64,000 bases of DNA from Paracrocinitomix mangrovi (GTDB taxonomy: Bacteria; Bacteroidota; Bacteroidia; Flavobacteriales_D; Crocinitomicaceae): NCBI RefSeq assembly GCF_019740355.2, contig NZ_CP091819.1, positions 1,984,001 through 2,048,000 of the forward strand. The letters are read 5' to 3'. Every line of letters starts with the position of its first letter. Position 1 is the stretch's first letter. Made by a program: the position numbers and the translations under genes. The notes beneath the pieces are model-generated. The model did not search any database. It was not told the DNA's origin and was given only the letters and a program-made list of their open reading frames with translations. Shown piece after piece: positions 1-64,000 of this stretch.

Positions 1-236
1 ATAGCGGCGTCATCATAAGCAATTTTTACTTCTGTTCTCTCTGTAGCAGGAGCACCGGCCACGGGCTGATTCTGGATGAAATCTGAAGAAACATTGAGAT
101 TGGACCAAAAAGATTCATTCAACGAACCGTCCACCTCCACCTTTTCATCAATGCGAACGATAGTTGTTTGTTTCTTTTCTTCAGCACGAAGAATAAAAGA
201 AACCAGAATAAATATGGGCAATAAAAATCTTTTCAA
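1..236 (-). CDS. DUF5916 / CBM9-like exported protein, N-terminal fragment
   Basis: The first 78 codons of a protein whose remainder lies beyond the left edge. Read on the minus strand from a TTG at 236, it begins MKRFLLPIFILVSFILRAEE, a signal peptide. The motif IDEKVEVDGSLNESFW follows, then QPVAGAPATERTEVKIAYDD. This 'DG.LdE..W ... P..G.PaTErTEVk..YDD' pattern is the start of the carbohydrate-binding-module-9-like domain that precedes a DUF5916 domain (predicted outer-membrane barrel) in many Bacteroidota proteins. No in-frame ATG lies upstream, so TTG is the best start, without a clear ribosome binding site. Family assignment is good; function is unknown. Confidence 0.75.
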   Translation of the reverse strand, partial: MKRFLLPIFILVSFILRAEEKKQTTIVRIDEKVEVDGSLNESFWSNLNVSSDFIQNQPVAGAPATERTEVKIAYDDAA

Positions 237-303
237 AGTCAGTACAAAATTGCATACAACTTATCTTCTTTCAAAAAGAAATTTTGTTAAAGGTTGAAAT
301 TCC

Positions 304-338
304 ATAAAAAAAACCGCCTGCATTACTGTAGACGGTTT
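304..338 (-). terminator. Intrinsic terminator of the acyl-CoA dehydrogenase gene
   Basis: An AAACCG...CGGTTT stem with an imperfect inner helix (311-338), followed on the minus strand by a run of eight T (304-311). It lies 27 bases past the stop codon of the gene ending at 365, and separates it from the next minus-strand gene, which starts at 236. Confidence 0.8.
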
Positions 339-364
339 TCTTATTATTTTCTTAAATGTAAATT

Positions 365-1561
365 TTACATTTCTGGTAAATCTCTCTTAAATGAAGGGAT
401 TCCGGTAACATCCATACCTGTAATCAACAAGTGGATATCATGCGTTCCTTCATAAGTAACAACTGATTCCAGATTAGCCATGTGTCTCATGATTGAGAAT
501 TCACTTGTAATTCCCATTCCTCCAAGGATCTGTCTTGCTTCACGAGCAATTTTCAGTGCTATTTCAACATTGTTTCTTTTCGCCATTGAAATTTGAGCAG
601 AAGTTGCTTTACCTTCATTTCTCAATTGACCTAAACGATAAGTCAACAATTGTGCTTTTGTAATTTCAGTGATCATTTCAGCCAATTTTTTCTGTGTTAA
701 CTGAAATGCTCCAATTGGAACACCAAACTGTGTTCTTTCTTTAGAATATCTCAAAGCTTGATCGTAACAATCCATAGCAGCACCTAAAGCACCCCATGCT
801 ATTCCGAAACGAGCCGAATCTAAACAAGAAAGCGGAGCTCCTAATCCAGATCTACCAGGTAGGATATTTGATTTTGGAACTCTTACATTATCAAAAATCA
901 ACTCACCTGTAATTGAAGCTCTTAATGAAAGTTTTCCCTTCATTTCGGGTGCAGTAAACCCTTCCATTCCTTTTTCCACAAGCAATCCATGAATTCTTCC
1001 AGTTTCATCTTTTGCCCAAACTACGGCAACATCAGAAAGAGGAGCATTTGAAATCCACATTTTTGCTCCATTTAATATCACGTGGTCACCATCTTCTTTG
1101 AAGTTAGTTATCATTCCTGCAGGATTTGATCCGTGATCAGGCTCAGTTAAACCGAAACATCCCAAAGCATCACCACTAGCCAATCTTGGCAACCATTTTT
1201 GCTTTTGTTCTTCAGAACCGTATCTCCAAATTGGATACATAACCAATGAACTTTGAACAGAAGATGTTGATCTTAAACCAGAGTCACATCTTTCTAATTC
1301 TTGCATAATCAAACCGTATGAAATTTGATCCAATCCAGGTCCTCCATATTCTTGTGGAATATATGGCCCGAATGCACCAATCTCTCCTAAACCTTTTACA
1401 AGGTGTTGAGGAAATGCCGCTCTCTCATAATAATCTTCAATGATAGGAGAAACATTTTGTTTGATCCAGGCTCTTGTAGCCTCTCTGACCATTTTATGTT
1501 CTTCGGTCAATAAATCATCTAAATTGTAGTAATCCGGATGTGTGTATAAATCTGTTGCCAT
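365..1561 (-). CDS. Glutaryl-CoA dehydrogenase-like acyl-CoA dehydrogenase
   Basis: A 398-residue FAD flavoprotein of the acyl-CoA dehydrogenase family. These enzymes form the alpha-beta double bond of acyl-CoAs; the glutaryl-CoA subgroup also decarboxylates, giving crotonyl-CoA in lysine and tryptophan breakdown. The motifs seen are CFGLTEPDHGSNPAGM (FAD/substrate loop), the helical C-terminal domain with RTQFGVPIGAFQLTQKKLAEM and QILGGMGI, and TYEGTHDIH. The Glu of the last motif (about residue 371) sits where glutaryl-CoA dehydrogenases carry their catalytic base. An ATG 20 codons upstream (1621) is in frame, but MATDLYTHPDYYNLDDLL is the natural family N-terminus, so I start at 1561. It is a single gene followed by a terminator. 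Substrate specificity is inferred from the C-terminal motif only. Confidence 0.88.
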   Translation of the reverse strand: MATDLYTHPDYYNLDDLLTEEHKMVREATRAWIKQNVSPIIEDYYERAAFPQHLVKGLGEIGAFGPYIPQEYGGPGLDQISYGLIMQELERCDSGLRSTSSVQSSLVMYPIWRYGSEEQKQKWLPRLASGDALGCFGLTEPDHGSNPAGMITNFKEDGDHVILNGAKMWISNAPLSDVAVVWAKDETGRIHGLLVEKGMEGFTAPEMKGKLSLRASITGELIFDNVRVPKSNILPGRSGLGAPLSCLDSARFGIAWGALGAAMDCYDQALRYSKERTQFGVPIGAFQLTQKKLAEMITEITKAQLLTYRLGQLRNEGKATSAQISMAKRNNVEIALKIAREARQILGGMGITSEFSIMRHMANLESVVTYEGTHDIHLLITGMDVTGIPSFKRDLPEM

Positions 1562-1683
1562 TTTTAATTGGTTTAGTATTTTGGTTACAAGGCACAAAAA
1601 CATATCAATTGTATTTTGCATCTTGTAAAGCGCGACAAATGTATGTATTTTAACATGAATATTTTCACATGTTATTTTATATG

Positions 1684-1716
1684 TTTGACAATGCGAACAA
1701 TAAAAGGCTAATTTTG
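1684..1716 (+). promoter_or_regulatory. Bacteroidota-type promoter for the DUF4271-hemD pair
   Basis: TTTG at 1684-1687 and TAATTTTG at 1709-1716 are separated by 21 bases, matching the phylum's -33 TTTG / -7 TAnnTTTG pattern. Only seven bases separate the -7 element from the ATG at 1724, so the transcript would be leaderless or almost so. A second -7-like string, TATGTTTG, is at 1680-1687. Confidence 0.45.
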
Positions 1717-1723
1717 CAGGTAG

Positions 1724-2404
1724 ATGCCAATAAGTTTATTGAACATATTTTCAGGGGATCCACTTCACATAAATTATGAAGTGATATTTTGGATTTGCAT
1801 GGCTATTAATCTGCTATTTATTGCAATTGCCAAAACATTAAATCAACAGTACATTTCGTTATTATTTAACACTGCTATTTATAATCGATACTTAATTCAA
1901 AATACACAAGAAGAATTAAAATTAAATAGTACATCATCCATTTTATTGACCATCACTTACTTTTTGAATTTAGCCGCTTTAAGCAGTTATCAATTGGCGT
2001 TTGGATACAATGAAGTAATTCTTTATTTCGTAGGAACACTTTTAGCCGCTTCATTAATAAAATGGTTGGTGATGTGGATTCTAATTTTTGTTACCGAAAA
2101 TAGGTCCGGAATTTCTGAACATATCATGAATCATTTCATTTTTTATCAGCTTGGAGGAATCATTTTAACACCGATATTAATATTGAGTCATTTTTTTAAT
2201 GAGAATATTCACGAGACCATAGTTCTTGCATGTCTTATTTTTGCTGGGTTTTTAATCTTGTTTAGAGAAGCACAGTCTATCCTTCGAGCTTTAAAGGCAA
2301 GAATTTCTATTTTATATATTATTTTGTATCTTTGCACGCTCGAATTGGTGCCGTTAATCCTAATAATTAATGTTTTCGTCACTGATTCTGCTGGATTAAA
2401 CTAA
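1724..2404 (+). CDS. DUF4271 polytopic membrane protein
   Basis: A 226-residue, strongly hydrophobic protein with about six to seven predicted membrane helices (for example residues 20-40, 70-90, 105-125, 150-170 and 205-222). Its sequence and its position immediately before a uroporphyrinogen-III synthase gene fit the DUF4271 family of Bacteroidota, whose function is unknown. The hemD-like gene starts 17 bases after its stop, so the two are probably one transcript. The likely promoter abuts the start codon. A downstream Met exists (MAINLLF, residue 26), but the first ATG keeps the full first segment. Confidence 0.75.
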   Translation: MPISLLNIFSGDPLHINYEVIFWICMAINLLFIAIAKTLNQQYISLLFNTAIYNRYLIQNTQEELKLNSTSSILLTITYFLNLAALSSYQLAFGYNEVILYFVGTLLAASLIKWLVMWILIFVTENRSGISEHIMNHFIFYQLGGIILTPILILSHFFNENIHETIVLACLIFAGFLILFREAQSILRALKARISILYIILYLCTLELVPLILIINVFVTDSAGLN

Positions 2405-2421
2405 AAAAAGCAGTCGGATTT

Positions 2422-3168
2422 ATGAGCGTTAAAACAATTTTAGTTTCCCAACCGAAACCGGAAAGTGAAAAATCACCCTATTTTGATTTAGCAGATAAAT
2501 ATAAACTAAAGATAGACTTTAGACCATTTATCAATATTGAAGGAGTCTCAACCAGAGAATTCAGAGATCAAAAAGTTGATTTAGCAAAACATACAGCAGT
2601 TATTTTAACCAGTAAAACTGCAGTAGACCACTTTTTTAGAATCGCCGAGGAAACTAGATTTAAAGTGCCGGACGCAATGAAATATTTCTGTATGTCAGAA
2701 GCTGTTGCTTATTATTTACAGAAATATGTTGTTTATAGAAAACGTAAAATTTTCTTTGGGAAGCAAAACATTGAAGACTTGGCCGAGGTATTAAAAAAAC
2801 ACAAAGACGAAAAGTTTTTATTGCCTTGTTCAGATATTTTAAGACAAAGAATTCCAGATACACTTGAAGAATTCGGAATCAACTTTACAAAGTTGGTGCT
2901 ATACAGAACAGTAGCATCTGATTTATCTGATTTAGAAGATGTAAAGTATGACTTATTAGTATTCTTTAGTCCTTCAGGAATTGAATCTTTGTTAAAGAAC
3001 TTTCCTGAGTTTAAACAAAACTCAACAAAAATTGCAGCTTTCGGACCAACTACTGCTAATGCAGTGAAGAAATACAACTTAAGGTTGGACATCCATGCTC
3101 CTCAGCCACAGGCACCAAGTATGTCTATGGCAATTGAGCAGTTCATCAAAAGCAACAAAAAGAAATAA
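2422..3168 (+). CDS. hemD: Uroporphyrinogen-III synthase
   Basis: A 248-residue cytoplasmic enzyme of the HemD family, which closes hydroxymethylbilane with inversion of ring D to give uroporphyrinogen III in haem and sirohaem synthesis. The bilobed Rossmann-like pattern is visible: KTILVSQPKP at the start of lobe 1, VILTSKTAVDHFFR, then LVFFSPSGIESLLKNF and IAAFGPTTANAVKKYNL, the typical 'f.SpsgV......aiGptTa.al' signature. Sequence conservation in this family is low, so the call rests on these motifs and on the DUF4271 neighbour, which is customary in this phylum. A strong terminator follows 20 bases after the stop. Confidence 0.88.
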   Translation: MSVKTILVSQPKPESEKSPYFDLADKYKLKIDFRPFINIEGVSTREFRDQKVDLAKHTAVILTSKTAVDHFFRIAEETRFKVPDAMKYFCMSEAVAYYLQKYVVYRKRKIFFGKQNIEDLAEVLKKHKDEKFLLPCSDILRQRIPDTLEEFGINFTKLVLYRTVASDLSDLEDVKYDLLVFFSPSGIESLLKNFPEFKQNSTKIAAFGPTTANAVKKYNLRLDIHAPQPQAPSMSMAIEQFIKSNKKK

Positions 3169-3188
3169 TTGTTATTGAAACAAATTGT

Positions 3189-3219
3189 AATCCGCTAGTT
3201 TGCGCTAGCGGATTTTTTT
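3189..3219 (+). terminator. Intrinsic terminator after hemD
   Basis: A perfect 10-bp inverted repeat, AATCCGCTAG / CTAGCGGATT (3189-3198 and 3205-3214), loop TTTGCG, followed by a T run (3213-3219). Confidence 0.92.
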
Positions 3220-3330
3220 ATTTCAAATAATAGTTAAGTATTGATGTTTAATAACTTTTTTACTTCTATTAGTTTGTAGCACTAGCCATTGCGGTTTAAT
3301 TTTATATTTTTACCCCAAGACATCAGATCA

Positions 3331-5811
3331 ATGAACCTACTTGAGAAACTTAAACCTAAAAAGAAGGCCGATAATAAGAAGGCAGACACCGCTGAAGCGT
3401 CTGACAAACTAAAAAAGAGCACAAGAAGAATAATTCTTGTAATTGTTTGGCTGGGAGCATTTTCTCCATTCTTTGCTATCATTTTTGGACTTTGGTTAGC
3501 AAATGACAGCATTCCATCACACGAAGAATTAGCAAATCCACCTGACAAGCAAGCTTCAATTATTTATTCTGCAGATGGAGTTGAAATGGGTAGATTTTGG
3601 AGTGTCAACAGAAAAAGTGTTGATTACAATAAAATATCTCCATATGTTGTAAGTGCTTTAATTTCAACAGAAGATGAGCGTTACTACGAACATGCAGGTG
3701 TAGATTTTTATGGAATAGCAAGAGCGATTGGGAAAGCAGCCATGGGTAAAGATGGTGGAGGCGCCAGTACTATTTCTCAACAGTTAGCTAAATTACTTTA
3801 CACTGTTACAGATACTGTAAACGGTGGTGTAGCAAAAAGTAAAAAAGACCGATTGATTCAAAAATTTGGTGAAAATATTTTAGCAGTAAGGCTGGAAAGA
3901 GCATACACTAAAGAAGAGATTCTTACCATGTATCTTAACAATTTTGACTTTTTATACAATGCTGTAGGTATCTCTTCTGCAGCACAAGTATACTTTAACA
4001 AAGCACCTATTGACTTAAAAATGGAAGAAGCTGCTATGTTGGTTGGAATGTGTAAAAATCCGGGATTATATAATCCATTAAAATTCCAACTTCGCAGTAG
4101 ATATGACGCAGGTCCTGAAGGACAATCAGCCTATGAAAAAGACAGTGCTAATGCTTATAACAGAAGAAATACTGTTTTAGATTTATGGTGTAGAAACAGT
4201 TCAGAAGGCAACGAATATCTTTCTTCTACAATTACTCAGGCACAATGCGATTCACTTAAAAAACTACCTATTGTTGTGGATTATCAAAAAGTTGATCACA
4301 AAGAAGGTTTGGCTCCTCACTTTAGAGAAGTTTTGCGTAAGGAGTTAACTTCAAGATTAAATGAACAAGATGAAGATGGCAATTACATTATAGCAAAACA
4401 AGACGGTACGCCATATAATATCTATAAGGACGGATTAAGAATCTATACCACCATAGATTCTAGAATGCAAGCACATGCTGAATATGCTGTTCAAGAACAT
4501 ATGTCAACAACTTTGCAGATTGAGTTTGACAAGAATAATAATCGTAACAAAAGACCTCCTTTTGGAAATGAAGTAACAGAAGAAAGAATTGATCAAATCA
4601 TGAATTCTGCTATTAAAAATTCAGACAGATATAGAGAAATGTCTGCAGCAGGCCATTCAGAAGCATCAATTGAAAAAGCCTTCAACACTCCAACAGAAAT
4701 GAAAGTTTTCTCTTATTGGGGAGATTTTGACACCATTATGACTCCTTATGATTCAATCAAATACTATAAGAGTCAACTACAAGCAGGATTAATGTCAATG
4801 GATCCAAAAACAGGTTTTGTAAAAGCCTGGGTTGGTGGACCGGATTTCAATCACTTTGCATATGATCATGTTAAGCAGTCTAAAAGACAAGTTGGGTCTA
4901 CAATTAAACCATTTGTATATGCAGCAGCTATTTATTTAGGATTAATTGACCCTTGCAGTGCTTTTGCAGATGTTGATTATTGTATAGATGTACCTAAAAG
5001 TCCAACAAGAATGGAAAGCTGGTGTCCGGCAACAGGTACTAAAAATACCGGAGATTTAATTCCTGCAAAATGCGGTTTAGCTGGATCATTGAATAATATT
5101 ACTGTCGCTGTAATGAAAGAAATGGGACCACAAGCCGGACCTCAAACAATGAGCATTTTGCTTAAAAATGTTGGAATAAACTTAAAACCAGAAGAAGTTG
5201 TTGCAGCTATGTGTTTAGGACCAATGGATGTTTCACTTTACGACATGGTAGGAGCTCAAAGTACATTTGCCAATAAAGGTCTATTTATCAAACCAATCTA
5301 CATTATGCGTGTTGAAGATAGAAATGGTAACGTTTTAATTGATCTTGAATATGAAATGCACGAAGCAATGCCTGAAGTTTTAGCATTTACAATGCTTGAA
5401 ATGATGAAAGGAGCGGTAAATGGAGCTTCTAATGTACATCAAGGAGGACAAGTTTATGCAACAAGTTCAAGTTTGAGAAGCAGCAGACCATGGGGAGGAT
5501 TGAAATATTCTATAGCAGGTAAAACCGGAACAACTAATGGTGCATCTGATGGTTGGTTTATGGGACTTACACCAGATTTAGTAACAGGTGTTTGGGTAGG
5601 TGCTGATGATCGAGACATTCACTTTAGATCTTATCCTTGGGGTCAAGGTGCCAGAATGGCTTTACCTATTTGGGGATACTATATGCAAAAAGTATATGGA
5701 GACTCGAGATTAGATATAAGTAAAGGTGATTTTGAGGCACCTCCTATCATTGAATATGATCCAACCATATTTAACTGTAGCAAATCACAAGGTATTGATC
5801 CTTTGTTCTAA
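3331..5811 (+). CDS. Class A penicillin-binding protein (PBP1A type, GT51 + transpeptidase)
   Basis: A bifunctional peptidoglycan synthase of 826 residues anchored in the inner membrane. After a Lys-rich cytoplasmic tail and one TM helix (about residues 33-58), the GT51 glycosyltransferase domain carries STEDERYYEHAGVDF with catalytic Glu114, GGASTISQQLAK and EILTMYLNN. The transpeptidase domain carries the three acyl-enzyme motifs: STIK with Ser523, SLNN, and KTGT at Lys731 (AGKTGTTNGASDGWF). All catalytic residues are present and the length is normal. An in-frame ATG at 3289 would add 14 residues, but MNLLEKLKPKKK at 3331 is the better start. A weak promoter-like TTTG/TAATTTTA pair is at 3273-3304. 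It is apparently transcribed alone. Confidence 0.93.
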   Translation: MNLLEKLKPKKKADNKKADTAEASDKLKKSTRRIILVIVWLGAFSPFFAIIFGLWLANDSIPSHEELANPPDKQASIIYSADGVEMGRFWSVNRKSVDYNKISPYVVSALISTEDERYYEHAGVDFYGIARAIGKAAMGKDGGGASTISQQLAKLLYTVTDTVNGGVAKSKKDRLIQKFGENILAVRLERAYTKEEILTMYLNNFDFLYNAVGISSAAQVYFNKAPIDLKMEEAAMLVGMCKNPGLYNPLKFQLRSRYDAGPEGQSAYEKDSANAYNRRNTVLDLWCRNSSEGNEYLSSTITQAQCDSLKKLPIVVDYQKVDHKEGLAPHFREVLRKELTSRLNEQDEDGNYIIAKQDGTPYNIYKDGLRIYTTIDSRMQAHAEYAVQEHMSTTLQIEFDKNNNRNKRPPFGNEVTEERIDQIMNSAIKNSDRYREMSAAGHSEASIEKAFNTPTEMKVFSYWGDFDTIMTPYDSIKYYKSQLQAGLMSMDPKTGFVKAWVGGPDFNHFAYDHVKQSKRQVGSTIKPFVYAAAIYLGLIDPCSAFADVDYCIDVPKSPTRMESWCPATGTKNTGDLIPAKCGLAGSLNNITVAVMKEMGPQAGPQTMSILLKNVGINLKPEEVVAAMCLGPMDVSLYDMVGAQSTFANKGLFIKPIYIMRVEDRNGNVLIDLEYEMHEAMPEVLAFTMLEMMKGAVNGASNVHQGGQVYATSSSLRSSRPWGGLKYSIAGKTGTTNGASDGWFMGLTPDLVTGVWVGADDRDIHFRSYPWGQGARMALPIWGYYMQKVYGDSRLDISKGDFEAPPIIEYDPTIFNCSKSQGIDPLF

Positions 5812-5865
5812 ATAAATTTGAAAGAATTAATCTGTAAAAGAGACAATCTTTATTAATTTTAAAAC

Positions 5866-6564
5866 ATGAACAAAGTTGTAGACAATGTTGAAGCAGCCTG
5901 CGAAGGTATTGAAGACGGAATGACTTTAATGCTTGGAGGATTTGGGTTGTGTGGAATTCCTGAAAACTGTATTGCTCAATTAGTAAAATTGGGAGTCAAA
6001 GATTTAACGTGTATTTCTAATAATGCAGGAGTTGATGATTTTGGTTTAGGTTTATTACTTCAAAAAAGGCAAATCAAAAAAATGATTTCGTCTTATGTTG
6101 GAGAGAACGACGAGTTTGAAAGACAAATGCTAAGTGGGGAATTAGAAGTTGATCTTATCCCCCAAGGATCTTTAGCTGAACGTTGTAGAGCAGGAGGAGC
6201 CGGAATACCAGCATTTTACACACCTGCAGGTTACGGAACTGAAGTAGCTGAAGGTAAAGAGGTAAAAGTTTACAACGGAAAACCTCATATTTTGGAAACA
6301 GCTTTAACTGCTGACTTTGCCATTGTAAAAGCCTGGAAAGGGGATACTGAAGGAAACCTGGTATTTAAAGCAACTGCCAGAAATTTCAATCCTATGATGG
6401 CAATGGCAGGTAAAATTACAATTGCAGAAGTTGAAGAATTGGTTCCTGCGGGAGAACTTGATCCAAACTTCATCCATACGCCGGGTATATTTGTTCAACG
6501 AATTTTTCAAGGTGAGAAATTTGAAAAAAGAATTGAACAAAGAACTGTACGCCCTAGAGCATAA
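5866..6564 (+). CDS. scoA: 3-oxoacid CoA-transferase subunit A
   Basis: The 232-residue alpha subunit of a family I CoA transferase (succinyl-CoA:3-ketoacid type), which moves CoA from succinyl-CoA to acetoacetate. The motifs are [17 protein letters not shown] near the N-terminus, [26 protein letters not shown] and [23 protein letters not shown], all characteristic of the A subunit. The B subunit is normally directly downstream; here it is 4 kb away (10529), with two membrane-protein genes between them on the same strand. The next gene starts only 27 bases after the stop, so co-transcription is likely. Confidence 0.92.
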
Positions 6565-6591
6565 TTCTTACTTTGACGTGAAGACCAACTG

Positions 6592-8358
6592 ATGTTTTCA
6601 CGACTATTATCATATCGACATTTATCGGCTGTTACATTAGCAGCTTTGAGCTTGTTTATCATCTTGCTCTCAATATTTGTTGGACCCCCATTACCTCTTT
6701 CATGGGATACAATTGGTTATTATTCATATCTAACTGAATTATTCACTGATGGAAGTATCCACATTGAAAACCTATCTTATTACGAGCATATTGTTGACAC
6801 ATATGATAATTCTAACACATTGTATCAATTCATCACTTTAGAAAATGGAGCCATTATTACAAAATACACCTCTGGTTGGTCAATTGTAAATAGTCCCTTC
6901 ATGTTAATTGCACATCTGTTTGCAGGATGGTTTGGATATGCACAGGATGGGTACAGTGACCCATATCAAATTGCTTTGTTCGTGTCCAGCTTGTTTTACA
7001 CACTTCTAGGATTAATTGTAATGAGAAAAGTGCTACTTCATTTTTTTAGCGACAAACTCACTGCACTTCTACTTGTTATTTTAGTTCTGGGAACAAACTA
7101 TTTACACACCAATTATTCTTGTATAGGAACTGTTCATGTTTATCTATTTCCACTTTATGCTTTATTACTTTTGTTCACAATCAAATTTCATCAAAATAAA
7201 CGCATAAAATACAGTATCATTTTAGGAGTAATTCTTGGTTTAATGATGTTGATTAGGCCAACTGAAATTATAGCTATTTTAATACCACTTTTATATGGAA
7301 TAAATAGTTTTAAATCGTTTTTATTACGTTTTAAACAATATTTTAAAAGTCCATATTATTATGCTTTATCCCTTACAATTATTGGGATTTATGGAATTCA
7401 GATGTTGTTCTGGTATAAAACGACAGGTAGTCCACTTGTATACACTTATTTAAACCCGGCTGAAGGCTTGGATTTTGACAAGCCACACCTTTTGGAAGTA
7501 CTCTTTAGTTTTAGAAAAGGATGGTTGATTTATACCCCAATAATGATATTTGTGCTTATCGGAATTTATCGTTCATACAAACTAAAAAACCAACTGTATT
7601 TTTCCTTTTCAATTTTCTTGATTTTATATCTATATGTCACTTCATGTTGGACAAGCTGGTGGTACGCCGGAAGTTTTTCGCTAAGGCAATTAGAACATAT
7701 TTATCCAATTTGCTTACTACTTATTGGCTTCTCAATTTATCAATTAAAGCCTGCTATACAGAAATTCAATTTATCAGTTATTGGCATTTTCATTTTGCTC
7801 AACTTATTTCAAACTTGGCAATTTCAAAATGGTATTTTACATATGTCAAGAATGAGTTCAGCCTATTACTTTTCAATATTTGGCCAAACCTCAGCACCAA
7901 CAGAAAAACAAAAATCTCTTTTATTAATTGACAGAAGTCTTGAGAATTTTGAAAACAAATCAGCATATAAATTAGTTAAGCAAATTGAGTCTCCTTTTAA
8001 TAATTTAGTTCTATCACAAGAAAATCCCTACTCTCCTGCTATTAAATTCTCATATAATGACATCAGTGAACAAGATCACCTTTGGTTAATTGCCACATCA
8101 GAAATAGAACAAATAGATAGTAATAGCACTATTCCAGATTTGCATCTTTGCATATATACCACCAACGAACATGGCGTATATAACTGGAGAAAGAAATCGT
8201 TGGCTGAATTCTATAATACTAAAGGGAACATTTCTTTTGAATACTTAACTCCTCATCTTAGATCAGAAAAAGACACCATTGCAGTAAGCTTGTGGCATCA
8301 AAATGGTGAGGCGGTTCAGGCTAAAAATCTAGAATTATTTGTTTACGAGAAAAAATAA
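6592..8358 (+). CDS. GT-C-like polytopic membrane protein, paralogue 1
   Basis: A 588-residue protein with about 10-12 membrane helices in its first 430 residues and a soluble C-terminal part. An early Asp in the first periplasmic loop (LSWDTIGYYSYL) resembles the acidic residue of GT-C glycosyltransferases that use lipid-linked sugars. Segments shared with the proteins at 8555 and 48158 are GYYSYL, RPTEIIAILIPLLYGI, FSFRKGWLIYTP and SWWYAGSFSLRQLEH. It lies between scoA and scoB with short spacing. I infer glycosyl transfer from topology and motif order only. No substrate can be named, and the call could be wrong if the early Asp is not catalytic. Confidence 0.6.
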   Translation: MFSRLLSYRHLSAVTLAALSLFIILLSIFVGPPLPLSWDTIGYYSYLTELFTDGSIHIENLSYYEHIVDTYDNSNTLYQFITLENGAIITKYTSGWSIVNSPFMLIAHLFAGWFGYAQDGYSDPYQIALFVSSLFYTLLGLIVMRKVLLHFFSDKLTALLLVILVLGTNYLHTNYSCIGTVHVYLFPLYALLLLFTIKFHQNKRIKYSIILGVILGLMMLIRPTEIIAILIPLLYGINSFKSFLLRFKQYFKSPYYYALSLTIIGIYGIQMLFWYKTTGSPLVYTYLNPAEGLDFDKPHLLEVLFSFRKGWLIYTPIMIFVLIGIYRSYKLKNQLYFSFSIFLILYLYVTSCWTSWWYAGSFSLRQLEHIYPICLLLIGFSIYQLKPAIQKFNLSVIGIFILLNLFQTWQFQNGILHMSRMSSAYYFSIFGQTSAPTEKQKSLLLIDRSLENFENKSAYKLVKQIESPFNNLVLSQENPYSPAIKFSYNDISEQDHLWLIATSEIEQIDSNSTIPDLHLCIYTTNEHGVYNWRKKSLAEFYNTKGNISFEYLTPHLRSEKDTIAVSLWHQNGEAVQAKNLELFVYEKK

Positions 8359-8525
8359 AACATTCATTCTTTCGTATAGGACAAATGAAAGTACTTTTGA
8401 TTATTTGGAAATGAAGATTCTTATATGTTCCACATGACTTAGAACATCTCAAATTAACTCATGAAAAGTAGAAAAATTAATAACCAAACCTAGAATCACA
8501 GACCGAATAGAAAAAACATAGAGGC

Positions 8526-8580
8526 CTTTGAAGCAAACCACCCAAAACTAAACTTTGAAGCAATTTAACCCAAAACTAAA
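8526..8580 (+). repeat. Tandem duplication of the start region of the second GT-C-like gene
   Basis: Two adjacent copies of a unit of 27 and 28 bases (8526-8552 and 8553-8580), both beginning CTTTGAAGCAA and ending CCCAAAACTAAA. The second copy contains the TTG start used by the gene at 8555. The first copy contains the equivalent TTG (8528), which opens a seven-codon frame ending at TAA (8549-8551). Confidence 0.85.
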
Positions 8581-10375
8581 CTTAGACATCTCTGCAAAAT
8601 TTACTCTGATAGTAATTTTGCTATTACTGTTGTACCCTATACTTTTTGGTTTCCCTTTTAAAATAATAGGAGCTGATACTTTAGGGTATTACCTCTATCT
8701 TCCTCAAACTTTTATAGAAGGTGATTTGGCTATGAGTAGTACAGATGCTGCAACATCTGCTTTGATAAAGTATCATAATACAAATATTTTATATCAGGTT
8801 CATTTGGTAGAAGATACCGGTAATCACGTCATTCAGTATTCCTCAGGAATGGCTTTTATTTATATGCCATTCTTTTTGATTGCTCACGCATTTGCTAGTA
8901 TTTTTGGATATACTACTGACGGATATAGTCTTCCATACTCTTGGTCGTTAATTATTGCATCATACACCATGACAATTGTAGGGCTCGTTTATTTACGTCT
9001 TTTCCTATTAAAACTTTTTAATCCATCAATCACAGCAATAACAGTTGTACTAATTGCCTTTGGAACAAACTACTTTATCACGCAAAGTCAAAGTCCAGGC
9101 TTACCACATATTCATCTTTTTGCATTCTATGCTGCCCTTATATATTATACTATTCGCTGGCATGAATCAAATAAATTGAAACATGCAGTTTTAATCGGAA
9201 TTTTATTAGGATGGATGATACTTATCAGACCCACTGAAATTATAGCAATTCTAATTCCCATTCTTTGGGGAATTCACAATAAAGCTACGCTCAAGAATAA
9301 ATTGATCCTTCTAAAAAATAACATCAAACATGTATTGATCATAACAATCATAATAATAAGTATACTGTTTGTTCAGTGTCTGTATTGGTATCATGTTACA
9401 GGACATTTTATTTTTAATAGTTATATGAACAATGGTGAAGGATTACATCTAGAATACCCTCATACCATTGACTTTTTATTTTCTTACAGAAAAGGCTGGT
9501 TCATTTATACACCCTTAATGATTTTACCTTTTATTGGAGTATTTACCAAAGGTGACTTTAAAAACAGCTGGATCACTCCCTTTTTGGTTGTAACTATAAT
9601 CGCTATATATGTAAGTTCATCTTGGTCGGTCTGGTGGTATGCCGGTTCATTTTCTCAACGAACCATGGTCCAAACTTACCCACTTTTTGCCATAGGATTA
9701 GCTAGTTTCCTGGTCATGATTAGCAAAAGTTTGAAAAGGAAAATAATCTTCGTACCTGTAATTATTCTTGTGACCCTATTAAACCTATTTCAAAGCTGGC
9801 AATACATACAATATATTCTTCCCCCTGATAGAATTACCAAAGATTTTTATTGGGCAATATTTGGTAAAACTGAAGCGCCGCTACATGTCGGAAGACTTTT
9901 ATCTGTAAACAGGGAAGAGGAAGTTTTTGATAGAAACAAATTAGAAGCATTTTGGACTGATAAAGCAAGAGATGAAGAAGGAAATATTATTATTGATCAA
10001 CATTTAACAGCTGACAATGAATGGGGAAAAGGCATAGAAACTCCTTATCGCGAAACTTGTAAAAGCGAATATTGCTGGTATGAAATTACTTTTGAAGCAT
10101 TTATACCTGAACATTCCGATCCCTTTCAAATAGAATTAGTTGCAGATATGGCTTACAATAACAAGCATTATGGCTATGTAAGTTATGTATTGGGAGAGAA
10201 TGAAAATTTCAAAACAGAACAATGGTGTCACTATACTTATCATTACATTTCACCTCACCCACGCACACCTACTGTCTGGTTTAGAACATTCGTTTGGGGT
10301 AAAAAACATGAGATATTTATAAGGAATTTCTCTGTGACTTCATTTATAGAAAAAGAGTCTCAAAATTTAAATTAG
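8555..10375 (+). CDS. GT-C-like polytopic membrane protein, paralogue 2
   Basis: A 606-residue paralogue of the protein at 6592, with about 10-12 membrane helices followed by a soluble C-terminal domain of roughly 170 residues. Shared segments are GADTLGYYLYLPQTF (with the early Asp), RPTEIIAILIPILWGI, FLFSYRKGWFIYTPLM and SWSVWWYAGSFSQRTM. The start is TTG at 8555 (MKQFNPKLNL); no ATG gives the full first membrane segment. The start region is duplicated upstream. The third paralogue also begins MKQ from a non-ATG start, which supports this choice. The C-terminal domain (TFEAFIPEHSDPFQIELVAD) looks beta-rich and could bind carbohydrate. A glycosyltransferase role is inferred. Confidence 0.6.
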   Translation: MKQFNPKLNLDISAKFTLIVILLLLLYPILFGFPFKIIGADTLGYYLYLPQTFIEGDLAMSSTDAATSALIKYHNTNILYQVHLVEDTGNHVIQYSSGMAFIYMPFFLIAHAFASIFGYTTDGYSLPYSWSLIIASYTMTIVGLVYLRLFLLKLFNPSITAITVVLIAFGTNYFITQSQSPGLPHIHLFAFYAALIYYTIRWHESNKLKHAVLIGILLGWMILIRPTEIIAILIPILWGIHNKATLKNKLILLKNNIKHVLIITIIIISILFVQCLYWYHVTGHFIFNSYMNNGEGLHLEYPHTIDFLFSYRKGWFIYTPLMILPFIGVFTKGDFKNSWITPFLVVTIIAIYVSSSWSVWWYAGSFSQRTMVQTYPLFAIGLASFLVMISKSLKRKIIFVPVIILVTLLNLFQSWQYIQYILPPDRITKDFYWAIFGKTEAPLHVGRLLSVNREEEVFDRNKLEAFWTDKARDEEGNIIIDQHLTADNEWGKGIETPYRETCKSEYCWYEITFEAFIPEHSDPFQIELVADMAYNNKHYGYVSYVLGENENFKTEQWCHYTYHYISPHPRTPTVWFRTFVWGKKHEIFIRNFSVTSFIEKESQNLN

Positions 10376-10528
10376 ATCAGATAATAAATTATGGAAGCAA
10401 ACGTGAATAGGAATTGTTATGCCTAAAAATCACATTCCACTAGGAAAATGTTAACTTTACGTGCTGCTATTTGACAAGATGATACAAAGGGTCAAATTAC
10501 TGGAAGAACTGAAGAAAAGAAAATAAAT

Positions 10529-11185
10529 ATGTCACTGGATAAAAACGGAATCGCTAAAAGAATTGCACAAGAACTAGAAGATGGTTGGTATGTCAATCTT
10601 GGTATCGGAATCCCCACTTTGGTTGCTAATTATATTCCTGAAGGGATTGAAGTTGAGTTTCAATCTGAAAATGGAATTTTAGGAATGGGCCCATTTCCGT
10701 TCGAAGGTGAAGAAGATGCTGATTTAATCAACGCAGGAAAACAAACTGTAACACTACAAAAAGGAGCTGTAATTTTTGATTCTGCAACATCTTTTGCAAT
10801 GATTAGAGGTCAGCACGTACAGTTAACTGTACTAGGCGCTATGGAAGTTGCTCAAAATGGTGACATTGCCAACTGGAAGATTCCAGGCAGAATGGTAAAA
10901 GGAATGGGAGGCGCAATGGATCTTGTGGCATCTGCTGAAAACATTATTGTTGCCATGATGCACACCAACAAAAAAGGAGAATCAAAACTACTTAAACAAT
11001 GTACTTTACCTTTAACCGGCGTAGGCTGTGTAACCAAAGTGGTAACAGATATGGCCGTTCTTGAAATAAAAGACAATAAGTTTCATTTAATTGAACGTGC
11101 GCCCGGAGTTAGTGTGGAAGAAATTATTGCAGCTACTGAAGGCGATTTAGTAGTTCCTGCTGAAGTACCTGAAATGAAAATCTAA
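10529..11185 (+). CDS. scoB: 3-oxoacid CoA-transferase subunit B
   Basis: The 218-residue beta subunit of the CoA transferase whose A subunit is at 5866. It contains GWYVNLGIGIPTLVANYIP and QSENGILGMGPFP. The Glu of SENGILG is the residue that forms the gamma-glutamyl-CoA thioester intermediate in this family. PGRMVKGMGGAMDLV and CTLPLTGVGCV complete the B-subunit pattern. Both subunits are intact, so a working enzyme is expected despite the separation. The next gene begins five bases after the stop, which implies translational coupling. Confidence 0.92.
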   Translation: MSLDKNGIAKRIAQELEDGWYVNLGIGIPTLVANYIPEGIEVEFQSENGILGMGPFPFEGEEDADLINAGKQTVTLQKGAVIFDSATSFAMIRGQHVQLTVLGAMEVAQNGDIANWKIPGRMVKGMGGAMDLVASAENIIVAMMHTNKKGESKLLKQCTLPLTGVGCVTKVVTDMAVLEIKDNKFHLIERAPGVSVEEIIAATEGDLVVPAEVPEMKI

Positions 11186-11190
11186 AACCT

Positions 11191-12618
11191 TTGGAAAAGA
11201 AAAAAATTGCTGTAATTGGAGCAGGGCCGGCAGGTATCACTGCGGCTTATGAATTATCAAAAAAAGGACATGAAGTTGAAGTTTTTGAAGCAAGTCCTGA
11301 TGTTGGAGGATTGTCAAAAACAATTGATCTTTGGAATCAAAAAGTAGACTTAGGTCCACATAGATTTTTTAGCAACGACACCAAAGTCAACCAAGTATGG
11401 CTTGAGGTTGTAGGTAAAGACTACAGAATGGTTGATCGATTAACCAGAATCTATTATAAAAAGAAGTTTTATTACTATCCGCTTAAACCTTTTGACGCAC
11501 TAAAAAAACTTGGGCTAGGAACTGCATTTGTTTGTGTAATGAGTTACATGAAAGAACGCATTGCTCCGGTTAAAAAAGACGGCTCATTTGAAACATGGGT
11601 TATAGGTAGATTTGGATATAGATTGTTTTCCATTTTCTTCAAAACCTACAGTGAAAAATTGTGGGGAATTAGTTGCAAAGATTTAGACGAAGATTTTGCG
11701 GCTCAGAGAATTAAAAAACTCTCTCTTTTTAAAGCAGTTTGGAGTGCTATGTTTAAAGGTAAAAAAACCAAACACAAAACACTTGTTGATCAATTTGCTT
11801 ACCCACTTGGAGGAACAGGTATGGTTTACGAGAGAATGAGGGACAATATCGTTAACAAAGGGAATCAAGTACACCTAAAATCTCCTGTTAAGAGAGTAAT
11901 TTGTAAAAACGGAAAAGTCAATGCTGTTGAACTAGTTGACGGAACCGTTAAAGATTATGATCATGTAATCTCTTCAATGCCCATTACTCATTTGGTTAAC
12001 AATATGGACGAAGTTCCTGAAAAAGTAATTGAGGCAAATAATAAGCTAACTTTCAGAAACACTTTATTGGTTTACCTAAAGGTTGAAGGTCAAGATGTTT
12101 TCCCGGACAACTGGCTATATGTGCATAGCTCAGATTTACAAATGGGACGTATTACCAATTTTAGAAACTGGGTTCCTGAAATCAATAACAATGAAGATTC
12201 AACAATTGTAGTTTTAGAATATTGGGCATATGACAATGACGAAATCTGGAATGCTACTGATGAAGATTTAATTGCCTTAGGAAAAGATGAATTGCGTAAA
12301 ACGGGCTTGATAAAAGATCTTGAAATATCAGATGGACATGTAGTAAAGATTCCTAAATGTTATCCTGTTTATGAAAGAGGATATAAGGAACCTTTAAAAC
12401 TTGTTGAAGACCATTTAACTTCAATCGACAATTTATCCGTAATTGGAAGATATGGAGCCTTTAAATACAACAATCAGGATCACTCTATTCTCATGGGACT
12501 ATTGGCAGCTGAAAACATTGCAGATGGTGCTAGCAACAATCTTTGGGAAATCAACACAGACTACGAAGACTATCAAGAAAAGTCTACCATAACTGAATCA
12601 GGTCTTAGTCATGAATAA
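11191..12618 (+). CDS. UDP-galactopyranose-mutase-like FAD flavoprotein
   Basis: A 475-residue FAD-dependent protein of the amine oxidase / protoporphyrinogen oxidase / UDP-galactopyranose mutase superfamily. The Rossmann dinucleotide motif IAVIGAGPAGITAAYEL is at residue 6 onward, followed by the Glu that binds the ribose (VEVFEASPDVGGLSKT) and LGPHRFFSND. The C-terminal flavin-binding segment is GRYGAFKYNNQDHSILMGLLAAENI. Its neighbours (three GT-C-like proteins) suggest sugar or polyprenyl-sugar chemistry, but the sequence does not fix the substrate. The start is TTG at 11191, five bases after scoB, with no ATG nearby. Confidence 0.72.
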   Translation: MEKKKIAVIGAGPAGITAAYELSKKGHEVEVFEASPDVGGLSKTIDLWNQKVDLGPHRFFSNDTKVNQVWLEVVGKDYRMVDRLTRIYYKKKFYYYPLKPFDALKKLGLGTAFVCVMSYMKERIAPVKKDGSFETWVIGRFGYRLFSIFFKTYSEKLWGISCKDLDEDFAAQRIKKLSLFKAVWSAMFKGKKTKHKTLVDQFAYPLGGTGMVYERMRDNIVNKGNQVHLKSPVKRVICKNGKVNAVELVDGTVKDYDHVISSMPITHLVNNMDEVPEKVIEANNKLTFRNTLLVYLKVEGQDVFPDNWLYVHSSDLQMGRITNFRNWVPEINNNEDSTIVVLEYWAYDNDEIWNATDEDLIALGKDELRKTGLIKDLEISDGHVVKIPKCYPVYERGYKEPLKLVEDHLTSIDNLSVIGRYGAFKYNNQDHSILMGLLAAENIADGASNNLWEINTDYEDYQEKSTITESGLSHE

Positions 12619-12620
12619 TC

Positions 12621-14219
12621 ATGTTAACGCTGAAGAAAAATAAGTTCTTTTTATTAGGGATTTTAATCCTGGTAATTGGTTTTATTTTCACGCTTCAAAT
12701 TAGAAAAGACAAGTTAAATGCTCCAATGTCTGGAGATTTGGAATGGATTACTGCGCATACTTTAATCACATTAGAATTATGGGATACAGAAGGAGGACCA
12801 TCTCAATTTAACTTTAGTCCCATTTACACTTATCCGGGAAGAGGAAACATCTATCATTCCCCATTTGGAGGAGTGATGGAGAAAAGTGGTCGTCACTATT
12901 ACACATCATATCCGCCATTTGCATTTATTTTTGCGTATTACAGCACTAAAATGCTCGGTGGCCCTGACTTGTTAAGTATAAGAACAGTCAATCTAATTAT
13001 CCACTTTTTATGCGCCCTTTTGCTTTATCTAATCATCTACAAGCTCAGAAAAAATGCGAAAGACACGTTTTCAATAGCCGCAACAACTGCGGTATTGCTG
13101 TATTTATTTAGCGTCGGTTATTTATGGGGACATTCAATTCTTTATTTTGCAGACACTTTGATGCAGCTATTGGTGCTGATCTCCATTTATTTATTGATCA
13201 AACTGGTAAAAGGGCAATATAAAAGTCAAAGAATGATCCTTGCCCTAATAGGAATGGCAACCTTCATTTCTGTTTACACCGAATGGCTTGGACTTTTGTT
13301 TGCGTTTTTCTACGGAATAACTTTATTGGTTTTCTATTTTAAAGAAAAGAAGAAGGTATTTCTATACAGTTTCTGGGTGATTGGTATTACGGCTATTTTA
13401 AGTTTAGGATTAACAGTTTTTCAATACAGTAGTTTAGCAGGGTTTGAAACGTTGGTTGATGTAAGTCAGATGAAATATCAAGAAAGAAGTGGGCTACAAG
13501 AATTCAATACACAAGTTGTAGTGTACAATTGGAACAATCCAAGGTCATGGTTTTTGCTTGATCATTTCTTAAACAGGAATTTTTCAATGGTCATCAATTT
13601 GCTAGGTATAAGCGGATTCTTTTTAATTCCCGTATTGATATGGAGAAAAAGTAGAAAACAAATCAAAAACCTAAAATGGAAAATTATAATTCCATTAATC
13701 TTAGTGCTCTCAGTTTTTTGCCATTATTTGATTTTATTCAACTTCAACGCCATCCACAATTTTGCGAATCTCAAAACAGCTTTGGCAATGATCATCATTA
13801 TTGCTGTGATCATTCAAATAGTTGAAGAATCTATCAACTGGAAATTGAACATTGCTTTTTCTGCGATCTTGTTATTCTTGTTAATCACAAGAATTGATAG
13901 ATCTATTAGGAGATATCAAGCATTATATGATGAAACAGTATTTCCTAATCAACTTGACAAGACTGCAAGTTTAATAAAGGAATATGGTGATCCTGACAAA
14001 TATGTTTTTTCAAATGTTTTTGTCAATCCTGAGTTCATTTATAAATCAAAACATTTGATTTTCCCAATGCAAGACACCTCTGGAATTTATGGTGTAATGG
14101 ACATGTTTCAGTTTGATAAAGCCCAATATTTCTATCACAACGACACTGGAGGCCAGTATATGATTGAATTGGTTAAACAAAATGATCATATGATTCCAAT
14201 TAAAAGGATGGACTTTTAA
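12621..14219 (+). CDS. Polytopic membrane protein, possibly GT-C glycosyltransferase
   Basis: A 532-residue protein with about 10-11 membrane helices. After the first helix (residues 10-25), a long loop contains MSGDLEWITAHTLI and HSPFGGVMEKSGRHYYTSYPPFAF. Aromatic and acidic residues in such a first periplasmic loop are typical of GT-C enzymes, and SYPP recalls the YPP signature common in this fold. It is not clearly homologous to the three paralogues at 6592, 8555 and 48158. It starts two bases after the preceding flavoprotein gene, so it is the end of the scoA-to-14219 gene string. Function is inferred. Confidence 0.5.
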   Translation: MLTLKKNKFFLLGILILVIGFIFTLQIRKDKLNAPMSGDLEWITAHTLITLELWDTEGGPSQFNFSPIYTYPGRGNIYHSPFGGVMEKSGRHYYTSYPPFAFIFAYYSTKMLGGPDLLSIRTVNLIIHFLCALLLYLIIYKLRKNAKDTFSIAATTAVLLYLFSVGYLWGHSILYFADTLMQLLVLISIYLLIKLVKGQYKSQRMILALIGMATFISVYTEWLGLLFAFFYGITLLVFYFKEKKKVFLYSFWVIGITAILSLGLTVFQYSSLAGFETLVDVSQMKYQERSGLQEFNTQVVVYNWNNPRSWFLLDHFLNRNFSMVINLLGISGFFLIPVLIWRKSRKQIKNLKWKIIIPLILVLSVFCHYLILFNFNAIHNFANLKTALAMIIIIAVIIQIVEESINWKLNIAFSAILLFLLITRIDRSIRRYQALYDETVFPNQLDKTASLIKEYGDPDKYVFSNVFVNPEFIYKSKHLIFPMQDTSGIYGVMDMFQFDKAQYFYHNDTGGQYMIELVKQNDHMIPIKRMDF

Positions 14220-14278
14220 ATTTTCTTAAGGAACTTCAAATAATTGGCATAAAACCTGCATAAATCCTGTACATTTAA

Positions 14279-14286
14279 TAGATTTG
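14279..14286 (+). promoter_or_regulatory. -7 element upstream of the WD40-caspase gene
   Basis: TAGATTTG fully matches TAnnTTTG and lies 17 bases before the ATG at 14304. No TTTG is present at the expected distance upstream, so only the -7 half is supported. Confidence 0.35.
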
Positions 14287-14303
14287 TTAGACACGTTCAT
14301 GCT

Positions 14304-17300
14304 ATGAAACAAATACTTACTTTTCTACTACTACTTTTTACGGTTTCTAGTTTTAGCCAGGAAATTGAAGTTATCACCCAAGAGAAAACTCAAGGTTATA
14401 TAACGCTGCTTTCGTACAGCCCTGATGGATCATTACTTGCCTCTGGTTCAGCAAAAGAAAATTCAATAAAAATCTGGGATATCAACTCCGGTAAAATTAT
14501 TGGTAAACTAGATGGCCATACAGACTATACTACTGCTATTATGTTTAATGATGATGGTACTAAAATAGTTTCTACAGCTAATGACCAATACCTCATTACC
14601 TGGGACATCATCAATTGGGAGATGGTAGATTCAGTTAAAACAGAGAGTCCGGTTTTGAATATGTGCCTCAATCCAAATCAAAAAGGAACTTTTTACACAG
14701 GTTCGGATGATGGAGAAGTTAACGAATGGGCAATCAGCAATATTCAAGAACACAAAACACTTTACAAAGAAGATAACGCTATTACAAAATTGGCTTGCTC
14801 GGGAAAACACCTAGCTTCTGGAGGCAAAAATGGTCAAATAACCGTTTACAATCTTGAAAGTAATGCCACTGAAAAATCTAAAAAAGTTCATACATCCAAA
14901 GTAATTGGGCTCAACTTTTACAATGACGGACAAGGGTTAATTACAACCGGAGGTGGAGGTTTAGTGCACTTGTGGAATATAAACGACCTACAAGACAGTA
15001 AACATATAAAAGCTTCAAATAGCGGAATTACTGCCTTTGATGCAAACGTTGAAAAAAACAGATTTGTAACGGCTAGTAGTACACGTAGAATCAGAGTTTG
15101 GGATCTGGAAGGAAATGAAATTTATGAATTCAAAGACAAACTAGAAGATCAAAATAATACTGAAGCTGTTAGAGCATTACAAATTAGCCCTGATGGGTCA
15201 ACAGTTGCCAGTTCAGGATTTGGCAAAACACGCAGTTTTAAATTGAGAAAAGGAGATAATGTGATTCGAATTTGGGATATGAATCGCGGATCTCTTTACA
15301 AGCTTTTAGAAGGACAGGTAAACCCTATTTACACTTTTGATTTTCATCCAAACGAAAATAAACTAGTGACGCTAGGAGAAGACAGGATCCTTACATTTTG
15401 GGATTTTAATCTTGCCGAAAAATATGGTGAGTTTGAATTACAAGAACCGCATAGAGAAATTCCACCTAAAATGAAATTTTGGTCAAAAGATAACATCTCC
15501 AAAAAAACAGATGGAATTTTAGGAAGCATTAAAAATGGAAGAATTCCAACAATTGGAGTTCGTAAAGACCCTGTACAAACTACACAAAAAGTAGGGGCCA
15601 AAATGATTAAAAGATCCTTTACTGAAAAAGCCATAGTAAAGTTCTCATCTAATGGAAGTTATTTGATCACAAAATTACCGAAAGACGACATTAGATATTA
15701 TGATTTAAGCAAAAAGAAACCTGAATATATCGGTCCACTATGGAGTTATCAAACCAACATTAATCAGATGATTACTTCACCTGATGAAAAGTATTTGGCC
15801 GTGTTGGGTTCAGGTGATTCTGCCTGTTCAATAATAGATATGCAGACAGGTGAGTTCATGCGTAAATTAATAACTCCAGGTCCTGAAGGCAGAATCAACT
15901 TTTTATTTGAAGCTAACTCCTTAGCTTTTTCACCTGATGGGAAATTACTGGCTTTGTGTTTCAATACATCTCAAACTTACGTTTTTGAAACTGAGCGCTG
16001 GAATATGGTTTTTGCCAATGATCTTCCGGGGCATTTAGGTTTGCCAAAAGGAGCTTTTGTAAACTTCACAGAGGATGGTGAATACATGATAGTAAGCTCA
16101 TCTTTTGGTGTAAAAAAATACAGTACCAAAACTTTTGATGTAATGACAGCCGACAAATTGGCTATTGATGGTTTGTCTGAACCTTTAGACAAACCTTCTA
16201 ACTATGCGGTTACTCATAACGAAGGATACTTATACATTGAAAATGTATATGACAAATCATATCAAAAAGTATTGAAAACTGAACAAAGAGCAGTAACGCA
16301 CATTTCAATCAGCCCTAAAGGTAAATTTGGTATTACCACAAAAAGTGGTCAGTTTTTATTGATAGACCCAAGTAGTGGAGAGAAAGAAATGTTATTGGTG
16401 GCAGACGGTGATAATTACATTTTTAAAACATCTGATAATTATTACAAAGTATCAAAAGAAGGTTTTGAATTGGTAACTTTTAGAATTGGAAATCAAGCAT
16501 ATCCTTTTGAGCAGTTTGACGCAGTATTTAACAGGCCTGACCTAGTACTTAAAAAGCTAGGCTGTCAAGAAGAAGAGTTAATGGCGCTTTACAAATTAGC
16601 CTATGAAAAACGAATTAAAAAGCTGGGCTTAAAACCTACTAACACAGTTTCTTTGGATGACATCCCAAATTTATCCATTAATAACGTGTCCGATATTCCG
16701 GCAATTACAGTTAGAAATGAAGTGTCGTTAAAAGTTGATATGTCAGATAAAAGAGGATTGATGAGCTACAATATCTACATAAATAATGTTCCGCTCTACG
16801 GTAAAAATGGTAAATCCTTAAGTGGTGTTACTACCGTACAACATACTGAGGAAGTTTCATTAGTACATGGTGTAAATAAAATTCAGGTAAGTTGCAGAAA
16901 CACCAACGGATATGAAAGTTTAATGCAAACGGTATATGTAGAAAAAGAAGGTGATGCACCGCAAAAAGATCTTTATCTGATTACAGTAGGTACTTCCAAA
17001 TACAAAGACGATAGATATAATTTACAGTATGCTGCAAAAGATGGGCAAGATTTAGCAACACTATTACAATCCAACAGCAATGGGGTTTATGCTAATGTAA
17101 AAACCAAAGCCCTTTATAATGAAGATGTAACAGCCACTAACATTACCGAATTGCATCATTTTTTAATGTCTTCAAAACCAGATGACATTATAATGGTTTT
17201 TGTTGCAGGACACGGGGTTTTGGACGGCAACTTTGATTATTACTTTGGAACCTATGATATGAATTTTACTGATCCGGCAAACAAAGGTTTATCGTACGAA

Positions 17301-17795
17301 AGATTAGAAGGTATTTTAGATGGAATTAAAGCCAATAAAAAGATTCTGATCATGGATACTTGCCATTCGGGTGAAGTTGACAAAGATGATGTATTTTTTG
17401 CCGTTAAAAGTGATGAAGAAGACGACAAAGATGATGGAGAAGAAATCTCTTTCAGAAATGTAGGACCGGCAGTTGAAGAAACTTCTGCAGCTACACCAAG
17501 TAGGCTAGCAAGTGTATTGTTTAATGACTTAAGAAGAGGTACTGGTTCCACAGTTATTTCTTCAGCCGGAGGTGCAGAATTTGCCATGGAAAGTGACGAG
17601 TGGAAAAATGGATTATTTACCTACTGTTTACTAGATGGATTAAAAAGTGGAGAAGCTGATCTGGACAAGGATGGAAATGTAATGTTAATGGAGTTACAAG
17701 AATACGTTGTAGATCGCGTAACGAAATTATCAAAAGGTAAACAAGTACCTAATACCAGAATTAAAAACCTTGAACTAGACTTTAGAATTTGGTAA
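14304..17795 (+). CDS. Exported WD40-repeat caspase-family peptidase
   Basis: A 1163-residue protein beginning with a signal peptide (MKQILTFLLLLFTVSSFSQ). Roughly residues 35-370 and 480-740 hold WD40-type beta-propeller repeats (for example YSPDGSLLASGSAKENSIKIWD and LDGHTDYTTAIMFNDDGTKIVS, in parts). A beta-sandwich-like linker (about 830-900) precedes a C14 caspase-like domain, from DLYLITVGTSKYKDD to the end. The catalytic dyad is visible: His970 in VAGHGVLDG and Cys1020 in LIMDTCHSGEV. An acidic insert (EEDDKDDGEE) follows the Cys and could be a self-processing loop. Family C14 enzymes cleave after Asp or Arg/Lys; specificity is not readable here. It acts outside the cytoplasm. The ankyrin gene starts one base after its stop. 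Confidence 0.85.
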   Translation: MKQILTFLLLLFTVSSFSQEIEVITQEKTQGYITLLSYSPDGSLLASGSAKENSIKIWDINSGKIIGKLDGHTDYTTAIMFNDDGTKIVSTANDQYLITWDIINWEMVDSVKTESPVLNMCLNPNQKGTFYTGSDDGEVNEWAISNIQEHKTLYKEDNAITKLACSGKHLASGGKNGQITVYNLESNATEKSKKVHTSKVIGLNFYNDGQGLITTGGGGLVHLWNINDLQDSKHIKASNSGITAFDANVEKNRFVTASSTRRIRVWDLEGNEIYEFKDKLEDQNNTEAVRALQISPDGSTVASSGFGKTRSFKLRKGDNVIRIWDMNRGSLYKLLEGQVNPIYTFDFHPNENKLVTLGEDRILTFWDFNLAEKYGEFELQEPHREIPPKMKFWSKDNISKKTDGILGSIKNGRIPTIGVRKDPVQTTQKVGAKMIKRSFTEKAIVKFSSNGSYLITKLPKDDIRYYDLSKKKPEYIGPLWSYQTNINQMITSPDEKYLAVLGSGDSACSIIDMQTGEFMRKLITPGPEGRINFLFEANSLAFSPDGKLLALCFNTSQTYVFETERWNMVFANDLPGHLGLPKGAFVNFTEDGEYMIVSSSFGVKKYSTKTFDVMTADKLAIDGLSEPLDKPSNYAVTHNEGYLYIENVYDKSYQKVLKTEQRAVTHISISPKGKFGITTKSGQFLLIDPSSGEKEMLLVADGDNYIFKTSDNYYKVSKEGFELVTFRIGNQAYPFEQFDAVFNRPDLVLKKLGCQEEELMALYKLAYEKRIKKLGLKPTNTVSLDDIPNLSINNVSDIPAITVRNEVSLKVDMSDKRGLMSYNIYINNVPLYGKNGKSLSGVTTVQHTEEVSLVHGVNKIQVSCRNTNGYESLMQTVYVEKEGDAPQKDLYLITVGTSKYKDDRYNLQYAAKDGQDLATLLQSNSNGVYANVKTKALYNEDVTATNITELHHFLMSSKPDDIIMVFVAGHGVLDGNFDYYFGTYDMNFTDPANKGLSYERLEGILDGIKANKKILIMDTCHSGEVDKDDVFFAVKSDEEDDKDDGEEISFRNVGPAVEETSAATPSRLASVLFNDLRRGTGSTVISSAGGAEFAMESDEWKNGLFTYCLLDGLKSGEADLDKDGNVMLMELQEYVVDRVTKLSKGKQVPNTRIKNLELDFRIW

Positions 17796-17796
17796 T

Positions 17797-18939
17797 ATGA
17801 AGCATATCATTCTCTTTTCAATAATAATTAGCACAAGCATAGTATTTGGGCAAAAAACTTTAACTGCTATTGACAAATGTGATGTTGGTGCTTTAGAAAA
17901 AGCAATAGCTGCGGGATATGATATAAATGAAAAATTCATGATCCCAATTGATGAAGGAGCTGATGAAATTGAAGCCAATTTATTGAGTTATGCTGTTCAC
18001 GGAGAATGTTTGGATGCAGTAAACTACCTCATTGAAAGAAAAGATCAATTGACAGATTTTGATTTGATATTGACAGAGGCTTTTATTTATAGTTTATCTG
18101 TAGGAAATGATGAAATAAGCTCAGTATTGTATGCTCAAAATCCCTTACCAAAAGGTATTTGCGATATCTGCCATGGAAACAATGCAATTATGGTGGCCGC
18201 TACTTATGGTAGAGAGGATTGGTACAACAAACTAAAAGATCAATCAGACTTATCATACATCAATCACAGTGGGGCAAATCTTGTTACAGCTGCATCATCA
18301 GGTTCAAGCCAAGCAATTTTGAAAGATGTATTGCAATCAACCAAACTTGATTTAAATAAAAAAGATAACGAAGGTTTAACACCTTTAGATTATGCAGCTT
18401 CAAACTCTGATAACAAGGAAGCATTTAATACACTTGTTAAATTTGGAGCAGACATTGAAAAAAGCTGGAACCTTTTGTATTGGTGGACCATGTATCCTGA
18501 TCTTGAACTTACTGAAGACATTATTAAAAAACGTAAGAATGATGTTTGGATGATTGATGAAGATGGAGATAATTGCCTGATGTTATTGAGTTATTTTTAT
18601 GTAGATTTTATTGAGAAAGACAAGAAATTTGAAAAGGTTTTATTGACCATTATCGACATCATGAAAGAAGGTTATGAAAATGGTGAAGGCAATTATGATT
18701 ATGTCAAAAGACTTTACTACAACAAAATCAATGTAAATTATTTAAACGCTATGTTATTGACAGATGATTACACTTCAGAATCTCCCATTTATCCTAAATA
18801 CCTTGAATTGTTGAGTGTAATATGTGAGAAAAACGATTTTTGTCCTGTATACAAAAAAGAGTACAAAAAGGCTTGTAAAATTTATGGTAAAGAGGTTGTG
18901 ACAGATTGGTATACCAAGTATAGCTTACCAATGGATTAA
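17797..18939 (+). CDS. Exported ankyrin-repeat protein
   Basis: A 380-residue protein with a signal peptide (MKHIILFSIIISTSIVFGQ) and ankyrin-like repeats. The clearest is around residues 185-220 (GLTPLDYAASNSDNKEAFNTLVKFGADIE), with others near residues 28-75 (NLLSYAVHGECLDAVNYLIE) and 125-165. A CDICHG motif lies between repeats. The last 130 residues have no recognisable domain. It is separated from the WD40-caspase gene by one base, so the two must be co-transcribed and are probably functionally paired, for example as substrate, inhibitor or adaptor. That pairing is inferred. Its stop codon abuts the stop codon of the convergent glyQS. Confidence 0.75.
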   Translation: MKHIILFSIIISTSIVFGQKTLTAIDKCDVGALEKAIAAGYDINEKFMIPIDEGADEIEANLLSYAVHGECLDAVNYLIERKDQLTDFDLILTEAFIYSLSVGNDEISSVLYAQNPLPKGICDICHGNNAIMVAATYGREDWYNKLKDQSDLSYINHSGANLVTAASSGSSQAILKDVLQSTKLDLNKKDNEGLTPLDYAASNSDNKEAFNTLVKFGADIEKSWNLLYWWTMYPDLELTEDIIKKRKNDVWMIDEDGDNCLMLLSYFYVDFIEKDKKFEKVLLTIIDIMKEGYENGEGNYDYVKRLYYNKINVNYLNAMLLTDDYTSESPIYPKYLELLSVICEKNDFCPVYKKEYKKACKIYGKEVVTDWYTKYSLPMD

Positions 18940-20493
18940 TTACCCTGCAACTGCGTCTTTAATCAGCAACTTCTTCATACTTACTTTCTCTCCAATTATC
19001 TTTTCTAATTGGTCTACAGAAACACGTTCTTGCTCCATTGTATCTCTATCTCTGATAGTAACAGTATTGTCTTCTAAAGTTTGATGATCTACCGTTACTG
19101 AAAACGGAGTACCTATAGCGTCTTGTCTTCTATATCTCTTACCAATCGAATCTTTCTCATCATATTGACAATTGAAATCTAACTTTAATCCATCAATTAT
19201 CTCTCTTGCTTTTTCCGGTAAACCATCTTTTTTAGTCAATGGCATTACTGCTACTTTGTATGGAGATAAAGCAGGAGGAATAGATAAAACTGTTCTTTGT
19301 GAACCATCTTCTAAAGTTTCCTCATTGTATGATGAAGCTAAAACCGCCAGGAACATTCTATCTAATCCAATAGACGTTTCTACCACAAACGGAATATATG
19401 ATTCATTGATTTCAGGATCAAAATATCTCAATTTTTTACCAGAAAACTCTTCGTGTTGTTTAAGGTCAAAATCAGTTCTTGAATGAATACCTTCTAACTC
19501 TTTAAATCCCATTGGAAAGTTGAATTCAATATCAGCAGCAGCATTTGCATAATGAGCTAATTTTAAATGATCATGAAATCTGTATTTATCATCTCCCAAA
19601 CCTAGAGATTTGTGCCAATTCATTCTGAACTCTTTCCAGTAATCATACCACTTCATCTCTTCTCCAGGACGTACAAAAAATTGCATTTCCATTTGCTCAA
19701 ACTCACGCATTCTGAAAATAAACTGTCTTGCTACAATCTCATTTCTGAAAGCTTTTCCAATTTGCGCAATTCCAAAAGGAATTTTCATTCTTCCTGATTT
19801 TTGTACGTTCAAGTAGTTTACAAAAATCCCCTGTGCCGTTTCAGGTCTTAAATAAATCTTAGCAGATTCTCCGGAAACAGAACCTAATTCAGTTGAGAAC
19901 ATCAAGTTAAATTGCTTAACATCTGTCCAGTTTTTTGAACCTGAAAGAGGACAAACAATCCCTAACTCTTCAATCAATTCTTTCACTGCCACCAAATCTT
20001 CTTTTTCAAGAGATTCCTTCATCCTTGCTTCAATAGATTTGATCTCTTCAACTCTTCTTAAAATATTGGGATTGGTTGCTCTAAACTGCTCTTCATCAAA
20101 AGAATCACCAAATCGTTTTTTTCCTTTCTCAACTTCTTTATCATTTTTTTGTTTGATCTTTTCAATGTGCTCTTCAATCAAAACATCAGCACGGTATCTT
20201 TTTTTAGAATCTTTATTGTCAATTAAAGGATCATTGAAAGCGTCAACATGACCTGAAGCCTTCCAGGTAGTTGGTTCCATAAAAATAGCAGCATCAATTC
20301 CGACAATATTCTCGTGCATATGAACCATTGCTTTCCACCAATATTCTTTGATGTTATTTTTCAATTCAGATCCTAGTTGACCGTAATCATAGGTTGCACT
20401 TAATCCGTCATAAATTTCAGAAGATGGAAATACAAATCCGTATTCTTTTGCATGTCCAATAATGTCTTTTAAATTATCTTCTTGTGTTGCCAT
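18940..20493 (-). CDS. glyQS: Glycine--tRNA ligase (alpha2 type)
   Basis: A 517-residue class II aminoacyl-tRNA synthetase of the dimeric bacterial/eukaryotic-like form. It charges tRNA-Gly. Visible are the N-terminal GFVFPSSEIYDGLSATYDYG (glycine-specific opening), motif 2 (IGKAFRNEI followed by FIFRMREFEQMEMQFFV), motif 3 (VVETSIGLDRMFLAVL) and a C-terminal anticodon-binding domain (PYKVAVMPLTKKDGLPEKA). The length is normal. A perfect -7 element (TATATTTG on the minus strand, 20513-20520) lies 19 bases before the ATG. Transcription diverges from the phhA leader. Confidence 0.95.
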   Translation of the reverse strand: MATQEDNLKDIIGHAKEYGFVFPSSEIYDGLSATYDYGQLGSELKNNIKEYWWKAMVHMHENIVGIDAAIFMEPTTWKASGHVDAFNDPLIDNKDSKKRYRADVLIEEHIEKIKQKNDKEVEKGKKRFGDSFDEEQFRATNPNILRRVEEIKSIEARMKESLEKEDLVAVKELIEELGIVCPLSGSKNWTDVKQFNLMFSTELGSVSGESAKIYLRPETAQGIFVNYLNVQKSGRMKIPFGIAQIGKAFRNEIVARQFIFRMREFEQMEMQFFVRPGEEMKWYDYWKEFRMNWHKSLGLGDDKYRFHDHLKLAHYANAAADIEFNFPMGFKELEGIHSRTDFDLKQHEEFSGKKLRYFDPEINESYIPFVVETSIGLDRMFLAVLASSYNEETLEDGSQRTVLSIPPALSPYKVAVMPLTKKDGLPEKAREIIDGLKLDFNCQYDEKDSIGKRYRRQDAIGTPFSVTVDHQTLEDNTVTIRDRDTMEQERVSVDQLEKIIGEKVSMKKLLIKDAVAG

Positions 20494-20512
20494 TTTGTTG
20501 AGAAATTTGCCA

Positions 20513-20520
20513 CAAATATA
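20513..20520 (-). promoter_or_regulatory. -7 element of glyQS
   Basis: On the minus strand this reads TATATTTG, a full match to TAnnTTTG, 19 bases upstream of the glyQS ATG. A TTG within the CAATTG palindrome (20546-20551) lies 25 bases upstream, which is rather far for a -33 element. Confidence 0.5.
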
Positions 20521-20548
20521 GGGCTTAATTTAGGCTTAATGCCACCAA

Positions 20549-20581
20549 TTGTTTTTTTTGGCACAAATATTTCTATATTTG
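20549..20581 (+). promoter_or_regulatory. Promoter of the phhA leader transcript
   Basis: TATATTTG at 20574-20581 is a full -7 match, with TTG at 20549-20551 22 bases upstream. The expected transcription start is near 20588, about 12 bases before the leader-peptide ATG at 20600. Confidence 0.5.
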
Positions 20582-20599
20582 ACGCGGTTGCATATAACT

Positions 20600-20665
20600 A
20601 TGAGAAATATCTCTATAAATAACACTTATTATTATTGGATGATCCCAAAGGGGTTGATCTTGTAA
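20600..20665 (+). CDS. Leader peptide with Tyr-Tyr-Tyr-Trp codons (attenuator of phhA)
   Basis: A 21-codon open frame starting MRNISINNTYYYWMIPKG and ending at TAA 20663-20665. It has three consecutive TAT (Tyr) codons and a TGG (Trp) codon at 20627-20638. It lies between a good promoter and an intrinsic terminator (20698-20727) and precedes the phenylalanine hydroxylase gene, whose product is tyrosine. The design is that of amino-acid leader peptides, whose translation senses charged tRNA. No homologue is known to me. The assignment rests on codon content, position and RNA pairing. TAT runs can occur by chance in AT-rich DNA. Confidence 0.6.
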   Translation: MRNISINNTYYYWMIPKGLIL

Positions 20666-20706
20666 TTTGTGTTATCGCTAAATATTAATTATGAAGGTCC
20701 TCCCCT
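20619..20706 (+). promoter_or_regulatory. Putative attenuator / antiterminator RNA structures of phhA
   Basis: Three mutually exclusive pairings are visible. ATAACAC (20619-20625) pairs with GTGTTAT (20669-20675) and encloses the Tyr codons. ATCCC (20642-20646) pairs with GGGGT (20650-20654) across an AAA loop. AGGGG (20649-20653) can instead pair with CCCCT (20702-20706), the left arm of the terminator. A ribosome stalled on the Tyr codons would cover ATCCC and free AGGGG to block the terminator. A ribosome reaching the stop codon would cover AGGGG and let the terminator form. Confidence 0.5.
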
Positions 20707-20727
20707 ATTTCGGGGAGGATTTTTTTT
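20698..20727 (+). terminator. Intrinsic terminator inside the phhA leader
   Basis: TCCTCCCC (20698-20705) and GGGGAGGA (20712-20719) form a perfect 8-bp GC-rich stem with loop TATTTC, followed by eight T (20720-20727). It lies 44 bases upstream of the phhA ATG on the same strand. No complete gene other than the short leader peptide precedes it, so it reads as an attenuator rather than an operon end. Confidence 0.88.
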
Positions 20728-20770
20728 GCAATTCATTCCCGTGATTTTGGAGGCTACTAAATTTTAGAAA

Positions 20771-21487
20771 ATGGAAGTAGCATTAAAACAACAAATGGAC
20801 AAATACACTCAAGAAGATTTTGTAGTGTGGAAGATGCTTTTTGAGCGTCAGGCTGAAAACTTAAAGCAAAAGGGGAGTCAGTGTTACTTGAATGCTTTGG
20901 AGGAAATGCAAGAGGTATTGAACAAGTCTATTATTCCAGATTTTAGAGCGATTAATTCCCATTTTTCAGGGAACACAGGATGGGAAATAGCAGTAGTTCC
21001 GGGATTGATTCCGGTAGCAGAATTTTTTACTTTGTTGGCAGAGAAAAAATTCTGTTCATCAACCTGGTTACGCAGTATGAAAAACCTAGATTACCTGGAG
21101 GAACCGGACATGTTTCATGACGTATTTGGTCATATTCCATTATTGAGTAATGATGTTTTTTCTGCTTTTGCGCATGAATTTGGACAAATGGGTTTAAAAC
21201 ACATCAACAATGAACAGGCATTAATTAAACTACAAAGATTGTACTGGTTCACTATTGAATTTGGAGTAATCATGGAGGAGCACGTCAAAGCTTATGGCGC
21301 AGGTATCATGTCATCATTTGGAGAAACTAATCGCATTGCCAACAGAGAATGTACTTTTCTTGAATTTGACATTGAAGCTATTCTGAACAAATCATTCAAA
21401 ACGGATGAAATGCAAGAAGAATACTTTGTAATTGAGTCATTAGATCAACTTTACAATAGTTTGGGGGAAGCTGAGCGATTTTTGTAA
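20771..21487 (+). CDS. phhA: Phenylalanine 4-monooxygenase (pterin-dependent)
   Basis: A 238-residue non-haem iron hydroxylase that converts L-phenylalanine to L-tyrosine with O2 and tetrahydropterin. The iron ligands of the family are visible: His116 and His121 in MFHDVFGHIPLL, and Glu163 in YWFTIEFGV. The protein consists of the catalytic core only, as in other bacterial forms. It lacks the N-terminal ACT regulatory domain of animal enzymes. Expression is probably controlled by the leader-peptide attenuator directly upstream. The pterin-recycling dehydratase (phhB) is at 26746. Tryptophan hydroxylase activity cannot be excluded by eye, but the context of PhhB and Tyr codons supports Phe. 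Confidence 0.92.
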   Translation: MEVALKQQMDKYTQEDFVVWKMLFERQAENLKQKGSQCYLNALEEMQEVLNKSIIPDFRAINSHFSGNTGWEIAVVPGLIPVAEFFTLLAEKKFCSSTWLRSMKNLDYLEEPDMFHDVFGHIPLLSNDVFSAFAHEFGQMGLKHINNEQALIKLQRLYWFTIEFGVIMEEHVKAYGAGIMSSFGETNRIANRECTFLEFDIEAILNKSFKTDEMQEEYFVIESLDQLYNSLGEAERFL

Positions 21488-21663
21488 AATTTCTGTTACA
21501 TATTGATCAGTAATTGGAGTGCGTGTGATATTTTTATCATTAAGCAACTGTATTTCAGTGAAATCCGTCATCTAAGTATAAAGTCTGACAATATTTACTT
21601 AAATTGTAGATAACGCATACTTAATAAACCTGTTACCTCAATATTTATCCCAAAAAACTAGCC

Positions 21664-21987
21664 ATGTTTAAAGCAGTCCTACTAATACTACTTCTTACTT
21701 CTTCCTTTTTATCTTTTTCACAAAGTCAGGAACAAGCTGAAGAAGAAGTTTTTCAACTTAAAAAATCTCTTGTATTAACAGTTGATTTTGAAGGTGTAGA
21801 TAAAGATACCCAAGGAGCTATTAAAGATGAGTTTATTGGGTACAAAGACAAAATGTATTCTGTAGAACTAAATGAAAAAACTGAAGTACTTAAGGTGGTT
21901 CATGTTTTGGAAATGCAGAAGAATGAGGCAATGGCGATTTTATTGAAATTTGGTATTGACGAATCAAGAGTAGTAAGTTATGAATAA
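21664..21987 (+). CDS. Small exported protein, unknown function
   Basis: 107 residues with a signal peptide (MFKAVLLILLLTSSFLSFSQ). The mature part (about 87 residues) alternates beta and helix (SLVLTVDFEGVDKDTQGAIKDEF ... VLKVVHVLEMQKNEAMAILLKFG, in parts). This recalls a ferredoxin-like beta-alpha-beta fold such as HMA domains, but without the CxxC metal motif. Its last eight bases overlap the start of the T9SS protein gene, so the two are translationally coupled. Function is not recognised. Confidence 0.7.
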   Translation: MFKAVLLILLLTSSFLSFSQSQEQAEEEVFQLKKSLVLTVDFEGVDKDTQGAIKDEFIGYKDKMYSVELNEKTEVLKVVHVLEMQKNEAMAILLKFGIDESRVVSYE

Positions 21988-24451
21988 GGCTATTAAAATA
22001 TTAGGCCTGAGCTTAGCTTTTCTTTTAGGTTCGGTTCAGACAACATTTTCTCAAGCAACTTGTGCAGGGGCCACTCCTTTGACTCCTGGATCAACACAAT
22101 GTGGAACCAATAGTTTTGCAGGATCTTTCCCAGACGGAAGTACAGCCCCATTGAATCCATGTAGTTCATCTTATAATGATGGTGAATATTGGTTTTCATA
22201 TACGGGTACGGGTCAGGCTTTACAATTAGATGTTTCAGGATTAACTGCAACATGGTCGGGGATTTTTGTTTTGGATAATTGTCCGGCATCATCACCAAAC
22301 TGTGTAGCCAGCCACACAAATGGAGGTTCAACAGCAAACTACTCAATTACTACTCCCGCTTTGACAAATGGAGCTACTTATTACATTGTTATTGCCAATT
22401 GGTCTTCACCTTACAGCACGGCGTTTTGTTTGGATGCAACAGTTACGGTTCCGCCGACACCACCAGCAAATGACGAATGTAGTGGAGCAATCAATGTTCC
22501 CGTAAACCCTGATTTTTCTTGTTCATCAGTTGCTTCAGGAACTATTAATCTGGCTACTGCATCTTCTCAAAACACAGCCTCTTGTGGTGGAACAGAAGAT
22601 GATGACGTTTGGTTTTCATTTACTGCAACCGGAACTACTCACACTATTGATTTAATTAATATCACAAATGGTACCACAGATTTGTATCACTCAGTATGGA
22701 CAGGAACTTGCCCTTCTCTTACAGTAGTTGCAGGATCGTGTAGTGACCCAAATTCATCAACATTAACAGGCTTAACTCCCGGAACAACTTATTACGTTCG
22801 TGTTTATTCATGGACATCAACCTCTGGTCAAACCACCGATTTTGATATTTGTATCGGTACACCGCCACCACCACCGGCTAATGACGAGTGTAGTGGCGCA
22901 ACACCTGTTACCGTAAATCCTGATCAAAATTGTGGATCCGTAACTCCTGGAACAATCGCCAGTGCAACAGCCTCAGCTCAAAATACTGCCTCTTGTGGTG
23001 GAACAGAAGATGATGATGTTTGGTTTTCATTTACAGCTACATCATCTCAACATTACATTGACCTTTTAAATATTACAGGAGGAACTACAGACTTATATCA
23101 CTCAGTTTGGGAAGGGACATGTCCGGCATTAACGCTGGTAACAGGATCATGTAGTGATCCTAACTCATCAACCGTTACCGGATTAACACCAGGAAACACT
23201 TATTATGTTCGTGTTTATTCATGGACATCCACAACAGGACAAACCTCTAGTTTTGACATTTGTATTGGAAGTGATCCTACACCAACTTGTACAGATGGAA
23301 TTCAAAATCAAGGCGAAACAGGTGTAGATTGCGGGGGACCTTGTCCTGCTTGCCCACCACCAAGTTGTGTTGATGGTATTCAAAATCAAAACGAAACAGG
23401 AATTGACTGCGGAGGTGTATGCCCAGTTTGTCCACCTCAATTAATTCCAACAGCTTGCGCCAATGTTTCATATACACTAACTACTCAATCAAGTGTTTCA
23501 TTCTATGATGACGGAGGACCTGGAGGGGACCCGTGTGCAGATGTTGCGGGATCAGGAAACTACTGTAACTGTAATTGCTTCACTACTGTCACTATTTGTG
23601 GAGCAGCAGGAGAATTTTTAGTAGCTCAGTTTTATGAATTTGCCATGTGGAACACAACATCAGGTTGGGATTGGATGAAGATTTATGATGGACCAAATAC
23701 CGCATCAACAGTATTGTACGATAACAGTGCTTCAGGACCAGATAACCCATTTGGAGATTGTGGAATTGGCTCAACCAACATGGAATTTTGTTCAACCGGT
23801 AATTGCCTAACGTTTGAATTCTGGGCAACATCCGTAGTAAACAGAGCAGGATGGGATGCATTAGTCACTTCAGTTATTGATCCATGTGTACTTCCGCTAC
23901 CAATAGAATTAGACAACTTAACCGCTACTTGTGGCAACGGTAAATCCATCATCAACTGGACAACTTACTCTGAACAGAATAACGATTTTTATACCATTGA
24001 ATCTAGCACAGATGGTGTGAATTATACTGCAGTTGGAAAAGTAGATGGAGCTGGTACTTCATCAAGCACTTTACAATACACATTTACGGATAAAAACCCT
24101 GAAATTGGTGTAAACTATTACAGATTAAGACAAACCGACTTTAACGGTAAGATTTCTTACTCTGACCCTGTTGCAGTAAATTGTGGAGAATCACTTTTTT
24201 CAATTTATCCAAACCCTACAGAAAACACCTTAAATGTGAGCGGATTGGGTAACTTGCCTGGAAATTATAAGTTTGAATTAACCGACATGTTAGGTAGAAT
24301 TCTTTACAGTTCAGAACATGTAACCATGGAAGACAATACTCAACCTTATGTGATTAAAGAATTCCAAGACTTTACTGAAGGAACATATATTCTTAGAGTT
24401 GTTGACGAATACGACAACTTAGTACAAATGGAGTATGTTGTGAAATTGTAA
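21980..24451 (+). CDS. T9SS-exported cell-surface repeat protein
   Basis: 823 residues with a signal peptide (ends near TTFSQA). Domains in order: a first jelly-roll-like module (25-155), two near-identical modules of 137 residues beginning PPANDECSGA and ending DICIG (about 158-431), two Cys-rich repeats with DGIQNQ.ETG.DCGG.CP.CP, a CUB-like domain (about 490-635) containing KIYDGPNTAS, and a fibronectin-like segment ending with the type IX sorting signal (SIYPNPTENTLNVSGL ... YILRVVDE). The protein should cross the outer membrane through T9SS and be attached to, or released from, the surface. Adhesion or a structural role is likely but unproven. It overlaps the preceding small exported gene by eight bases. 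Confidence 0.85.
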   Translation: MNKAIKILGLSLAFLLGSVQTTFSQATCAGATPLTPGSTQCGTNSFAGSFPDGSTAPLNPCSSSYNDGEYWFSYTGTGQALQLDVSGLTATWSGIFVLDNCPASSPNCVASHTNGGSTANYSITTPALTNGATYYIVIANWSSPYSTAFCLDATVTVPPTPPANDECSGAINVPVNPDFSCSSVASGTINLATASSQNTASCGGTEDDDVWFSFTATGTTHTIDLINITNGTTDLYHSVWTGTCPSLTVVAGSCSDPNSSTLTGLTPGTTYYVRVYSWTSTSGQTTDFDICIGTPPPPPANDECSGATPVTVNPDQNCGSVTPGTIASATASAQNTASCGGTEDDDVWFSFTATSSQHYIDLLNITGGTTDLYHSVWEGTCPALTLVTGSCSDPNSSTVTGLTPGNTYYVRVYSWTSTTGQTSSFDICIGSDPTPTCTDGIQNQGETGVDCGGPCPACPPPSCVDGIQNQNETGIDCGGVCPVCPPQLIPTACANVSYTLTTQSSVSFYDDGGPGGDPCADVAGSGNYCNCNCFTTVTICGAAGEFLVAQFYEFAMWNTTSGWDWMKIYDGPNTASTVLYDNSASGPDNPFGDCGIGSTNMEFCSTGNCLTFEFWATSVVNRAGWDALVTSVIDPCVLPLPIELDNLTATCGNGKSIINWTTYSEQNNDFYTIESSTDGVNYTAVGKVDGAGTSSSTLQYTFTDKNPEIGVNYYRLRQTDFNGKISYSDPVAVNCGESLFSIYPNPTENTLNVSGLGNLPGNYKFELTDMLGRILYSSEHVTMEDNTQPYVIKEFQDFTEGTYILRVVDEYDNLVQMEYVVKL
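22451..23272 (+). repeat. Two in-frame 411-bp direct repeats in the T9SS protein gene
   Basis: Units 22451-22861 and 22862-23272 encode the same 137-residue module. They share long stretches of nearly identical DNA, for example around AGCCTCTTGTGGTGGAACAG. The high DNA identity suggests a recent internal duplication. Confidence 0.85.
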
Positions 24452-24453
24452 GA

Positions 24454-25257
24454 TTACAGATCTCTTCTTTTTAATGAGATATAACTGATCAAAACAAATC
24501 CAATAATAAAGATTGAAGAAAAAACTGATCTTCCCAGTTGATTTAACTGGAATGGTAGATTAACATCTTCACCTTGAGCTCTAGCAGCATCTATAAACTC
24601 TTGTCCAAAAGGAAAAGGAACTAACTGCGATATTGTTATGGTAGGTATAAACTGTGCTACCTCATAAAAATTAGGGATGTTTAGCAAAATTCCGTCAAAT
24701 AGTATTATTACAACAAAAAGTATAATTGAAAGTGCAGGTCTTCTGATCAACACAGCCCATAAAAACGCAAAAGCAAAGTATCCTACTGTTTGAATAAAAT
24801 ATACTAGCAGGTAATAAATTTCATCAGTGAAATCTGAGATGTTTGAATAAATACTACCAATTATAAATCCGAACAAAAAAGTGTAAAGCGTAATAACTAC
24901 AGCTAGTACAATTAAGAAAGAAAACTTCCCTAAAATAAAATCTCTTCTACTCAAGCCATCAATTACACTTTGCCTTTGAGTTTTAAAAGCAAAATCGTTG
25001 CAAACCAATATAACAACCAAAACACCAAGTAAAATATTCCAGCTACTTGCTATCCAAGTTGTGTAATTCCAAATTTGCGGAAAACCTAAAATCTCTTCTT
25101 TTGAAGGAAAAAATGGGAAACCTTGCGTAATGCTTAAAAAAAACTCAATTAAAGACAAAAAAGTAACAGGAACAAGCACCGCATAAATTCCCAAAATCCA
25201 CCAAAAAGTGTTGTAGTTTTTAACTTTCAGCCACTCTATTTTCAATAACTTCATCAT
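24454..25257 (-). CDS. ABC-2 type transporter permease
   Basis: 267 residues with six predicted membrane helices (about 20-40, 60-80, 105-130, 140-165, 175-195 and 240-260). It has the arrangement of ABC-2 permeases, and the motif SVIDGLSRRDFILGKFSF before helix 3 is common in gliding/export permeases of this phylum. Its start overlaps the ATPase gene by four bases, so the two proteins form one exporter or a membrane-remodelling complex. The substrate is unknown. It converges tail to tail with the T9SS gene, two bases apart. Confidence 0.85.
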   Translation of the reverse strand: MMKLLKIEWLKVKNYNTFWWILGIYAVLVPVTFLSLIEFFLSITQGFPFFPSKEEILGFPQIWNYTTWIASSWNILLGVLVVILVCNDFAFKTQRQSVIDGLSRRDFILGKFSFLIVLAVVITLYTFLFGFIIGSIYSNISDFTDEIYYLLVYFIQTVGYFAFAFLWAVLIRRPALSIILFVVIILFDGILLNIPNFYEVAQFIPTITISQLVPFPFGQEFIDAARAQGEDVNLPFQLNQLGRSVFSSIFIIGFVLISYISLKRRDL

Positions 25258-26150
25258 TCCTTTGTGATTTCTAAAAACTGGGCTTCCAAGCTCTTTTTCA
25301 TTATTCTTAATTCAGAAAGTACAACACCTTTTTCAAAAAACAATTGATTGACATCTGCTGTACTTATATTTTCTGCAACACTCAAAATCATTTCACCGTC
25401 ATTTACAGACACTAAATCAATTCCTTCTTTATTGTTTATGATTTCTTTACAAGCCTCAACTTTATCAGACTTGATAACAATTTGTTTAGCAGAATGTAAA
25501 ATGCTTTCAACATCACTTTGTGCTATAACCACTCCTTTTTTAAGAATGACAACATCTGTACAAACCTTTTCAATTTCGTCTAGCTGATGAGATGCTATCA
25601 AAATTGTTTTACCATCCGCAGCAATCTCTTTTACCAAAGATCTTATCTCAGCAATTCCCTGAGGATCCAAACCATTTGTAGGTTCATCCAACACTAAAAC
25701 TTCAGGGTCACTTAACAAAGCAGAAGCTATCGCCAATCTTTGTTTCATTCCAAGTGAGAAAGTTTTAAACTTAGAATTTCTTCTTTCATGAAGATTTACT
25801 GCTTTTAATACGCGATCAATCTTAGGCTCAACATCTTCCACTTCTTTTATTTGTCCAACAATTCTCAAATTTTGAACTGCCGTGAGGTATGGAAAAAAAT
25901 TAGGGGTCTCCAACAAAGCACCTATTCTTCTTCTGTTGGCAACTGCGTCACCATTTCCGAACCAGGAAAAGGAACCGGAAGTTTGATTTAAAACACCTAA
26001 AAGTATACCGAGCGTAGTAGTTTTACCACTACCGTTAGGACCAAGAATTCCGAAGACCATACCTTTTTTAACCTCAACATTCAATTTGTTTAAGGCTTTG
26101 ATTTCGCCATAATTCTTTGATAAATCCTTTATTTCTAAAACCGATTCCAA
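25254..26150 (-). CDS. ABC transporter ATP-binding protein
   Basis: 298 residues. Walker A is GPNGSGKTT (about residue 37), the signature motif is SLGMKQRLAIASALL, Walker B is VLVLDEPTNGLDPQG, and the switch His is in IASHQLDEIEKV. A C-terminal extension of about 80 residues (from VIAQSDVESIL) is typical of ABC-2 partners of the CcmA/NatA type. It is co-transcribed with the permease downstream (four-base overlap) and probably with the exported DUF1579-like gene 29 bases upstream. It energises export of an unknown substrate. Confidence 0.92.
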   Translation of the reverse strand: MESVLEIKDLSKNYGEIKALNKLNVEVKKGMVFGILGPNGSGKTTTLGILLGVLNQTSGSFSWFGNGDAVANRRRIGALLETPNFFPYLTAVQNLRIVGQIKEVEDVEPKIDRVLKAVNLHERRNSKFKTFSLGMKQRLAIASALLSDPEVLVLDEPTNGLDPQGIAEIRSLVKEIAADGKTILIASHQLDEIEKVCTDVVILKKGVVIAQSDVESILHSAKQIVIKSDKVEACKEIINNKEGIDLVSVNDGEMILSVAENISTADVNQLFFEKGVVLSELRIMKKSLEAQFLEITKE

Positions 26151-26179
26151 GAGTAGTTATTTAGTTGGTTTAAAAGTAA

Positions 26180-26683
26180 TTATTTTTCTTTTCGGATGCG
26201 GATGTATTTGATTTGCCAATTCAATTTCCAGGTTTTCCCTCCATCCGTTGAAATTTCCCAATCCCAGGTAAATGAATTGGGAGTAATGTTGTAAAAAAGC
26301 ATTCTTTTCATGACAATCTTATTGTTTTTTACCTCACCTCTAGTTTGAAAAACACGTAAATCCTTATTAACAGTTCCTACCAACTCAAGATAACCACCTT
26401 TATTATCAACCCACGTTTGGTGCCATAAGCTATCTGTAGCCGATAAAACCGAAACACTTGTTCCGTAAAAATGATTGACCGAGTCTCTAAAATTTTCTTG
26501 AATTACCTTACCGTCCAATGTTTTCTCCACTTTGTTATAGGACACAAACTTTTTCCCATTGGCTCCTGTCCAATGTGCTTCCCATTCTCCAACCCAAAAA
26601 TCAAAAGCCTTATTTACATCAAACTTTTGAGCTGAAACCGAGAAAGTAAGTAAACTAACTGCAAAAAGTAATACTATCTTCAT
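26180..26683 (-). CDS. Exported DUF1579-like (lipocalin-like) protein
   Basis: 167 residues with a signal peptide (MKIVLLFAVSLLTFSVSAQ). The motif FDFWVGEWEAHW near residue 27 and the repeated beta pattern (VIQENFRDS, YLELVGTVNKDLRVFQTRGE, WDWEISTDGGKTWKLNWQIKY) match small lipocalin-like or DUF1579-type proteins found in Bacteroidota. No catalytic motif is seen. It precedes the ABC exporter genes on the same strand (29-base gap), so it may be part of that transcript. Confidence 0.75.
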   Translation of the reverse strand: MKIVLLFAVSLLTFSVSAQKFDVNKAFDFWVGEWEAHWTGANGKKFVSYNKVEKTLDGKVIQENFRDSVNHFYGTSVSVLSATDSLWHQTWVDNKGGYLELVGTVNKDLRVFQTRGEVKNNKIVMKRMLFYNITPNSFTWDWEISTDGGKTWKLNWQIKYIRIRKEK

Positions 26684-26745
26684 CTTACTATTTTTATAAA
26701 ACTACCTTATTTAAAAATCAATCTATCAATAAATACACCAACGGT

Positions 26746-26988
26746 ATGTCAGCATGGAAAGAGGACAAAAATCACTTGATAAAAGAATTTAAACTGAATT
26801 CATTTAAGCAAATTACTGAAAAGCTCATTGAAATTGCAAAAATTGCTGACAAGATGGATCACCATCCTGATTTTGAAGTATTTAATTACAACAAAATAAA
26901 ATTTAAAATTCAAACCCATACCCATAAAACAGTGACAGAACTAGATTATAAACTGGCAGCAGAAATAGATAAAATACTCTCATTATAA
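26746..26988 (+). CDS. phhB: 4a-hydroxytetrahydrobiopterin dehydratase (pterin carbinolamine dehydratase)
   Basis: An 80-residue protein, shorter than the usual 95-110 because the N-terminal strand is reduced. The active-site motif DHHPDFEVFNYNKI (His39, His40 and Pro41) and the second His in IQTHTHKTVTELDYKLA match pterin-4a-carbinolamine dehydratases. The enzyme dehydrates the 4a-hydroxypterin released by phenylalanine hydroxylase, so that the quinonoid form can be recycled. The partner phhA lies 5.3 kb upstream on the same strand, but minus-strand genes intervene, so the two are not in one operon. Confidence 0.87.
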   Translation: MSAWKEDKNHLIKEFKLNSFKQITEKLIEIAKIADKMDHHPDFEVFNYNKIKFKIQTHTHKTVTELDYKLAAEIDKILSL

Positions 26989-27138
26989 ACCTGTATAATC
27001 ACTACTTACAAGGTGTCCAAAAACGTATAAACACCTGAATTAACCAACATTTTTGCTAAATAGGATTCCAATAATTAACTTGGTCTAATCAAGTTTTAAA
27101 AATGGTGAAAGGGCTCAATCAATCGACGAAGTACAATT

Positions 27139-27169
27139 TTTATAACTAATTAAAATCTTTAGTTATAAA
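27139..27169. repeat. Perfect 11-bp inverted repeat in the phhB downstream region
   Basis: TTTATAACTAA (27139-27149) and TTAGTTATAAA (27159-27169) flank a 9-base spacer. No T run follows on either strand, so it is more like an operator or hairpin than a terminator. It lies 86 bases before the small proline-rich gene. The rest of the gap (26989-27255) is AT-rich, and I see no gene in it. Confidence 0.6.
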
Positions 27170-27255
27170 GCGATCTAAAATTCTGAATTGACAAATGAGT
27201 GATTTTACCCTATTTTATCTGTTACTTTGAAATTGCAATTACGCTAGCTACAAAT

Positions 27256-27504
27256 ATGAAAAGACTCACTCACCACCTATCAGCATCAATACTTACTGTT
27301 ATATTCAGTTTAATTGCTTCTGGGGGCTTTGGTCAACCACCTGCTCCACCTCCACCTCCACCGGCAGGTTCGGCAGGAACTCCATGTTGGGATTCAACAT
27401 GTATTCCAATTGATTCAGGGATAGTTTTATTAATTATTGTTGCATTGATTTTAGGCACTAGAATGATTCTTAAGTTAAAGAGCAACTTAAAATCAGAATC
27501 CTAA
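27256..27504 (+). CDS. Small proline-rich exported protein with PID-CTERM-like tail
   Basis: 82 residues. A signal peptide (MKRLTHHLSASILTVIFSLIASGGFGQ) is followed by a polyproline run (PPAPPPPPPAG), a short Cys-containing segment (CWDSTC), then IPIDSGIVLLIIVALILG and a basic end (RMILKLKSNLKSES). The Pro-Ile-Asp motif, then a membrane helix, then basic residues resembles the PID-CTERM tail seen on short proline-rich Bacteroidota proteins. Such tails look like sorting signals, but their processing is not established for this protein. A frame upstream to 27199 exists, but the signal peptide sets the start at 27256. Confidence 0.65.
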   Translation: MKRLTHHLSASILTVIFSLIASGGFGQPPAPPPPPPAGSAGTPCWDSTCIPIDSGIVLLIIVALILGTRMILKLKSNLKSES

Positions 27505-27505
27505 T

Positions 27506-29482
27506 TTAAACTCTTAGGCCAATTAGACATACATCATCCAATTGTTCTAACTCACCTTTCCAGGTTTCAAGTGTATTGATAAGCTTATTTTTTTGAGTTG
27601 TCATTGGTAATTGATGTGACTCCAGTAAGATTTTCTTAAAGGATTTATATCCTAACTTTTTTCCTTTATCCCCTCCAAATTGATCTGCAAATCCATCCGA
27701 AAATAAATATAGCACATCATCTTTTTGTAGTTGAAATTCTTGATTGGTAAATGGAATTGGCTCTGTCTCTGAAGTGCTTTTTCCTATTGCGTGTCTATCT
27801 CCTTTTAGTGTTATCAGCTCGTCATTTCTAAAAACATAAATAGGATTTTTAGCACAACTATAGGTCATTAATAGGGATGAAAAATCAACAGAAGCTACAG
27901 CAATATCCATCCCATCTCTAATTTCTCCTTCACTTGAAGAAAAAGTACTGTGTATTCCATTATTTAAAAAGTTCAGCATGTTAGCCGGGGATTCCATATT
28001 ACCCCCGAGTCTTCCCATATTGAGATAATTAATTCCCAATATACTCAGCAATGCTCCCGGAACTCCATGACCCGTACAATCACCAACAGACAAAATACCT
28101 TTATTCTCCTTCTCTGCCATCCAATAAAAATCACCACTCAATTGATCTTTGGGTAGATAAATCACAAATGAATCTTTAAATACGCTTTTAACCAGATTTT
28201 CATCAGGCATTGCTGCCCCTTGAATTCTTTTAGCATACATAATTGAATCCATCATTTCTTTGGACTTTTCTTCAATGATTTCCTTTTGTAAGGTCACTTC
28301 CTCCTTTTGCTTTTCAATGAGGGAATTTTGTTTCCTGATCAATCTCATTCTACTTACAATGAACAATAGCAAAACAAGTACTACACCTAATCCTGAAAAT
28401 GCAATGATATTTATTTGAGACTGTCTCTTTGTTTCTAAATCTGCAATCTCTTTCTCCTTTGATAAAACGGCAATCTCCTTCTCCTTTTGAGCATTCTGAA
28501 AACGCGCCTCCATCTCAGCAATTTGCTGATTATTATCTTCTGTGTTTACCTGATCTCTTAACTCAATATGCTTCTCGTAAAAGTAATTTGCAGAATCAGC
28601 CTTTACTCCGGTGTAATTTTTAGCAAGAGCAAGATAAAGACCTTGTAAATAAAAATATTTGTTTTCCTCTTCCCAACAAGTTCTGGCTTTATTATACCAA
28701 AACAATGCTTTGCGTTTTTCATTTCTACTTTCCCACAAATATCCCATCCCTTGATAAACAAAACCTTTGTACTCTTCAGAAGGCGCCTCTTGAATTAAAA
28801 CAAGAGCCTCATTCAATGCAGATTCTGCTTTATCCAAACTATCTTGAGCAATGCAAGCACTTGCATAATCAGCTAGTGCAATTGCAGCTACAAAGGGTCT
28901 ATCTTCTATGCATAAATCCCTAGCTAATAACAAATCAGCTTTTGCACCGGCTGTATCGCCCTGTATCAACTTCACTTCAGAAAGTGGCATTAAAGATTGA
29001 CCGTAAATTGCCTTATTTCCAAGCTCCTTTGAAGTTTGTCCGCACTTTTCAAAATAATCAATTGCCGCATCAAATTGTTCTTGACTTTTTAAAACGGCAG
29101 CAGTTTCATAATATGCCGCAGCCAATGAAATAGACTGCTCATTTGTAGCCTCCAAAACTTCTACACGCTTCAAATGATTCTCTAAACATTTTGGACGATT
29201 ATTCATGTTACCATAAGCAAAAGCCTTAAGTCGATAAACCTTATCAGACCTAAAAGGATCTTTTACTTTCAATGCAATCGGTTCTGCCTGATCTGCATAA
29301 ACCAATGCCTGTTCAGGATTAGGAGTGACAGTATCCCAACCTAAATTGATTAAGGCATCTAATCTTACTGTATCAGCTATATCTTTTTCCAGGAGATTAA
29401 GCAGGCTATCAGTTGGAGATTGTCCAAATGAAACCGTACCTATCATCAAGGTTATGCATATTTTATAGAACCTACCCAGCAT
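27506..29482 (-). CDS. TPR-domain membrane protein with SpoIIE/PP2C phosphatase
   Basis: 658 residues: a signal peptide (MLGRFYKICITLMIGTVSFG), about six tetratricopeptide-type repeats (30-310), a coiled coil (about 315-365, KEKEIAVLSKEKEIADLE), a TM helix (365-385, IIAFSGLGVVLVLLLFIV), a second cytoplasmic coiled coil, and a C-terminal SpoIIE-type PP2C phosphatase. The phosphatase motifs are LSGDFYWMAE, LSVGDCTGHGVPGALLS and VLYLFSDGFADQFGG, whose Asp residues bind Mn/Mg. The architecture suggests a periplasmic sensor that controls a cytoplasmic Ser/Thr phosphatase acting on an anti-sigma-antagonist-like target. A SiaC-like protein at 38620 is a possible partner. Confidence 0.88.
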   Translation of the reverse strand: MLGRFYKICITLMIGTVSFGQSPTDSLLNLLEKDIADTVRLDALINLGWDTVTPNPEQALVYADQAEPIALKVKDPFRSDKVYRLKAFAYGNMNNRPKCLENHLKRVEVLEATNEQSISLAAAYYETAAVLKSQEQFDAAIDYFEKCGQTSKELGNKAIYGQSLMPLSEVKLIQGDTAGAKADLLLARDLCIEDRPFVAAIALADYASACIAQDSLDKAESALNEALVLIQEAPSEEYKGFVYQGMGYLWESRNEKRKALFWYNKARTCWEEENKYFYLQGLYLALAKNYTGVKADSANYFYEKHIELRDQVNTEDNNQQIAEMEARFQNAQKEKEIAVLSKEKEIADLETKRQSQINIIAFSGLGVVLVLLLFIVSRMRLIRKQNSLIEKQKEEVTLQKEIIEEKSKEMMDSIMYAKRIQGAAMPDENLVKSVFKDSFVIYLPKDQLSGDFYWMAEKENKGILSVGDCTGHGVPGALLSILGINYLNMGRLGGNMESPANMLNFLNNGIHSTFSSSEGEIRDGMDIAVASVDFSSLLMTYSCAKNPIYVFRNDELITLKGDRHAIGKSTSETEPIPFTNQEFQLQKDDVLYLFSDGFADQFGGDKGKKLGYKSFKKILLESHQLPMTTQKNKLINTLETWKGELEQLDDVCLIGLRV

Positions 29483-29637
29483 TAATTGTCACTTCTGTGA
29501 GTAAAAATACAACTCAAAATTTAATCTACATCCTTTACTATTTTATTAGTTAAACAAATGGAATCAACTTTGCGCTGTGCATAGTTAATTCAATGCAGGG
29601 TTTAAACCTTCAACTTGCTTGGCTACATTTGATTACC

Positions 29638-31077
29638 ATGTCCGATAACAGGCGAGATTTTATAAAAAAATCAGCTATTCTTGCTGCAGCTTCTGCCGTT
29701 TCATCTTCGGCACTAGGAAATTTATTGCCTGATGATGGCAATTTAGAAGAACTTTACGATTATAGTATTGAAAATGGAGATGTTTACTTTGAAGGAAAAC
29801 TTCAAAAACTCTATGTTGGGATAAACTCTTCCGGACGACTTAAAATAAGCCAAAAACCATTAAAAGCACAGCAATATATAAATGCTGCAGGCAAAATAGT
29901 ATCGCCTGGATTTATTGATATTTTAGCCGATAACTCCTCCGCGCCTGAAGACACTTATCTTACTTTTGAATCATACAAAGTTTCTGATGGCGTAACATCT
30001 GCATTACAGCTACATGGCGGACATCACAAAGCCGCCACTTATTACAAAACATTTACTAAAAAATCGCACTATATCAACTGGGGAGTATCCACTAAGGTGA
30101 TGAATATTAGGCGCAATCAAAAGTCAATCAACACAAGATTAAAAGTCATTGAAAAGAATTTGGCATATGGTGCAATTGCTATTTCACACAGTATTGAATA
30201 TCAGCCCACACCTTATAGCGAACTTTTAGAATACGGAAAACTGGCATACAAATATCAAAGACCCTTGTTTTTGCATTTAAGATACTCATCAAAAGAACAA
30301 GAATTAAGTGGCGTTATTGAAGCCATTAAAATTGCAAGAGACACAGGAGCAGCTGTTCATATTGACCACCTCAACAGCACAGGCGGAACCTTTCATATGG
30401 AAAAAGCCATTTCTCTTATTAAAACGGCAGTTGAAGAAGGATTAAAAATCACTACATGTGTTTACCCTTACTCTTATTGGGCAACATATTTACACTCAAA
30501 AAGATTTGACGAAGGCTGGAGAAAAAGATACAACCTCACATATTCGGACTTAACTGTAGTTGGAACAGGGGAAAAATTGAGTCAATCAAGATTTAATGAA
30601 CTAAGAAGCAAATCTGGAGTATTAGTAGCTGTACCAGAGGGAACAATGCCTTTAAGTCAAACTGTGGATATTGCTATTAAAGAAGACTTTTGTTTAATTG
30701 GTTCTGATGGCGGAATTGAAAGAGCTAACCGTGCGAACAATCATCCTAGAGGAGCAGGTTGTTTTGCAACGGCAGTAAGACATTTTCAAGACATTGGAAT
30801 TCCATTGGAGACTATTTTATACAAACTTACAGAAGCACCAACCAAACTTTTAAAACCTGCATTAATGAAACGTGGAAAGCTTAAAGACAATTACCGCGCA
30901 GACATTATAATTTTTGATAAAGACACCATTAACGGTGCAGCAACCATGGCAAATCCTAATCAGTTTTCAGACGGAATAGATTACGTATTTGTCAATGGAG
31001 AAATTGCTTGTAAGCAAAAGAAACTTAAATTTATGAATGGCAAGCAAATAAAAATTCAAGCCGCTAAAATCATGTAA
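29638..31077 (+). CDS. D-aminoacylase-like amidohydrolase with altered metal site
   Basis: 479 residues from MSDNRRDFIKKSAILAAASA, a Tat-like or lipoprotein-free export signal; an in-frame ATG 15 codons upstream is unlikely. The overall pattern is that of N-acyl-D-amino-acid deacylases and related amidohydrolases (KIVSPGFIDILAD ... PLFLHLRYSS ... AAVHIDHLNSTG ... CLIGSDGG ... RADIIIFD). The N-terminal H-x-H metal motif that normally follows PGFID is missing: the segment reads PGFIDILADNSSAPED. The position normally holding the bridging Cys appears as LHGG. The enzyme may be mononuclear or inactive. It is followed one base later by a small membrane protein. Confidence 0.7.
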   Translation: MSDNRRDFIKKSAILAAASAVSSSALGNLLPDDGNLEELYDYSIENGDVYFEGKLQKLYVGINSSGRLKISQKPLKAQQYINAAGKIVSPGFIDILADNSSAPEDTYLTFESYKVSDGVTSALQLHGGHHKAATYYKTFTKKSHYINWGVSTKVMNIRRNQKSINTRLKVIEKNLAYGAIAISHSIEYQPTPYSELLEYGKLAYKYQRPLFLHLRYSSKEQELSGVIEAIKIARDTGAAVHIDHLNSTGGTFHMEKAISLIKTAVEEGLKITTCVYPYSYWATYLHSKRFDEGWRKRYNLTYSDLTVVGTGEKLSQSRFNELRSKSGVLVAVPEGTMPLSQTVDIAIKEDFCLIGSDGGIERANRANNHPRGAGCFATAVRHFQDIGIPLETILYKLTEAPTKLLKPALMKRGKLKDNYRADIIIFDKDTINGAATMANPNQFSDGIDYVFVNGEIACKQKKLKFMNGKQIKIQAAKIM

Positions 31078-31078
31078 T

Positions 31079-31693
31079 ATGGAAGTTTTAATACTAATTC
31101 TATTTGTTGGGGGATTCATAGCTTTAATTGTTTGGGCATTTAGATATGCCAGCAGAGTGAATAAACGAAAAGCAAAACTTTTTGAAGACTTTGCTCTTGC
31201 TCACAATCTTCAATTAAAACAAGATAAAATAATGCTTGCCACATTGAATGGCGTTAAAGGAGACTTTAAGGGTTATGACCTTTATATCTACGAACGAATG
31301 CAAGGTTCCGGTAAAAACAGACATGTTGTGACTTATGTAGAGTTCAAACAATGCCCATTTGATTTTGATTTTAAAATTGGCAAAGAGAATTTTTTCACTA
31401 AAACCGGGAAGCTTTTAGGAATGACAGATATTCATTTTAATGATGATGCCTTGGATAAAAAGTTCCTATTTAAAAGCAAAAACGAAGATAAATTCAGGTC
31501 ATTCTTTGACTATAAACTTCAAGCTGAATTAAGCGCTTTAGACAAAGCCCTTAAAGGCAGCATATATTACAGTGCAGAAGAAAAAAAGATGACTTATTCT
31601 ATATACGGTGCCACACCAAATCAAAAAACCTTTGATGAAATGATTAAGGTGGTAAACTTTATGGCTATGATGATAGGTAACTACAGAAACTAA
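31079..31693 (+). CDS. Membrane-anchored protein, unknown function
   Basis: 204 residues with one N-terminal membrane helix (MEVLILILFVGGFIALIVWAF) and a cytoplasmic or periplasmic beta-rich domain (VKGDFKGYDLYIYERMQGSGKNRHVVTYVEF). The pattern recalls DUF3137-like or galanin-like small bacterial domains, but I cannot assign a family. It starts one base after the amidohydrolase stop, so it is co-transcribed. Its last bases overlap the end of the convergent gene at 31690 by four bases (stop codons interlock). Confidence 0.6.
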   Translation: MEVLILILFVGGFIALIVWAFRYASRVNKRKAKLFEDFALAHNLQLKQDKIMLATLNGVKGDFKGYDLYIYERMQGSGKNRHVVTYVEFKQCPFDFDFKIGKENFFTKTGKLLGMTDIHFNDDALDKKFLFKSKNEDKFRSFFDYKLQAELSALDKALKGSIYYSAEEKKMTYSIYGATPNQKTFDEMIKVVNFMAMMIGNYRN

Positions 31694-32895
31694 AAGTACC
31701 AACTTAATCCAACCGTTCCTCCTACCCAGTGTTTTCTATCTAACAAGGGAACCTGAGATGGATATGTTTGATAAAAATACCATCTATAGGCAGGAGAAAT
31801 ATGCATATGAAGAGTGTTTTTTATTCTAAAATCCAAAGAAGTTCCCAGCTTTAACGCACCTCTATAACCAATTCCGACACTAGAGGATTTAGTAGCTTCT
31901 TGCGCCAAATCCGATTGAAAAGAAACACTTTGATGGATTGGTAGTTCAGTAATCACACCACCTTCAAATCTCCATCTAAAATTCTTTTTCTGAATTGCAT
32001 CAAACTTCACAGAAAATGGAATTCCAACTGATGATAAAGTAGTCTGGAAATTCTCCACCTGATTTAACTGACTTACATATTTAGTTTGTCCAAAATCTAA
32101 ACCTGTTCTCCATGCGAACCTATTTGAAAAATATCTACCAACAAAACCTCTCACAAACATGGTGGATCTTACTTGTCCGTTGTATAAAGCCAACTCATTT
32201 CCATTCATAATTGCGGCGTCTGCATAAGTATTTAATGGCGGAACTACCGTATTGATCATCTCCTCCTGCGGATTAAAAAATTGATCTACATCATTGTAAT
32301 ACCCAAACTCAAACCCAACTTCCCAAGGTCTATTTACTTTAGGAGTAAACTCTTCAATTGGTTGCATTTGTGGATATTGAAAAATGTTTTGCAATAACCC
32401 AACTCTTTGATTTGGCAATTTTGCAATGAAATCCGAAGAAGAAATCACATCATGTTCTACCTTTTCAACATTCTCAAAAGGCACATATTCATTTTTAGCG
32501 ATTACACTTTTAGTTGATTGAACGGAACTTGATTGTTGATTGGCACTTTTCACTTCATCAACTAAAATTTCATTTTCCTCAACTATATCTTTTGAAGTAT
32601 CATTATTTGAAATAGATTCTTCTTGATTTTCATCAACATCTACTAAACTGCTCTCATTGGAATTATTATTGGCCAAATGATCATTTGAGCCTTGATCAAT
32701 ATTAACAACAAATAAAATAACAGCAGTCATAGCCAAAGAAACACCACTGAACCACCACCAAAATGCTCCACGCTTTTTTCTTTCTCCACCATCTAAAGCA
32801 GCTTCAATATCTCCCCACAAAGCTTCAGACGGTGCAGCTCCATAATCTTGAAATTTATCTTTCAAGCTACCGGCTTGTGTATTGTTACTTTGCAT
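31690..32895 (-). CDS. Sigma-partner protein: cytoplasmic N-terminus, TM helix, outer-membrane-type beta-barrel
   Basis: 401 residues. A cytoplasmic N-terminus contains SEALWGDIEAALDGGERKKR, then a TM helix (about 45-65, WWWFSGVSLAMTAVILFVV) and a Ser/Asn/Glu-rich linker of about 110 residues. The C-terminal half has the alternating pattern and final aromatic (GTVGLSWYF) of an 8-10-stranded outer-membrane-beta-barrel domain (WEVGFEFGYYND, FAWRTGLDFGQTKYV). Its first 11 bases overlap the ECF sigma gene, so it is the natural anti-sigma or regulator candidate. The N-terminal W..I...L pattern recurs in the protein at 59844. If the barrel sits in the outer membrane, one polypeptide spans both membranes. 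Confidence 0.7.
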   Translation of the reverse strand: MQSNNTQAGSLKDKFQDYGAAPSEALWGDIEAALDGGERKKRGAFWWWFSGVSLAMTAVILFVVNIDQGSNDHLANNNSNESSLVDVDENQEESISNNDTSKDIVEENEILVDEVKSANQQSSSVQSTKSVIAKNEYVPFENVEKVEHDVISSSDFIAKLPNQRVGLLQNIFQYPQMQPIEEFTPKVNRPWEVGFEFGYYNDVDQFFNPQEEMINTVVPPLNTYADAAIMNGNELALYNGQVRSTMFVRGFVGRYFSNRFAWRTGLDFGQTKYVSQLNQVENFQTTLSSVGIPFSVKFDAIQKKNFRWRFEGGVITELPIHQSVSFQSDLAQEATKSSSVGIGYRGALKLGTSLDFRIKNTLHMHISPAYRWYFYQTYPSQVPLLDRKHWVGGTVGLSWYF

Positions 32896-33466
32896 AATTC
32901 AATCTTTTTTTATCCTCCAGCACTTCTTCTTCAATCATATTTCTCAGCAAAACTCTGGCTCTACTATACTGTGATTTTGATGTTCCTTCTGAGATATCTA
33001 ATAATTCTCCAATTTCTTTGTGCGTATATCCCTCCACTGCATACAAGTTAAAAACAGTCCTAAAACCTGTAGGTAATTGCTGGATTTTTCGCATTAAATC
33101 TTCTAATTCTAATTGTTCAATAGCATCATCTGCAACGGTTGGCTGTAAATCATTTCCATTTAAGAACTGACTCAAATTTTTAAGCGACTTGTTTTTCCGG
33201 TATTGCTCTAGTGCAGTATTAACAGTGATTTTTCTTAACCAAGCGCCAAGTGGACCAGTTTGAGACCATCTTTCTAAATTTTTAAATGACCTTATGAATG
33301 CTTCTTGCAATATATCTTCTGCTTCTGCTTCATTTGAAGCATACCGTAAGCAAATACCCTTCATCATATATGAAAATCTGAGATATAGCTCATACTGCGC
33401 CTGTCTGTTATTTTCCAAACAAGCCTTTACTAATGCCAGATCTGTATGTTTCTTATATTCTGAAAT
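32885..33466 (-). CDS. ECF RNA polymerase sigma factor, probable ATT start
   Basis: A sigma-70 family, ECF-type factor. Region 2 is visible (AQYELYLRFSYMMKGICLRYASNEAEAEDILQEAF, in parts, with the NAEDILQE-like core), as is the RNA-polymerase-contacting GAWLRKITVN. Region 4 with its helix-turn-helix is YTHKEIGELLDISEGTSKSQYSRA. The nearest TTG (33418) would cut into the family's conserved start. The frame is open back to a preceding stop, and an ATT at 33464-33466, four bases after AGGAG, gives the N-terminus SEYKKHTDLALVKACLENNR, as expected for these factors. It shares 11 bases with its partner gene. It may be co-transcribed with the exported protein gene upstream (11-base gap). Confidence 0.85.
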   Translation of the reverse strand: MSEYKKHTDLALVKACLENNRQAQYELYLRFSYMMKGICLRYASNEAEAEDILQEAFIRSFKNLERWSQTGPLGAWLRKITVNTALEQYRKNKSLKNLSQFLNGNDLQPTVADDAIEQLELEDLMRKIQQLPTGFRTVFNLYAVEGYTHKEIGELLDISEGTSKSQYSRARVLLRNMIEEEVLEDKKRLNYAK

Positions 33467-33477
33467 AAGTCTCCTTT

Positions 33478-34137
33478 CTATTTAAAAGTTAAGGCAAATT
33501 TTAATTCTATTCTATTAGCGTGACGGATGGTAATAAAATCATCCCACCAACTATTAACCTCTTTTAAATAAGCATATCTGTATCCTAAACTAGTGGAAAA
33601 ACCCATTCTATTGCCAAAATACTTGGTATATCCCAACTTGACACCACTTCCTAATCCTCCTGAATTATTGTCCCAATTTCTCATAGGCATTAAATATCCT
33701 GTTGATACTTCAACGAAAGGAGTCCAGTGTTTATTGAGTATATTATATCTTCCTGTGGCTAAAAAGGGAACATAAGCATCCCAAAAGTAATTCTCCCAAC
33801 CAATTGCTAGCCCCACATCCCAATGCTCATTGAAAGAATATCCATTACTAAATAGGATTGAAGGAGAGAGCTCACTCCCTCCGACAACTCCTACTTCTGC
33901 GCGTAGAAAAATTCCTTTCCCGCTGACCTTAGGAGTGAACTTTTCAATACCCGCAACTTCATTGCTTGCAAAAGACCAGATAGAACCATCTTTTGTTTGC
34001 AGACGAACACCAGTAGAATCTAAATCCAACAATCTTCCTCTTATTTCTGAACCATTTTTTAGTTTAACAGTCCTGTCTTGTTGAGCAAAAAGTACTGAAG
34101 TACTTAAAGTCAATAAAATCAATAATAAACTCTTCAT
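33478..34137 (-). CDS. Exported beta-barrel-like protein
   Basis: 219 residues with a signal peptide (MKSLLLILLTLSTSVLFAQ). A short N-terminal SH3-like segment (RTVKLKNGSEIRGRLLDLDSTGVRLQTKDGSI, in parts) is followed by a beta-barrel-type domain with repeated aromatic-rich strands (GKGIFLRAEVGVVGG, HWTPFVEVSTGYLMP, MGFSTSLGYRYAYL, HANRIELKFALTFK). The arrangement suggests an outer membrane protein; no catalytic motif is seen. It lies directly upstream of the ECF sigma factor, on the same strand, so it could be part of that operon. Confidence 0.7.
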   Translation of the reverse strand: MKSLLLILLTLSTSVLFAQQDRTVKLKNGSEIRGRLLDLDSTGVRLQTKDGSIWSFASNEVAGIEKFTPKVSGKGIFLRAEVGVVGGSELSPSILFSNGYSFNEHWDVGLAIGWENYFWDAYVPFLATGRYNILNKHWTPFVEVSTGYLMPMRNWDNNSGGLGSGVKLGYTKYFGNRMGFSTSLGYRYAYLKEVNSWWDDFITIRHANRIELKFALTFK

Positions 34138-34138
34138 C

Positions 34139-34504
34139 TTATAATTTTTTTAAGGTGAAATGAGCCTTTCTTTTATAGGCTTTTACCTCACCTTCTATTT
34201 CAGGATTGGGTGTGATATCAATCAAAGCTATTTGATAATCAAACATGATGGTATCATAGGTTGTATACCCCCCTAATGATAAATGATTAATAGAATCTCC
34301 TTTGGTGACTTTAATATAAGCCTCAGGATACCCTTCCCAAATACAATTTGTTCCTTTTGGACAGCGTGAATCTGACAATTCAACTGCTTCAATGGTTAAA
34401 TCACCATTTTCTCCTACCTGTCCTTGTTTCAATACAAGGTTTTCCCCTGTTTTCTTACAAGAAAACAGGAGTAAAACGCTTGATAAAATCACTAAATACT
34501 TCAT
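34139..34504 (-). CDS. Small lipoprotein, unknown function
   Basis: 121 residues with a lipoprotein signal (LLLFSC, lipid-attachment Cys at residue 16). The mature part contains DLTIEAVELSDSRCPKGTNCIWEGYPEAYIKV. The 'D.RCP.G..CiW.G.a...v' pattern is common in short Bacteroidota lipoproteins of unknown role. It is one base from the following gene and two bases behind the LVIVD lipoprotein, so all three are probably transcribed together with the sigma genes. Confidence 0.75.
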   Translation of the reverse strand: MKYLVILSSVLLLFSCKKTGENLVLKQGQVGENGDLTIEAVELSDSRCPKGTNCIWEGYPEAYIKVTKGDSINHLSLGGYTTYDTIMFDYQIALIDITPNPEIEGEVKAYKRKAHFTLKKL

Positions 34505-34505
34505 G

Positions 34506-35747
34506 CTAAAATTGAATTTTGCTCAATAATTTTAAATCGTTTGGATCAGTGTAATCATACTGATAGATTCCGTCATCACCAATTACCATTGCCACTCCGT
34601 TATAAGGAATTACATCTGTAGCCTGGATATTAGAGAATCTTTTAATTTGATGATTTCCGGCATCTGAAGGATTGGACGCATCAAATACTCTCAACCCGTC
34701 TTTTCCGTCACAAACAAATAATGTTGATCCATCAATTCCAACACCATGGGGATTAGTCATATCATAAGACTCTAGCAATACAGGATTTGATTTATTTGTG
34801 ATATCTATAATATCCAACTGATTGATATCGCCGCCACACATACTACCTGAACGAACAGTTACATAAGCTATGTTATCTTGTATAACAACCGGATCACAGG
34901 CTCTCCAATGTTCAATTGAACCAACCCATTGCGGAGCTGCCGGATCTTGAGTACTATAAATAAGCATTCCTGTTTGAGTACCCATATACAAGTAGTTGCC
35001 ATCAGGGAAAATAGTTTCAGTATTCCATGATAAATAAGCTGACGTTCCTTCAACTGGATTGATTGGATCTGAAATACTAAAAGGTCTTAATTGATTATTG
35101 TCAATCACATATAAATAATTGTTCAAAATAGTCATCTGAGCGATTGAACCCGCAACTCCTGTACCTCCGGGAGAAGAATTTGTACTGGCATCTGCTAAGG
35201 CAAAAGTTTCACAACCTAAACAGCCTGTCCAAATTGGTGTTGGATTAGTTTCATCTTTTGTCTTTACGACATTCCAAGAAGTAACTATACCTTGTGATTT
35301 GTCAATTGTTTGAGTAGGATAGTTTTTTTCCATGAGCGGCAAGGCTGTTGGAAAAACCTCTTCTAACCTTTTTACCTCAACCGGATTATAAAGTGAAGTA
35401 ATATCAACAATCACTAAATCAACTAAAGCCGTAATGTAAAGGTGATTGTCTTTTATCGACAAACCAGAGGCACCCATTACATTCAAAAACCCAACATTGT
35501 TAGGATTTGAAGGGTCTGAATTATCTATAAAGTGAATTCCTTCATTAGGTTCTACAACAAATAAGTGATCATTAAAAAAGTAGATATTACCATCTTTGGT
35601 AATAGATCTTGGCGACTCAAATACGGCAGGAGTTCTAAAAGTTCCGGCATCTGTATACACAGGCTCATAACAGTAATATTTATTTACAGCTTTGTCACAA
35701 GCACTTAGTGCAACAATTGATAATAATAAAAACGCAATCTTTTTCAT
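34506..35747 (-). CDS. LVIVD-repeat lipoprotein
   Basis: 413 residues with a lipobox (LSAC, Cys17). The body is built of beta-propeller-type repeats of the LVIVD class: IHFIDNSDPSNPNNVG, LVIVDITSLYNPVEVK, LRPFSISDPINPVEG, LDIIDITNKSNPVLLESY and LRVFDASNPSDAG. Such proteins are surface or periplasmic propellers, often in adhesion or sensing; the function here is unknown. It is the head of a minus-strand string (35747 to 31690) that includes the lipoprotein, barrel, sigma and partner genes. The 135 bases upstream carry a 5-bp GCCCA/TGGGC hairpin but no clear promoter. Confidence 0.85.
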   Translation of the reverse strand: MKKIAFLLLSIVALSACDKAVNKYYCYEPVYTDAGTFRTPAVFESPRSITKDGNIYFFNDHLFVVEPNEGIHFIDNSDPSNPNNVGFLNVMGASGLSIKDNHLYITALVDLVIVDITSLYNPVEVKRLEEVFPTALPLMEKNYPTQTIDKSQGIVTSWNVVKTKDETNPTPIWTGCLGCETFALADASTNSSPGGTGVAGSIAQMTILNNYLYVIDNNQLRPFSISDPINPVEGTSAYLSWNTETIFPDGNYLYMGTQTGMLIYSTQDPAAPQWVGSIEHWRACDPVVIQDNIAYVTVRSGSMCGGDINQLDIIDITNKSNPVLLESYDMTNPHGVGIDGSTLFVCDGKDGLRVFDASNPSDAGNHQIKRFSNIQATDVIPYNGVAMVIGDDGIYQYDYTDPNDLKLLSKIQF

Positions 35748-35882
35748 TTTGTAATAATTGAGATTTTGGTCAGCATTTTCAGTACTGATGAATCTCCTTG
35801 AAAAAGGGTTGCATTTAATTTTAAAAAATTAGCTTGAAAAATTCAGACGCCCATTTTTATTGGGCTTGAAGAGCAAAAAAAA

Positions 35883-36431
35883 TTAATCGATAATTCTATA
35901 TTTTCTATTCATTAAGAATGAAATCTCAATTTCTTGCCCCTTGTGATTGTAAACTGCCATCACTTCAAATCCGGCAATCTGACCAACTTGTTCTCGACGC
36001 AAATGCAATAAAATTCTCTGCGTTTGATTAAATTCTTCTCGCTTTGATTTAAGTTCGGCCATTTTTAAGCGAAGTTTCAATAATTCAAGGTTTTTAGGAG
36101 CCATGTGAAGTTGTAGACTTTCAGGATAGAGTTTCAAAGAATTTTCATATGCTAAATTTTGATACGCCATAGTATCGATCATGGAACCTAGAGTGTCAAT
36201 GTCCATTTGTATTAATCTCAAATTCTCCTCCGTTGTTGCCAGCATTCCATTTAAGTCATCAACAGATACTGTATCAACCATATTAACTTTTACCGGAACC
36301 GTATCAGACAAAAACAAATAGTTACGCACTTCATCACGCATTATTTCTTGATCAGAAGGGGTATTTTGATCGTCATTATTGTTGCAGGAAAATAAAATTA
36401 GAACGGTAAAAAAGGGAAAAAAGAATCTCAT
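35883..36431 (-). CDS. Lipoprotein with helical repeats, unknown function
   Basis: 182 residues from MRFFFPFFTVLILFSC (lipid-attachment Cys at 16). An ATG 11 codons earlier is in frame but would break the signal. The mature part is largely helical and charged, with a coiled-coil-like stretch (LELLKLRLKMAELKSKREEFNQTQRILLHL). No family is recognised. It begins 10 bases after dxs on the same strand, so it is probably in the dxs transcript. Confidence 0.65.
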   Translation of the reverse strand: MRFFFPFFTVLILFSCNNNDDQNTPSDQEIMRDEVRNYLFLSDTVPVKVNMVDTVSVDDLNGMLATTEENLRLIQMDIDTLGSMIDTMAYQNLAYENSLKLYPESLQLHMAPKNLELLKLRLKMAELKSKREEFNQTQRILLHLRREQVGQIAGFEVMAVYNHKGQEIEISFLMNRKYRIID

Positions 36432-36441
36432 AAAATATTGA

Positions 36442-38388
36442 TTAGCCAACCAATGAAGAAGCATTCAAAATGATCCCGTCCATTAGCTTTTTAGCAGATT
36501 TAACTTGTGCTTCTACATCATAAAAGCAATCGCGATACAATTCTTGTTGTGTTCCGTGATCTATGAATTTATCTGGAATTCCCAATCGAACCACTTTTGC
36601 TTGATAATTATTATCTGCCATGAATTCAAGAACTGCGGACCCCATTCCTCCCATCAAACATCCATCTTCAACTGTAATCACCTTATCAAACTTTGTAAAA
36701 ACCTCATGCAGCAATAATTCATCAATCGGTTTCACAAATCGCATATCGTAATGCGCAACAGAAATTCCGTCTTCTTTTAATTGATCAATTGCTTTTTGCG
36801 TTAAGTTTCCGATAGAACCTATAGTGACAAAAGCAATGTCATCACCATTTGTCAACCTTCTTCCTTCACCTACCTTAATTTCTTTAAAAGGTTTTTTCCA
36901 GTGAGTCATGACACCTTTTCCACGTGGATATCTGATAGAAAAAGGACCTTTATTAGGCAGTTGTGCAGTATACATCATATTGCGCAACTCTTCTTCATTC
37001 ATTGGAGCGGAAACAATCATATTTGGAATTGATCTCATGTAAGCCAAGTCATATGCTCCGTGGTGGGTTGCACCATCAGCTCCGACTAATCCTCCACGAT
37101 CCAGGCAAAAAACAACATTCAAATTCTGCAAGGCTACATCATGAATCACCTGATCATAAGCTCTTTGCATAAATGATGAATAAATATTGCAAAACGGGAT
37201 CATACCTTGCGTAGCTAAACCGGCAGAAAAAGTAACAGCATGTTGCTCTGCAATTCCCACATCAAAAGCTCTATCCGGCATTGCTTTCATCATTATGTTT
37301 AAAGATGAGCCTGTTGGCATTGCTGGAGTAATCCCCATTATCTTTTCGTTTTGTTCAGCCAATTCAACAATAGTATGACCAAAAACATCCTGGTACTTAG
37401 GAGGCTCAGGACTTTCAGGAATGATTTTTACAATTTCTCCAGTTTCTTTATTAAAGATACCCGGTGAATGCCATTTGGTAGCATCTCCTTCTTCAGCAGG
37501 AGCATAACCTTTTCCTTTTTTGGTTAAAACATGTAAAATTTTAGGACCTTTTATGTCCTTAAAATCCTCCATAATTTTTACCAAAGCAATGGTATCATGT
37601 CCATCAACAGGACCAAAGTATCTAAAATTCAAAGACTCGAAATAATTTGAGTGCTTTAATAAAGTTCCTTTTAGAGCATTACTGATTTTTGAAGCAATTG
37701 TTTGAGCATTGGGTCCAAATTTTGAAACCTTACCCAGTAATTTCCAAACATCATCTTTTACCTTATTATAGGTATGAGAAGTTGTAATATCAGTAAGATA
37801 ATCACGTAAAGCTCCAACGTTAGGGTCAATTGACATGCAGTTATCATTTAAGATAACCGTTAGATTCATATCTTCTAATGAACCTGCATGATTTAGACCT
37901 TCAAAAGCCAAACCGGCCGTCATGGCACCATCTCCAATAACAGCAATATGATTTCTTTCATCATGCTTATAGTGATTAGCTACAGCCATACCTAAAGCAG
38001 CAGAAATAGAAGTTGAAGAGTGTCCTACACCAAAAGTGTCATATTCACTTTCAGACCTTTTAGGAAACCCTGAGATTCCACCTTTTTGACGATTTGTATG
38101 AAACCTTTCTCTTCGTTCAGTTAAAATCTTGTGCCCGTAAGCTTGATGTCCTACATCCCAAATTAACTGATCATGGGGTGTATTAAAAACATAATGAATA
38201 GCAACAGTAAGTTCTACTACACCTAAACTGGCACCAAAATGCGAATTTCCAATTTCTGAAATAACGTCAATAATGTAATGGCGCAACTCATCAGACAACT
38301 GAGGTAGTTGATCAATCTCGATTTTATCCCTTAAATCTTTAGGGGTATTAATCTGACTTAATAGTGGGCCGGCCTTGTATTGAGACAT
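36442..38388 (-). CDS. dxs: 1-deoxy-D-xylulose-5-phosphate synthase
   Basis: 648 residues. This thiamine-diphosphate enzyme condenses pyruvate and glyceraldehyde 3-phosphate to DXP, the first step of the MEP isoprenoid pathway (and a precursor of thiamine and pyridoxal). Motifs seen: IWDVGHQAYGHKILTERRE, the ThDP motif GDGAMTAGLAFEGLNHA ... NDN, HVLTKKGKGYAPAE, and in the second domain DVGIAEQHAVTFSAGLA and DGATHHGAYDLAYM. The length is normal. A good promoter sits seven bases before the ATG, which predicts a nearly leaderless mRNA. The lipoprotein at 35883 follows. Confidence 0.95.
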   Translation of the reverse strand: MSQYKAGPLLSQINTPKDLRDKIEIDQLPQLSDELRHYIIDVISEIGNSHFGASLGVVELTVAIHYVFNTPHDQLIWDVGHQAYGHKILTERRERFHTNRQKGGISGFPKRSESEYDTFGVGHSSTSISAALGMAVANHYKHDERNHIAVIGDGAMTAGLAFEGLNHAGSLEDMNLTVILNDNCMSIDPNVGALRDYLTDITTSHTYNKVKDDVWKLLGKVSKFGPNAQTIASKISNALKGTLLKHSNYFESLNFRYFGPVDGHDTIALVKIMEDFKDIKGPKILHVLTKKGKGYAPAEEGDATKWHSPGIFNKETGEIVKIIPESPEPPKYQDVFGHTIVELAEQNEKIMGITPAMPTGSSLNIMMKAMPDRAFDVGIAEQHAVTFSAGLATQGMIPFCNIYSSFMQRAYDQVIHDVALQNLNVVFCLDRGGLVGADGATHHGAYDLAYMRSIPNMIVSAPMNEEELRNMMYTAQLPNKGPFSIRYPRGKGVMTHWKKPFKEIKVGEGRRLTNGDDIAFVTIGSIGNLTQKAIDQLKEDGISVAHYDMRFVKPIDELLLHEVFTKFDKVITVEDGCLMGGMGSAVLEFMADNNYQAKVVRLGIPDKFIDHGTQQELYRDCFYDVEAQVKSAKKLMDGIILNASSLVG

Positions 38389-38395
38389 CTTATTA

Positions 38396-38424
38396 CAAAA
38401 TTACGCATAATTGCGCTTTTACAA
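38396..38424 (-). promoter_or_regulatory. Promoter of dxs
   Basis: On the minus strand TTG (38424-38422), 18 bases, then TAATTTTG (38403-38396), seven bases before the ATG. The -7 element lies in a 15-mer (38396-38410) that recurs exactly at 41429-41443 upstream of the bacilliredoxin gene. Confidence 0.55.
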
Positions 38425-38585
38425 TAACGTTTAAGCAGTTGATTTGTTGACAGTAATTAGGATTTATTAAGAAAACATTCTATTTAAAACCCTTATTTCA
38501 TACGATTTAGAATAAGAATCTCACAATTCAACGAATTTTTTCGTCAACTTACCGAGAATGCAATCTAAATTGAAAAGCACACACG

Positions 38586-38593
38586 TATATTTG
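38586..38593 (+). promoter_or_regulatory. -7 element of the SiaC-like gene
   Basis: TATATTTG, a full match to TAnnTTTG, 26 bases upstream of the ATG at 38620. No convincing -33 element is present at the usual distance. Confidence 0.4.
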
Positions 38594-38619
38594 ACCCGAA
38601 TCTATTAAAAGAATGACCC

Positions 38620-39003
38620 ATGAACACTTTTAAAGTAGAAGCCACTCACAAGACACCTGAGATTGAAGGCAATATTGAAGAAGGTAAATTCTCAATCAAA
38701 GGAAAATGCATACCAGAAGACGCCAGAGGCTTCTTTATACCTTTCAGGGACTGGTTTATGCAATTTGTTCAATCTGACTGCAATAAAATATATGCTGAGT
38801 TAGATTTGGAATATTTCAACACCTCTACTTCTAGCATCTTACTAGATGTATTTAAACAATTAGATAATCTATCTAATAAAAAAGAAGTTGAAATCACCTG
38901 GATTTATGAAGAGGATGATTTTGAAATGGAAGAAGTTGGACAGGACTACAAATTAATGATTGGAGAAAACTTTAAATTACAATCAAAGCCCTGGGAAAAT
39001 TAA
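38620..39003 (+). CDS. SiaC-family (DUF1987) regulatory phosphoprotein
   Basis: 127 residues matching the DUF1987/SiaC family: GKCIPEDARGFFIPFRDWF, LEYFNTSTSSILLDVFKQL and VEITWIYEEDDFEMEEVGQDYKLMI. In Pseudomonas, SiaC is an anti-anti-sigma-like protein switched by Ser/Thr phosphorylation (the Thr/Ser cluster in FNTSTSS is the equivalent region) and dephosphorylated by a PP2C enzyme, SiaA. Here a SpoIIE/PP2C sensor is encoded at 27506. No diguanylate cyclase or kinase lies adjacent, so the target is unknown. The end overlaps the convergent gene by four bases. Confidence 0.85.
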   Translation: MNTFKVEATHKTPEIEGNIEEGKFSIKGKCIPEDARGFFIPFRDWFMQFVQSDCNKIYAELDLEYFNTSTSSILLDVFKQLDNLSNKKEVEITWIYEEDDFEMEEVGQDYKLMIGENFKLQSKPWEN

Positions 39004-39572
39004 CCATCCCAATCCGTCTTTCCTTTATTAATAAACCTGGTAGGAATATTTTTACCTTCTTTTTGGTAATAATATACTTGAAAAAGATTTTCTAAGTAAT
39101 CCCAATGCAGATTATTGGTTGATTTATCGTAATTGACATATCCAAGTGATTCATTTTGTTCCTTTGTGATATACACAAGTAAATCTTCATCATATTTACT
39201 TCTTATCTCCATTTCAAGGTTGTAATCATAATCATGAAACGGAACTAATTTTAAATTAAACCCACCTTCTGCACCGGATGCTTTCATCAAACTACCTTCA
39301 TAAGTTTGCAGTTCATACTTTTCATCTGCATCAATAACAAATACAGTATTTGGATGACTCACTTCATCTTTTGCAGGATTTCTTAAGGAAAGATGGGCAG
39401 CAATCGATTCATCAATATATTCTTCTCGCTTAGGAGCATCTTTTACATCCACATGATCAACATCTTCCATCACCTCTTTTTGAGGCTCATCAATCACTTT
39501 ATCATTTACACCTCCACCAGATTGGCAAGATATAATCGGAAAAAAAAGCCGGAATGAAAGTCTCTTCATCAT
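39000..39572 (-). CDS. Lipoprotein, unknown function
   Basis: 190 residues, start MMKRLSFRLFFPIISC with a lipobox-type Cys at about residue 16. The signal is short for this organism. An acidic linker (EPQKEVMEDVDHVDVKDAPKREE, in parts) precedes a beta-rich part. I recognise no family. Its start overlaps the stop of the M42 peptidase gene by four bases, so the two are coupled. Confidence 0.6.
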   Translation of the reverse strand: MMKRLSFRLFFPIISCQSGGGVNDKVIDEPQKEVMEDVDHVDVKDAPKREEYIDESIAAHLSLRNPAKDEVSHPNTVFVIDADEKYELQTYEGSLMKASGAEGGFNLKLVPFHDYDYNLEMEIRSKYDEDLLVYITKEQNESLGYVNYDKSTNNLHWDYLENLFQVYYYQKEGKNIPTRFINKGKTDWDG

Positions 39573-40627
39573 TTAAAAGACCAATCGTGCGTATCAATAT
39601 CTGTTAAACAAGATGTCAATAAATTAATTGAACCGGCAATATCATCTTTATTGGCCATTTCAATTACCTGATGTAAATGTCTGGTAGGAATAGAAACCGC
39701 ACCTGCAATAGAACCTCCTTGAGTCATTCTTTGAATTCCGGCAGTATCTGTCCCACCTTGAGGTAGAATTTCAGGTTGCCATTTAATTTTATGTTTTTTC
39801 GCAGTGTTTTTCATAAACTCAACCATGCGATAATCACAGATTGTACCGGCATCCATCACTTTGATAGCTGTTCCTTCACCTAGTCTTGTAATTTTTTCAT
39901 GTTCAGCTGCACCAGGTAAATCAAAGGCAATGGTTGTATCTAATCCAAAACCAAAATCAGGATTAACCTTTAATGATGCCGCATTTGCTCCTCTAATTCC
40001 AACTTCTTCTTGAACGGTAAAGACCCCATAAATATCATAAGGCACCTTTTTACCCTTCAGTTTTTTAAGCGTTTCAATTAAAATAAATACCGCCAACCTA
40101 TTGTCTAAAGATTTTGAATTAACGCAATTACCCATCTCAATAAACTCACGTTCTCTTGTTATAGGATCTCCAATTTGCACTAACTTTTCTACTTCTTTCT
40201 TTGACAAACCTGTATCGATATAATAGTCAGAAATCTTGGCAACCTTGTTGCGTTCTTCCGGAGTCATCACATGAATTGGCTTAGATGCCATCACTCCGAT
40301 AACATCTTTTTTACCATGAATTAAGACACGTTGCGCAGTTAATGTTTTTGGGTCAAATCCACCCAAAGTATGAAAACGGATAAATCCTTTATCGTCAATA
40401 TGAGTTACTATAAAACCTATCTCATCCATATGAGCACCTATCATCACCCTTTTAGGATCTTTTGCCGACCCTTTTTTTATGGCATAGACATTTCCCATAT
40501 TATCTACTTCCACTTCATCTACCAAAGGTGTAATTTCCTTTATTACTAGTTCACGCACCTTTTGCTCAAACCCAGGAGCACCAGGAGTTTTACATATTTT
40601 GGCTAATAATTTTGTATTAATTGACAT
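39569..40627 (-). CDS. M42-family metallo-aminopeptidase
   Basis: 352 residues with the di-zinc aminopeptidase fold of the M42 family (glutamyl aminopeptidase / TET-type). Visible metal and catalytic elements: MIGAHMDEIGFIV (first metal His and the nearby Asp), KSLDNRLAVFI (bridging Asp), FTVQEEVGIRGA (catalytic Glu pair), FGLDTTIAFD, and RHLHQVIEM near the end (metal His). Such enzymes trim peptides in the cytoplasm as large oligomers. All expected residues are present. The small membrane-protein gene (40655) lies 27 bases upstream. Confidence 0.92.
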   Translation of the reverse strand: MSINTKLLAKICKTPGAPGFEQKVRELVIKEITPLVDEVEVDNMGNVYAIKKGSAKDPKRVMIGAHMDEIGFIVTHIDDKGFIRFHTLGGFDPKTLTAQRVLIHGKKDVIGVMASKPIHVMTPEERNKVAKISDYYIDTGLSKKEVEKLVQIGDPITREREFIEMGNCVNSKSLDNRLAVFILIETLKKLKGKKVPYDIYGVFTVQEEVGIRGANAASLKVNPDFGFGLDTTIAFDLPGAAEHEKITRLGEGTAIKVMDAGTICDYRMVEFMKNTAKKHKIKWQPEILPQGGTDTAGIQRMTQGGSIAGAVSIPTRHLHQVIEMANKDDIAGSINLLTSCLTDIDTHDWSFK

Positions 40628-40654
40628 AGTACCGGTTTTAAAAACTCAATATAA

Positions 40655-40969
40655 TTATTCTTTTTCTTTTGTAGTATCTCCTATCATTGTAAGGCGGTAT
40701 GCCAGCATGGCCGGAACTCCTAAAAAGCAAACGACAGCAATCATCCAACCAGATAGCTTTCTTGTCATTTCAACCCCACTACTCAATAAATCTCGATTAA
40801 AATCCTGATCCCAACCAAAAAACTGGCGTAAGCTAACGGTCTCTTCTTTTTCAGCCACAAGCGTTGACAACTCTACTTCAAAAATTTGAGCAGGGTAAAA
40901 ATAAAAGATCAGGAACATTGCTATTCCTGATCCTAAAAAAACTAAAATGAATTTCAATTTTTTATCCAC
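40655..40969 (-). CDS. Small two-helix membrane protein
   Basis: 104 residues with two membrane helices (LKFILVFLGSGIAMFLIFYFY and MIAVVCFLGVPAMLAYRLTMI) joined by a loop of about 45 residues. No domain is recognised. It lies between the bacilliredoxin gene and the M42 peptidase gene, all on the minus strand with short gaps, so it is probably in their operon. Confidence 0.6.
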   Translation of the reverse strand: MDKKLKFILVFLGSGIAMFLIFYFYPAQIFEVELSTLVAEKEETVSLRQFFGWDQDFNRDLLSSGVEMTRKLSGWMIAVVCFLGVPAMLAYRLTMIGDTTKEKE

Positions 40970-40982
40970 TTCACACTAAAGT

Positions 40983-41393
40983 TTAGCAATACTCATCATA
41001 TGCCATCTTTAGGTTGTCTGCAATCATTTCTGCAGATCTTCCTTCAATGTGATGTCTTTCAATAAAGTGAACCAAAGTTCCATCCTTAAACAATCCAATA
41101 GATGGAGAAGATGGAGGATATGGCAAGGTATATTTTCTTGCTTGTTCAGTTGCTTCCTTATCTACACCGGCAAAAACCGTTACCATGTTATTAGGCAATT
41201 TTGTATGTTTAGTTGATAAGATTACACCCGGCCTCATTGTTCCGGCAGCACAACCACATACTGAATTGATTACAACCAAAGTAGTTCCTTCTTTATTTAA
41301 AGCTGAATCAACTTGATCAACCGTTTCTAAACTGTCAAATCCTGCTGCTTCCAGCTCCTGTTTCATTGGTGTTGTTAATTCTGTAGGATACAT
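40983..41393 (-). CDS. BrxA/BrxB-type bacilliredoxin
   Basis: 136 residues of the YphP/YqiW family, a thioredoxin-like fold with CGC in place of CxxC: VVINSVCGCAAGTMRPGV with Cys46 and Cys48. In Bacillus the family removes bacillithiol from proteins. Whether this organism makes bacillithiol cannot be seen here, although many Bacteroidota do. The remainder (YPPSSPSIGLFKDGTLVHFIERHHIEGR) is diagnostic of the family. A -7-like element, shared exactly with the dxs promoter, is 36 bases upstream. Confidence 0.92.
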   Translation of the reverse strand: MYPTELTTPMKQELEAAGFDSLETVDQVDSALNKEGTTLVVINSVCGCAAGTMRPGVILSTKHTKLPNNMVTVFAGVDKEATEQARKYTLPYPPSSPSIGLFKDGTLVHFIERHHIEGRSAEMIADNLKMAYDEYC

Positions 41394-41428
41394 ATATATA
41401 GTATTTTAAAATCAAAAAATTATTTGTG

Positions 41429-41436
41429 CAAAATTA
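41429..41436 (-). promoter_or_regulatory. Possible -7 element of the bacilliredoxin gene
   Basis: The minus-strand TAATTTTG overlaps the end of the DAO gene upstream; its TAA is that gene's stop codon. It lies 35 bases before the bacilliredoxin ATG. No -33 element is evident. Confidence 0.3.
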
Positions 41437-42459
41437 CGCATAAAAATGCTTTTCATATCGTTGGACGTTTACCTCATCATCCAGTTTACAATCTTCTATA
41501 AGATATTTTAACATTTGAATGGCATAAAAAGGAGCAATAGAAACACCTTTGGTCCCCAATCCATTAAAAACATGAAGCTTTTTTAAGGAAGGATGTGTTC
41601 CCAAAAGTGGCCTTCTATCTGAAACTGTAGGTCTTATTCCACCTTCATGATCTACTATATTGAATTCAAAGCGACAAAAAGTTTTGAGCCTTTCCAGCAA
41701 TTCATCTTTCCCTTCCTGGGTTGGAACGGGCTTATCTTGTTGCCAATTGTAGGTAGAACCAATTTTGTATTGATCATTTCCAATAGGTAATACAAACATA
41801 TTTTTATTCAGAATGTCATCATACTTCAAGTCGGGAGCATGAATGGTTAAAACATCTCCATGAGAAGGTTTCATTGGGATATAATTGAAATATGGATTAT
41901 CCACTAATTGATAACCTTCACAAAAAATGTATTGATCGTTATTCTCTATTTGATCTGAAGAAAAGGCTTCATCTATAAATTGAACACCATTTTGACTCAA
42001 GTACTTTTTAGATCCATCTAAAAATGCATTGACATCCAGATGACCCAGAGAATTAACTTTTCCCACTCCAAAAGGAGCATCAACAAAAGGATGATTTAAA
42101 TCTTCTGCAGCTTGTAAGTATTGATCAAACCTACCATCCCCTTCTAATGCGGCCCAATTGTTTTGCTCCTCAATTGAAGCAAATACGCGAACTATTGAGC
42201 GGTGGGACAACAATTTTATTCCTATTTTATCTTCAACTGTGGAATAAAATTGACGAGCTGCCGGAAACAAAACATCTACATTCCAACCTTTGGTAAGTCT
42301 TTTAAAAATAATGGGGTTGATCATTCCGGCTGCAACTCTTGAAGAATGGTTTTTTCCATTATCATAAACGCTAACAGGAATACCTTTAAGATGAAATTGC
42401 CAGGCCAATGTTGCACCGGCCAGTCCAAATCCTATAATTGTGTAATTTGATTGTTCCAT
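41434..42459 (-). CDS. DAO-family FAD-dependent oxidoreductase
   Basis: 341 residues with a Rossmann FAD motif at the start (YTIIGFGLAGATLAWQFHLKGI) and the DAO-family C-terminal segment VDHEGGIRPTVSDRRPLLG ... VFNGLGTKGVSIAPFYA. The RPTVSDRRPLLG motif, with the Arg that positions the substrate carboxylate, is typical of glycine oxidase/D-amino-acid oxidase-like enzymes and of MnmC C-domains. The substrate is not readable. It precedes the bacilliredoxin gene with a 40-base gap and is separated from the upstream gene by a terminator. Confidence 0.85.
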   Translation of the reverse strand: MEQSNYTIIGFGLAGATLAWQFHLKGIPVSVYDNGKNHSSRVAAGMINPIIFKRLTKGWNVDVLFPAARQFYSTVEDKIGIKLLSHRSIVRVFASIEEQNNWAALEGDGRFDQYLQAAEDLNHPFVDAPFGVGKVNSLGHLDVNAFLDGSKKYLSQNGVQFIDEAFSSDQIENNDQYIFCEGYQLVDNPYFNYIPMKPSHGDVLTIHAPDLKYDDILNKNMFVLPIGNDQYKIGSTYNWQQDKPVPTQEGKDELLERLKTFCRFEFNIVDHEGGIRPTVSDRRPLLGTHPSLKKLHVFNGLGTKGVSIAPFYAIQMLKYLIEDCKLDDEVNVQRYEKHFYA

Positions 42460-42486
42460 AAAAAAAGGTGAGTAACACCCACCTTT
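42460..42486 (-). terminator. Intrinsic terminator of the His/Asp-rich protein gene
   Basis: On the minus strand AAAGGTG (42486-42480) pairs with CACCTTT (42470-42464), followed by a run of seven T. It also sits just upstream of the DAO gene start. Confidence 0.8.
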
Positions 42487-42494
42487 GAATTATT

Positions 42495-43088
42495 TTATTC
42501 TTCTTCTACTGTTTTTTCGAGAAGTTCCTTTAAAGTTTTGATTTTACCCAACTCTTCATCCACCTTCTCTTTGACTTCATCAACTTTTTGTTGAGCCAAA
42601 TCAATTAAGGTAACTTTTTCTTTATACACCTCTTCTGTAATTGTTCCTTCGCTTTTTTCTTTCTCCACTTTTTCAAGGGCGATATCAATTTTACCTTGAT
42701 TTAGGGAGATTTCAATTTGAAATCCCTCTACTTTCTCTTCCGCCTCTTCAATTTTCTTTTTGGCTTTTTGCCTTGCTTCTTCTGCCCGCTGCTGACCAAA
42801 TTCTCTTCCGCTTAAATCACCTTTATCTTTACCGTAGGCATTACCATTATTGGATTTTTCTTTATGCTCTTTGTGATGATCGTGATCATCATCATCATCA
42901 TGATCTTTCTTTTTCTTATCATGATCATTGTGTTTTTCATGCTTTTCTTTGTCATGATCATGATCGTCATCATCATCTTCTTCATGTTTATACTCTTTCT
43001 TTTTTTCTTCTTTTTTCTCATGACCTTTTTGGGCATAAGTTGGAAGAAAAGTGAATAGCAAAACAGCTATAATTAATACTTTTCTCAT
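42495..43088 (-). CDS. Exported His/Asp/Lys-rich protein
   Basis: 197 residues from MRKVLIIAVLLFTFLPTYAQ, a signal peptide. An ATG four codons upstream (43100) would overlap the previous gene and is unlikely. About residues 20-85 are almost entirely Lys, Glu, Asp and His (for example EEDDDDDHDHDKEKHEKHND), followed by a long predicted coiled coil to the end. The cluster of His and Asp side chains is suited to binding divalent metals such as Zn, Ni, Cu or Ca in the periplasm. No catalytic motif is seen. The acidic lipoprotein gene lies one base upstream, so they are one operon. Confidence 0.75.
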   Translation of the reverse strand: MRKVLIIAVLLFTFLPTYAQKGHEKKEEKKKEYKHEEDDDDDHDHDKEKHEKHNDHDKKKKDHDDDDDHDHHKEHKEKSNNGNAYGKDKGDLSGREFGQQRAEEARQKAKKKIEEAEEKVEGFQIEISLNQGKIDIALEKVEKEKSEGTITEEVYKEKVTLIDLAQQKVDEVKEKVDEELGKIKTLKELLEKTVEEE

Positions 43089-43089
43089 C

Positions 43090-43302
43090 TTAAATACCAT
43101 TTAATAAAGAATCAACTTCATTACTCAAGTTGTTCATATCATTTTCTAAATCTTGCAAACCATCATCAACATCATCTGTTGACTCTTCAATCTCGATTGT
43201 TTCTTGTTCAGTTGCTTCAGATTGATCTTCTACAACTTCCTCTCCTCCGCAAGCAGCTAACACAAGCAACAAACTTGGGATAAAAAATATTTTTTTCATC
43301 AT
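43090..43302 (-). CDS. Acidic mini-lipoprotein
   Basis: 70 residues. A lipobox (VLAAC, Cys18 from the first Met) is followed by a very acidic chain (EEVVEDQSEATEQETIEIEE) and a short amphipathic helix (LENDMNNLSNEVDSLLNGI). It pairs with the His/Asp-rich gene directly downstream. Function is unknown. The next gene upstream (comF) ends 20 bases away on the same strand. Confidence 0.75.
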   Translation of the reverse strand: MMKKIFFIPSLLLVLAACGGEEVVEDQSEATEQETIEIEESTDDVDDGLQDLENDMNNLSNEVDSLLNGI

Positions 43303-43321
43303 AACTTATATCATCTTAAGA

Positions 43322-44017
43322 TTAAACTCTGGCTGCTAATGTAGCAACACTAACTTTACAATTTTCAATCTTCAACAATTGTTTTACACATGCTTCTATT
43401 GTAGCTCCTGTAGTTAAAACATCATCAATAAGTAGCACATGTTTATCCTTCAATTTTTCAGCTTTGTTTACTTCAAATATATCACGCACATTTTGCCATC
43501 TATCAAATTTAGTGACCGTTGTTTGAGAGGGATTGTGTTTCACTCTTTTGATTAAACTTTCATTTAATCTAACATTTAAGACACTTTGTAAACCTTTGGC
43601 AATAACTGTTGATTGATTAAATCCTCTTTTACGCATTTTTTTAGGATGCAATGGAACAGGTATAATCCAGTCATAACTAACATTAGAAGGCATACTTTGC
43701 GCCAGTTTTTCACCCAAAAATTCAGCAAACTTTGTTCTACTTTTATATTTTATAAGATGCAAGATATCCTGTGTTTTGTTCCCTTTCTCAAAATTGAATA
43801 AAGCGTGTGTATACTGCACGTCTACTCGCCCCCAAAAAAGTTGTTGCAGGGCATTTTGATCAGTAACTTTTTGATTTATATATGGCAAATCGTAAAGACA
43901 ATTGAGACATAAATATTGCTCATTTATATTTAAATCTACGCTACACATTTCGCAATGATTGGGATAAAAGACATCTAGTGTAGCTGTTGCAATATTTTTA
44001 ATTTGATATGTGATCAC
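43322..44017 (-). CDS. comF: ComF family phosphoribosyltransferase-like protein
   Basis: 231 residues. An N-terminal four-Cys zinc motif (HCEMCSVDLNINEQYLCLNCL) is followed by a type I phosphoribosyltransferase domain. The domain has PVPLHPKKMRKRGFNQS and the PRPP loop HVLLIDDVLTTGATIEAC. ComF proteins act in DNA uptake or in processing of imported DNA; the exact reaction is unknown. The start is GTG at 44017. Confidence 0.93.
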   Translation of the reverse strand: MITYQIKNIATATLDVFYPNHCEMCSVDLNINEQYLCLNCLYDLPYINQKVTDQNALQQLFWGRVDVQYTHALFNFEKGNKTQDILHLIKYKSRTKFAEFLGEKLAQSMPSNVSYDWIIPVPLHPKKMRKRGFNQSTVIAKGLQSVLNVRLNESLIKRVKHNPSQTTVTKFDRWQNVRDIFEVNKAEKLKDKHVLLIDDVLTTGATIEACVKQLLKIENCKVSVATLAARV

Positions 44018-44524
44018 TTATATAGTAATATCTTGAAGAAAGTTACCATTAAATTTAGTATTAATTTTTAACATCTTAAAGTGGATAAATTAAAACCAAA
44101 TTTTACTTGATTCCAACTTGTTATTTGTGGTAAATTGTAAGTCCAAGCTCAAACAAAATACCCTCCAGCGGGAGGCAATAAAGGAGTTGTTGAAATAAAG
44201 TGAAAAACCGTGTCAATATTTTTAAGGTTTAGAAATTGTAATCAGAATATTAAGAGCCTGAATCCCTTGCAATTAGAGGGTTTTAAAAGTTTAGATTTTA
44301 AGAATTGTTGATAAGTAAGGGGTGATTGTGGATTAAAATTGATTGTGATTTGTCGAAAAAATCACAAGTTTTGTCGTACCGATTTACCTATTAAAATCAA
44401 CTAAATTTTTCCGCTACTTAGTGGACAATTTTTTAACTAAAAAAATGACCAACCTGTCACTTTTGACTGAACAAGTTTCGGAGGCAGGAAAGAAAAGTAT
44501 TTGAATTAAAAAAAGGAGAGCGTA
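44018..44524. other. Intergenic region upstream of nrdB
   Basis: 507 bases without a recognisable gene, between comF and nrdB (transcribed away from each other). It contains a 6-bp GC-rich hairpin (CCCTCC/GGGAGG, 44161-44175) and a perfect 9-bp inverted repeat at 44343-44367. A Shine-Dalgarno-like AAGGAGAG ends eight bases before the nrdB ATG. No full TTTG/TAnnTTTG promoter pair is visible. The length suggests a regulated leader. Confidence 0.6.
44343..44367. repeat. Perfect 9-bp inverted repeat upstream of nrdB
   Basis: TTGTGATTT (44343-44351) and AAATCACAA (44359-44367) flank GTCGAAA. No T run follows, so it is not a terminator. It could be an operator or a leader hairpin for ribonucleotide reductase control. 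Confidence 0.7.
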
Positions 44525-45502
44525 ATGGCAGAAGCAAAAGAACCGATTTTAGAAGAAAACAACGACAGATTTGTATTATTCCCAATTCAGCATGATGATA
44601 TTTGGCAGTTTTACAAGAAGGCGGAGGCTAGCTTCTGGACTGCTGAGGAGATTGATTTAGCTCAAGATTTAGTTGATTGGAATGAAAAACTAAATGATGA
44701 CGAGCGTCACTTCATTAAACACGTTTTAGCATTCTTTGCTGCTTCTGACGGAATCGTAAATGAGAATTTGGCAGAAAATTTCTTATCAGAAGTACAATAC
44801 ACTGAGGCTAAATTCTTTTACGGATTTCAGGTTGCTATAGAGAATATTCATTCAGAAACATACTCGTTACTGATTGACACATATATCAAAGACACAAAAG
44901 ACAAAAACTATTTATTCAACGCCATTGACACTATTCCGTGTGTAGCTAAAAAAGCGGAATGGGCATTAAGATGGATTGATGAAGGTTCTTTTGCTGAGCG
45001 TTTAATTGCATTTGCTGCAGTAGAAGGAATCTTCTTTTCAGGATCATTTTGTTCTATTTTCTGGTTAAAGAAAAGAGGATTAATGCCTGGATTGAGTTTT
45101 TCAAATGAACTTATATCAAGAGACGAAGGATTACATTGTGACTTCGCTTGTTTATTATACAACAATCACCTGGTTAACAAATTATCAAAAGAGACTGTAA
45201 GTAAGATCATTACTGATGCAGTAGAGATAGAAAAGGAATTTGTTACAGATGCTATTCCAGTTAAGTTAATCGGAATGAATGCTGATCTAATGACGCAATA
45301 CATAGAGTTTGTTGCTGACAGATTGCTTGCCGAGTTGGGATGTGAAAAGGTGTACAACTCGACAAATCCATTTGATTTTATGGATATGATCAGTATTCAA
45401 GGTAAAACGAACTTCTTTGAGAAGAGAGTTGCTGAATACCAAAAAGCAGGTGTAATGAATCAAGGAGAAAACCAGACCTTCTCATTGGATGAGGATTTTT
45501 AA
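44525..45502 (+). CDS. nrdB: Ribonucleoside-diphosphate reductase, beta subunit (class I)
   Basis: The 325-residue, ferritin-like radical-generating subunit of ribonucleotide reductase. The di-iron ligands lie in the carboxylate/His pattern [43 protein letters not shown] (with the candidate radical Tyr in SETYSL) and [14 protein letters not shown]. The length is somewhat shorter than E. coli NrdB (376), as is common in eukaryotic-like R2 proteins. It is followed 86 bases later by nrdA, with which it forms the dNTP-producing complex. The upstream 507-base region holds an inverted repeat. Confidence 0.95.
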
Positions 45503-45588
45503 AAGAATTGAATTGTGAAACCCCTGTCCATTGTTTACTTCTAATCCCAGGGAGTAAAGAATGAACGAGCAACAGCCAAGGACGAATT

Positions 45589-47952
45589 ATGTATGTAGTA
45601 AAAAGAGATGGTAGAAAAGAGCCGGTTAAATTTGACAAAATAACCGCGCGTGTAAAAAAATTGTGCTACGGCCTGGACAGTATGGTTCAGCCAGAAGTTG
45701 TAGCAATGAAAGTTATTGAAGGATTGTATGATGGTGTTAGCACATCAGAGCTTGACAGTTTAGCAGCTGAAGTTGCTGCTTCTAAGACAATTGAGCACCC
45801 TGATTATGCTTTGTTAGCATCAAGAATTTCAGTTTCAAACCTTCACAAAAACACTAAAAAGTCGTTTTCAGACACAGTAGATGATTTATACAATTACATT
45901 GACCCTATTACAGGTGAAAATGCATCTTTGATTGCAGAAGATGTTTATCAAATTGTAAAAGACAATGCAGAATTTTTTGATTCAAGCATCATCTATGATC
46001 GTGATTTCAAATACGATTATTTTGGATTTAAAACATTAGAGAGAGCATACCTATTGAAGATTGATGGGAATATTGTTGAGCGTCCGCAACAAATGTTGAT
46101 GAGGGTTGCAATTGGTATCCACAAAGAAGATATCGCTTCAGCAGTGAAAACCTACAATGCTATGTCAGAAGGATGGTTTACACATGCTACACCTACTTTA
46201 TTTAATGCCGGTACTCCTAAACCACAGATGTCGTCGTGCTTCTTATTGCAAATGCAAGAAGATAGTATCGCAGGAATCTATGACACATTAAAACAATGTG
46301 CTCAAATTTCACAATCTGCCGGAGGAATCGGTTTGTCGATTCACGATATCAGAGCCAAAGGTTCATATATCAAAGGAACCAACGGAACTTCAAATGGTAT
46401 TGTTCCAATGTTGAGAGTATTCAATGACACTGCCAGATATGTAGATCAAGGTGGAGGAAAAAGAAAAGGTTCTTTTGCTATATACATGGAGCCTTGGCAT
46501 TCTGATATTTTTGATTTCCTTGATTTGAAAAAGAATCACGGTAAAGAAGAACAAAGAGCAAGAGATTTATTCTACGCTATGTGGATTTCTGACTTGTTCA
46601 TGGAAAGAGTTGAGTCAAATGGAGATTGGACTTTAATGTGTCCAAATGAGTGTCCTGGACTTTCTGAAGCTTATGGTGATAAGTTCAAAAAACTTTACAC
46701 TAAATATGAAAAAGAAGGTAGAGGAAGAAAAACCATTAAAGCTCAAGATCTTTGGTTTAAAATCTTAGAATCTCAAATTGAGACTGGTACTCCTTACATG
46801 GTTTACAAAGATGCAGCCAACGAAAAATCAAACCAAAAGAATTTAGGTACTATCAAGTCTTCAAACTTGTGTACAGAGATTTTAGAGTACACTGCTCCGG
46901 ATGAAGTAGCAGTTTGTAATTTAGGATCTATTGCACTTCCAAAGTTTGTAGATGCTGAAACTAAGGAGTTTGATCACAACAAATTATTTGATGTTGCTTA
47001 TCACTTAGCAATTAACTTGAATAAAGTAATTGATCAAAACTTTTATCCAATTGAAGAGGCTCGTAACTCTAATATGAGACACCGTCCTATTGGAATTGGT
47101 GTACAAGGATTAGCTGATGCTTATATCTTGATGAGATATCCATTTGATTCTCCTGAAGCAAGACAGTTGAATAAAGAAATTTTCGAAACTATCTATTATG
47201 CTGCTGTTACTGCTTCTAAAGATCAAGCAATAATTGATGGACCTTACGAAACATGGAAAGGTTCTCCAATCTCTAAAGGAGAGTTCCAATTTGATATGTG
47301 GGGTGTTACTCCTTCAAGCAGATGGGAATGGGATGTTTTGAGAGAAGAAGTTAAAAAACACGGAGTTAGAAACTCATTGTTGTTAGCTCCAATGCCAACA
47401 GCTTCTACTGCTCAAATCCTTGGAAACAACGAATGTTTTGAACCATACACTTCAAATATTTATACAAGAAGAGTACTTTCTGGTGAGTTTATTATCGTAA
47501 ACAAACACTTATTGAAAGACTTAGTGAAGTTAGGATTGTGGGATAGCACAATGAAGAACAAATTAATGGCCGCTAACGGATCAATTCAAAATATTGATGA
47601 GATTCCTGCTGACATTAAAGAACTTTATAAAACAGCTTGGGAAATTTCTCAGAAAACGATTATCGATCAAGCTGCTGATAGAGGTGCCTTCGTTTGTCAA
47701 TCTCAATCATTGAACTTGTTCATGGAGAATGCGAACTTCGCTAAATTAACGTCAATGCATTTCTACGGTTGGAAAGCCGGTTTAAAAACTGGAATGTATT
47801 ACTTAAGAACAAAAGCTGCTACAGACGCTATCAAGTTTACACTTGACAAGAACGCTACAGCCGCTCCGGTTGCTAAAACTGAAGAAGAGAGAATGGCAGA
47901 AATTGCTTGCTCTTTGGATGATCCGGACAGCTGCGAAATGTGCTCTGGATAG
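45589..47952 (+). CDS. nrdA: Ribonucleoside-diphosphate reductase, alpha subunit (class I)
   Basis: 787 residues. An N-terminal ATP-cone ([21 protein letters not shown]) gives overall activity control. The ten-stranded barrel has [15 protein letters not shown] with the first active-site Cys, [23 protein letters not shown] with the catalytic residues NxC.E and the second Cys, and [21 protein letters not shown]. The C-terminus ends CEMCSG, the redox Cys pair rereduced by thioredoxin. All catalytic residues are present. Together with NrdB it reduces ribonucleoside diphosphates. Two hairpins follow: AACCCG/CGGGTT at 47987-48006, then a strong terminator. Confidence 0.96.
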
Positions 47953-48036
47953 AAGCGAAAGCAGCCAATTAAATTGCACGCATCAAAACCCGATCTAAAA
48001 CGGGTTACCTTAACTGTAATCTTGAAAATAGGTTAC

Positions 48037-48068
48037 GCCGGCTTCAAAATTTGAAGCCGGCTTTTTTT
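48037..48068 (+). terminator. Intrinsic terminator of nrdBA
   Basis: GCCGGCTTC (48037-48045) and GAAGCCGGC (48053-48061) form a GC-rich stem, extended by AAA/TTT pairs, followed by seven T (48062-48068). Confidence 0.95.
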
Positions 48069-48096
48069 GTTTATATATCTTCCAAATTAAAAGCCC

Positions 48097-48123
48097 TTGA
48101 TTAAAAAAATGACTTTAATTTTG
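48097..48123 (+). promoter_or_regulatory. Promoter of the third GT-C paralogue
   Basis: TTG at 48097-48099, then 16 bases, then TAATTTTG (48116-48123), 34 bases before the GTG start. The -7 match is complete; the spacer is at the short end of the usual range. Confidence 0.45.
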
Positions 48124-48157
48124 TTTTCACCCAACCTCAAAACACGTTAAAAAATTC

Positions 48158-49864
48158 GTGAAGCAAATTGTTAAGTCAAATAAAAAATCCTTTTACACTT
48201 TTATCTTACTTATTATAATAAGCGTTGGATTAAGGGTTCACTTAACAGGCTTAAACAATAAACCCATGCAAGTTACTATATGGGATGCTTTGGGTTATTA
48301 TCAATATCTACCAGCCACTTTTATTTACAATGATGTTGACAAACTAGCATGGTATGAAAAACTGGAAAGTAAATACAATCTAAGTGGTGGCGAAATATAT
48401 CAATATCAGCAATTAGAAAACGGAAACAAAGTTGCCAAGTACACAGCAGGTGTGGCAATTATGCAAAGCCCATTTTTTTTATTAGCCCACTCCTATGCTC
48501 TTTTATCGGACTACGAAGCAGATGGTTTTTCTGCCCCATACCAATATGCAATTGCCTATGGAATGGTACTTTACTTTATTCTGGCATTGTTCATTTTAAG
48601 AAAGATACTCTTACGATATTATGACGATACAATTACTTCAATCACACTTATTCTAATAACCCTCGCTACCAACACATTACAATACGTTGCTGCTGAAGCC
48701 GGAATGAGTCATGGATATATCTTCTTACTTTATTCATTACTCATTTGGTTTACCATTAAATGGCATGACAAACCAACATTCAAATACTCAGCTTTAATTG
48801 GTTTCACAGTTGGTTTTGCAGCAATTTGTAGAATTACTGATGCAGTTATGATTTTAATCCCAATTCTTTGGGGAATAAGTGATAAAGAAAGTCTGAAACA
48901 GAAAATCAAACTATTGAAAGAAAACAGCAGCTTATTATTGTGGTGTGCAGCTTTTGGAATACTGGCAATTCTTCCACAAATAATGTATTGGTGGTATGTG
49001 ACTGGTTCACCATTGCATAAAATGGGAAGTAAATGGCAGTTCTTAGACCCATGGTTCCGCGTACTCACAGGATTTGAAAAGGGTTGGTTTATCTATACTC
49101 CTGTCACCATATTCATGATAATTGGTTTGTTTTTAATAAGAAAAAAGGAATTCAGAGTTGCTGTAGGTACTTTGGCATTTATTAATATCTGGATTATCAT
49201 TTCATGGCACGAATGGAGATATGGCGCATCATATTCAACAAGAGCTCTTGTACAATCATACCCAGTTTTGGCTTTGCCTTTGGCAGCATTTATTTCACAT
49301 AGTTGGAAAAAACATTTAAGGTACCTGGTATCAGCTATCGCAATAATATTATGTTCTGTAAACATCTTTCAAATACATCAATACAACAAAGGAATTTTAA
49401 TTGGAGATGGAATGAATTTTCAATATTATAAGGCAGTTTTCTTAAAGAATGAAGTCACACCATTAGCTGCAAGTTTAATTGAAACAAGTGACTATGTTTC
49501 AGATTTTGAACCCAAAAAGACTCTGGTCAGCATTAGCAGTCAACCGATAGAAACCAGAGAAGGAAATCCTATACCTATAATCGAATTAAATAATGTACAG
49601 GATGTTCATCTTAAAATTGAAACTGTTATTGCAACTACATTTGGAATTTTGGATAGTGATATAGTGTGCAGTTATCAAAATAATGATTTCAAAAAGGAAC
49701 AACGTTTTTGTCTAGGTAATCATGCAACCAAAATAGACAATGACAATGACTATGCATTTTTCTTTATAATACCTGAAGACAAACTTGGCGGAAGATTCTC
49801 AATAAGTATTGAAACTAAGAGTTATGTTAAGGGTGAAATTCACCTTTTGACAGTTTTCAATTGA
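48158..49864 (+). CDS. GT-C-like polytopic membrane protein, paralogue 3
   Basis: 568 residues from a GTG start (MKQIVKSNKKSFYTFILL). It is homologous to the proteins at 6592 and 8555: IWDALGYYQYLPATF (early Asp), YTAGVAIMQSPFFLLAHSYA, RITDAVMILIPILWGI, GFEKGWFIYTPVTIF and SWHEWRYGASYSTRALVQSYP. About 11 membrane helices fill residues 15-420, and a beta-rich tail follows. The Arg and aromatic residues of the last loop are shared by all three. Unlike the other two it is a single gene, after the nrd terminator and with its own promoter. A lipid-linked-sugar glycosyltransferase role is inferred. Confidence 0.6.
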   Translation: MKQIVKSNKKSFYTFILLIIISVGLRVHLTGLNNKPMQVTIWDALGYYQYLPATFIYNDVDKLAWYEKLESKYNLSGGEIYQYQQLENGNKVAKYTAGVAIMQSPFFLLAHSYALLSDYEADGFSAPYQYAIAYGMVLYFILALFILRKILLRYYDDTITSITLILITLATNTLQYVAAEAGMSHGYIFLLYSLLIWFTIKWHDKPTFKYSALIGFTVGFAAICRITDAVMILIPILWGISDKESLKQKIKLLKENSSLLLWCAAFGILAILPQIMYWWYVTGSPLHKMGSKWQFLDPWFRVLTGFEKGWFIYTPVTIFMIIGLFLIRKKEFRVAVGTLAFINIWIIISWHEWRYGASYSTRALVQSYPVLALPLAAFISHSWKKHLRYLVSAIAIILCSVNIFQIHQYNKGILIGDGMNFQYYKAVFLKNEVTPLAASLIETSDYVSDFEPKKTLVSISSQPIETREGNPIPIIELNNVQDVHLKIETVIATTFGILDSDIVCSYQNNDFKKEQRFCLGNHATKIDNDNDYAFFFIIPEDKLGGRFSISIETKSYVKGEIHLLTVFN

Positions 49865-49907
49865 TGTAGAATAAATAACGATATCTTAGATAACTAATAA
49901 AAAGCAA

Positions 49908-50588
49908 ATGAAGAAAGATCTGATTTTATTACACGGCGCACTGGGTGCTGCCAAAGAGTTTGAGCGCTTTGTGTTAGACCTATCTGAGCATTTTAATGTT
50001 TATAGCTTTGATTTTAGTGGACATGGCAACAATGATTCAACTGAAAAATTTAGCATGTCTCTCTTTGCAGAGAATTTGAAAGATTTCATAATAGCCAATG
50101 AACTGGATCGCCCTCAAATATTTGGCTACAGTATGGGAGGATACGTAGCTTATACTTTGGCAATTAAAGAACCAGATTTATTAGGAGACATAATGAGTTT
50201 AGGGACAAAACTCAAATGGGATGTATTAACAGCCAAGGCTGAAACCAAAAAATTGAATCCCCAAATTATTGAAGAAAAGGTTCCAAAATTTGCTCAGTAT
50301 TTAGACAGTTTACATCTTGATTGGAAGCAAAATATGCTAAAAACGGTTGATTTAATGATAGACCTTGGAAATGGAGCCGCTTTGGAATTATCAGACTTTT
50401 CAAAAGTGCAGAACAAGTGTTTTATTGGTTTAGGAGATCATGATGAGATGGTGAGTTGCAGAGAAACTAACGAAGTGCATGACGCATTACCAAACAGTCA
50501 TTACTATAGTCTTATCAATACCAGACACCCTTTAAATCAAATAGACAAAGACTTGCTGGTTAATCAGATAATTGAATTTTTAGGATAA
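49908..50588 (+). CDS. Alpha/beta-hydrolase
   Basis: 226 residues of the alpha/beta-hydrolase fold. LILLHGALGAAKEF forms the oxyanion-hole region, FGYSMGGYVAY the nucleophile elbow with Ser, LGDHDEMVS the acid Asp region, and NTRHPLNQ the His. The triad is complete. The substrate cannot be deduced; the menaquinone-pathway MenH-like or esterase class is possible. Its gene starts 44 bases after paralogue 3 with no terminator between, so co-transcription is possible. Confidence 0.85.
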   Translation: MKKDLILLHGALGAAKEFERFVLDLSEHFNVYSFDFSGHGNNDSTEKFSMSLFAENLKDFIIANELDRPQIFGYSMGGYVAYTLAIKEPDLLGDIMSLGTKLKWDVLTAKAETKKLNPQIIEEKVPKFAQYLDSLHLDWKQNMLKTVDLMIDLGNGAALELSDFSKVQNKCFIGLGDHDEMVSCRETNEVHDALPNSHYYSLINTRHPLNQIDKDLLVNQIIEFLG

Positions 50589-50599
50589 ACACTTTTACC

Positions 50600-50995
50600 T
50601 TAAGAACAGCTTGAGCAAATTCCAAAAACTTGCATCTCAACACGGTCTACTTTAAATCCTTTTAAAGATATGTCGGGAATTTTAGGAACATCAACACAAT
50701 AAACTTCATGACAATTGTTGCATTGAAAGTGCACGTGCTCATGGTGATGTGCCTTTTCATGGCAATCTTCTTCACACAAAGCCAATTTTTTCTCTTCGCC
50801 CAAACTAATTTCATGAATCAAACCTTTGGCCTTAAAAGACTTTAATGTGCGATACAAAGTGATCCTGTCAAAATCACCAAGAGCCTTTTCAATTTGAGAC
50901 AATGAAATTGCTGCTTTACTATCCATAAAGACTTTAAGAACAGCTAGTCTAAAATCTGTAACTCTTAATTTTTTCGATTTCAACAAATCAATCAT
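50600..50995 (-). CDS. Fur-family metalloregulator (Zur/PerR-like)
   Basis: 131 residues from MIDLLKSKKLRVTDFRLAVL; an in-frame ATG at 51022 would add nine residues and abut the palindrome. The winged helix is ALGDFDRITLYRTLKSFKAKGLIHEI. Metal-binding residues are abundant: CEEDCHEKAHHHEHVHFQCNNCHEVYC and a final CSSC, i.e. the two CxxC structural zinc pairs and a His cluster for the sensory metal. Fur-family members repress uptake genes when loaded with iron, zinc or manganese. The gene diverges from a TonB receptor across a 15-bp perfect palindrome, so the receptor is the likely target. Zinc is favoured but not proven. Confidence 0.88.
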   Translation of the reverse strand: MIDLLKSKKLRVTDFRLAVLKVFMDSKAAISLSQIEKALGDFDRITLYRTLKSFKAKGLIHEISLGEEKKLALCEEDCHEKAHHHEHVHFQCNNCHEVYCVDVPKIPDISLKGFKVDRVEMQVFGICSSCS

Positions 50996-51025
50996 ATGCC
51001 AAAAATGCAAATAAATATTCATTTC

Positions 51026-51040
51026 TGCAACACTGTTGCA
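51026..51040. promoter_or_regulatory. Palindromic operator between the fur-like gene and the TonB receptor
   Basis: TGCAACA-C-TGTTGCA is a perfect 7-1-7 palindrome, the 7-1-7 symmetry usual for Fur-family boxes. It lies between the divergent genes and ends nine bases before the receptor's -7 element (51050-51057), so binding would occlude the -33 region. It is probably autoregulatory as well. Confidence 0.75.
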
Positions 51041-51049
51041 TTTATTAAT

Positions 51050-51057
51050 TAAATTTG
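51050..51057 (+). promoter_or_regulatory. -7 element of the TonB receptor
   Basis: TAAATTTG, a full match, with nine bases before the ATG at 51067. The -33 position would fall within the palindrome at 51026-51040. Confidence 0.5.
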
Positions 51058-51066
51058 TACACTGAA

Positions 51067-53295
51067 ATGAAATTAACTTCGGCCATATTATTACTACTTC
51101 TTGGACTAACTTCTTATACTCAAGAGTTTAAAGGGCAGGTAGTTAACATCAACAATGGACAAGGTATTCCCTATGCCAAATTACATTTTGTAGATCTGGA
51201 GATTAAAATTATTGCCGATTCAACAGGTAGATGGTTCTTACAGGATGTTCCGGAAGGGCTAAATCACCTTGAAGTTATAGCAGTTGGATATAAAGAACTT
51301 CACCTTGATTTGGAGCTTATCCAAAACAAATCAAGTTTGATAACCATGCAACCCACGCATCACAAACTTGACAAAGTAATTGTAAGTGCTAATGGTTATT
51401 TACATAGAGAAAGCATAACAAATGTGGAATCAAGGCAATTCACTGAACTCACAACAATACCTACCACTAATTTGGGAGAAGCATTAGCAAATATTCCAGG
51501 CGTGTATCAATCCAGTACCGGAAATGGAATCAGCAAACCTGTTATCAGAGGCTTATCCGGCAGTAGAGTTGTAACTTACATTAACAGTTTAAGAATTCAG
51601 AACCAACAATGGGGTGGTGACCATGGATTACCAATTACCTCACTTGGAATTGGAGGTGTTGAAGTGATTAAAGGACCGGCATCCCTGCTATATGGAGCAG
51701 ATGCTTTAGGCGGAGTGCTTTATTTTGTTGACGAACCTTTTGCCGAAAGAAATACTATGTCAGCCTATATCTCAAGTAGATTTGATCATAATTCGTTAGG
51801 AAGTAGCAACAGTGGAGGAATGCGCTTTAGCAAAGACGCTTTCAAAATGAATATTTACGGCTCCCATGATAATTACGCAGATTTTACTCTACCCAATGGT
51901 AAACAACTTTTAAACTCAAGATACAAACAAACATCTGCCAAACTGGCCTTTGGATACAGCAAAAAGATTTGGGTTTTTAACCTTAGATACAATTTCTACA
52001 ATGGGCGAATTGGGTTACCTGGACACACTCATGATTCAATCCCGACATTGGAGAGTTTTTATACTGACAACCAAAACCGAAAAGACAATGTACCGGCTCA
52101 GCGTATTCAAAATCACTTCATTAGTCTAGAAAACAAATTCTTTTTTGGAAATCAAGAATTGTACATCACTTTAGGGAATACTAACAATGCATTAAAAGAA
52201 CACGAAGAAAAATTCTTTTTCCCCGATATCGTAATGAATCTTAACAACTCATTGTACAATGTAAAATGGAGATCAAAACTTAGTTCAAAATGGGAATCAA
52301 TAATTGGATCTCAAGGAATGTATCAAATGAACACCAACGGTAAAGATGCAACTGAAATATTGATTCCGGATAGTAAAACAATTGATGCAGGTTTATACGC
52401 GCTTATCAGATTTCACAAGGATAAATGGACTACTATGTTTGGTGGAAGATATGATTATAGACAAATCCAAACATTTAATCCTGAAACCTATACAGGGCAA
52501 TTTAATGGTTTAAATTATTCAGCCGGATTTGCATTTACCGGAAATAAAAGCACTGTTCGATTCAATGCTTCCACAGGATTTAGAGCTCCAACATCTTCAG
52601 AATTATTGTCAGATGGAATTCATCATGGATCTTATAGATACGAAATTGGAGATAATAATTTGACAACAGAAAAAGGAACTCAATTGGATGCAAGTTTTGC
52701 TCTGCATTTAGATGATTTGGAATTAATAGTAAATCCATTTTATAACTATATCCGAGATTACATTTATCTGCAACAAGAAGATTCAATTATTGACAATTTT
52801 CAAGTTTACACTTACCAGCAAGCTTCTTTTGCTCAATTATATGGAACTGAATTCGGATTTCATTATCATCCGCATAAAGCACATTGGGTTCATTTGGAAA
52901 CTACTTTCTCAACAATTTTTGCAGAAGACAACAGTAAACAAGCCCTACCTCTGATACCACAGAGTAGAATAAACACTCAACTAAAACTTGAATTTGAAAT
53001 GAAAAAGAAATTCAAGATTGAAGACATAAGCATACAGCACCTTTACTTGTTTAAACAGAATAGAACTGCTGTATTTGAAACAGAAACACCCTCATATCAC
53101 CTACTTAATTTGGCCATCAATATGAAAATAGATTGGCAAAATCCTTTAATGATAAGCATTGGCGTGAGGAACATTTTAAACACCACCTATATTGACCATT
53201 TATCGAGACTAAAATATCTTGGCATTAGCGCCCCAGGGATAAATGGATTCATTAGCCTTAGATATGAATTTGAAAAATCACTTAAATCAAAATAA
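51067..53295 (+). CDS. TonB-dependent outer-membrane receptor, probably metal-related
   Basis: 742 residues from MKLTSAILLLLLGLTSYTQ, a signal peptide; a TTG at 51055 is inside the promoter and is rejected. Domains in order: a carboxypeptidase-like beta-sandwich (20-95, EFKGQVVNINNGQGIPYAKL), a plug (about 110-225, ANIPGVYQSSTGNGISKPVIRG ... EVIKGPASLLYGADALGGV, in parts) and a 22-strand barrel ending GFISLRYEFEKS. The segments GLPGHTHDSIP and SDGIHHGSYRYEIGD are His-rich and resemble zinc receptors of the ZnuD type. Control by the divergent Fur-family protein is likely. A Cys-rich lipoprotein follows one base later. Confidence 0.9.
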   Translation: MKLTSAILLLLLGLTSYTQEFKGQVVNINNGQGIPYAKLHFVDLEIKIIADSTGRWFLQDVPEGLNHLEVIAVGYKELHLDLELIQNKSSLITMQPTHHKLDKVIVSANGYLHRESITNVESRQFTELTTIPTTNLGEALANIPGVYQSSTGNGISKPVIRGLSGSRVVTYINSLRIQNQQWGGDHGLPITSLGIGGVEVIKGPASLLYGADALGGVLYFVDEPFAERNTMSAYISSRFDHNSLGSSNSGGMRFSKDAFKMNIYGSHDNYADFTLPNGKQLLNSRYKQTSAKLAFGYSKKIWVFNLRYNFYNGRIGLPGHTHDSIPTLESFYTDNQNRKDNVPAQRIQNHFISLENKFFFGNQELYITLGNTNNALKEHEEKFFFPDIVMNLNNSLYNVKWRSKLSSKWESIIGSQGMYQMNTNGKDATEILIPDSKTIDAGLYALIRFHKDKWTTMFGGRYDYRQIQTFNPETYTGQFNGLNYSAGFAFTGNKSTVRFNASTGFRAPTSSELLSDGIHHGSYRYEIGDNNLTTEKGTQLDASFALHLDDLELIVNPFYNYIRDYIYLQQEDSIIDNFQVYTYQQASFAQLYGTEFGFHYHPHKAHWVHLETTFSTIFAEDNSKQALPLIPQSRINTQLKLEFEMKKKFKIEDISIQHLYLFKQNRTAVFETETPSYHLLNLAINMKIDWQNPLMISIGVRNILNTTYIDHLSRLKYLGISAPGINGFISLRYEFEKSLKSK

Positions 53296-53296
53296 A

Positions 53297-53497
53297 ATGA
53301 AAAAAATATCAATCGTTTTTCTTTCATTAGTTGCCATTGTAACTGTTTCTTGTGAAAAATGTCAGGATTGCCATTATGAAAGCACCAATGGTTTAGTAGA
53401 AATTGGTGAAATATGTGGTGATGAATTAAAAGATGCTGAAGCTAATGGATATACCATTGGTGACACCGTTGTTACAATTCACTGCGAAGAACACTAA
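53297..53497 (+). CDS. Small Cys/His-containing lipoprotein
   Basis: 66 residues: a lipobox (VTVSC, lipid-attachment Cys19) is followed by EKCQDCHYES, then CGDELKDAEANGY and a final HCEEH. Its Cys and His residues could bind metal. The gene begins one base after the TonB receptor stop, so it should be co-regulated, perhaps as an outer-membrane partner handing metal to the receptor. Function is inferred. An upstream frame (53243) overlaps the receptor and is not used. Confidence 0.75.
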   Translation: MKKISIVFLSLVAIVTVSCEKCQDCHYESTNGLVEIGEICGDELKDAEANGYTIGDTVVTIHCEEH

Positions 53498-53510
53498 CAA
53501 CAAATATATT

Positions 53511-53531
53511 AATCTACTTATTTGGTAGATT
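53511..53531. repeat. Inverted repeat overlapping the YeeE/YedE promoter
   Basis: AATCTAC (53511-53517) and GTAGATT (53525-53531) flank the seven bases TTATTTG, which contain the -33 TTTG. The position suggests an operator, or a weak terminator of the receptor-lipoprotein pair (few T follow). Confidence 0.6.
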
Positions 53532-53551
53532 TTATAGATTTATTACTTTTG
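53521..53551 (+). promoter_or_regulatory. Consensus promoter of the YeeE/YedE pair
   Basis: TTTG (53521-53524), 19 bases, TACTTTTG (53544-53551): a complete match to the Bacteroidota -33/-7 consensus, 25 bases before the ATG at 53577. Confidence 0.75.
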
Positions 53552-53576
53552 CCATCTTAAAAGTGATAAGTAACTA

Positions 53577-54143
53577 ATGGAAACAATAGAAAAAGCTTTA
53601 CTTTCTCCTTGGCCCTGGTACGTGGTTGGGCCCGGAATTGCTTTAGTAATGTTATTATTTGGATACTGGGGCAAGTCGTTCGGTATATCATCTTCTAACA
53701 GTACTATTTGTTCTGCATTAGGTGCAGGTAAGGTTTCAAGTTTCTTTGATTTCAATTGGAAAGAAGACAGGTGGAGACTCATGTTTCTAGTTGGTGCGGT
53801 AATCGGTGGATTTATCGTATCCAACTTTATGACAAGCGGTGAACCAATTGAATTATCGAGTAAAACAGTTAAAGAACTAAATGAATTAAACATCTCTGTT
53901 AATGATCCAATGGTTCCTACAGATTTAATCAGTTGGGAAGCACTTAAAAGTTCAACTGGTATACTATTTATGCTTGTTGGTGGTTTTTTAATAGGATTTG
54001 GATCTAGATATGCTGGTGGTTGTACGTCTGGTCATGCCATTACAGGACTTAGCAACCTACAATTCCCTTCATTAATTGCCGTTATCGGCTTTTTTGCCGG
54101 AGGATTAATTATGACCTATTTTATTTTCCCATTGATATTCTAA
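53577..54143 (+). CDS. YeeE/YedE family sulfur-transport membrane protein, half 1
   Basis: 188 residues with five membrane helices. The family signature is present twice in diverged form: SNSTICSALGAGKVSSFF, and the clearer GGFLIGFGSRYAGGCTSGHAITGLSNLQ. The Cys in such GGCTSGH motifs conducts thiosulfate in YeeE. This and the following gene encode two halves of one transporter, as is usual in this phylum. Sulfur-species import is the known family role. The promoter is a full consensus and carries an inverted repeat. Confidence 0.9.
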   Translation: METIEKALLSPWPWYVVGPGIALVMLLFGYWGKSFGISSSNSTICSALGAGKVSSFFDFNWKEDRWRLMFLVGAVIGGFIVSNFMTSGEPIELSSKTVKELNELNISVNDPMVPTDLISWEALKSSTGILFMLVGGFLIGFGSRYAGGCTSGHAITGLSNLQFPSLIAVIGFFAGGLIMTYFIFPLIF

Positions 54144-54147
54144 AGAA

Positions 54148-54564
54148 ATGATAAAGCTTATAAAATATACACTATTGGGAATGTTTTTCGCCATTTTATT
54201 GGCAAAAGGAGAAGTTATTTCTTGGTATAGAATTCAAGAAATGTTTCGCTTTCATTCATTTCACATGTACGGCGTAATTGGTTCTGCTGTAGTTATTGGA
54301 ATAATATCCATGTTAATAATTAAGAAAAAACAGCTTAAAGATTCGAGCGGTGAATTTTTTCAGATAAAACCTAAAGACAAATCCTTTTACAGATATCTAT
54401 TTGGAGGGATTATTTTCGGATTAGGCTGGGCTTTAACAGGCAGTTGCCCAGGTCCAATGTATATTCTGCTCGGCTACGGATATACCCAGTTTGTTATTGT
54501 AATATTTGGCGCCTTATTGGGAACTTTTGTTTACGGAATGGTAAGAAAATACTTACCTCACTAA
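54148..54564 (+). CDS. YeeE/YedE (DUF6691-type) sulfur-transport membrane protein, half 2
   Basis: 138 residues with four membrane helices and the second-half signature GGIIFGLGWALTGSCPGPMYILLGYG (Cys in GSCPGP). It starts four bases after the first half. DUF6691 proteins always accompany YeeE/YedE-type proteins of short length, so together they form a sulfur-compound permease. It ends 10 bases before the convergent purQ stop. Confidence 0.88.
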   Translation: MIKLIKYTLLGMFFAILLAKGEVISWYRIQEMFRFHSFHMYGVIGSAVVIGIISMLIIKKKQLKDSSGEFFQIKPKDKSFYRYLFGGIIFGLGWALTGSCPGPMYILLGYGYTQFVIVIFGALLGTFVYGMVRKYLPH

Positions 54565-54574
54565 AAAACAAAAA

Positions 54575-55258
54575 TTAAATATTCTCAAGGATTGATTCAA
54601 AAATCAATTTACCATCTGTGTTGTAAAGATTGTCATCAGCTGCTCTTTCAGGATGCGGCATCATTCCAAACACATTCTTTCCTTTATTGGTAATTCCGGC
54701 AATGTTAAGCAAGGATCCATTTGGATTTTCATTCTCAACAACATTACCTTCTGCATCACAGTACTGAAATAATATTTGATCGTTATCCTGTATTGATTTC
54801 ATCATATCATCAGGCGCATAGAATCTTCCTTCTCCGTGAGCAATTGGAATCTTATAAGCTCTATCCTCCAATCCCTTTGTAATAGCAGAAGTAGAAGATT
54901 TTGGTTTTAAGAATACATTCTTACAAATAAACTTTTGCGAGTTATTGTGCAACAATGCTCCATCCAAAAGAGGAGTTTCACATAAAATTTGGAAACCATT
55001 ACATACTCCCATTACGAATCCACCATTTTGACCGTGTTTTACAACCTCACTCATAATCGGTGAAAATCTAGCAATTGCACCTGATCGCAAATAATCCCCA
55101 TAACTAAAACCTCCAGGCAGAACAACAAAATCAACACCTTTTAAATCAGTGTCTTTATGCCATAATCTTTCAACTTTTTGCCCTAAAGAAGTTTCAAGGG
55201 TATAAATCATGTCTTGATCACAATTGGATCCGGGAAAAGTAACAACTCCAAATTTCAT
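54575..55258 (-). CDS. purQ: Phosphoribosylformylglycinamidine synthase subunit PurQ
   Basis: The 227-residue glutaminase subunit of FGAM synthase, step 4 of purine synthesis. Class I amidotransferase motifs: GVCNGFQIL (nucleophile Cys), HGEGRFYA and MMPHPERAADD (His and Glu of the triad), with FPGSNCDQDM at the start. A stand-alone PurQ implies the small-PurL/PurS type of enzyme rather than the single large PurL; those partners are not in this window. Confidence 0.95.
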   Translation of the reverse strand: MKFGVVTFPGSNCDQDMIYTLETSLGQKVERLWHKDTDLKGVDFVVLPGGFSYGDYLRSGAIARFSPIMSEVVKHGQNGGFVMGVCNGFQILCETPLLDGALLHNNSQKFICKNVFLKPKSSTSAITKGLEDRAYKIPIAHGEGRFYAPDDMMKSIQDNDQILFQYCDAEGNVVENENPNGSLLNIAGITNKGKNVFGMMPHPERAADDNLYNTDGKLIFESILENI

Positions 55259-55308
55259 CTTGATAAATTAGATATGCAAAGTTAACTAATCATCTATAGA
55301 TAACAGCC

Positions 55309-56262
55309 CTAATTGAACATATTTGATAGACTAATTATTAACCAGATAATAACAAGTACATTTGATAGAGATGTTCTGCTACTATGTAAAATAGGTGTTG
55401 CCATAATAATAGCAGAAGGAATTGCAAAACTCATATATGCTAAATCAAAGACATAATAAGCTACAGACCATATAATCACAGTTAAAATCCAAAGAAATAA
55501 AATCACCTGACTTTGTTTCTTGAATCGATTAATTTGTGATCTAAAAACAACTGAATACTTATACATGGTCCCTAAAAACAACAAACCAAAATATCCAATA
55601 TTTGAAGCGTTAAACAAATTCCATTCAAAGTCAGATGCATTTTCACCAACTACAGGATTAAAATAAAAACTTCCGGTAATCACAAAAAGTGTGGTTAAAT
55701 AATATATCAATGGCAACATTCCGCCAAGAATTACCATGGCCCATTCTCTCCATACAAAAGGTCTAAAAACAGCCAATGAAATCCAGGGCAAAAGAATTAA
55801 TAAAACTGAAAATGATGAAAAGACAAAGGCAATTCCAAGTAAAAATGAAGCCCAGAAGACATTTGTTTTAGCTGGAGCTTGTCTTCTAATTTTTAGAATT
55901 TCTCCCAAGGCTAACACAATGAAAAGTTGTCCAATTAAGTCCATTGAAAAACTCAATTGTTGCATTGAGAATAAAATTATTATATAAAATAAACCAGGTA
56001 AAAAAGAGGCCTTTGAATAAAAAGTATGTCTGTTATAGACATTATTTATTTGATGTGCTGTAATGCTGCTTATTAAAACTGTCGCTAAATAATTCAACCA
56101 ACTTTCTGAATAAATGAATTGTTCAAACGAATTATGCCAGTCTAACAAATTTGTTTTTGGCTGAAAATCAATAAGAAAAACAGTTGCTGCACATATTGCT
56201 ATGAACACAGGTAAACTGAGAACAGCTATTGGGGTTTTATCTCTATATAAATTTACCAGCAT
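55309..56262 (-). CDS. DUF6427 family polytopic membrane protein
   Basis: 317 residues with about eight to nine membrane helices, beginning MLVNLYRDKTPIAVLSLPVF. The sequence fits the DUF6427 family of Bacteroidota membrane proteins of unknown function, including ISLAVFRPFVWREWAMVILGG in the middle. It diverges from the DUF6341-like gene at 56321, and these two families are frequent neighbours. The purQ gene follows 50 bases downstream on the same strand. Confidence 0.75.
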   Translation of the reverse strand: MLVNLYRDKTPIAVLSLPVFIAICAATVFLIDFQPKTNLLDWHNSFEQFIYSESWLNYLATVLISSITAHQINNVYNRHTFYSKASFLPGLFYIIILFSMQQLSFSMDLIGQLFIVLALGEILKIRRQAPAKTNVFWASFLLGIAFVFSSFSVLLILLPWISLAVFRPFVWREWAMVILGGMLPLIYYLTTLFVITGSFYFNPVVGENASDFEWNLFNASNIGYFGLLFLGTMYKYSVVFRSQINRFKKQSQVILFLWILTVIIWSVAYYVFDLAYMSFAIPSAIIMATPILHSSRTSLSNVLVIIWLIISLSNMFN

Positions 56263-56320
56263 GCTGTAAAATTAGTTGAATTATTTATTACATTTGTTCA
56301 CACAAAATAATTTATCAACT

Positions 56321-56518
56321 ATGGGATCAGCAGATTTTTTTTATTGGTTAGGTGATGCTTTTTATTGGTTATTTGAAAACACACTTGAGCCAATTTCTGA
56401 CGGTGACTGGATTTGGAGATTAGTATTATGGGGAGGATTTGTCGGTTTTGGTTACTGGATGTATCGTCAACACAAATACAATCAACAAGCGGCTGCAGAC
56501 CCAAATCAAATTAAATAA
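56321..56518 (+). CDS. DUF6341-like small membrane protein
   Basis: 65 residues: MGSADFFYWLGDAFYWLFE, then a single membrane helix (IWRLVLWGGFVGFGYWMY) and a polar tail. It fits the small DUF6341 family seen beside DUF6427 genes in this phylum. The function is unknown. An in-frame ATG at 56276 would add 15 residues without a sensible signal, so the Met at 56321 is chosen. It is followed by a terminator. Confidence 0.7.
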   Translation: MGSADFFYWLGDAFYWLFENTLEPISDGDWIWRLVLWGGFVGFGYWMYRQHKYNQQAAADPNQIK

Positions 56519-56542
56519 GACCAAATTAGTCTAATATATATG

Positions 56543-56576
56543 AGCTACTCATCTTAATGATTGAGTAGCTTTTTTT
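56543..56576 (+). terminator. Intrinsic terminator after the DUF6341-like gene
   Basis: AGCTACTCA (56543-56551) and TGAGTAGCT (56562-56570) form a 9-bp stem, then seven T. The opposite strand also provides an end for the convergent small gene at 56578, although without T. Confidence 0.92.
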
Positions 56577-56577
56577 G

Positions 56578-56823
56578 TTATTGCTCTTTGATTACCTCAT
56601 GTTTAGCATTCTTTAATTCTTTCAAGAAAGAAAATATTTTTTTTCTGAATACTAAAAAAAGGATGATGTAAGGAATAATCATAATGTAAAGAATTCCTGT
56701 GTTGATTCCACTTGGACCTTCTTCTGCCTGATCTTCTGCTACAGCTTTACACATAGCACATTGTCCAAATAAATCCTGAACAAAGAACAAGCACAACATC
56801 AATAAATAAATTCCTCTTCTCAT
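56578..56823 (-). CDS. Small exported CxxC membrane protein
   Basis: 81 residues: a signal peptide (MRRGIYLLMLCLFFVQDLFGQ), a CAMCK motif at the mature N-terminus (CxxC), an acidic spacer, one membrane helix (ILYIMIIPYIILFLVF) and a Lys-rich cytoplasmic tail. The CxxC next to a membrane helix suggests redox or metal binding. I recognise no family. It converges on the terminator at 56543-56576 and lies divergent from fbp. Confidence 0.7.
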   Translation of the reverse strand: MRRGIYLLMLCLFFVQDLFGQCAMCKAVAEDQAEEGPSGINTGILYIMIIPYIILFLVFRKKIFSFLKELKNAKHEVIKEQ

Positions 56824-56952
56824 TTAGATTGCTTTAACTGACATCTTTAATCATCAGTATACAACAAAGGTACTAAATCATTGTATAAATCTGCTTTTTT
56901 CAGTTAATTTGTGGTCGCTAACTGATATTCCAGAAAGCAGAAAATAATTTTT

Positions 56953-57951
56953 ATGACAGACGTTACTACCCTAGGAGAATTTATCATTGAAAAACAAAGA
57001 GATTTCCCGGGATCAAGTGGAGAATTTTCAAGACTATTAAGTGCCATCAGACTAGCATCTAAAATTGTGAGTCAGCAAGTAAACAAAGCAGGTTTGCTTA
57101 ATCATATTCTAGGATCAGTAGGTACTGAAAACATTCAGGGTGAGCAACAGCAAAAATTGGATGTTTACGCAAATGATCAATTTATCAAAGCACTTACAAA
57201 AAGAAAAGTAGTTTGTGGAATCGCGTCTGAAGAAAATGACGATTACATTTCAATCAACCAGGAAGGAAAATACATCATTGCCATGGATCCATTGGATGGT
57301 TCATCAAACATTGATGTAAATGTTTCTATTGGTACCATTTTCTCAATTTATAAAAGAATATCACCAGAAGGAAGTCCTGTAACAATGGAGGATTTTCTAC
57401 AAAAAGGAACGGAGCAATTGGCAGCCGGATATATTATCTATGGATCATCTACAATGCTTGTATATACTACAGGAAATGGTGTAAATGGATTTACCTATGA
57501 CCCGGGAATGGGGGTTTTTGTGTTATCTCATCCGGATATGAAAATTCCTAAAGACGGAACCATTTATTCCATCAATGAAGGAAACTTTTACAAATCATCA
57601 AAAGGAGTTCAGGAGTTTATTAAGTATGCTCAAAAAATAGATCCAGACACAAAAAGACCTTACACAGGTAGATACATTGGCTCTTTGGTGGCAGATTTCC
57701 ACAGAAATTTAATCAAAGGTGGTTTATACATGTATCCAAACACAACTTCATCACCTAACGGAAAATTAAGACTTTTATATGAATGCAATCCACTTGCTTA
57801 TGTGATTGAACAGGCAGGAGGTGAAGCGTCAACAGGCAGAGAAAGAATTATGGAAATTCAACCTACCTCTTTGCACCAAAGAGTTCCTTATTATGTGGGA
57901 TCAACTAACATGGTGAAAAAACTCGAAGAATTTATTCAATCTGAAGAATAA
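56953..57951 (+). CDS. fbp: Class I fructose-1,6-bisphosphatase
   Basis: 332 residues. The enzyme hydrolyses fructose 1,6-bisphosphate in gluconeogenesis. Visible are the metal-binding [23 protein letters not shown] (Asp/Asp/Glu cluster, preceded by ASEENDD) and the substrate-binding [26 protein letters not shown], both highly conserved. The length is normal. The upstream promoter is unclear (TTAATTTG 50 bases upstream lacks one base of the consensus). The next gene follows two bases later. Confidence 0.96.
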
Positions 57952-57953
57952 CT

Positions 57954-58391
57954 ATGAAAAGAACAATTTCAATTATTGCATTGGCACTGATCACTATAGG
58001 GAGTTATAGTTTTGTATCAGAAAATAATGCAAAAACAGTTGCTGAATCTTATCAAGGTGGATATCACTACGACTTAGAGTGGGAAGCATTTAAAGAAGCC
58101 GTATATGCCAAAAATGCGGATGATTTGAACTACTTTTTACCTGAAGGATCTGCCTATACAGCTGACGAAATATTAATGTTGTGCGGAGAAGATTACGTAA
58201 TCAATGCAATGAAAAAAACAACCTACGAAAAGTTAGGAGATTCAGAATACAATGGAAATTATGCTAAAGAATTTTCAGCAACCGTATCCGGAACTGATGA
58301 AGAAGGAAATGAATATGAATCTGGTATCTTTTTATACTTTGAAGAAGGATTAGAAGGATTACGACTTGTAAATGTTCTGGCTGCAGGATAA
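57954..58391 (+). CDS. Small exported protein, unknown function
   Basis: 145 residues with a signal peptide (MKRTISIIALALITIGSYSFVS). The mature part is acidic and folded-looking (AFKEAVYAKNADDLNYFLPEGSAY, GIFLYFEEGLEGLRLVNVLAAG). No known domain is recognised; it may be a NTF2- or cystatin-like fold. It is two bases after fbp, so it belongs to the fbp transcript, which ends at the terminator 20 bases later. Confidence 0.65.
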   Translation: MKRTISIIALALITIGSYSFVSENNAKTVAESYQGGYHYDLEWEAFKEAVYAKNADDLNYFLPEGSAYTADEILMLCGEDYVINAMKKTTYEKLGDSEYNGNYAKEFSATVSGTDEEGNEYESGIFLYFEEGLEGLRLVNVLAAG

Positions 58392-58410
58392 TCTAAAACA
58401 TTATAAAAAG

Positions 58411-58442
58411 AAAAAGGAGGTTCAAGCAGACCTCCTTTTTTT
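58411..58442 (+). terminator. Bidirectional terminator after fbp
   Basis: AAAAAGGAGGT (58411-58421) and ACCTCCTTTTT (58430-58440), a perfect 11-bp stem ending in a T run on the plus strand (58436-58442) and, on the minus strand, in a T run that could end the gene at 58466. Confidence 0.93.
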
Positions 58443-58465
58443 GTTTTAAGTTATGATAGAATTCC

Positions 58466-58855
58466 TCAAGAAACTTCACTTTCTCTAAACATTAGTGGAA
58501 TTGCACCCGAAATCAATAATACGGCTGCAAAAATCACTAAAAAGAACGTGATGCTCTCAAAAACAGGATTCACAAAGTCAGGGTTCGCATTCATGACCAT
58601 ATCTAAAAATGCGATTATTGTCATTACAGCATATACACTGTAACCATACAATACAGAGCTCTTAGTATCTTTTCTGTATCTGATTTTATTTAATACAAAA
58701 ACACTTGTCGTCAATACCACGCCATACACTAAAAGAATTGCAAGCTCAGACGGAACAAGTAGATTGCTTATTACAATCAGTAACACACCTCCTATTGCAC
58801 CAAATAAAAGTGCCAGCGGTAATACTTTGTTTAGTTCTTTCTTTAAGTACTGCAT
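58466..58855 (-). CDS. Four-helix membrane protein, unknown function
   Basis: 129 residues with four predicted membrane helices (LALLFGAIGGVLLIVISNLLV, AILLVYGVVLTTSVFVL, SVYAVMTIIAFLDMVM, FLVIFAAVLLISGAIPLMF) and basic loops. The layout resembles DUF4199-like or small uncharacterised Bacteroidota membrane proteins. It stands alone and ends at the bidirectional terminator. Confidence 0.65.
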   Translation of the reverse strand: MQYLKKELNKVLPLALLFGAIGGVLLIVISNLLVPSELAILLVYGVVLTTSVFVLNKIRYRKDTKSSVLYGYSVYAVMTIIAFLDMVMNANPDFVNPVFESITFFLVIFAAVLLISGAIPLMFRESEVS

Positions 58856-59313
58856 AACTTTCTCCTTTCTTTATCTTATCAGCTTTGTTGCCAATCAGAC
58901 AATTTTAATTTCATTAATCATTTCTGATCAACTCATGGATGGGTAACTTAAGGTTCAATTAGGGGGAGTACTCTGTTAATAATAACGTAAGCAAAATTCA
59001 TTTAGTGGGCTGAGTTGTCATTTCATTTATTTAAATGTATATGTCGGCAATTTAAATAGGTCACCCCAAATATTATCGGAAACCTCATCTTTACTGAATT
59101 TTAACATCTAAACCTTTTAGAAAAATAAATTTTTAAAAGTATCCTTTTTAACAAGGAATTAACAGAATACCAGTCTTCATTAGTTGAATAAGTCAGAAAA
59201 ATGTTAAATAAACCTTAATTGAATCAACTGATTTATCTAGATGATCTAAATTTCTTTCACCAAAATTCCAACTTTTTGCAATTGCCTGTTTATTTAATAT
59301 AAACTGACATAAT
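58856..59313. other. Intergenic region upstream of the second ECF sigma gene
   Basis: 458 AT-rich bases without a recognisable gene. TAATTTG, one base short of the -7 consensus, lies at the very start of the sigma gene. I see no clear promoter, repeat, RNA gene or palindrome in the rest. Confidence 0.55.
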
Positions 59314-59847
59314 TTGGAACAAGTAGAAATTCATATCGATAGTTTAATCAAACAGTGTCTGGGCAATAATACAGCCGCGCAATTTGAATTGTATGACAGA
59401 TACTCTTCGGCTATGTATACAATAGCTGTAAGAATGCTTGGCAACAATGAAGATGCACAAGACGCTTTGCAAGATGCCTTCGTAAATGCTTTTCAAAATC
59501 TCAGAAAATTTGATGGTAGAGTAACTTTCGGCGCCTGGTTACGCAAAATCACCATCAATATATGCTTAAACAAGCTGAGAAAAAGCAAACTAAAATGGTT
59601 AGAACTGGATTTTGATATTCCGGACGCGGAAGACAAACACATTGAAATAGATCCAAAAAAGCTACATGCTGCCATTGAAAAACTCCCTTCAGGGTGTAGA
59701 ACTGTTTTTACATTAAAAGCCTTTGAAGATTACAAACACGAAGAAATTGCAGAAGCCTTAAACATCAGTCTTTCTACAGCCAAATCTCAATATGTCAGAG
59801 CAAAAAAATTATTGAGTTTATCTCTAAAAAACATGGTGCAATTATGA
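59314..59847 (+). CDS. ECF RNA polymerase sigma factor, second copy
   Basis: 177 residues from a TTG (MEQVEIHIDSLIKQCLGNN). Sigma region 2 is present (NEDAQDALQDAFVNAFQNL ... GAWLRKITINICLN), as are a PSGCRTVFTLKAFEDYKHEE linker to region 4 and its helix-turn-helix (EIAEALNISLSTAKSQYVRAKKLL). It is complete and resembles the factor at 32885. The gene overlaps the next by four bases, so factor and partner are translationally coupled. Its promoter specificity is unknown. Confidence 0.93.
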   Translation: MEQVEIHIDSLIKQCLGNNTAAQFELYDRYSSAMYTIAVRMLGNNEDAQDALQDAFVNAFQNLRKFDGRVTFGAWLRKITINICLNKLRKSKLKWLELDFDIPDAEDKHIEIDPKKLHAAIEKLPSGCRTVFTLKAFEDYKHEEIAEALNISLSTAKSQYVRAKKLLSLSLKNMVQL

Positions 59848-61826
59848 AAGATTTAATCGAACAATATATAGATGACAACAAGGATGATTTAAACATTTAT
59901 CATCCCGATCAGGAAAATTGGAACAAAATCCAGCAAAAACTTTCCCATAAAAGAAGACGAAATGGTTTTTTAATCATTGGAAGTGCAGCAGCAATTATGT
60001 TGATGATTATAATGATCAGCAAACTGAACCAATTTGATTACGAAAGTAAATATGCCGATTCTGACATGGACTCAGTTATTACAGAAGAACATCCTAATAG
60101 AAAGAGAATAGACTGGGATGATGAGCCGGTTTTTAATTTCAACAAAATAGAACCTCGCCATCTTGACAAAGACTTGGGATGGTATAATTTAAATGCACAG
60201 AACATTTCCTATCAATGGACCAGCACAGTTGGATTAACATCAGATAACATATCAAGTAATGCCACATTCAACTACACAGTTACTGACAATAATGGATGCG
60301 TTCAAAACGAGAGCTATAATCCAAATCACAATTACCCTTATGGTTATTACATGGAAACATACAATGAAGAAGAAGGACCGGAAAACGTAGGACATTACTA
60401 CGAATACTACAGTGATTTTAAAGAAAATCCTTTTGAAACTCCATTAGGCAAACCTTTGTCAACATTTGGAATTGATGTGGATGCCGCAAGTTATAGTAAC
60501 GTACGCAGATTTTTAAACGGTAATTATTTACCTCCAAAAAATGCAGTAAAGTTGGAAGAAATGATCAACTACTTTAACTATGATTTACCAGAACCGGATG
60601 ACGCACATCCATTTAGTATTACTACAGAAGTTGCTGAATGTCCATGGCAAACAAATCACCTGTTGATGCAAATAGCACTAAAAGGCGAGTCCATAAAAAT
60701 GGATGAAGATCAATCTAATAACCTCGTTTTTTTAATTGATGTTTCGGGTTCAATGCAAGATCAAAACAAATTGCCACTACTTAAACAAAGTTTAGGATTA
60801 CTTGTAGATCAAATGGGAAATGATGATAGAATTGCCATTGTAGCTTATGCAGGTAATGCAGGTCTGGTACTTCCTTCAACTTCAGGAAAACACAAAGAGA
60901 TCATCAAAGAAGCTATCAATAAGCTTCAATCTGGAGGATCTACAGCAGGAGGTGAAGGAATTCAATTAGCCTACCAAATTGCCAAAGACGAGTTTTTAAA
61001 AGATGGCAATAACCGTGTATTGCTCTGCACAGATGGTGATTTCAATGTAGGAGTTTCAGGAGATAATGAACTAGTTGAGCTTATCTCAGAAAAACGTTCT
61101 TCAGGTATTTATCTTTCTGTACTAGGATTTGGAACCGGGAATTTACAAAGTTCTAAAATGGAAAAGTTGGCAGATAATGGCAATGGTAACTACTACTACA
61201 TTGACAATTTAATGGAAGCCAAGAAAGTATTGGTAGATGAAATTGGCGGAACGTTAATCACCATTGCAAAAGATGTGAAGTTACAGCTTGAATTCAATCC
61301 AGAAGTGGTAAAAAATTACAGATTGTTAGGTTATGAAAATCGAATTTTAAAGGATGTAGAATTTGATGACGATACCAAAGATGCAGGTGAGATAGGATCT
61401 GGCCATACAGTTGTTGCTTTGTATGAAATCATCCTGGAAGAAGATAAAAAGGATGTGCAAACTGCTAAAAACTTGCGATACCAAAGTAAAGTCACTAACA
61501 ATTCAAAAGGAATTGAAGATGAAATAGCTGCCATTAAATTCAGGTATAAAAAACCTAAAGAAAATAAGAGTCAGCTTATTTCAAAAGTGATCAATAAAGA
61601 GAGCATTAACCCAAACCCTTCAGAGAATTTCCGTTTTGCTTCGGCTGTTGCTGAATTTGGTATGCTGCTGCGAGATTCTGAATACAAAGGAAATGCATCT
61701 TTTGCTGCCGTTATTCAAAGAGCAAAAATCTCATTAGGCGAAGACAAAAATGGTTATCGAATAGAGTTTGTTGAGCTCGTAGAAAAAGGTCAACAATTGA
61801 TGAATGAATATTTGTCAGAAAAGTAA
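59844..61826 (+). CDS. Sigma-partner membrane protein with von Willebrand A and DUF3520-like domains
   Basis: 660 residues. The N-terminus is cytoplasmic (ENWNKIQQKLSHKRRRNGF) with one TM helix (about 42-60). A periplasmic linker contains a short segment resembling an SprB-type repeat (ISYQWTSTVGLTSDNISS ... YTVTDNNGC). Then comes the YfbK/vWA arrangement: GIDVDAASYSNVRRFLNG, a MIDAS motif VFLIDVSGSMQDQNKLP with TAGGEGIQLAY and LCTDGDFNVG, and a DUF3520-like end. Such proteins bind partners through the metal site. Because it overlaps the ECF gene and has an anti-sigma-like N-terminus, it probably regulates that factor. That is inferred. Confidence 0.8.
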   Translation: MKDLIEQYIDDNKDDLNIYHPDQENWNKIQQKLSHKRRRNGFLIIGSAAAIMLMIIMISKLNQFDYESKYADSDMDSVITEEHPNRKRIDWDDEPVFNFNKIEPRHLDKDLGWYNLNAQNISYQWTSTVGLTSDNISSNATFNYTVTDNNGCVQNESYNPNHNYPYGYYMETYNEEEGPENVGHYYEYYSDFKENPFETPLGKPLSTFGIDVDAASYSNVRRFLNGNYLPPKNAVKLEEMINYFNYDLPEPDDAHPFSITTEVAECPWQTNHLLMQIALKGESIKMDEDQSNNLVFLIDVSGSMQDQNKLPLLKQSLGLLVDQMGNDDRIAIVAYAGNAGLVLPSTSGKHKEIIKEAINKLQSGGSTAGGEGIQLAYQIAKDEFLKDGNNRVLLCTDGDFNVGVSGDNELVELISEKRSSGIYLSVLGFGTGNLQSSKMEKLADNGNGNYYYIDNLMEAKKVLVDEIGGTLITIAKDVKLQLEFNPEVVKNYRLLGYENRILKDVEFDDDTKDAGEIGSGHTVVALYEIILEEDKKDVQTAKNLRYQSKVTNNSKGIEDEIAAIKFRYKKPKENKSQLISKVINKESINPNPSENFRFASAVAEFGMLLRDSEYKGNASFAAVIQRAKISLGEDKNGYRIEFVELVEKGQQLMNEYLSEK

Positions 61827-61854
61827 TAACTGATCGCAATGTTTCTAGTCAAGA

Positions 61855-61880
61855 GGGAGTGTAAAAGCTCCCCTTTTTTT
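61855..61880 (+). terminator. Intrinsic terminator of the second sigma operon
   Basis: GGGAG (61855-61859) and CTCCC (61868-61872) with an 8-base loop and seven T (61874-61880), 28 bases after the stop. Confidence 0.8.
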
Positions 61881-61954
61881 GACTCGATTTTAATACTTAA
61901 CAAACACATTGTCAATTCATTTTATATTTTTATGAGTCGATAGACTTTGAACCT

Positions 61955-64000
61955 ATGAATTCATTGAGAATTGTATTTGTTATATCACTTGCATTGCTGC
62001 TCACAAATTGTTCAGAAAAAGAAGCAATTAATGATGTCAATCTTTTAGCAAATGCTCCAAAGGATACGCTTCAGGTAGATACCATTCGTATCAATGAAAC
62101 CATAGATTTTAAACCGGATACTTCATTTTATTTTGAAGAAGTAGAACCAAATCCGGTCTTTTCGCCACAAATTCCATTTAAATCAACCAACATCTTTGAG
62201 GCAAACGACACCATAGTATACGATAAGCCAACTGTTGATACGGTTTTTAAGGCTAATCCTACATCCCAAGATGCTAAACCTTACATTTCTTATGTGAGTC
62301 ATCCCCAACCGATCAAAGCGGGAGAATTACGCAGCAGTCCAATATCTTCAGAAAATATTCAAGTATTAGGGGTAGGTCAAAACCTTCCAAACCCAACTGT
62401 TTCACAAATCAATGAAGACAAATATGGATTTTTATGGTTTGCAACAAGTACAGGTTTGGTGCGATATGATGGCAATTATTTTCTCAATTACACTACAGAA
62501 AATGGTTTATTATCTGACAATGTCATAGAAGTATTCTTTGATTCAAAAGACAACATGTGGTTGGCCACTTACAAAGGCTTAATGAAATACGACGGCAATA
62601 GAATTGAGTCATATACCAGAAATAATGGACTTAAATCGCTAATCGTTCACAATCTAAGAGAGGATCAGGATGGTAATATTTGGTTCATAGAATACCAAAA
62701 TGGAGTTACCAAATTTGATGGTGAAAAATTCTACAACTACAACATGGAAACCGGTATCAAAAGCAATAATGTAATGAGCATGAATATTGATCAGGACAAC
62801 CGGGTACTGGTAGGTAATTTTTACATGGGACCTGACTACATTGTAGGAGATGAAATCCACAGTTTTGATGAAACCTATGAATATTTTGGTTCCTTGATGT
62901 TGCAGCAAATGTCAACTACAAAAAAAGGTGAGATTTTAATTGCCACCTACGGGAGTGGTGGAGCAGCATTATTAGACAATGGTAAATCCTACCTATTCAA
63001 AGGTAAAACCGGAATCCCCTATTCTTCTATGAGCAAAATGATTGATGATCAAAATGGCAATTACTGGTTTGCATCATATGAAGCTGGTGTGAGCCATTTA
63101 AAAAATGATCAATACATAGGTTACACTACCACAGAAGGTCTTTCATCAAACATTGCCATTGACATTTTTGAAGATAGTAAAGGAAATATATGGGTTGCCA
63201 CAGAAGATGGTGTGAACAAAATTGTTCCTAACAGCTTTACTACGATCAATGGCCAACACGGATTTACCGAAAAATCAATTGTCAACATGCATCTAACTTC
63301 AGACAACAAAATTGCTGTGGCAACTGCAACAGGTGGAGTTTGGATTTATGACAAGAAACTAAATGTCTTTTATCATTACATGGGAGGCTTGATAGTGAAA
63401 GGATTAGGTGAAGATTATTTTGGAAACTTAATTGCAGGGGCACATCAATTTGGAACAAGACAATTTATAGCGAGTAAAAATGACACCATTTGTTTTGAAT
63501 CACAATTAGATATAACGGCAACATACAAAACCCCTGCTTGGGGAGTCAACGCAATAATAACAGACAAAGATGGCAACCTCTGGCTGGGAGATGACACCCA
63601 TGGTATGATCAAATACTCTCTAAATGAAGACAAAACTGCATACAACAAAGCAGAGACTTATTCTAATAAATCCGGGCTTGCCTCTAAACGAATAAGTGAC
63701 ATGATTTTTGATAAGGAAGGATATTTATGGATCATGCATGGAAGCCTTGGTTTGAGTAAAATGAAAGATGGTAAAATAAATCACTATACAACTCAAAATG
63801 GGCTACCCTCTAACTTTATAAGTTCAGCCACTCAATTAACTAGTGGGGAAGTTTGGCTTGCATCAAATGATGGTTTGATTCGTTTCCAAAACAATGCCTA
63901 CAATTTAATAACCACTGCAGATGGTCTTACTTCTAACATAATAACATCAATTACTGAAGATAACCAAAACAGGGTGTGGATTGGAACTTCTAATGGAATC
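61955..64000 (+). CDS. Two-component-regulator-type beta-propeller lipoprotein, 5' part
   Basis: 682 codons to the window end. The start is MNSLRIVFVISLALLLTNC, a lipoprotein signal (Cys19). From about residue 150 there are beta-propeller repeats of the regulator type, with INEDKYGFLWFATSTGLVRYDG, SKDNMWLATYKGLMKYDG, EDSKGNIWVATEDGVNKIV and similar (D..G..W.gt..GL..yd). In complete proteins, two propellers are followed by a Y_Y_Y domain and a TM helix with a histidine kinase, adenylate cyclase or LuxR output; that end is outside the window. No promoter is clear: TATATTTT, one base off the -7 consensus, is about 25 bases before the ATG. Confidence 0.85.
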   Translation, partial: MNSLRIVFVISLALLLTNCSEKEAINDVNLLANAPKDTLQVDTIRINETIDFKPDTSFYFEEVEPNPVFSPQIPFKSTNIFEANDTIVYDKPTVDTVFKANPTSQDAKPYISYVSHPQPIKAGELRSSPISSENIQVLGVGQNLPNPTVSQINEDKYGFLWFATSTGLVRYDGNYFLNYTTENGLLSDNVIEVFFDSKDNMWLATYKGLMKYDGNRIESYTRNNGLKSLIVHNLREDQDGNIWFIEYQNGVTKFDGEKFYNYNMETGIKSNNVMSMNIDQDNRVLVGNFYMGPDYIVGDEIHSFDETYEYFGSLMLQQMSTTKKGEILIATYGSGGAALLDNGKSYLFKGKTGIPYSSMSKMIDDQNGNYWFASYEAGVSHLKNDQYIGYTTTEGLSSNIAIDIFEDSKGNIWVATEDGVNKIVPNSFTTINGQHGFTEKSIVNMHLTSDNKIAVATATGGVWIYDKKLNVFYHYMGGLIVKGLGEDYFGNLIAGAHQFGTRQFIASKNDTICFESQLDITATYKTPAWGVNAIITDKDGNLWLGDDTHGMIKYSLNEDKTAYNKAETYSNKSGLASKRISDMIFDKEGYLWIMHGSLGLSKMKDGKINHYTTQNGLPSNFISSATQLTSGEVWLASNDGLIRFQNNAYNLITTADGLTSNIITSITEDNQNRVWIGTSNGI

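Follow-up and report, generated by a model that had tools for sequence, protein, structure and literature searches.

The window analyzed here is a stretch of 64,000 nucleotides of Paracrocinitomix mangrovi DNA, and the region under study lies between the divergent genes glyS and phhA, the latter coding for a predicted phenylalanine 4-hydroxylase (Table 1). The best solved relatives of the phhA product were phenylalanine-4-hydroxylases (E 4e-51), and its scores with the two best NCBIfam models of this enzyme were below the cut-offs (243.8 against 247 and 237.3 against 264.75 bits). The initial annotation of this region had described a -7 promoter element, a 21-codon frame with three consecutive Tyr codons and one Trp codon, the alternative pairings ATAACAC/GTGTTAT and AGGGG/CCCCT, and an 8-bp terminator with eight T, and had read them as an attenuator of phhA. 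All of these elements were found at the positions listed in Table 1; the terminator was confirmed by both sequence and folding, and the pairings were mutually exclusive in the predicted folds. Since glyS is transcribed in the opposite direction, the gene order suggests that the terminator is most simply a part of the phhA 5' leader.

Table 1. Features of the phhA locus, in window coordinates.
Feature	Position	Strand	Basis or remark
glyS, glycine--tRNA ligase, divergent neighbor of phhA	18940..20493	-	Gene call and family model
-33 promoter element TTG	20549..20551	+	Sequence; 22-nt spacer to the -7 box
-7 promoter box TATATTTG (TAnnTTTG)	20574..20581	+	Identical in 4/4 genus members
Leader peptide ORF MRNISINNTYYYWMIPKGLIL, 21 codons	ATG 20600..TAA 20665	+	Sequence; Tyr leader at 78/200 distinct phhA loci
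Outer protector stem, 5' arm ATAACAC	20619..20625	+	Pairs with 20669-20675; fold and locus-specificity test
Three Tyr codons TAT TAT TAT, putative sensor codons	20627..20635	+	Sequence; comparison across phhA loci
Trp codon of the leader ORF	20636..20638	+	Sequence
Arm 2, antiterminator 5' side: AGGGG (20649-20653) through GTAA at the stop codon	20649..20665	+	Permutation and folding
Outer protector stem, 3' arm GTGTTAT	20669..20675	+	Fold and locus-specificity test
Arm 3, antiterminator 3' side: AATATTAATTA and TCCTCCCCT, overlapping the terminator 5' side	20681..20706	+	Folding, genus alignment
Intrinsic terminator, 8-bp stem, 6-nt loop, T8	20698..20727	+	Folding and sequence
phhA, phenylalanine 4-hydroxylase, 238 aa	20771..21487	+	PF00351, E 7.8e-41

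Promoter, Leader Start, and Terminator

The TTG element was placed according to the consensus -33/-7 spacing, and the transcript was predicted to start at about position 20586, leaving a 5' UTR of 14 nt ahead of the ATG. The predicted promoter is of the Bacteroidota type; according to the Flavobacterium psychrophilum study (PMC9723704), the TAnnTTTG box is located at -12 to -5 from the start in that organism. In the comparative set described below, 62 of the 78 Tyr leaders had this box no more than 130 nt ahead of the Tyr run, as compared with 4 of 74 background stretches. We then analyzed the distance from the box to the start codon in the 61 Tyr leaders with a usable start, taking the most upstream in-frame start, which for the window is TTG 20588. 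The start codon was exactly 4 nt past the box, i.e., at the predicted +1, in 20 leaders, and 3-9 nt past it in 55. Because of these distances, many Tyr leaders would begin at the transcript start or within a few bases of it; leaderless mRNAs are given as only 5.5% in F. psychrophilum (PMC9723704). TTG 20588 was dropped as the start of the window leader because an in-frame stop follows it in the genus relative G001, and the ATG at 20600 was taken instead.

The terminator stem is formed by TCCTCCCC (20698-20705) and GGGGAGGA (20712-20719), followed by eight T at 20720-20727. Its fold was predicted at -20.8 kcal/mol (z -4.49), a value equaled by none of 200 shuffles, and that of the leader RNA from 20588 to 20770 at -46.2 (z -3.05; equaled by one of 200). 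A simple terminator scan of positions 18000-24000 reported no terminator, we think because A-U and G-U pairs lengthen this stem into the T run. When both strands of the window were searched for frames of 8-45 codons with at least three Tyr within six codons and a strong terminator behind, the phhA leader was the sole Tyr-rich case, counted twice by the scan as two overlapping frames with one terminator.

Conservation of the Tyr Leader among phhA Loci

To compare the region across genomes, we used 250 phhA loci, obtained from genus and family searches (30), named genomes (80), order and phylum searches (60), and upstream stretches (80). Seven with less than 200 nt upstream were dropped, and the remaining 243 corresponded to 200 distinct loci; the phylum-wide share was composed of 30 loci plus 26 short-type and 14 fused-type stretches, a part of 133 positive genomes. 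A leader was scored when a frame of 8-45 codons contained at least three Tyr within six codons and a terminator was present no more than 110 nt past the stop codon. With this rule, a Tyr leader with a terminator was found at 78 of the 200 distinct loci, and on the reverse strand at only one. The same rule applied to other residues gave, per 200 loci, 39 for Leu, 13 for Arg, 12 for Ser, 11 each for Ile and Thr, 10 for Asn, 9 for Phe, 8 for Lys, none for Trp, and no more than 4 for any other.

The window's own family had a Tyr leader at 35 of 39 phhA loci. By inspection, two of the misses carry shorter Tyr leaders (L006, FYY; L023, YY), L017 has no visible one, and L150 precedes a broken phhA. 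Elsewhere, the leader was found at all the loci of f4 (2/2), f11 (1/1), f15 (1/1), and the short-type f17 (3/3), and at single loci of f3 (1/5), f19 (1/5), and f9 (1/35). It was not found in f8 (1 locus), f10 (1), f13 (2), f18 (1), f20, f21, and f24 (3 each), in the short-type f35 (6), in the fused type (15), or at the 30 phylum loci, most of which have a longer N-terminus; taken together, the fused and long-N-terminal types had it at 0 of 45 loci. In total, 122 of the 200 loci were without a Tyr leader by the rule used; one family of the same order accounts for 34 of these, out of its 35 loci. Because of these per-family counts, the predicted leader is regarded as a trait of certain lineages within the Bacteroidota, patchily distributed. 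The initial annotation had tied its reading to Tyr codons conserved upstream of phhA in relatives and to covarying stems; the former were found here, and so were the latter, as described in the next section.

Several records deserve a comment of their own. At L149 (G090:C17), the Tyr leader and the terminator are retained ahead of a phhA broken by stops and frame changes. Record CP034120.1 (L093/L145), titled Glaciecola amylolytica, has the same phhA leader locus as the family genome G095, and the title looks wrong. Similarly, the phhA upstream region of L070, a metagenome-assembled contig titled Actinomyces viscosus, is the same as that of the family genome G102, and this contig is probably mislabeled or misbinned. 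In addition, the terminators of many loci (e.g., L010, L016, and L056) are often like CCCGGTTC..GAATCGGGC, resembling the T-arm stem of a tRNA.

With regard to the amino acid that may be sensed, the leader peptides of the four genus members, MRNISINNTYYYWMIPKGLIL, MRIISLNITYYYWTIPPGTES, MILLTSNNYYYWTTCKGTV, and MNSISLHSTYYYWTLPDGTV (the last taken from the second ATG of its locus), all contain YYYW. Nonetheless, a Trp in or adjoining the Tyr run was present in only 11 of the 78 leaders, 7 of these being outside the window's genus, and none of the 200 distinct loci showed three Trp in six codons; the possibility of a tryptophan leader was thus rejected on these counts. Judged from the codons, Tyr alone is most likely the signal, and not Tyr together with Trp. 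The former label of a Tyr/Trp-codon leader holds for the conserved Tyr run but probably not for Trp as a signal. The codon identity fits the pathway product, since the Tyr codons stand ahead of a phenylalanine hydroxylase gene. Outside the Tyr run, the peptides vary widely among loci; the longest run is of six Tyr (L083), and Thr often precedes it.

Competing Pairings in the Leader RNA

In the window, AGGGG at the 5' end of arm 2 has CCCCT at 20702-20706 as its partner, and the AATATTAATTA segment of arm 3 (20681-20691) is identical in the four genus members. The antiterminator pairs of these four, AGGGG/CCCCT, CGGGAAC/GTTCCCG, GGGAAC/GTTCCT, and GACGGG/CCCGTC, differ with both sides changing together. 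RNAalifold analysis of the same sequences gave a covariation term of almost nil (0.25), which is small because the arms shift between alignment columns. The consensus fold of the genus has the Tyr/Trp codon stretch (arm 1) paired with the GTAAT located at the stop codon, and AATATTAATTA pairs with the same GTAAT in the predicted antiterminators; we read this shared pairing as a likely competition among arms 1, 2, and 3.

Next, the fit of arm 2 to the terminator arm of its own locus was compared with the fit after permutation among loci. The mean for the 78 loci was 17.2, versus at most 15.5 in 2000 permutations, and it was 16.6 versus at most 15.1 when only the 58 distinct arms were included; these permutation counts are not equivalent to independent probabilities because the loci have a common ancestry and arm 3 is complementary to arms 2 and 4 alike. 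Far-upstream DNA, used as a negative control, showed no excess, with 794 of 2000 permutations matching its own value. When the single bases of arm 2 were shuffled, only 50 of the 78 loci were at or above their own 95th percentile. The outer stem around the Tyr codons was also locus-specific (0/2000 permutations). This excess and the paired changes within the genus constitute the covarying, competing stems referred to above. Moreover, in 66 of the 78 loci, the pairing of arm 2 begins 11-17 nt past the last Tyr codon, a distance of about one ribosome footprint.

Folds were also predicted with the ribosome at defined positions; these are equilibrium predictions and not kinetics. With a ribosome on the Tyr codons and before arm 4 is made, arms 2 and 3 paired, with at least five pairs, in 76 of the 78 loci; the same fold with a shuffled arm 2 gave a mean of 46 and a maximum of 54 in 20 rounds, the control itself being high. 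In the naked RNA before arm 4, an antiterminator was predicted in 21 of the 78, the window locus among them, and for this locus the model is, therefore, against a full protection of arm 2. When the ribosome was set at the stop codon, all 78 loci folded the terminator, although terminators were a criterion for selecting the loci. For the window, the predicted stability of the antiterminator (-20.7) was equal to that of the terminator (-20.8).

Tyrosine Synthesis and Sister Leaders in the Family

Prephenate dehydrogenase (TyrA, PF02153) was not found in the window's own genome, and only 3 of 150 family genomes had a match over the cut-off. Prephenate dehydratase (PF00800) was also not found there; it was present in 22 of the 150 family genomes, including G001 and G002 from among the three further members of the genus. 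Chorismate synthase is present in the own genome. Because neither the dehydrogenase nor the dehydratase was detected, PhhA is predicted to be the only route to tyrosine in this strain, which is also predicted to need external phenylalanine, with the proviso that enzymes unrelated to the searched families are possible. The initial annotation contrasted control of a hydroxylase with that of a biosynthetic operon. It is indeed a hydroxylase that would be controlled, but the contrast probably does not hold, since for the same reason the hydroxylase is likely to be the biosynthetic enzyme here. The idea that Tyr leaders occur only where TyrA is missing failed in its strict form, as TyrA was over the cut-off in three (G170, G409, and G699) of the nine leader-bearing genomes scored outside the family; a tenth, G226, was left out.

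An RNA covariance model was built from 47 of the 78 Tyr leaders, all ahead of phhA, and run on 60 family genomes. The best matches were phhA leaders, and among 20 other matches fetched, 10 were leaders. Seven of them have a His run and a terminator ahead of hisG (L253-L257, L261, and L271; e.g., MKMNNTHHHHVNAQRAW, with HHHH), and several of these share an M..NNT lead-in; hisG is partial on the contig of L253 and represented by its first codons only at L255. The others, at the ilvE, asnA, and prephenate dehydratase loci L258, L264, and L265, are an Ile-rich frame ahead of ilvE, MKINNTYFFFNNNYMT (FFF/NNN) ahead of asnA, and MKKMNNFFFYDFHWRD (FFF) ahead of a prephenate dehydratase gene. For the asnA leader, the presence of FFF as well makes the assignment to Asn tentative. 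The downstream genes were named by family models at one locus each, and at two for hisG, the other hisG genes being recognized by eye. The ten remaining matches, of which four are in the own genome, resemble ordinary terminators. In the own genome, where further Tyr leaders were looked for with the model, there were five matches with E values of 0.1 or less, with phhA the best; the four others follow the ends of longer frames, are terminator-like, and were not accepted as further Tyr leaders, though such leaders are possible given the stricter filters of this search and a model made from phhA leaders only.

Discussion

Sequence comparison shows the leader frame, the terminator, the mutually exclusive pairings, their spacing, and their conservation. 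The phhA leader is very probably a tyrosine-sensing, ribosome-mediated attenuator of transcription, and the comparative tests lend support to the reading first proposed. We infer that the leader is translated, that the ribosome stalls within it, that tRNA charging is the signal, and that expression responds in the following direction. RNA polymerase would start at about 20586, and a trailing ribosome would translate the 21-codon leader. With Tyr-tRNA charged, the ribosome would reach the stop codon and mask arm 2, so that the terminator arms could pair and transcription would stop ahead of phhA. With Tyr-tRNA scarce, it would stall on the Tyr codons and leave arm 2 (AGGGG to GUAA) free; this arm would pair with arm 3 (AAUUAUGAAGGUCCUCCCCU) ahead of the synthesis of arm 4, no terminator would form, and phhA would be transcribed. 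PhhA would then convert phenylalanine to tyrosine. When there is no translation, the protector stems (ATAACAC/GTGTTAT and Tyr codons/GTAAT) might restrain arm 2.

Other explanations were considered. The strongest of them, itself compatible with attenuation and still unlikely, is that the same switch serves mainly phenylalanine catabolism, halting conversion of this amino acid when tyrosine, which feeds the homogentisate pathway, is abundant. The presence of 4-hydroxyphenylpyruvate dioxygenase in the own genome leaves room for a catabolic use of PhhA, and 58 of 60 family genomes scored above the cut-off for this dioxygenase; yet the level of a catabolic enzyme should increase with its substrate instead of falling with its product, and the scarcity of TyrA in the family also argues against this purpose. 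Rather less probable is that the leader encodes an arrest peptide, with the switch reading the peptide, under free tyrosine or another ligand, and not the charging of Tyr-tRNA. The long runs seen in places, such as that of L083, and the frequent Thr before them would suit an arrest peptide, whereas the wide divergence of the peptides outside the run would not, and in the sister leaders His, Phe, or Ile codons replace Tyr ahead of matching genes, as predicted for tRNA charging.

A T-box, or another riboswitch reading tyrosine or tRNA-Tyr directly, would give the same output, a choice between terminator and antiterminator. We consider it very improbable: no Rfam family reached its gathering score in the window, and T-boxes in particular gave no match at the leader at E up to 5. 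The weak Rfam matches there, PyrR (26.1 bits, cut-off 54) and Phe_leader (RF01859; 22.3 bits, cut-off 55), were far below the cut-offs, none was a T-box, and both were rejected as the identity of the element. Finally, a Tyr-rich frame could lie by chance ahead of an ordinary or unrelated terminator, as TAT runs are cheap in AT-rich DNA and Leu-rich frames were found by the same rule at 39 of the 200 loci. The near absence of Tyr leaders on the reverse strand, the lack of a second case in the 64-kb window, and the locus-specific pairing contradict this explanation, which was rejected as having next to no probability.

Ribosome-mediated attenuation is a classical mechanism, and the Phe leader attenuators of pheA and pheST (RF01859) carry a run of aromatic codons, competing hairpins, and a terminator ahead of the gene. 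The phhA leader is like them in these three respects and differs in having Tyr instead of Phe codons, in its proposed control of a pterin-dependent hydroxylase, and in its low score with that family. The claim of a new regulatory system was, therefore, too strong: the mechanism is a known one, and "strong clues" for leader-peptide attenuation before amino-acid operons have been reported in F. psychrophilum, a member of the same phylum with the same promoter type (PMC9723704), although the available part of that report mentions neither phhA nor Tyr. A putative attenuator is listed upstream of pheA>hisHb>aroAI-aroQ>tyrA in Bacteroides thetaiotaomicron (Merino database, Table 7, PMC1173090); it likewise concerns tyrosine synthesis in the Bacteroidota, but through the chorismate route and not phhA, and is given there as putative. 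Short frames reminiscent of leader peptides have also been described in the long 5' UTRs of this organism (PMC7366714). The polycysteine leaderless short ORFs of mycobacteria, as covered in a review (PMC9031893), resemble the Tyr leaders as leaderless or nearly leaderless sensor ORFs with a codon run, in line with the 20 of 61 that start at +1; they differ in the amino acid and the phylum, and the window leader has a 5' UTR of about 14 nt. The same enzyme is controlled in Pseudomonas, where phhABC is activated by PhhR (PMC1173090), described in that source as a sigma-54-dependent activator protein of a catabolic operon, in contrast to the cis-acting RNA element of the window, predicted to be off with Tyr. 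A literature search that left most subscription journals outside brought up no description of a leader with Tyr codons ahead of a phenylalanine hydroxylase gene. The new part is a predicted tyrosine-specific attenuator at phhA within the known class of ribosome-mediated attenuators.

A broader proposal, to which we give about even chances, is that Bacteroidota use short, frequently leaderless leader ORFs belonging to a single modular class. In this class, the codon run would vary with the downstream gene, being Tyr at phhA, His at hisG, Phe at the prephenate dehydratase gene, Ile at ilvE, and Asn at asnA, and the surrounding frame, often M..NNT-run, and the RNA switch would be alike; the Tyr member would mark phenylalanine hydroxylase as a tyrosine-making enzyme in lineages where the chorismate route to tyrosine was lost. 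For the biology of these bacteria, the conserved leader leads to the prediction that, in part of the Bacteroidota, phenylalanine hydroxylase is governed by the supply of tyrosine and not by the breakdown of phenylalanine, and that some of these bacteria obtain tyrosine by hydroxylation of phenylalanine in place of the usual pathway; it also provides a set of candidate Bacteroidota peptide attenuators that are now open to direct test.
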